Positions 1 through 22,440 of a stretch of DNA of 22,440 bases are shown here, piece by piece. Below the pieces are notes generated by a model. That model searched no databases, was not told the DNA's origin, and worked only from the letters and a program-made list of their open reading frames with translations. The position numbers and the translations under genes are program-made. This stretch comes from a virus: positions 1-22,440 of IMG/VR virus record IMGVR_UViG_3300025865_000061; one strand, 5' to 3'. Numbering within the stretch: the first letter of the stretch is position 1; every line of letters starts with the position of its first letter.

Positions 1-388
1 GTCGCGCATAGGCGCGTTCGACGAGTCTGAAGTCCATCATCCAAGCTTGGACGGCTATATCCACGGGTGTGGAATCGGTCTCATCGATGAAGCGTCCGTT
101 TTGTGCCAACTCTCGTAAAATGGCATCCATGCCTGCCTCGGTCGCCATTTCATTCACATAGTACAAGGAATCTATCATGCTTGTGGGTGTGTCACTGGTT
201 GGTGTTAGCAGAACCTCAACCAGTGAGCTGTAGTCGAAGGTATCAAACTGCTCGTCGGACTCAGGCATTTCGATCTGACGCAAGGTCAGGTATTCGGCGT
301 GCGACTGCAGAAACGATACCAGATGCTTCGGAGATACCGATCTCAGAATATCGACGTTCGCGAATCGCTTCAGTGCATAGTTGGACAT
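1..388 (-). CDS. Hypothetical protein, partial (C-terminus outside the window)
   Basis: The reverse strand is open from an ATG at 388-386 to the left edge, giving 129 residues that start MSNYALKRFANVDILRS. The start follows an AGAGG about 11 nt upstream. It lies 19 nt after the lexA stop on the same strand, so the two genes probably share a transcript from the lexA promoter. The visible part is acidic and looks soluble and mostly helical. No signal peptide or membrane segment is visible and no catalytic motif is recognised. The position directly behind lexA suggests a lysogeny, SOS or host-interaction role, but that is inference. The family is not recognised and the full length is unknown. 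Confidence 0.75.
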   Translation of the reverse strand, partial: MSNYALKRFANVDILRSVSPKHLVSFLQSHAEYLTLRQIEMPESDEQFDTFDYSSLVEVLLTPTSDTPTSMIDSLYYVNEMATEAGMDAILRELAQNGRFIDETDSTPVDIAVQAWMMDFRLVERAYAR

Positions 389-407
389 GTGGCGTGTTTT
401 CCTCTCA

Positions 408-1097
408 TTAGATAGTGTTCTGGTTCCTGGATGCCAAGCTCCTTACAGCAACCACTTTCCCGGCTACTCGAAGGTTGGCGTCCGAATCGACAACAATGGG
501 GGCATAGCTGGGATTCTCAGGCTTCAGCAGTATCTCCCCACCATGAATACTGAGGCGTTTTACGGTTGCCTCATCATCAAGCAGCGCGACAACTATGTCG
601 CCGTTTTCGGCAATGGGTTGTTGGCGCACGATAAGTAAGTCCCCCGGATTCATCCCGGCGTCTACCATACTATCCCCCTGCACCTGAAGTGCAAAGTACC
701 GTCCATTCCTTGCCACTGAACTCTCGACGAGTATCTCTCCGATGACATTCTCCTGCGCCAGAATCGGTTGACCGGCCGCGACCTTACCGATGATTGGAAC
801 CGATATGAGACTGTTGATGGTGTCGACCGGTTCTTGGACCACGGAAAGTCCTCGCGCTTTTCCGTCCTCTCTCCTGACGTATCCCTTCTGAACCAACTGA
901 TCAATCTGTTCATGCACTGTGGAATTGCGCAGCCCCAGCATGGATGCCAAGTCCGCAACAGTCGGTGGAATCCCGCGATCCAGAATGAACCTCTGAATTG
1001 TCCGGAGCGTTCTCGCCTGATGCTCTGTTATGTCGGCCGCTGGTTTACGTCCAGGTCGCCGCCTTTCCTGTGATGCATCATCTCCGTTCAATGCCAT
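408..1097 (-). CDS. lexA: LexA-type SOS repressor (peptidase S24)
   Basis: A 229-residue protein with the full LexA architecture. The winged HTH spans about residues 24-85, including RGIPPTVADLASMLGL and the RREDGKARGL wing. The S24 autoprotease spans about 98-221. The cleavage site is Ala108-Gly109 (KVAAGQP). The catalytic dyad is Ser143 in GDSMVDAG and Lys180 in ATVKRL, so RecA-stimulated self-cleavage should be intact. The ATG at 1097 is chosen because AAGGAGGTGA, a near-perfect anti-SD match, lies just upstream. An in-frame ATG at 1214 would lie upstream of the promoter and adds unrelated residues. The gene is divergent from the replication operon and followed by a co-oriented unknown gene. 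It probably represses itself, and perhaps the phage early genes, as an SOS-inducible lysogeny switch. It could instead be the host lexA next to an inserted element. Confidence 0.93.
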   Translation of the reverse strand: MALNGDDASQERRRPGRKPAADITEHQARTLRTIQRFILDRGIPPTVADLASMLGLRNSTVHEQIDQLVQKGYVRREDGKARGLSVVQEPVDTINSLISVPIIGKVAAGQPILAQENVIGEILVESSVARNGRYFALQVQGDSMVDAGMNPGDLLIVRQQPIAENGDIVVALLDDEATVKRLSIHGGEILLKPENPSYAPIVVDSDANLRVAGKVVAVRSLASRNQNTI

Positions 1098-1102
1098 TGC
1101 TA

Positions 1103-1112
1103 TCACCTCCTT
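1103..1112 (-). promoter_or_regulatory. Ribosome binding site that fixes the lexA start
   Basis: On the minus strand the bases read AAGGAGGTGA, then TAGCA and the ATG at 1097. This is close to a full anti-Shine-Dalgarno match, and it selects the 229-residue form of LexA over the longer open frame. Confidence 0.85.
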
Positions 1113-1161
1113 ACCTGCGTTCTTCTTGGCCGTATGCAAGCCACATGGGGAGAGAGCAGTA

Positions 1162-1190
1162 ATTATATCACCGGACATGCATCCGGTCAA
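1162..1190 (-). promoter_or_regulatory. lexA promoter with embedded operator palindrome
   Basis: On the minus strand, TTGACC (1190-1185) and TATAAT (1167-1162) are separated by exactly 17 bp, a near-consensus sigma-70 promoter. The predicted start of transcription is about 1155, leaving a leader of about 57 nt. The spacer holds a perfect inverted repeat with 6-bp arms, ACCGGA-N6-TCCGGT (1170-1187), which overlaps the -35 edge. A repressor bound there would block polymerase, so it is a strong candidate for the autoregulatory LexA operator. It does not match the Gram-positive GAAC-N4-GTTC or E. coli CTGT-N8-ACAG pattern. Confidence 0.8.
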
Positions 1191-1275
1191 GCCTGCTGCG
1201 ACATTCGGTATCAATCCAGGTGTTCAGCAGCCTGGAAACTCATTCTTGCCTACCCGCCAGAAATGTTCTGCCTTT

Positions 1276-1317
1276 TCCGACATTTCGCAAATCTCTCCGG
1301 TAAGTAACCAGTGGAGG
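1276..1317 (+). repeat. 42-nt two-block element, copy 1
   Basis: Block one is TCCGACATTT (1276-1285), followed by 8 nt that differ between copies, then a 24-nt block (1294-1317) identical to 20823-20846. It ends 48 nt before the ATG at 1366. It may be a phage promoter or operator, or a leader RNA element. The whole-element spacing is identical in the two copies. Confidence 0.8.
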
Positions 1318-1326
1318 CGACTCCAC
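1311..1326 (+). promoter_or_regulatory. GNRA-capped hairpin after element copy 1
   Basis: GTGGAG, a GCGA tetraloop, then CTCCAC form a perfect 6-bp stem. The 5' arm is the end of the repeated element and the 3' arm is unique to this copy. The GGAG in the 5' arm could alternatively pair with CTCC at 1295-1298, so two mutually exclusive folds exist. Confidence 0.55.
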
Positions 1327-1365
1327 GGCGCGCCGGTTCAGCAAGCAATACGAGGAGATATCACA

Positions 1366-1692
1366 ATGACAAACACGTACTACAAGTTCAGCTTTTCGGA
1401 GGACCTCCCTCTGGAACGCGTCAGGCGGATATTCGCCCTGGCGATGATCGCCGTCGAGGCGATCCACGGGGCATCCGCAGTCCGACTCAACCTATCGTGC
1501 AAAATCGACAGCAAGGATCATTCTCTGATGGTTGAGGCTGAATCCGAGACAGGTTATGACTTGGCGAAAGTGCTGCTCCAGTTCTTCACCAAGGAGTTTG
1601 GCGCGTTCTTCGAGGTTTTCCAGGTAGAGGATCGCCGGAAGCACAGCGATTACATCTACGGCCTCGGCACTATTCTGTGGGAGCCAAGATGA
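1366..1692 (+). CDS. Small hypothetical protein, first gene of early operon
   Basis: A 108-residue protein starting MTNTYYKFSFSEDLPLERV. The ATG at 1366 follows GAGGAG with suitable spacing. The frame is open further upstream, but that part crosses the regulatory region and has no ribosome binding site. The pattern suggests a compact alpha/beta fold without membrane segments. The family is not recognised. Its stop overlaps the ATG of the next gene as ATGA, so translation is probably coupled to the nuclease gene. As the leading gene of the replication operon it may be a regulator or host-takeover protein, but nothing in the sequence proves this. Confidence 0.75.
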   Translation: MTNTYYKFSFSEDLPLERVRRIFALAMIAVEAIHGASAVRLNLSCKIDSKDHSLMVEAESETGYDLAKVLLQFFTKEFGAFFEVFQVEDRRKHSDYIYGLGTILWEPR

Positions 1693-2702
1693 TCACTACC
1701 TACTCGTTCTGGAACTCGTTCCGCAACTGCCGGAAAGCCTGCGAGTGGCGGTATGTGAAAGAGCTGGTTCCGTTAAGCCGGGACCAGCGCCTCACATTCG
1801 GATCGCTTGTTCACGAGTGCCTGGAGATGTGGCACGGCGGCAGCGACTTGGACTGTGTGCTCGACTATCTCGACAGGTCAATGCCGAACCGAGCACAGGA
1901 CGAGTCCGAACGATCCGATTGGCATTTGGCCACGGCGATGATGACGGGCTATGCGGCTCGCTACCCATCTGAGGATTTCGAGGTTGTCGCCCTTGAGAAA
2001 ACCTTCGAGGGCATCATTATCAACCCCACAACGGGCGCTCCGTCAAGGAGTTTCACCATCGCTGGCAAGGTCGATGGATTGGTGCGGATGCGTGCTACGG
2101 GCGAGCATTACCTGCTGGAGCATAAGACCGCCTCACAAGTGGACGGCGACTATCTGGAGAAGCTCTGGACGGACTTACAGGTGACGCTCTACGCGCACTA
2201 CATCGAGCAAACACTCGGCATTCGCATCGCGGGCGTCATCTACAACGTGCTCGTCAAAGCGAAGCTCCAACAGGGCAAGGGTGAGAGTGAAGCCGAGTTC
2301 GAAGATCGCCGATCTGAGCTTGTCGCCAAGTCCAAGAGCGGCAAATCTACCGCCACGCGCAAGCTGCCGGAATCGGATGACGACTTTGCTCTGCGTCTTT
2401 CCGCGAAGTATTGCGCGCCTGACGTGTTCTACCGAGAGGTGCTCTACATCTCTCGCGATCAGTTCGACGCAATGAAGAGCGACCTCTGGGAACTCACCCA
2501 GCAGTTACTGGACTGCAGACGGCGCGATGTGTTCTACCGGAACACGGCGTACTGCTTCAACTATCACCGGCCATGCGCGTACTACGCCCTTTGTCGTTCC
2601 GGCGGCAGCGAGAACGTGATCGCCAACTTCTACGAGACAAAGCCGCCGCACGAAGAGTTGCGGACGGACGACGCTACTGGTCAAGACAAGGAGATATTCT
2701 AA
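1689..2702 (+). CDS. PD-(D/E)XK nuclease with Cas4/AddB-like Fe-S cysteines
   Basis: A 337-residue protein of the PD-(D/E)XK (Cas4/RecB) superfamily. The expected active-site order is visible: His42 in GSLVHECLE, Asp129 in GKVDGLV, Glu144-x-Lys146 in LLEHKT, and Q164-x3-Y168 in DLQVTLYAHY. Cysteines lie at 14 and 18 near the N-terminus and at 289, 296 and 302 (C-x6-C-x5-C) near the C-terminus. This is the arrangement that holds a 4Fe-4S cluster in Cas4 and AddB-type nucleases. It probably resects DNA ends to give ssDNA for recombination with the downstream ATPase and ssDNA-binding protein. The ATG at 1689 overlaps the previous stop and has GGGAG upstream; a GTG at 1677 is less likely. No cas genes are nearby, so it is not a CRISPR adaptation gene. 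Confidence 0.87.
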   Translation: MITTYSFWNSFRNCRKACEWRYVKELVPLSRDQRLTFGSLVHECLEMWHGGSDLDCVLDYLDRSMPNRAQDESERSDWHLATAMMTGYAARYPSEDFEVVALEKTFEGIIINPTTGAPSRSFTIAGKVDGLVRMRATGEHYLLEHKTASQVDGDYLEKLWTDLQVTLYAHYIEQTLGIRIAGVIYNVLVKAKLQQGKGESEAEFEDRRSELVAKSKSGKSTATRKLPESDDDFALRLSAKYCAPDVFYREVLYISRDQFDAMKSDLWELTQQLLDCRRRDVFYRNTAYCFNYHRPCAYYALCRSGGSENVIANFYETKPPHEELRTDDATGQDKEIF

Positions 2703-3437
2703 ATGCCGCTACCGACTACAAAGACACCACCCAAGCCAAACCTGGCGGATCTCACCGTGCTAACCTACGGCGCAACAAAGATAGGAAAGTCGACCTGGTG
2801 CTCACACGCCGAAAGCGCTCTCTTCCTCTCGACCGAGCCGGGCCTCAATTCCCTGGAGGTGTTCCAGATCCCGATCCGGTCCTGGGACGAACTGCTTGCC
2901 GCCTGCGGGGAGATCGCCGAAGGCAATCACGAGTTCAAGACCGTGATACTCGACACCGTCGATAACGCCTACAAGATGTGCGCGGAGCACGTCTGCCGCA
3001 AGTTCAAGGTCGAGCACGAGTCAGATCTCGGCTTCGGCAAAGGCTACGCACTGACGAACAACGAGTTCCAGCGCGTCCTGAACAAACTCGCGTTTATGCC
3101 CTGCGGCCTCTACCTGGTCTCACATTCGCAGGAGATAGAGATAGAGACCCGCACCGGCAAGTACACAAAGACTGTGCCCACGCTCCCGGAAAAGGCACGC
3201 AAGATCGTGCTGGGCCTCGTCGATATGGTTCTCTACTGCGACATTGAGACTACGGCGGGTCCCGACGGCAAGATGGTCACGCGGCGCGTCATGCGTACCA
3301 AGCCCAGCCTGAACTACGAGGCGGGCGACCGCACCGGCAGGCTCCCCGAAGTGATCGATCTCGACTACACCAAGTTCATTGAGGCGTTCAACGCCACAGC
3401 GGATACCAAGAAAACACCCAAGGAGGCAACCCGATGA
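2703..3437 (+). CDS. RecA-fold ATPase, Sak4-like single-strand annealing/recombination protein
   Basis: A 244-residue AAA_24/Sak4-type ATPase. Walker A is GATKIGKST (residues 23-31) and Walker B is VILDTVD (81-87). A further conserved-looking segment, LYLVSHSQE, lies in the middle. Phage Sak4 proteins are RecA-like recombinases that pair or anneal strands with help from an ssDNA-binding protein, and a candidate partner is encoded next. The ATG directly follows the previous TAA, with AAGGAG upstream. The stop overlaps the next start as ATGA. A generic phage NTPase role is possible, but the neighbourhood of nuclease, ATPase and ssDNA-binding protein is typical of Sak4 modules. Confidence 0.82.
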   Translation: MPLPTTKTPPKPNLADLTVLTYGATKIGKSTWCSHAESALFLSTEPGLNSLEVFQIPIRSWDELLAACGEIAEGNHEFKTVILDTVDNAYKMCAEHVCRKFKVEHESDLGFGKGYALTNNEFQRVLNKLAFMPCGLYLVSHSQEIEIETRTGKYTKTVPTLPEKARKIVLGLVDMVLYCDIETTAGPDGKMVTRRVMRTKPSLNYEAGDRTGRLPEVIDLDYTKFIEAFNATADTKKTPKEATR

Positions 3438-3898
3438 CCCAGGATTACGATACCAGCGGCGTGAGCGAGCTTGACCTTGCTCAGTTTGACGATGACTTCG
3501 CGGAAGCGCCCGTCGAGGAACGTGAGTTCGAGGATGTTCCTGACGGCAAGTATCAGGTGAACGTTGAGAAAGTCGAACTCACCCGTGCTCAGTCCTCCGG
3601 CAACCCGATGCTGAAATGGACGCTCAAGATTCTCGGCCCACGACTGGCCGGTCGCCTCCTCTGGCGCAACAGCGTGATGGCCAGCAAAGAGAATATGAAG
3701 TGGCTGAAGACCGACCTGCACACATGCGGCGTCGATATCGAGAAGGCATCCCATCTCCCGGCCAGACTCGGCGACCTCCTGGACGTGAAGCTTGAAGTCA
3801 CAAAACGCACAAAGGGCGAGAACGAGAACATCTACTTCAACCGCAGGATTGTGGTTGAGGACCTGGCTCCCGAGGACGACTCGCTTGCACCGTTTTAG
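3434..3898 (+). CDS. DUF669-like ssDNA-binding protein
   Basis: A 154-residue protein. The centre (about 35-140) resembles the DUF669 family that accompanies phage recombinases: DGKYQVNVEKVELT, then a K-W-rich segment and LGDLLDVKLEV. The N-terminal about 35 residues are strongly acidic. The C-terminus, EDLAPEDDSLAPF, ends in an acidic stretch and Phe, recalling the protein-interaction tip of bacterial SSB (which ends in DDDIPF). It probably coats ssDNA and loads or stimulates the Sak4-like ATPase, whose gene overlaps this one by 4 nt. The next gene starts immediately after its stop. The family assignment rests on pattern and context. Confidence 0.7.
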   Translation: MTQDYDTSGVSELDLAQFDDDFAEAPVEEREFEDVPDGKYQVNVEKVELTRAQSSGNPMLKWTLKILGPRLAGRLLWRNSVMASKENMKWLKTDLHTCGVDIEKASHLPARLGDLLDVKLEVTKRTKGENENIYFNRRIVVEDLAPEDDSLAPF

Positions 3899-4432
3899 AT
3901 GGCCGAGCTAGTCACGATCATAGTCGATACGCGCGAACAGGTTCCCTATGAGTTCCCTTCAGGACAGGTGACAGTCGAACGGCGCGCTCTACCGGCTGGG
4001 GATTATTCCCTGGCCGGTCTGGAGCGCGAGGTGACCGTTGAAAGGAAGAGCTTAGAAGACTTCATCCACACGGTCATTCGCGAGCGCGACCGGTTCAGAA
4101 ACGAACTGAAGCTGCTCCAAACCTATCCGTGCGCCTGCGTTGTCGTTGAAGCGAATCTCGATGACGTGTTCACAGGCGACTATCGCTCTGGCGCTCACCC
4201 GAACTCGGTCTTCGGCGCGACCATGTCCATCATCATCGACTACGGCGTTCCTGTATATTTCTGCTCCAACCGGCAGATAGCGCGCCGGTTCGTTATGGAG
4301 TTCTTATTGCGTTATCACCAAAGGGGCATAGATTTATGCAATGCGCAATCCCAGATACACATACCACCCTCCGAGGAGAAGTCGAACGAATCTTCTTCTC
4401 CTCCGCCAACTTCTGCGCGGGGAGGTTCCTGA
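3899..4432 (+). CDS. ERCC4/XPF-family nuclease
   Basis: A 177-residue protein with the ERCC4 nuclease fold. Visible active-site residues are Asp10 and Glu13 in IIVDTREQ, GDY (34-36), and E48-R49-K50-x3-D54, the family's signature ERK-x3-D motif. It is a stand-alone nuclease domain without the helicase or HhH2 domain of eukaryotic XPF. Such phage nucleases probably act on branched or flap structures during recombination. The ATG directly abuts the previous stop. Residues about 147-177 (Ser/Pro/Glu-rich) are encoded by DNA that is also translated in another frame as the N-terminus of the helicase, so this tail is probably a late addition outside the catalytic core. Confidence 0.87.
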   Translation: MAELVTIIVDTREQVPYEFPSGQVTVERRALPAGDYSLAGLEREVTVERKSLEDFIHTVIRERDRFRNELKLLQTYPCACVVVEANLDDVFTGDYRSGAHPNSVFGATMSIIIDYGVPVYFCSNRQIARRFVMEFLLRYHQRGIDLCNAQSQIHIPPSEEKSNESSSPPPTSARGGS

Positions 4433-6513
4433 CCAAGGGCGGCGCGAGCGTTCCGTTTGCCGGAAACGTCGTGCCAAAGGAAAACGAGCCGCTTGTCCTA
4501 CACGGCAAGTTCGTGAAGCATCCCAAATACGGACAGCAGTTCGAAGTTGCCAGCATGGAGTTTGACCAGCGCTTGGATGCAAGTGGTTTGGCCAACTACC
4601 TTGCCAACAACCCGGATATCAAAGGCATCGGCCCGGCGAGAGCTCGGGCGGTAGCTGACCAGTTCGGCAGTGACTTTGATCGTGCGCTTATCGAAACCCC
4701 GGAGCAGATCGCGGAGATCGCACGTGTTCCATTGTCCGTGATTGAAGGACTGCGCGACCGATGGCTTGAGACATCTAATACCAATGCCGCCATGACAGCG
4801 CTCGCGGCATACGGACTCACTCACCACCAGGTAACGAAGTTGGTGAAGAAACTGGGCAATAGCGCAGTCGGCGTCATCGAGCGGGACCCCTATGTCATCG
4901 TCGGAGAGATCGACGGCTTCGGATTCAAGCGAATCGACAAGATCGCTCGGCAGGTGGGCATCTCGAAGTACGACGCCAATCGCATCCGCGCGGGGATCAT
5001 CTTCTGCGTGGAAGAGGCGCTGGACAGAGGCGACTGTTGGGTGGAGTATGAGGAACTCCTCACCAGGGCGAACACGCTCCTGGTAATGGACTGCCTGGAC
5101 AGCAGGGCGCGCATAGAGTCACATCTCGATAACCTGATAGATCATGAGGCGCTTACCTGCTATGGGGCCGAATGCCGCTTCCTTGTGGCCAAGCCTGTTA
5201 TCCGAAAGATGGAGGAAACGCTCGCATTGGTCTTTGCCGAAGGCAGGAATGCGAATCCACATGCGCTCAATGACGCCAATCCTCCCAATGCCAAGCTGAA
5301 CACCCGCCAGACCCAGGCGGTGGATGCCGCGACGAACCATAGCATCTCGCTCATCTGCGGCAGCGCGGGTTCTGGAAAGACATTCAGTATTTCCGCAATC
5401 GCTGACATATACGAATCAACTGACCTGAGTGTCGTGCTCTGCGCCCCCACCGGCAAGGCGGCGAAGCGCATCGAGGAGTCGACCGGCAGGTCAGCACAGA
5501 CCATTCACCGGCTTCTCGGATTCAACGGAAAAACCTATTCTCGGGATGCGGACAATCCGATATCCGCAGATGTTCTGGTAGTGGACGAGTGTTCGATGGT
5601 CGATGTGCCGCTGGCATGGCGGCTGTTCCAGGCGGTCGATCTATCCCGCACGGCAGTGGTGCTTGTTGGAGATCACAACCAACTCCCGCCGGTCGGCCCG
5701 GGAAACATATTGCGGGATCTCATTGAGTCGAAAGTGCTTCCCACGACAATCCTGGATGAGGTGGTGCGCCAGGCAGGAATCCTCAAGGAGAACAGCATTG
5801 CCATACTTCGAGGCGAAGTACCGAAGACTCCGCAGAAGGACCATGCCGACCATGGCGCATGGTATGTGGTAGACCAGCACAGCAATGCGGATGATGTCCA
5901 GCAGTTCATCATCGATCTCTTCCAGCATACGCTGTCGGAGAAACTGGGTTTCGACATCTTGCGGGACGTCCAAGTGCTGACACCGACACACAAGGGGCCT
6001 CTGGGGACGATGGAACTCAATTCACGACTCCAGCGACTCATCCAGCACAAGCTCTGGGGCAACGATATCATCCCCACTCCCGCCGAAAGGCGTCCGAGGC
6101 TCTACGTCAACGACAAGGTGATCCAGACGCGGAACAACTATGACTTCGGCGTCATGAACGGAGCCATGGGGATAGTGCATAGCGTGGGAACCGATGGTGC
6201 GCTTGCCATCGAGTTTGACGGCGGTCTCATGAATATCGAGGCTGGCTCACCACATCGGAATGATCTGCAGCTTGCATATGCGCTCACAATCCACAAAGCC
6301 CAAGGGTCTGAATTTCCCTGCTCGATAGTGGTAACCCACAAGTCGCACAGCTTCATGCATCACAGAAACCTGCTCTATACCGGCGTGACGCGTGCCTCCA
6401 AGACCGCCATCATCGTCGGTGACAGATGGGGCATCGCCAACTGCGCCAAGCGTGTGCAGGTGGATGCGCGGAAGACATTTCTGAGTCTGCTGCTCAGCGG
6501 AGGCAACGAATGA
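4336..6513 (+). CDS. RecD2-like SF1 DNA helicase
   Basis: A 725-residue helicase with the RecD2/TraA order. An N-terminal OB-like region (about 10-75, with HGKFVKHPKYGQQFEV) is followed by helix-hairpin-helix segments (about 85-220, including IKGIGPARARAVAD). The SF1B motor comes next: Walker A GSAGSGKT (342-349), Walker B VVDECSMVD with Asp417-Glu418, motif III GDHNQLPPVG (445-454), the C-terminal ALTIHKAQGSE segment (about 649-659), and YTGVTRA near the end. It should be a 5'-3' helicase for replication or repair. The ATG at 4336 follows AAGGGG and lies inside the ERCC4 gene, giving a 97-nt overlap. The OB-like similarity begins early, so the overlap is likely real. The stop overlaps the next start as ATGA. 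Confidence 0.92.
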   Translation: MQCAIPDTHTTLRGEVERIFFSSANFCAGRFLTKGGASVPFAGNVVPKENEPLVLHGKFVKHPKYGQQFEVASMEFDQRLDASGLANYLANNPDIKGIGPARARAVADQFGSDFDRALIETPEQIAEIARVPLSVIEGLRDRWLETSNTNAAMTALAAYGLTHHQVTKLVKKLGNSAVGVIERDPYVIVGEIDGFGFKRIDKIARQVGISKYDANRIRAGIIFCVEEALDRGDCWVEYEELLTRANTLLVMDCLDSRARIESHLDNLIDHEALTCYGAECRFLVAKPVIRKMEETLALVFAEGRNANPHALNDANPPNAKLNTRQTQAVDAATNHSISLICGSAGSGKTFSISAIADIYESTDLSVVLCAPTGKAAKRIEESTGRSAQTIHRLLGFNGKTYSRDADNPISADVLVVDECSMVDVPLAWRLFQAVDLSRTAVVLVGDHNQLPPVGPGNILRDLIESKVLPTTILDEVVRQAGILKENSIAILRGEVPKTPQKDHADHGAWYVVDQHSNADDVQQFIIDLFQHTLSEKLGFDILRDVQVLTPTHKGPLGTMELNSRLQRLIQHKLWGNDIIPTPAERRPRLYVNDKVIQTRNNYDFGVMNGAMGIVHSVGTDGALAIEFDGGLMNIEAGSPHRNDLQLAYALTIHKAQGSEFPCSIVVTHKSHSFMHHRNLLYTGVTRASKTAIIVGDRWGIANCAKRVQVDARKTFLSLLLSGGNE

Positions 6514-9035
6514 ACAATATCCCACAGGAACTGAAAGACCTCCGGCAGTGGGTCTGCTACCGGATCGAAGAACGTGACGGCAAGCCGACGAAGATCCCGT
6601 ATCGCACTGACAGAGCCGGACGCGGAAACGCCAAGTCCAATGACCCATCGACCTGGCACACATTCGATGAGGTGGTGGTAGCGGCCGCCAAGCCGATAAA
6701 CAAGTTCGACGGCATAGGGTTTGTGCTATCTGAATCCGACCCCTACGTGTTCATAGACCTTGATCATGTGGTAGACGACGGTGAACTTGCACCTTGGGCG
6801 CGGGAGATGATCGAGCGTGTGGACTCCTACACGGAGTTCAGCCAATCGGGAAGCGGTATCCACATCATTGCGCGCGCCAAGAAGCCCGGCCCGCGATGCC
6901 GGACTCACAGCAAACCACAGTTCGAGATATACGATGACGTGCGGCTCGTTGTGTTTACGGGCCGGTTGTGGGACAAATCGCCGACCCAGATCAATGACGC
7001 CCAGCAAGTCGTGCGCGACATTTACTTTGAAGTATTCGGCGAGAACCCTCGCAACATCCCTCCCAAGGAGACGGAGAAGAACGCGCGGCCCGTCGGCATG
7101 TCCGATCCCGCATTGATCGAGAAAGCAATGTCGGCATCGAACGGAGACAGGTTCAGCAGGCTGTGGAATGGGAACACCGGAGACTACAACGGCGATGCCA
7201 GTGCGGCGGACATGGCATTGGCATGCATGCTGGCCTTCTGGACCGGCAAAGACCCGGCCAGGATGGACCGCCTCTTCCGCGAGTCGGGGCTGATGCGCGA
7301 CAAGTGGGATGAACACAGAGGCTCGCAGACCTACGGGCAGATCACGGTTGATGCCGCCATCGGCATGACCAAAGAGACCTATGCCGACCAGGCAGGCAAA
7401 CGGCGCGGGAAAGGACACGCACGCAGTTCCGGGGCGTCAGCTGACGTGGATGCTCCCCACGGTCCGGACGGCGAGCCGATGAACGATCTCGGCAACGCCA
7501 GACGGCTGGTCAAGAAACACGGTGAGACCATTCGATTCTGCCACGACGCGGGCAAATGGTTTTGCTGGGATGGTCGCCGATGGGTCAAAGACGAGACCAG
7601 CGAGATCGTCCGAAAGGCCAAGTGCGTAGTCGATGATATGCTCAGGCAGGCCGTCGCCATGCGCAGTGCCGCAGAGTCTAAGGCCGACGATGGTTCGCTG
7701 GAAGCGGCGAAGTCCTTTGAACGCCATGCTGTGTCATCCGGCAATCATCGGCGTATCCTTGCCCTGATCTCCCAGGCGGAGTCAGAGCCGGGCATAACGA
7801 TCCTGGCGGGCGATCTCGATGCCGATCATTGGGCGTTCAACTGCGCCAATGGCACTATCGACCTGCGAACCGGTGAACTGCGCCAGCACAATCGAGCGGA
7901 CCTGATCTCGAAGATAAGCGAGACCAACTACGACCCGAATGCACAATGCCCTATGTGGGAGAAGTTCATCGCCGAGGTATTCGTAAACGACGATGAGCTT
8001 GTCCACTTTGTTCATCAGGCATGTGGTTATACGCTGACCGGAGACACGCGCGAGCAACTCTTCTTTATTTTGCACGGGTGTGGCTCCAACGGCAAGTCTA
8101 CGTTTATCACGGTGCTGCGTGATATCCTCGGCGACTACGAGACCAAGACATCCACCGATACACTCGTGGAGAAGAATAACTCCAGCAACACCAACGATCT
8201 GGCTGCGCTGCGCGGTGCGCGGTTAGTCAGCGCCATAGAGACCAGCGCCGGTAAACGGCTGGCAGAGGCGCTGGTAAAGGAACTCACGGGCCAGGATGCA
8301 GTAACGGCACGGTTTCTCTACCAGGAGTTCTTCACGTTCCTTCCGGTCTTCAAACTCTGGCTGGCCTGTAACCATGTGCCCGTTATTCAGGGCCAGGATT
8401 TCGCCATCTGGAGGCGGATTAGACTGATCCCATTCAATGTCCAGTTTCAGGATGCGGACCATCCTACAGGTCCATACAAGGACAAAGCGCTATCCGACAA
8501 GCTGAAATCCGAACACGAGGGGATTCTGGCGTGGCTTGTTCGCGGGTGTCTGGACTGGCAGAATGACGGTCTCTCCACGGCAAAAGCCGTGCGTGCCGCA
8601 ACGGGCAAGCTGCAGAAAGATATGGACGTGCTCGGTGGCTTCCTTGATGAGTGCTGTGTGTTCGAATCAGGAGCGGCAGTCGCAGCCAGAAAGCTATATT
8701 CGGCGTACTGCTCCTGGGCCGAGAACAACGGCGAGAGGCCCCTTTCGCAGCGATGGTTCGGGCTGCGACTATCAGAGCGCGGAACATGTGAGAGCTATCG
8801 AACCATGAGCGCAAGGTGCTGGCGCGGCGTCGGCCTCCTGAGTGATCGCGTTGATGAAACGCCCGAAACCAATGACGCAATGACTGATACGTCACTATCT
8901 GCCAGAAAGTACTATGGTGCCGGAAATGAAGAGAGCACAGAGTGTAATAGTACCATAGGGACTTTAGGGGAAATAGGGTCCTATCCGTCACAAGCGTCAT
9001 CGGATGACGACGGCGGCGACTGGGTGGAGGTATAG
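6510..9035 (+). CDS. Primase-polymerase fused to D5/SF3 helicase
   Basis: An 841-residue replication protein resembling the NrS-1-type phage primase-polymerases. The N-terminal AEP-like primase (about 1-190) has Asp83-x-Asp85 in FIDLDHV, SGSGIHI (113-119) and LVVFTGR. A helical domain follows (about 210-300, including GDASAADMALACMLAFWTG). Next come a D5_N region and an SF3 helicase with Walker A GCGSNGKST near residue 521, IETSAGKRL, and LWLACNHVPVIQG. The C-terminus resembles the D5 winged helix. It would unwind and prime, and perhaps copy, phage DNA. No separate DNA polymerase gene is in the window. The start follows GGAGG and overlaps the helicase stop. The gene ends 2 nt before the next ATG. 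Confidence 0.92.
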   Translation: MNNIPQELKDLRQWVCYRIEERDGKPTKIPYRTDRAGRGNAKSNDPSTWHTFDEVVVAAAKPINKFDGIGFVLSESDPYVFIDLDHVVDDGELAPWAREMIERVDSYTEFSQSGSGIHIIARAKKPGPRCRTHSKPQFEIYDDVRLVVFTGRLWDKSPTQINDAQQVVRDIYFEVFGENPRNIPPKETEKNARPVGMSDPALIEKAMSASNGDRFSRLWNGNTGDYNGDASAADMALACMLAFWTGKDPARMDRLFRESGLMRDKWDEHRGSQTYGQITVDAAIGMTKETYADQAGKRRGKGHARSSGASADVDAPHGPDGEPMNDLGNARRLVKKHGETIRFCHDAGKWFCWDGRRWVKDETSEIVRKAKCVVDDMLRQAVAMRSAAESKADDGSLEAAKSFERHAVSSGNHRRILALISQAESEPGITILAGDLDADHWAFNCANGTIDLRTGELRQHNRADLISKISETNYDPNAQCPMWEKFIAEVFVNDDELVHFVHQACGYTLTGDTREQLFFILHGCGSNGKSTFITVLRDILGDYETKTSTDTLVEKNNSSNTNDLAALRGARLVSAIETSAGKRLAEALVKELTGQDAVTARFLYQEFFTFLPVFKLWLACNHVPVIQGQDFAIWRRIRLIPFNVQFQDADHPTGPYKDKALSDKLKSEHEGILAWLVRGCLDWQNDGLSTAKAVRAATGKLQKDMDVLGGFLDECCVFESGAAVAARKLYSAYCSWAENNGERPLSQRWFGLRLSERGTCESYRTMSARCWRGVGLLSDRVDETPETNDAMTDTSLSARKYYGAGNEESTECNSTIGTLGEIGSYPSQASSDDDGGDWVEV

Positions 9036-9037
9036 TT

Positions 9038-9964
9038 ATGAGTTACCTCGATACGTTCAGTCGAAGAGGCATCCGTGTTAGCATCAATCCAAATGGTAAA
9101 CTCAGGCTTGAGCCCAGATGGCTTGTAGTTGACGACCTGCTTGCTCTGGCCCGAGATCATCGTGACGAGCTTGCAGCAGAGATCAAGGGGGATGGCGCTT
9201 CCGTTCCCGATGCCAACGGCGAGATAGTCCCGGACTATCAGTTCCTGTGGGTCGCAACCGACCTGGACTCGTTCGAGGAATACGATCCCCGGTTTGGCTA
9301 CGAACTCGGTTGCGATCCGGTCTACCGGATGTTGGACGCTTCCTACTATGCTTGGCTTCGCCACCGGATGGAGAATGCCCGGAAAGCCCATGAATCAGGA
9401 ACTCTGGACGGTGCGGCTTTCAACACCTTGCGCGAGCGGTTCAACATCATTCACACCTGGGCGATTCAGCGCATCGGCGAGGATGCTCTTCGCACGGCCA
9501 TTCGCACGACGAACGTCAAGACCTACGTTCCACCGTCAGAGCAGACATTCGCTGCGTACCGCAAAACCGGGGACGATGCCTGGGATGCATACGAGCGACG
9601 ACGGACATTATCTACTCAACCGGCCACACCATCGGACCAGGCTGGCAAACTCCAGCACCTGCTCGACACCCAGGGATACGCCGGAATCAGATCAGGCATC
9701 ATCGATGACATCGTCGTATTCGTTCGCGATGACTCGGTGGTAGTCCCTCCCAAGTGGTCCAGCAAAGTGATCTTCACCATTGACGAGCTAACCCTGATGG
9801 TCGGCTCGTCGCCCGAAGCCGTGAAGCAGATTCACGAGGTCAAGCGGGTGTTCGGTGGCAAGGTCGTGCCCACGGATGAGTCCGACAGTAAGCTGTTTGT
9901 GGAGCAGAAACGGAGCGTCACGCCTCCAAGTGCTCCGCAGCTTGCGCTCGGGTGCTCGGTTTGA
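9038..9964 (+). CDS. Unknown protein with TubC-like N-terminal segment
   Basis: A 308-residue protein with GGAGG about 10 nt before the ATG. Residues about 7-50 (GIRVSINPNGKLRLEPRW then LVVDDLLALARDHRDELAAEI) have the beta-hairpin plus two-helix pattern of the TubC N-terminal docking domain. That family was named from NRPS/PKS docking but is common in phage replication proteins. Residues 55-200 are helical and aromatic-rich. Residues about 205-275 (LQHLLDTQGYAGIRSGIIDD, VVVPPKWSSKVIFTIDELTLM) look like a separate alpha/beta region. It is co-transcribed with the primase-helicase and may be a replisome accessory or docking protein. The docking-domain call is by pattern, and the rest is unrecognised. 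Confidence 0.75.
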   Translation: MSYLDTFSRRGIRVSINPNGKLRLEPRWLVVDDLLALARDHRDELAAEIKGDGASVPDANGEIVPDYQFLWVATDLDSFEEYDPRFGYELGCDPVYRMLDASYYAWLRHRMENARKAHESGTLDGAAFNTLRERFNIIHTWAIQRIGEDALRTAIRTTNVKTYVPPSEQTFAAYRKTGDDAWDAYERRRTLSTQPATPSDQAGKLQHLLDTQGYAGIRSGIIDDIVVFVRDDSVVVPPKWSSKVIFTIDELTLMVGSSPEAVKQIHEVKRVFGGKVVPTDESDSKLFVEQKRSVTPPSAPQLALGCSV

Positions 9965-9972
9965 CAGATCAG

Positions 9973-10131
9973 ATGCCGAAACCAGCCAGTTTAGATACAA
10001 AACTCGGTGTACAGGACACAGTACAGGCTCCAAACCACCGTCAATACGTGCAGAATCACCCGGCAAGCGAGCGTGGAATAGGCGCGAACCGCCTTCCCCG
10101 CTCATCTCGGCAAAATCGGGTCAATTGGTGA
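9973..10131 (+). CDS. Possible small gene (52 residues)
   Basis: An ATG at 9973 opens a 52-residue frame (MPKPASLDTKLGVQDTVQAP at the start, ending RQNRVNW). It fills most of the 172-bp gap between the TubC-like gene and the putative small terminase subunit, and stops 5 nt before the next ATG. The composition is basic, Gln/Asn-rich and without obvious frame noise. There is no convincing Shine-Dalgarno before the ATG. Termination reinitiation from the upstream stop, 8 nt away, would be needed. The alternative is that this is simply a leader. Confidence 0.35.
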   Translation: MPKPASLDTKLGVQDTVQAPNHRQYVQNHPASERGIGANRLPRSSRQNRVNW

Positions 10132-10136
10132 GAAGA

Positions 10137-10667
10137 ATGAGTGAGAAGAACACATCAGAACAAGACAGACAGCCTTTCGGTGAATACGAGCACCGGGATG
10201 TCGATCAGTTCCGTCGCATCACCTCTGGACAGCGAGCCCCTGGCGCGCCGGAGGGGAACACGAACAATCTCCAGCACGGCGCGTATGCGAACAGGTTTCT
10301 AAGCGATGAGGAGCGGCAGCTATTCGATTCGCTGATCGCCAAGCTGCGTGCGGACTTCAAGTTCAACGAAAGCTCGGATTTCATCCAGGTCGAACTCGTG
10401 GCGATCTACTTCCTCAAGCTGGGCCGAGCACAGGAAGCCGGTGACTGGGATGCCGCGCAAAAGATAGACCAGATGCTGCGCGGCCACCTAAAGGATCTCA
10501 AGGCGACCAAGATAGCCCGTGAGGGAGACGAACCGCGTGGTCCGGAGACCACACCAGCCGAGTGGGCCAGCGCACTGCTTCAACAATGGGACGAGTCACA
10601 GAAGCCCAAACGCCAGCACAAGCCGAAAAACGCCAAAACAACTTCGGATAACACGGCGGAGGGCTGA
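10137..10667 (+). CDS. Putative terminase small subunit-like DNA-packaging protein
   Basis: A 176-residue protein whose ATG at 10137 follows GGTGAGAAG. Near residues 32-48 it carries GAPEGNTNNLQHGAYANRF, the GAPxGNxNxxxHGxY pattern common at the N-terminus of small terminase-like and P27-like phage proteins. A helical middle (about 50-125) includes LSDEERQLFDSLIAKLRADF. The Lys/Gln-rich tail is probably disordered. It would recognise phage DNA for packaging with the large terminase at 12227. The two are separated here by the oppositely oriented recombinase cassette, whereas they are usually adjacent. The helix-turn-helix is not obvious, so the assignment rests on motif and genome order. Confidence 0.6.
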   Translation: MSEKNTSEQDRQPFGEYEHRDVDQFRRITSGQRAPGAPEGNTNNLQHGAYANRFLSDEERQLFDSLIAKLRADFKFNESSDFIQVELVAIYFLKLGRAQEAGDWDAAQKIDQMLRGHLKDLKATKIAREGDEPRGPETTPAEWASALLQQWDESQKPKRQHKPKNAKTTSDNTAEG

Positions 10668-10712
10668 GCGATGGAGCGAGTTTCACGCGTGGATTTCGGA
10701 GGCGGTGTGGCA

Positions 10713-10746
10713 GTGAGTTCCGATAACTCATGTTCTCGGAACTCAC
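10713..10746. repeat. Perfect inverted repeat, 11-bp arms with 12-nt centre
   Basis: GTGAGTTCCGA (10713-10723) and TCGGAACTCAC (10736-10746) are exact reverse complements. There is no T-tract on either side, which argues against a simple intrinsic terminator. The length of the arms and the recombinase gene 93 bp away make a recombinase or regulator binding site possible. Confidence 0.7.
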
Positions 10747-10790
10747 CGCTCTGTAGGTCTCTGGCAGAACAATGCCTGCGGAAAACGGAG

Positions 10791-10826
10791 GCTGGGGAAA
10801 GGCTGGTGAGTGTTCCTCTCCCCAGC
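10791..10826 (-). terminator. Possible terminator hairpin after the recombinase
   Basis: GCTGGGGA (10791-10798) pairs perfectly with TCCCCAGC (10819-10826), with an extra AGG/CCT inside. It lies 12 bp beyond the recombinase stop. On the minus strand only a short TTTT follows after about 5 nt, so it is a weak intrinsic terminator at best. Confidence 0.4.
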
Positions 10827-10838
10827 AGAGTCGGCAAC

Positions 10839-11756
10839 TCAGATCCGCTCGAGTGCATCCTCCAGGGCATCGTCGGAGAGGTGTGTGTAGATTTCGGTCG
10901 TGGAGATGTCGCGGTGGCCAAGAGCGCGCTTGACGAGAAGCAGGTCGGAGGTTCTGGCGTAGAGGTGAGTCGCGAAGGTGTGCCGCAAGCCATGTGGCGA
11001 TATGTGTTTTGCGATTCCGGCGGCGTCCAGCCAGTGCTTGAGGCGCTGAGCGATCTGCCTGTCGCAGAGCCGTGTACCTCTCGCAGTAGGAAAGAGCGCC
11101 GTGCATTCGCTGGTTACTGCTTTGCGGCGTTCCTTGAGATGGTCACGAAGCAGTGTCCGAAGCGTTGTCTTCAGGAACTTGACCTGCGGGACGTTGCCTT
11201 TTCCTGTGATGCGAATGTGCTTGCCGTCCAGGTCAACGTCGTTAACGTCGAGGTTCACCAATTCCGCGATGCGGATGCCGGTGCCGAGGAACAGTTCGAA
11301 GATAACGCGGTCGCGGCGTGCCAGTGGATTGGCGCGGTCGTGGAGTTCATTGAGCAGCCTGCGCTTCTCTGCTTCGGTCAGGAACTCGGGCGGTGTTCTC
11401 GACAGGCGCTTTGTGGTGACAGCCTTGGCCGGGCTGGAGTCTATCAGACCACTTTCAGCGGCCCACGCAAAGAACGAGCGGACCACTGCCTTGAGTCGAT
11501 GCATTGTCGCGGCAGACTTGGGCGCGTCGTTCTCCGAGATCGCGACTGCGGGACCGGTGAGCGTGGCGTCAATCATCGCGGCGGTGACGTCGGCGACACG
11601 GGCGACAGGCAGTGCCCGGACAAAGCAGCGCAGGTCACGCATGTATGCCGAGATGGTGTGCTCCGAGCGACATTGCGCCCGGAGCCTTACCGCGAAGTTG
11701 CCTATCGCCTGTTCGAGATCGTCAGTCGGCTGCAGGAGCCGGATCGGATTCGGCAT
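10839..11756 (-). CDS. Tyrosine recombinase (XerC/D-like integrase), complete
   Basis: A 305-residue tyrosine recombinase. The N-terminal SAM-like core-binding domain spans about 12-108 and the catalytic domain about 124-300. The catalytic set is complete: Arg162 (GTGIRIAELV), Lys186 (TGKGNVPQVKF), His255 and Arg258 (SPHGLRHTFATH), His281 (LGHRDISTTEIY) and nucleophile Tyr290. The size and lack of an arm-binding domain make it Xer-like rather than lambda Int-like. The ATG follows GGAGGTG and lies 35 bp inside the end of the upstream gene, which encodes only a second core-binding domain. The two are probably translationally coupled. It may integrate or excise the phage or resolve genome multimers. 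It is transcribed against the surrounding terminase genes. Confidence 0.93.
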   Translation of the reverse strand: MPNPIRLLQPTDDLEQAIGNFAVRLRAQCRSEHTISAYMRDLRCFVRALPVARVADVTAAMIDATLTGPAVAISENDAPKSAATMHRLKAVVRSFFAWAAESGLIDSSPAKAVTTKRLSRTPPEFLTEAEKRRLLNELHDRANPLARRDRVIFELFLGTGIRIAELVNLDVNDVDLDGKHIRITGKGNVPQVKFLKTTLRTLLRDHLKERRKAVTSECTALFPTARGTRLCDRQIAQRLKHWLDAAGIAKHISPHGLRHTFATHLYARTSDLLLVKRALGHRDISTTEIYTHLSDDALEDALERI

Positions 11757-12117
11757 TGCGCACCTCCGGTGTGGTTCTCTCGCTGCGGCCCATCGGCGTG
11801 TCTTTCGGAAGCGGGAGCTTGGCGATGTAACCCTGCTCCAGCGCCCAGCACAGGAACATCCGAAAGACTCGAACAGTTTTCCTGACGGTCGGCTCGGAGC
11901 GTTCCTTGCCGCTGGGCATTTTCAGCAGCGCGTCGGACTTGAGAAAGCCCGAGACGTGCGGGACGAGAATGGAGCCGAGCTTCTTGTCTGAGCCGAAGTG
12001 GGCTTCTATCTGCTCGGCATCTTTGGAATACGTGTAGAGCGTGCGTTCGCTCTTGCCACAAGCCTTGAGGTGTTCAAGGTATTCCTGCAGCGCGTCATGC
12101 AGTGTCTTTTCTGTCAT
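11722..12117 (-). CDS. Stand-alone recombinase core-binding (SAM-like) domain protein
   Basis: A 131-residue protein resembling only the N-terminal core-binding domain of phage integrases and Xer proteins: LHDALQEYLEHLKACGKSER, then TYSKDAEQIEAHFG, and PTVRKTVRVFRMFLCWALEQ. There is no catalytic domain. Its last 35 bp overlap the start of the full recombinase in another frame. The ATG at 12117 follows GAGGAGG; a longer frame to 12198 crosses an inverted repeat and lacks a ribosome site. The ending, ESDPAPAAD, is a natural tail with no sign of a recent frameshift. It could pair with the recombinase on asymmetric half-sites or modulate its direction. A relic of a second recombinase is the main alternative. 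Confidence 0.8.
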   Translation of the reverse strand: MTEKTLHDALQEYLEHLKACGKSERTLYTYSKDAEQIEAHFGSDKKLGSILVPHVSGFLKSDALLKMPSGKERSEPTVRKTVRVFRMFLCWALEQGYIAKLPLPKDTPMGRSERTTPEVRNAESDPAPAAD

Positions 12118-12148
12118 CTTACTACCTCCTCGGAGTTTGGTGTGATCT

Positions 12149-12189
12149 ACATTCACGCTTGGAACGTGCCTCCAAGTCAAGTGGAATGT
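12149..12189. repeat. Nested inverted repeats upstream of recombinase pair and terL
   Basis: Outer arms are ACATTC (12149-12154) and GAATGT (12184-12189). Inner arms are CTTGGA (12158-12163) and TCCAAG (12171-12176) around ACGTGCC. The region lies in the 109-bp divergent gap between the recombinase pair and the large terminase, and overlaps a minus-strand TTGACT that could act as a -35. It is a candidate operator or recombinase binding site. Confidence 0.6.
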
Positions 12190-12226
12190 GCTCAGCATTC
12201 ATCTGGGGATTGATCGGAGGAAACCA

Positions 12227-13753
12227 ATGGCCAGATTCAGTGCCAAAGAGAAACGAATGATAAAGATACTCTCGAACCCGCTGTTATGGGGGCAGCACTA
12301 TCTAAGAAACCGCGATGGCTCGCCTCGCAGCTATTGGCCGCATCAGGTAGATGACCTGCAGTGCCCGGAGAAGAACATTATCCATCTCGACGGTCGAGAC
12401 ACAGGAAAGAGCGTAGTGCTGTCGACGGACGCCCTGCATTTCGCCTTCACCAACTACGGCGTTCAAGGGCTCGTAGCCGCTCCGCACCAGGGACACCTGG
12501 ACACGATCATCGAGGAGATAGAGTTCCAACTTGAGGCCAACGCCGAACTCATGTCGAGCATCGGGATCACGAAGTACGGCAAGCCCAAGATAACCAGGAA
12601 GCCGTATTTCCGGCTGGAGTTCACCAACGGCTCCATACTCTACTTCAGACCGGCAGGCGCTTACGGTGACGCGTTTCGCTCCCTGCACGTGGAGCGCGTC
12701 TGGGTGGATGAGGGCGCGTGGCTCACCGAGAAGGCGTGGAACGCGCTTCGCCAATGCCTCAAGGCCGATGGGACGCTTCGCATATACTCGACTCCCAACG
12801 GACTTAGGAACACGACCTATTACCGGCTGACCAGCTCGGATCAGTTCAAGGTGTTCCGCTGGCCCTCGTGGCTTAATCCGGATTGGAACAGCAATCGCGA
12901 GCGCGAGCTGCTGGAGTTCTATGGCGGCAAAGACACGGCGGGCTGGCAACACGAGGTCGCCGGTGAACACGGTAAGCCGTCATACGGAGCATTCAACATC
13001 GAGTCCCTGAACCTCTGCAGGCAAGAGGTAGTCGACTACCGCAAGGTGACAATCCAGGGCAGCGATCTCAGCACGTGCGAAACCGAGGAAGACTCGCTCG
13101 ACCGGTTCGAGATAATGCTGAACCTCATACCTCAGACCGGTGTGTTCTGGATAGGCGGGGACCTGGGCTACACCAACGATCCAACGGAGATCGTCGTGTT
13201 CCGAGAGGACGAGTTCGGAGACAGGCGGGTGATGACACTGGTGTTGCGAGTTCACATGGAGCACGTCTCGTACCCGCACATCGCGCAGGTCATATCGCTG
13301 CTGGAACGCTATTTCACTCCCGTCGGCATCGGAATCGATAACGGTGGCAACGGGTTGGCGGTCGTCCAGGAACTTCTGACACTCGACAAATACAAGACTC
13401 TGCAGCTTCAGGGACGCCTGCGCGGATATGACTTTGGCGGGATGACCACGCTCGATGTCCGAGACGGTCGCGAGATACGCAAGCGTACCAAGGAGATGAT
13501 GACCACGCTCATCAACGGCGCGCTGCTAAGACGCCAGCTTATCCTGCCCGCCGATGACTCGGAAGTGGAGGATCAGTTTACGACGCAGACCTACACACTC
13601 TCCGGCGGCAACATCATCTACTCGAAGGGCAACGACCACATAGTTGATGCAGTCCGCTGCGCAATGCTTGCCCACGAACAAGGCGTGCTTGATTCGGTGA
13701 AAGAGGAGACTGTCTACGTGATGCCGCTGCTCACGGACCCAATTTTCATCTGA
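12227..13753 (+). CDS. terL: Terminase large subunit
   Basis: A 508-residue packaging motor. The N-terminal ATPase has a variant Walker A GRDTGKS (56-62), Walker B with Asp161-Glu162 in VWVDEGAW, and coupling segment IYSTPNG. The C-terminal RNase H-like nuclease has three acidic sites: Asp312 in GGDLGYTNDP, Asp371 in GIDNGG, and Asp474 in HIVDAV. All expected catalytic residues are present. The start at 12227 follows GGAGG (12216-12220). A longer frame from 12188 lacks a ribosome site and crosses the inverted repeat. It pumps DNA into the prohead through the portal encoded next. The recombinase cassette separates it from the putative small subunit. Confidence 0.95.
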   Translation: MARFSAKEKRMIKILSNPLLWGQHYLRNRDGSPRSYWPHQVDDLQCPEKNIIHLDGRDTGKSVVLSTDALHFAFTNYGVQGLVAAPHQGHLDTIIEEIEFQLEANAELMSSIGITKYGKPKITRKPYFRLEFTNGSILYFRPAGAYGDAFRSLHVERVWVDEGAWLTEKAWNALRQCLKADGTLRIYSTPNGLRNTTYYRLTSSDQFKVFRWPSWLNPDWNSNRERELLEFYGGKDTAGWQHEVAGEHGKPSYGAFNIESLNLCRQEVVDYRKVTIQGSDLSTCETEEDSLDRFEIMLNLIPQTGVFWIGGDLGYTNDPTEIVVFREDEFGDRRVMTLVLRVHMEHVSYPHIAQVISLLERYFTPVGIGIDNGGNGLAVVQELLTLDKYKTLQLQGRLRGYDFGGMTTLDVRDGREIRKRTKEMMTTLINGALLRRQLILPADDSEVEDQFTTQTYTLSGGNIIYSKGNDHIVDAVRCAMLAHEQGVLDSVKEETVYVMPLLTDPIFI

Positions 13754-13806
13754 AAGAGAATTGCCGATAACTGCCCGGTCGGCTCATTTATCGCACTCTG
13801 GCGCAC

Positions 13807-13824
13807 TCGCGCTACGTTGCGCGA
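13807..13824. repeat. Short stem-loop between terL and portal genes
   Basis: TCGCGC-TACGTT-GCGCGA is a perfect 6-bp stem in the 117-bp terL-portal gap. Two CTGGCGC repeats flank it. It may tune read-through or mRNA stability. No T-tract follows and no clear promoter was found in the gap. Confidence 0.4.
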
Positions 13825-13870
13825 CCTGGCGCGAAGAAACGCTAACCGCGTGCCATCACGGAGGGAGACT

Positions 13871-15397
13871 ATGAACAACGAAGATACTCTGAACCGGACC
13901 GCTGACATGGGGTCCGACAATAACGCCGCGAGTGGAGTGGTCATCACACCCCTTGCCACAATAGCCGCTCTGGATTCCTCCACGTTTAGCGCGGTCAATG
14001 CATCATCCGCCATTCCCGCAACATGGGAAGATCGCGCCAGAAAAGCCTGGGAGTACTACACCGAGGAGCCGCTGGTCAAAAACTGCGTGAACTCCTGGCG
14101 GACATTTGCCGTGGGCGATGAGATACGGATTACCAGCGATGACGACGCAGTCAAGAGCGAGGCAAACGATCTCGCCACCCGGCTGCGCATATCGCGGTTC
14201 GTCAAAGACATGATCCTCCAGCTTCTCGTCAAGGGCGACGCGGTCGGGTTCAAGCGGTACACCAAGGACGGCAAAGACATCGAGCAGATCACGTGCGTGA
14301 ATCCAATCTCCATCAAAGTGAAGTATTCGCAAGGCGAGCTTATCGAGGTTCAGCAGTTCCCCGACGACAAGCCAGGCGCGGGAAGCGGGATAGACTTGCC
14401 GGTCGAGCAGACTCTGCATTTGAAGTGGGACGCGCCCGAGTTCTCCCCGCGTGGCAACTCAATTGCGCTTCCGGCGTTTCAGTCCATTGAGCTTCTGCGC
14501 AACTACCGCATCGCGGAAGAAGCCATAGCCAAGCGCTGGGCGACCCCGCTTAGGATCATCAAGGTCGGCGGTGAGTTCGCTGGCAAGCTGATAGTGCCGG
14601 ACCAGAAGATGCTCCAAGAGGTCCGCGACCTGATGAACAAGATGGACATGAAAAGCGGCATGATCGCCCCGTTCTATGTGACCGTGGAAACCCACGGCAC
14701 GGAAGGACATGTTCTGAACGTCGAGGATAAGGTGAAAGAAGTCAAGGAAGACATCGTGGTCGCTCTCGGTCTTTCTCGCTCACTGGTGTCGGGTGACGGC
14801 CCCAACTTCGCGACGGCGTCGGTCTCCATGCAAAAGATGCTTGTCATGATCCGTGAGATAAAGCATTCGGCGCGCGCGATCCTCGACTGGATATACGACG
14901 ATTGGTTGGAGCTTGCGGGGCACGAGGGCAAGAGCATTCAGTTCCTCTTCAACGATCTCGATCCGACCGACGCGGTCGACTTCAAGAAACTCCTCATTGA
15001 GCTATACGACCGTAAGCTTATAAGCCGGTCGTCCCTGCAGATGAAGATGGACCTCGACCCGGAGATTGAAGAAGGCAACCGCCAGAACGAAAGCAAGTCA
15101 GCGGACCTGCTCGACGAGAAGCAGGTGAAGCCCATCGTTGACATGGTGGTGGCCGGGATAATGAGTATCGAGAGCGCGCAGCAGATGCTGGGGCTCGACC
15201 CCGCGAAGAACCCCGTGGACTCAGGCGCGGCTGCGGACTGGGCAGGTCTATTCACGCAGGCCAACTTCTCGGACAAGCTCTGTGACGACTGCGGCTACTT
15301 CGATGAGAACAACAACCGCTGCGGCGTTACATCGGCGGAAGTCACGTTCGACACGTCGGCCTGCCGTTTCCTGCGACCTAAGAAGAAGGCAAGCTAG
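13871..15397 (+). CDS. Phage portal protein with C-terminal Cys cluster
   Basis: A 508-residue portal protein. It has the typical pattern of an alpha/beta wing region (about 60-200, with WEYYTEEPLVKNCVNSWR and VKGDAVGFKRYTKDG), the clip and stem (LPAFQSIELLRNYRIAEEAI, about 215-240), and a helical crown (LGLSRSLVSGDGPNFATASVS, about 300-325). The start at 13871 follows GGAGGGAG; an in-frame ATG at 13817 has no ribosome site. The last 40 residues hold Cys471-x2-Cys474-x9-Cys484-x13-Cys498, a likely small metal-binding appendage not needed for portal function. The portal forms the dodecameric ring at one capsid vertex. Its stop overlaps the GTG start of the next gene. Confidence 0.9.
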   Translation: MNNEDTLNRTADMGSDNNAASGVVITPLATIAALDSSTFSAVNASSAIPATWEDRARKAWEYYTEEPLVKNCVNSWRTFAVGDEIRITSDDDAVKSEANDLATRLRISRFVKDMILQLLVKGDAVGFKRYTKDGKDIEQITCVNPISIKVKYSQGELIEVQQFPDDKPGAGSGIDLPVEQTLHLKWDAPEFSPRGNSIALPAFQSIELLRNYRIAEEAIAKRWATPLRIIKVGGEFAGKLIVPDQKMLQEVRDLMNKMDMKSGMIAPFYVTVETHGTEGHVLNVEDKVKEVKEDIVVALGLSRSLVSGDGPNFATASVSMQKMLVMIREIKHSARAILDWIYDDWLELAGHEGKSIQFLFNDLDPTDAVDFKKLLIELYDRKLISRSSLQMKMDLDPEIEEGNRQNESKSADLLDEKQVKPIVDMVVAGIMSIESAQQMLGLDPAKNPVDSGAAADWAGLFTQANFSDKLCDDCGYFDENNNRCGVTSAEVTFDTSACRFLRPKKKAS

Positions 15398-18300
15398 TGA
15401 CAGTATCCCAGCCCATGATGTGCGCCATCGCGGATACGACTTGGCAGGCTAAGGCGATCCGCGAGGCGGCTGACAAGAGCCTTATGGCTCGCGATATGTA
15501 CGTGAACCAAGTGGTGACCCAGCTTGAGCAGTCGCTGGCTTCCGCGCGCAAACAGGTGCATGCAGCGATGCTCGGTTTCAAAGAACTGGGATCACTGCCT
15601 GATAACAAGCTCGCCGCCAAGCAGGGACTGGAGAAACTCGACTCCGAGATCGGGGGGGTTCTCAAGTCGTTAGAGCGTGACCAGACCCTGATGTTCAAGC
15701 GCTCCGGCAAGGCGGCGTTCCGCGCGGGTGTGTTTCGCGGCATAGAGGAGTTCGCCACGACTCAGATGCCCTTTTACAAAGACCTGATGCCGGACGGGAT
15801 AGACAAGCTCACTACATCTGTGTTCACCCTTATCGACACTGACGCTCTCGACTTCATGGCCAACTACAACCTCGTGCTCGTGGGCGATGTGCATCGGGAG
15901 CTTGCCGACGGCATCCGGAAGACGATCTTCTCCGGCGTCGCCACGGGCAAGAGCGCCAAAGACATCGTTCGCGAGATGGGACTCGTGATAGAGGACAAGG
16001 AAGCGTTCCGCCACGCCGGGAGCAAGGTGTTCTCCAAAGCGCAGTACCGGATGGAGATGATAGCACGCACCGAGGTCCTGCGCGCGCACAACCAGGGGCG
16101 AATCAAGTTCCACCAGCAGGTTGGGGTTACGAAGCTCGAATGGATGACCATGGAAGACGAGCGGATGTGCCCGGTCTGCGGTGGTCTCGACGGCAAGGTG
16201 TTCGACACCGACCACTTTCCGAACCAGCCCGCGCATCCCAACTGCCGGTGTTCGAGTATCGTCGCTTGGCCGTTGGTCATCTGCGGCGGGGAACTCGGCG
16301 CGATTGCCGCTGCGGGTCAGAGCGCATGCATCCTGCCGCCGCAGGCAATACACGACCAGGCAAAGCAGCAGGCCGAGGAAGAGAAGAAACTCAAAGGCGC
16401 ATTTGAGTCGGGTCAGATCGCGGACCTGTCGGGGCTTACGGTGAAGCAGCTTCAGACTCTCGCCAAGGGAAATGGCATTGGAGTTGCACGCACGAAACCC
16501 GACTTCATTAAGCTCCTCGACACGGCAGAGCCGGGCATTGGCCATGCGGACCTCTCCGGCGCGGCGCTGCAGGCAAAGATCAAGCAATACAATATCGCGG
16601 CGCTCAGAAGCAAGGACGATCTGGCGAAGCTGCTTGCCGACAAGCAGGCCGTGATAAAGCAGGCAAAGGCGCTGGAGGAAGCAGCGAAGAGCGCAGCCCC
16701 TAAGACCGATCTCTCTGGTCTTACCGTGATTCAGCTCAAGGACATGGCCAAGCAGCACGGCGTGTCTCTGAACCTCACTAAGTCCGATGTCATCGAGATG
16801 CTGGACGCGCTTGAGCCGCACATAGATCACTACAACTACTCCGGCAAGACCCTGATGGCCGCCAAGCAGAAATTCGGCATCCCGCCACTCAAGAACAAAG
16901 AACAGCTCGTGAAAGCCCTGGAGAAAACTGCGGGCAAGCAGATGGCGGATCAGGCCAAGCAGCAGGCTCTTGATGTGGCGAAGACCGAGGCGTTGAAGAA
17001 AGCCGAGCAGTCTCTCAAGGATGCCGCCGCGCAGATAGTGATGCCGTCCTCTCCAGCGCAGTATTCATCGTTCCTGGACTCGGTGACGGTCGCTGAAGCG
17101 GAACTCGCGAAGGAGTCGGGATTGCCCGCTGCGATGCTGGAACAGCACGCCAAGGAAGTGGCGCTGAAGAAGCTCACGTTCCAGCAGCAGATTGCGGCGA
17201 TGAAGTCCGGGGAGCTGAAAGACCTCGCGAAGCAGACCAAGGTTACGCACTGGCAATGGGCCACGAAAGATGAACTGACAACTCTGTTCAGCGAAACCGA
17301 TCCGGGCAAGATTGCGGCGGCCAAAGCAGGGATCGAGGCAAAGCACGCCAAGTGGGCCGAGAAGCACCTGGGTAAGGCGGCCCAACCTGTGGCCAAGCCT
17401 GCAGCGCCGAAGACACAGCCTTCACCCATCACAGAGCCGGTCACAAGTGCGTCGCCGAACACATTCAGCAAGAAGGGCTCGGAGTTTGACAGCGCCGATA
17501 CCGCGTGGACAGAGCAAGGCAAGCCTGAGAAGTTCAAGTATGAAGGCAAGGCCAAAGTCGGCGGCGCTCACGAAAAAGAGTTCTGGATCGACGAGAACGG
17601 CGACAAGTGGCTGTTCAAGCCGGTCGGCAAAGGGAGTGACGACTTCATAGCCCATGGTGAGGAAGCCGCTTACAAACTGGGCAGGCTCATTGACCCTGAC
17701 GCGGTGGAAGTCAGGACGATACGTCTGAAAGGTCGCACCGGCTCCATCCAGAAGTGGCGCAATGATCTGGCGGCGAAGTATGACTTCTCCAGCTTTGACG
17801 TGGCCGATCTCACTGCAGATGAGATAGCGCAGGTCCAGCGCGAGCACGTTCTCGACTGGCTCGTCTCAAACCACGACGGCCACTCTAAGCAGTTCCTCCG
17901 GGCAAAGAATGGCAAGGTCTACGGCATCGACAAGGGACAGCTATTCAAGTTCCTGGGCTCGGACAAGCTCTCCGTTGACTATCACCCCAATGGAGTCTGC
18001 GGGGAACAGGAGCCGTTCTACAACACGCTCTTCCGCGCGGCGAAGCAGGGCAAGGTGACGGTCGATCCGTCGACCACTCTGCGCTACATTCGCGAGGTCG
18101 AGCGCATATCCGACGACGACTACCTCGGTCTGTTGCGGCCTTACGTCGAAGGCAAGTTCGGAAGCGACGAGGCCGGTAAGCGCGCGTTCTACGAACTGGC
18201 CCTGGCGCGAAAACACAACCTGCGCCGGGACTTCGAAGGGTTCTATTCCGATGTTCTCGGAAAGAAGAAGTTCGCATTCGACGATGCGGCAGATATCCCG

Positions 18301-19980
18301 GCCAAGGGTCGGATCGGGAAAGCTGAAGAGAAGATCATCGAAGATGCTCAGCGTCTCGGCTGGCAGGGCAAGGCACTCCCGATAGACGAGGACGACATAG
18401 AGGACCAGAACGCGCTCATCTTCACCGAGACGGCGAAAGGCCAGCAGCGCACTGTCATCAAGCTCAAGGTCAGGCCGGAGGCGGAATCGAAGATACTGGC
18501 CAAGCTCCGCAAGGCCACAAAGCAAGTCAGCAAGGTCGGGGAGAGCCTGCCGGAAGACGACTTCGCCGCTGATATCCTCGATGCCGCGAAGAGCGTGAAC
18601 CACCACGCGGGTGATGGCAAGTACAACCAGGCCAAGATTGATAAGGCCGCCGGACACATCAAGGCTCTGAGGCAGCTTGCGAAATCCGATGACCCCGACA
18701 TCCGTGAGATGGCCGATACCTACATCGACTGGGTGGACAGAGTCCAGCAGGCCGCGATTCAAGGCAAGTCAATCCCTGAACGCTTCGAGGGTTATCTGAA
18801 GAAGGTCGTTACCAAGGCCAAGAAGACCGACTCGGACTTCACTGTTCGTAAGACCAAGGTGCTGCTCGAAAAGCGCAGCGTCAGCAAGGGTGACTTGTCT
18901 GTCGAAAGCGATTCTGCCGATCTGAGTGACCTCTTCGGCGGACGACACCTACCGGATGGTGAGCAGTACGAGATAGACTTCGGTGACGGCGTCCGCGCGG
19001 TCTACCGCCCGTGGTCATCAAAGAACCTGTATGCGCATTCCGGTGAGTTCGAGATGGTTGTTCCCGACCGACCGGATGCAAAGAGTCTGGACAGGGCGCT
19101 GGAGCGCATGGAGAAGATCGGGCTGAAGGCTAACGTTGCTACTCCCGAGGATGCGGAGATCCTCTATCTCCACAAGCAGGCATATCTGACAAAGGCCGAC
19201 AAGTCCCCTGAATACACACAGATGGTCTCGTCCCTTGACCAGCGCAATGCGTCCAAGACCGAGCGGGTGCAGAGCATGCGCGCGTTCTGGGAGAAGCGGC
19301 TCGGGGTTTCGGACATCACGAAGACGCCGGGGTATGACCCTGTCGGTGAGTATCAGCTCGGGTTCAAGGACCAGAAGATCACGGGCGGCTACCGCCACCA
19401 GTATCGGTTCGATATCTCTGATGCGGATATGGAGCGCGATATGGCAGGCTACAGTCTACACCACAGTCTGACGAACAGCTCCAGCATGAGCGGGTTCCTG
19501 GATGCGGCTCTGGAAAACAACGGCACCATGATAAGCACGGTCGAGAAGATGAGGTCCGGGGTGCAGCCGCGAGGTATGTCACCGGAGTCGGACATGCGAA
19601 GCGGCGGGGCATCATACGTGTTCACGCGTATCAAGAAGTCGCCACTTTCCGGCGCTACCGGTGAAAACGGGATCTACTTCAAGAAACGACTTCTGCGCCG
19701 GATGGATGCGATAAGCTACAATCACGACGCCTATGGCAAGGTTACCCAAGACTATGTGCCCACGCACCGGGGCAGTGACCCCAAGACCTGGAAGACCTAC
19801 GCGCGCAACTCAAGCAACGAGACCATCCTCAAACACTCGGTGACGTTGCTCGATAACCTGGAAGCGATAGTGGTGGGAAGCCAGTCAGAGCGGACACAAG
19901 TGCTGGCGGTATTCAAGAAGCACGGCATATCCAAACTACCTGACGGCCGCAAGGTCGAAGAAATGGTCCTGGTGAGGTGA
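15397..19980 (+). CDS. Giant multidomain head-morphogenesis protein (polyvalent-type)
   Basis: A 1527-residue protein starting with GTG, AGAAGG upstream, in TAGTG overlap with the portal stop. Residues about 160-292 form a Mu gpF/SPP1 gp7-like minor head domain, with ARTEVLRAHNQGR near 222, Cys258-x2-Cys261 and HPNCRC with Cys283 and Cys285. Residues 343-515 hold four SAP/HeH-like helical repeats (LTVKQLQTLAKGNGI, LTVIQLKDMAKQHGV), with a fifth near 602-640. A Pro/Ala linker (about 665-690) leads to a HipA/PI-kinase-like region (about 712-920), with NHDGHSKQF (825-833) and GIDKG (843-847). The C-terminus (about 1350-1527) may be ADP-ribosyltransferase-like. The head domain usually occurs in proteins of 300-500 residues. 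The rest probably rides in the capsid and may be injected as an effector. The kinase call is moderate and the transferase call weak. Confidence 0.85.
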   Translation: MTVSQPMMCAIADTTWQAKAIREAADKSLMARDMYVNQVVTQLEQSLASARKQVHAAMLGFKELGSLPDNKLAAKQGLEKLDSEIGGVLKSLERDQTLMFKRSGKAAFRAGVFRGIEEFATTQMPFYKDLMPDGIDKLTTSVFTLIDTDALDFMANYNLVLVGDVHRELADGIRKTIFSGVATGKSAKDIVREMGLVIEDKEAFRHAGSKVFSKAQYRMEMIARTEVLRAHNQGRIKFHQQVGVTKLEWMTMEDERMCPVCGGLDGKVFDTDHFPNQPAHPNCRCSSIVAWPLVICGGELGAIAAAGQSACILPPQAIHDQAKQQAEEEKKLKGAFESGQIADLSGLTVKQLQTLAKGNGIGVARTKPDFIKLLDTAEPGIGHADLSGAALQAKIKQYNIAALRSKDDLAKLLADKQAVIKQAKALEEAAKSAAPKTDLSGLTVIQLKDMAKQHGVSLNLTKSDVIEMLDALEPHIDHYNYSGKTLMAAKQKFGIPPLKNKEQLVKALEKTAGKQMADQAKQQALDVAKTEALKKAEQSLKDAAAQIVMPSSPAQYSSFLDSVTVAEAELAKESGLPAAMLEQHAKEVALKKLTFQQQIAAMKSGELKDLAKQTKVTHWQWATKDELTTLFSETDPGKIAAAKAGIEAKHAKWAEKHLGKAAQPVAKPAAPKTQPSPITEPVTSASPNTFSKKGSEFDSADTAWTEQGKPEKFKYEGKAKVGGAHEKEFWIDENGDKWLFKPVGKGSDDFIAHGEEAAYKLGRLIDPDAVEVRTIRLKGRTGSIQKWRNDLAAKYDFSSFDVADLTADEIAQVQREHVLDWLVSNHDGHSKQFLRAKNGKVYGIDKGQLFKFLGSDKLSVDYHPNGVCGEQEPFYNTLFRAAKQGKVTVDPSTTLRYIREVERISDDDYLGLLRPYVEGKFGSDEAGKRAFYELALARKHNLRRDFEGFYSDVLGKKKFAFDDAADIPAKGRIGKAEEKIIEDAQRLGWQGKALPIDEDDIEDQNALIFTETAKGQQRTVIKLKVRPEAESKILAKLRKATKQVSKVGESLPEDDFAADILDAAKSVNHHAGDGKYNQAKIDKAAGHIKALRQLAKSDDPDIREMADTYIDWVDRVQQAAIQGKSIPERFEGYLKKVVTKAKKTDSDFTVRKTKVLLEKRSVSKGDLSVESDSADLSDLFGGRHLPDGEQYEIDFGDGVRAVYRPWSSKNLYAHSGEFEMVVPDRPDAKSLDRALERMEKIGLKANVATPEDAEILYLHKQAYLTKADKSPEYTQMVSSLDQRNASKTERVQSMRAFWEKRLGVSDITKTPGYDPVGEYQLGFKDQKITGGYRHQYRFDISDADMERDMAGYSLHHSLTNSSSMSGFLDAALENNGTMISTVEKMRSGVQPRGMSPESDMRSGGASYVFTRIKKSPLSGATGENGIYFKKRLLRRMDAISYNHDAYGKVTQDYVPTHRGSDPKTWKTYARNSSNETILKHSVTLLDNLEAIVVGSQSERTQVLAVFKKHGISKLPDGRKVEEMVLVR

Positions 19981-19982
19981 GA

Positions 19983-20453
19983 ATGAAAGAGTTCATAGCA
20001 AGCGAAAAGGCGAGACTGCAGTCCCTCTTTGACGAGTTCAACCGCGACGGATCGATCATAGTGATGCGCGAGGGACGCGATATACCCCTGCCGTTGGGGC
20101 TGGTCGACAGCTACACCGTCACGCGCGTCGCTCCGCATTTCGATGCGCAGGGCAACACCACCAAGACGGACTTCTGGGTGATGTTCAAGTCGGTCGGCTA
20201 CAACAATGGCTACCAGTATGCTCACACCATCAAGGTCGTGGCTTGGGGCTGTGAGGACACATACGAGCTTGATCTCACTGATGATCTCGGCCGCCACTAT
20301 CACATCGAGCTGATCATGGACATAACGGAACACGATTACGTTCTCGACTGGCGCACGTGGCAGAGCTACAAGGCCGCAAACGCCGCCGAGTTCGAGATCA
20401 TCGACGCCCAGCTTCTCGCCGAGCATACGGCGATTGCGGAGGGGTGGCAATGA
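19983..20453 (+). CDS. Hypothetical protein after the giant head protein
   Basis: A 156-residue protein starting MKEFIASEKARLQSLFDEFN. The ATG at 19983 follows GAGGTG. A GTG at 19977 would overlap the previous stop and is less likely. An N-terminal helix is followed by a beta-rich region with many aromatic residues (YNNGYQYAHTIKVVAWGC, HYHIELIMDITEHDYVLDW). No membrane segment or catalytic motif is recognised. It ends in an ATGA overlap with the next small gene, so the two are translationally coupled and probably act together. Immunity to or delivery of the preceding multidomain protein is one speculative role; a minor virion component is another. Confidence 0.75.
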   Translation: MKEFIASEKARLQSLFDEFNRDGSIIVMREGRDIPLPLGLVDSYTVTRVAPHFDAQGNTTKTDFWVMFKSVGYNNGYQYAHTIKVVAWGCEDTYELDLTDDLGRHYHIELIMDITEHDYVLDWRTWQSYKAANAAEFEIIDAQLLAEHTAIAEGWQ

Positions 20454-20788
20454 AGCTGCGATACATGATTGAGTATGCGCTTCGTGACCGGGACGCGAAC
20501 CCGCACTACGAACCCATCGGCGCGTGGGTGCAGGGCCCTGGCCCGGGGCTGGATATCATCATGGAGTTTCTGCCCGGCAACGATGAAGCCCAAGAGGAAG
20601 CGGACTGGGTCATCAACCGGCTGGTGGAGAACAACGTCAAGTCGCTGCCGAAAGACTTCCTGGAATATCACCGGGCAACGATGTCGGCGTATAGGGGCAT
20701 GCGCGGGGAGGTCGTTGAGACGGAAGAATACGCGACGGCGGAGATGTGCTCAAGGGCGATTCTGGATCAGTTGCAGAGAGGGAAATAG
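20450..20788 (+). CDS. Small hypothetical protein coupled to its upstream gene
   Basis: A 112-residue protein starting MKLRYMIEYALRDRDANPHY. The ATG at 20450 overlaps the previous stop and follows GGAGGGG. The pattern is a short beta strand, a Gly/Pro turn (WVQGPGPGLDIIMEFLPG) and helices (EEADWVINRLVENN, TAEMCSRAILDQLQ). The family is not recognised. It is the last gene before the 92-bp gap with the second 42-nt element, so it probably closes this transcription unit. Confidence 0.72.
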   Translation: MKLRYMIEYALRDRDANPHYEPIGAWVQGPGPGLDIIMEFLPGNDEAQEEADWVINRLVENNVKSLPKDFLEYHRATMSAYRGMRGEVVETEEYATAEMCSRAILDQLQRGK

Positions 20789-20804
20789 CCGATCTTGCGG
20801 GAAC

Positions 20805-20846
20805 TCCGACATTTTCTGATTTTCTCCGGTAAGTAACCAGTGGAGG
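20805..20846 (+). repeat. 42-nt two-block element, copy 2
   Basis: TCCGACATTT (20805-20814), 8 variable nt, then the 24-nt block at 20823-20846. Both blocks are identical to copy 1 at 1276-1317 and have the same spacing. It lies in the only sizeable gap on this side and ends 34 nt before the methyltransferase ATG. Confidence 0.8.
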
Positions 20847-20860
20847 GCATTCAACCACTG
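20838..20860 (+). promoter_or_regulatory. Hairpin after element copy 2
   Basis: CAGTGG (20838-20843) pairs perfectly with CCACTG (20855-20860) around 11 nt. The 5' arm is in the repeated element and the 3' arm lies outside it, as in copy 1. The GGAGG inside the loop side could alternatively pair with CCTCC (20866-20870), which abuts the GGGGAG ribosome site of the methyltransferase gene. Confidence 0.5.
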
Positions 20861-20880
20861 ATCTACCTCCGGGGAGTTCT

Positions 20881-22440
20881 ATGCAGCTTTTCGCCACGGA
20901 CAATGACCGGCTTGCTTTTCTTCTGGAGACTGACGCCTCGCGCCACCTTGACGAGCTTCTCGCCGAGGCTGCGGAGCTTGTCACAGAAGAACTGCCTGCC
21001 GACCAGCGCCCGAAATACATAACCAACTATATCGGCTCCAAGCAGAAGCTCATTGACTGGATCTGGAAGCACACCCCCGAGGGAGTGGATTCGGTTATAG
21101 ACGCGTTCACCGGATCAGGAGTCGTGGCCTATATGTATAAGACCAAGGGTCTGAAGGTCACCGCTAACGACCGGCTGCGCTACTCCTACCATGCCGCTCG
21201 CGCTATCGTCGAGAACTCAAGCGTTCGGATAAGTGAGGACGAACTCGCCACTCTGCTTGCGAAAAACCCAAAGGCTGGGACCTTTGTCCAAGACAACTTC
21301 AAGGGGCTTTTCTTCGCAAGCGGAGTGCATGGCGTCATAGATAATATCCGGGCAAACGCGGACAAACTCGAGGGCTTCAAGAAGGACATCGCATTCTTTG
21401 CTCTGGGCAAGACGTGCATGTCCGGCAAGGGCGGCTTCGGGCACTTCTCTTCCTCAACCGACTATGGTAAGCGCCAGGATACGCCGGAGGAGTTCACGCA
21501 GCGATTCTCCGACAACATCGCACGCATCAATGCGCTCATATTCGACAACGGCAAGGAGTGCAAGGCGCTCAACAAGGACATCAATGAAGTCCTGCCGGAA
21601 GCCAAGGTCGACCTCGCCTACTTCGATCCGCCTTACGCGACCGAGTTCTCTACCACCAACTACGAGAAGAGCTACCACTTCGTGGAAGGCCTGATGACCT
21701 ACTGGGACGGTCTTGCCATCAACACAGAATCGAAGACCCATCATTACGCAACGGATCACAAGACGGTCACCAAGACAAACGCAAACGAGTTCTTCGGTAC
21801 ATTCCTTGCAAGCGCCAAGCATATCCCGAACTGGCTCATCTCCTACCGCGACCATGCCTACCCTAACGAAGGCGAGATGAAAGACATCATCTCGGCGAAT
21901 GGCAAAGAGAGCCGGATGCAGTCGAAGCAGCACAAGTATCACATATCCTCGAAGCATTCCGAGAACTCGGTTGCGATGGAGCGACTATTCATCTGTACGA
22001 AGGGTGCCAAGTCCGCTCAGGCAGATGAAGACCAGCACTCACTGGAAGTGACTGGGCGCATTGAAGAGAACATGCGGGCTTTGGCCGACGCGCCGTTCGC
22101 CGACGATCTTGACCTGCTCTCCTGCCAGGCCGGGATGGACCCGGTCAAGGTCACGGGCTTCATGGGCAACAAATACGTGATGCTCGGCTGGATCGAGCGA
22201 CAGCTTCCCAAGGATGCGAAGACTGTGGTCGATGCGTTCTCAGGTGGCGCGAATGTGGCCTACCACTTCAAGCGCAAGGGTCTGAAGGTAATCGCCAATG
22301 ATCTGCTGCTCTTTCCATATCACGTCGCCCGGGCCGTGGTCGAGAACTCTCACGAGACGCTGACCGATGAGGACACAGATAAGATTCTGGCTCCCAATGC
22401 CAATGCTGGCAGCTTCATTGTAGACAACTTCGATGGCTAC
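20881..22440 (+). CDS. Tandem D12-class DNA adenine methyltransferase, partial
   Basis: The frame is open from the ATG at 20881 (GGGGAG upstream) to the right edge, 520 codons so far. Domain 1 has the Dam/DpnM order: YIGSKQKL near residue 50, the AdoMet loop DAFTGSG (74-80), and the catalytic DPPY (249-252). A linker rich in acidic residues follows at about 380-420. Domain 2 then restarts with TGFMGNKYVM near 426, a variant AdoMet loop DAFSGGANVAY (451-461) and GLKVIANDLLLFPYHVARA; its DPPY region is outside the window. A 15-bp identical stretch recurs 1131 bp apart (21144-21158 and 22275-22289), supporting internal duplication. It probably protects phage DNA from host restriction. No partner endonuclease is in view. 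Confidence 0.9.
   Translation, partial: MQLFATDNDRLAFLLETDASRHLDELLAEAAELVTEELPADQRPKYITNYIGSKQKLIDWIWKHTPEGVDSVIDAFTGSGVVAYMYKTKGLKVTANDRLRYSYHAARAIVENSSVRISEDELATLLAKNPKAGTFVQDNFKGLFFASGVHGVIDNIRANADKLEGFKKDIAFFALGKTCMSGKGGFGHFSSSTDYGKRQDTPEEFTQRFSDNIARINALIFDNGKECKALNKDINEVLPEAKVDLAYFDPPYATEFSTTNYEKSYHFVEGLMTYWDGLAINTESKTHHYATDHKTVTKTNANEFFGTFLASAKHIPNWLISYRDHAYPNEGEMKDIISANGKESRMQSKQHKYHISSKHSENSVAMERLFICTKGAKSAQADEDQHSLEVTGRIEENMRALADAPFADDLDLLSCQAGMDPVKVTGFMGNKYVMLGWIERQLPKDAKTVVDAFSGGANVAYHFKRKGLKVIANDLLLFPYHVARAVVENSHETLTDEDTDKILAPNANAGSFIVDNFDGY

Follow-up and report, generated by a model that had tools for sequence, protein, structure and literature searches.

Xpf of the B. subtilis prophage PBSX is a sigma-like activator of prophage operons, and ECF sigma factors are carried by many bacteria. 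The principle that a phage supplies a sigma factor of its own has long been known and is not new here; described examples that serve lytic genes are T4 gp55 and SPO1 gp28/gp34 (PMC9429907). CASP-sigma of type III-E CRISPR belongs to a defence locus under Csx30 control (PMC10028731).

The locus described here lies in a 22,440-nt viral contig, analysed over its whole length (IMG/VR record IMGVR_UViG_3300025865_000061; hereafter, the window). We consider it very likely that an element repeated in this window serves as promoter for an ECF-like sigma factor encoded by the phage, with CCGACA as its -35 box, a 16-nt spacer and GGTAAGTA as its -10 box. As with T4 gp55 and SPO1 gp28/gp34, the phage's own sigma would redirect the host RNA polymerase to phage promoters. 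Unlike in T4 and SPO1, the sigma is ECF-like (σ2+σ4) and belongs to temperate phages and prophages, a single promoter type heads both early and late operons, and the end of the sigma gene directly adjoins a promoter that the sigma itself would use. The protein resembles bacterial ECF sigma factors (group 4) in its TIGR02937 and Sigma70_r2/r4 domains, its fold and the distance of about 16 nt between its -35 and -10 boxes, but differs from them in the boxes themselves and in having the phage as its predicted regulon; in addition, an unsystematic look recognised no adjacent anti-sigma. What it has in common with CASP-sigma is that both are ECF-like and take part in the arms race between phage and host. 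The CASP-sigma family NF041236 was the best NCBIfam match of the sigma from the nearest relative, but at 22-23 bits against a 100-bit cut-off, far too low for membership, and 297 genomes of the phylum of the Desulfosarcina host gave no NF041236 match over the cut-off. By description, Xpf is likewise a sigma-like regulator of prophage operons. A literature search, which left most subscription journals outside its reach, found no description of this sigma family, of its promoter or of its use in these prophages or in Wolbachia phage WO, and neither the motif string nor a phage sigma of this sort brought up anything relevant.

A repeated two-box element in the window

The initial annotation had described a two-block repeat, which is present as claimed: 10 nt, 8 variable nt and 24 nt at 1276-1317 and again at 20805-20846. 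Both copies lie on the plus strand and read TCCGACATTT, 8 nt (CGCAAATC or TCTGATTT) and TCTCCGGTAAGTAACCAGTGGAGG. They end 48 nt upstream of the ATG at 1366 and 34 nt upstream of the ATG at 20881, and one (P1) precedes the early operon and the other (P2) the methyltransferase gene, again as first described (Table 1). The record holds these two sites and no more. An exact 24-nt repeat together with a 10-nt repeat at equal spacing would be unlikely by chance in 22 kb, with an estimate of about 1e-6 for the 24-mer alone. Scored with a PSSM derived from relatives, the two copies reached 46.7 and 43.1 bits, compared with -9.2 for the next best site in the window and a maximum of -2.0 in the reversed sequence.

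The original block limits were too wide. The parts conserved throughout the family are CCGACA and (C/G)GGTAAGTAACC, and the core element is CCGACA-N16-GGTAAGTAACC, in which exactly 16 nt separate CCGACA from GGTA; CAGTGGAGG is common to close relatives only. The weak resemblance of CCGACA to a -35 box that had been noted held up, whereas the accompanying remark that no fitting -10 box is clear did not: GGTAAGTA would be a -10 box suited to the phage sigma and not to sigma-70. A search for a sigma-70 promoter (TTGACA-16/18-TATAAT) found no match at P1 or on the early-operon side, and one on the opposite strand, for lexA.

Table 1 Coordinates in the window of the two promoter copies and the genes around them
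Feature	Position	Strand	Remark
P1 -35 box CCGACA (early operon)	1277..1282	+	Conserved box
P1 spacer, 16 nt	1283..1298	+	Only the last few bases (CTCC) conserved within the phage
P1 -10 region GGTAAGTAACC	1299..1309	+	Preceding base C1298 covaries with sigma residue 78
Early operon, opening gene (108 aa)	1366..1692	+	Predicted ferredoxin-like fold
LexA-type repressor gene, divergent	408..1097	-	LexA DNA-binding domain and S24 peptidase
Host-type sigma-70 promoter of the lexA-like gene	1162..1190	-	TTGACC-17-TATAAT, extended -10; contrast to P1
P2 -35 box CCGACA (DNA methyltransferase)	20806..20811	+	Conserved box
P2 spacer, 16 nt	20812..20827	+	Length invariant
P2 -10 region GGTAAGTAACC	20828..20838	+	Conserved box
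DNA adenine methyltransferase gene, runs off the contig	20881..22440	+	PHROG 27806; headed by P2

Orthologs of the methyltransferase in other phages are headed by the same element. The protein encoded directly after P1 (about 100 aa) is conserved and had no match in Pfam or PHROG; its ferredoxin-like fold was predicted confidently (pLDDT 83). Homologs of its gene sit after the sigma gene and promoter in most relatives (52 loci), and the protein is a candidate sigma partner or regulator.

Two further features of the window were recorded. A perfect palindrome, CAGAA-ATG-TTCTG, lies at 1258-1270, just 5' of the P1 -35 box, and is a possible repressor site; it is absent from L005. Within the rightward operon, two tyrosine-recombinase-like reading frames were seen by eye on the minus strand (10839-12198), one at 11722-12198 (N-terminal type) and the other at 10839-11756, in place of which relatives carry a serine-recombinase-like gene near the sigma.

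Distribution and geometry of the element

Among 50,697 phage records, megablast found none that matched the window. The 23-mer core matched two further viral contigs, including the 48.6-kb contig 3300022555_003179 (G001), the nearest relative, which is 87-92% identical over most of the window and carries a third, diverged copy, CCGACAtatcgacaaattcgccGGTAAGTAACC. Used as the sole query, the 15-mer CCGGTAAGTAACCAG matched by chance at many sites within the genes of unrelated phages, and we therefore counted two-box hits only. The pattern CCGACA-N16-GGTAAGTAACC was found in 64 viral stretches. With one further fixed base, it was found in 63 stretches of bacterial genomes, compared with a chance expectation estimated at about 15; a few single hits among them look like chance. 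The best-covered phages carry 8-10 copies each, on the transcribed strand.

The initial annotation had staked its reading on whether relatives hold further copies and whether these are linked to gene starts. Many more copies were found, and they head tail and baseplate genes as well as homologs of genes present in the window, namely the early gene and those for the small terminase subunit, the portal and the methyltransferase. A matrix scan of 583 kb from 11 phages (>14 bits) yielded 52 sites and none in the reversed sequences; an ORF starts downstream of 51 of the 52, and the median gap between the -10 region and this start is 42 nt. The distance from CCGACA to GGTA was 16 nt in 45 distinct hits and took no other value between 8 and 26, while the middle of the spacer varies freely. 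The element therefore has what is expected of a sigma-dependent promoter, namely two conserved boxes, fixed spacing, fixed orientation and a position shortly before genes. In L119, L123 and L129, promoter copies stand in tandem before a small gene, 72 nt apart in L123.

The occurrence of two near-identical copies in one contig might suggest a recent duplication, an attachment site or another mobile repeat. The boxes are fixed while the spacer sequence differs, however, and unrelated phages carry copies before orthologous genes; the distribution excludes such a repeat, and we give it practically no weight. The initial annotation had also offered a cis-acting leader RNA; a riboswitch, a thermosensor or a protein-binding hairpin would be of this kind. 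In the window, CTCC...GGAG pairing around GGTAAGTAACC is possible and weak hairpins can be placed downstream of either copy, but across 41 non-redundant elements the CTCC/GGAG pairing occurs in 10%, the consensus fold is empty and no 4-bp helix exceeds 41%. Moreover, an Rfam search gave no match, the leaders fold no better than shuffles, and an RNA would leave one of the two boxes unexplained. Since the 16-nt spacing is fixed while the spacer middle varies and no helix is conserved, the geometry is that of a promoter, and the leader RNA was discarded as extremely improbable.

The hosts bear on a third alternative, a promoter for an alternative sigma factor of the host instead of the phage's own. 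The box geometry does fit ECF sigma factors in general. Nevertheless, nearly the same element serves phages of Gammaproteobacteria, Desulfobacterota, Kiritimatiellota and others, and it is confined to prophage regions: in the 7.3-Mb chromosome of Desulfosarcina alkanivorans, 13 of 14 sites lie on one strand in two prophage-like clusters at 289-327 kb and 371-414 kb. Similarly, 6-10 clustered copies occur in Ectothiorhodospira, Desulfocarbo, Desulforhopalus, Desulfofustis and Pontiellaceae. As the element also adjoins a phage sigma and covaries with it (see below), we regard a host factor as very improbable and retain the promoter of a phage-encoded sigma.

A near-identical prophage (about 94-97% nucleotide identity over kilobases, compared with Desulfosarcina alkanivorans NZ_AP021874, 360-420 kb) was seen in L091, L092, L093, L096, L103, L104, L107, L115 and L126. 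Its hosts are Ectothiorhodospira shaposhnikovii (Gammaproteobacteria), several Desulfobacterota and a Synergistaceae MAG. This spread may reflect an unusually wide host range or recent transfer, or conceivably contamination, the last being likeliest for the MAG. Isolates with the prophage include Ectothiorhodospira shaposhnikovii DSM 243 and Desulfobulbus rhabdoformis DSM 8777.

A sigma gene linked to the element

When the proteins of 11 phages were clustered, one family alone was present in all 10 sequences long enough to cover its region; the eleventh is the window, which is truncated. The shared family is a sigma-70 family protein of about 195 aa and is ECF-like, comprising σ2 and σ4 without σ1 or σ3. 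Two of its members scored 57-62 bits against TIGR02937 (cut-off 42.9), the Pfam domains Sigma70_r2 and Sigma70_r4/r4_2 were above or near their cut-offs with no sigma1 or sigma3 domain, and the family matched PHROG 1740, 'RNA polymerase sigma factor'. In a structure predicted with AlphaFold (mean pLDDT 71), a disordered linker joins two confident helical domains. Its nearest PDB matches are ECF sigma factors, with whole-chain TM-scores that are low, which a flexible linker between two domains would lead one to expect.

In G001, the sigma gene (44665-45336 of the contig) is in the rightward unit beyond lexA, directly ahead of the third promoter copy. The G001 protein is diverged, scoring below the family cut-offs by itself, and is assigned through the homologs with which it aligns. 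The window does not contain a sigma gene; that of its phage presumably lies just outside the 22-kb fragment, to the left of position 1, and would resemble that of G001.

Linkage was assessed in 80 loci retrieved by sigma alignment alone, without use of the motif. The matrix motif exceeded 14 bits in 61 of these, compared with a maximum of 9.0 in reversed sequences. With a looser two-box score (at least 11/13), 76 of the 80 loci, compared with 3 of 80 reversed controls, had the element next to the stop codon of the sigma gene, commonly 0-14 nt past it. Apparent misses are shifted versions, for example GCGTCA-N16-GGTAGGTCTA, and in one phage, G017, the element does not directly follow the sigma gene. 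In a second collection, consisting of whole genomes of two host phyla, the sigma was present in 19 of 299 and 12 of 395 genomes, and the element scored at least 12/13 in 29 of 38 sigma loci (the hit in L289 being probably a spurious one), with controls reaching at most 10. Terminase relatives could not provide a motif-negative control, their loci being too short.

The same comparison bears on the possibility, also raised initially, that the element is an operator, at which the LexA-like repressor or another phage regulator would control nearby sigma-70 promoters. GGTAAGTAACC is an imperfect palindrome, P1 adjoins the gene of the LexA-like repressor, and regulators of the LexA type bind several operators. 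On the other hand, the lexA-like cluster is present in only 5 of the 11 element-bearing phages, compared with the sigma in all 10 that include its region, and no sigma-70 promoter was found on the early-operon side. A LexA-type operator should occur wherever the repressor does, independently of orientation, which is not what was found: the element always has one orientation to the gene and a fixed two-box geometry with 16 nt between the boxes, and it varies in step with the sigma, in WO as well. An operator is not needed to explain the element, and we judge it highly unlikely next to a sigma-dependent promoter.

Covariation of sigma and promoter

The promoter copies of one phage share a variant, and variants differ among phages. 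Over the boxes and the 4 nt before the -10, copies differed by 1.6 mismatches within a phage and by 3.7 between phages, a separation reached in 0 of 5000 label permutations. One phage, with a terminase 78% identical to the window's, shares only 31% sigma identity with G001 and has promoters of a correspondingly different type (GGTATATATCC), one of them ahead of its methyltransferase.

Residue 78 of the sigma (numbered as in L186) lies in a stretch putatively aligned with region 2.4. In the 64 non-redundant pairs of sigma and promoter, it was Arg in 25 of 25 with G as the base before the -10, and in 0 of 39 with another base. It is the only sigma column without conflict; the next best has 7. 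A direct contact between residue 78 and this base is plausible. On the tree, each trait needs only 4 changes, with three supported independent pairs, all concordant. With so few pairs a sign test cannot reach significance (p = 0.25), and with only 3-4 independent switches shared ancestry may still account for the covariation. Covariation between the fourth base of the -35 box and sigma residue 175 was suggestive and inconsistent.

A diverged counterpart in Wolbachia phage WO

A tblastn search with the sigma against the 50,697 phage records returned WO phages only, at about 25% identity and E values down to 3e-10. In both WOVitA1 and the WO of wMel, GGACGAATT occurs exactly three times per phage and is absent from the reversed sequence. 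Each copy stands at the head of an operon, in one case immediately behind the sigma gene, and is followed by a phage-specific -10, TGTATATAT in WOVitA1 and TACATATATA in wMel, which gives the general forms GGACGA-N16-TGTATATAT and GGACGA-N16-TACATATATA; WOSoc and WOVitA2 have two-box versions of their own. At residue 78, WOVitA1, wMel, WOSoc and WOVitA2 have R, R, E and K, respectively, and the matching base is G, G, C and T. The diverged WO sigma and its own set of two-box elements thus appear to follow the same residue-78 rule.

Predicted sigma-dependent promoters lie at 55753(-), 56600(+) and 65191(+) of KX522565.1 and at 19495(-), 20535(+) and 26153(+) of L309; L310 and L311 also carry predicted sites. 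In both WOVitA1 and wMel WO, the spacer is 1 nt longer in the copy behind the sigma gene than in the other two. No description of WO transcriptional control was found in the papers searched, and the sigma-promoter model predicts three lytic promoters in WO.

Proposed circuit and implications

A shared phage promoter, as the initial annotation had suggested, is strongly supported by the two boxes, the fixed spacing, the position at gene starts, the linkage to the sigma and the covariation. In the circuit that we propose, the host polymerase would uphold the repressor state through the sigma-70-type promoter of the lexA-like gene. Upon prophage induction or infection, the phage would make its own sigma, which would bind the host core RNA polymerase and direct transcription from every copy of the element, so that sigma expression would open all phage promoters. 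In this fragment, P1 would drive the replication/recombination operon and P2 the methyltransferase and the following genes; in relatives, the same promoters would also drive terminase, portal, tail and baseplate genes. We infer the binding, the transcription start sites and the order of events in this scheme. As early and late genes both carry the promoter, a shared promoter alone leaves their timing unexplained.

Very probably, a large group of temperate phages in several bacterial phyla uses this two-box promoter and its own sigma to turn on operons. Whether a broad temperate-phage lineage in prophages of several phyla, including the diverged WO, controls its whole lytic programme by an ECF-like sigma of its own, with a sigma-promoter code that can be read, is, in our estimate, an evenly balanced question. 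As read from the sequences, one residue of sigma region 2 apparently sets the base before the -10. The many natural sigma-promoter pairs, with this apparent one-residue/one-base rule, would be useful as orthogonal promoters. A scan of any contig for CCGACA-N16-GGTA would locate operon starts and, beside one of them, the sigma gene, providing a regulatory map for a large and little-studied set of environmental prophages. If the proposed circuit is true, a promoter specificity of their own may partly explain how near-identical prophages come to reside in hosts of different phyla.
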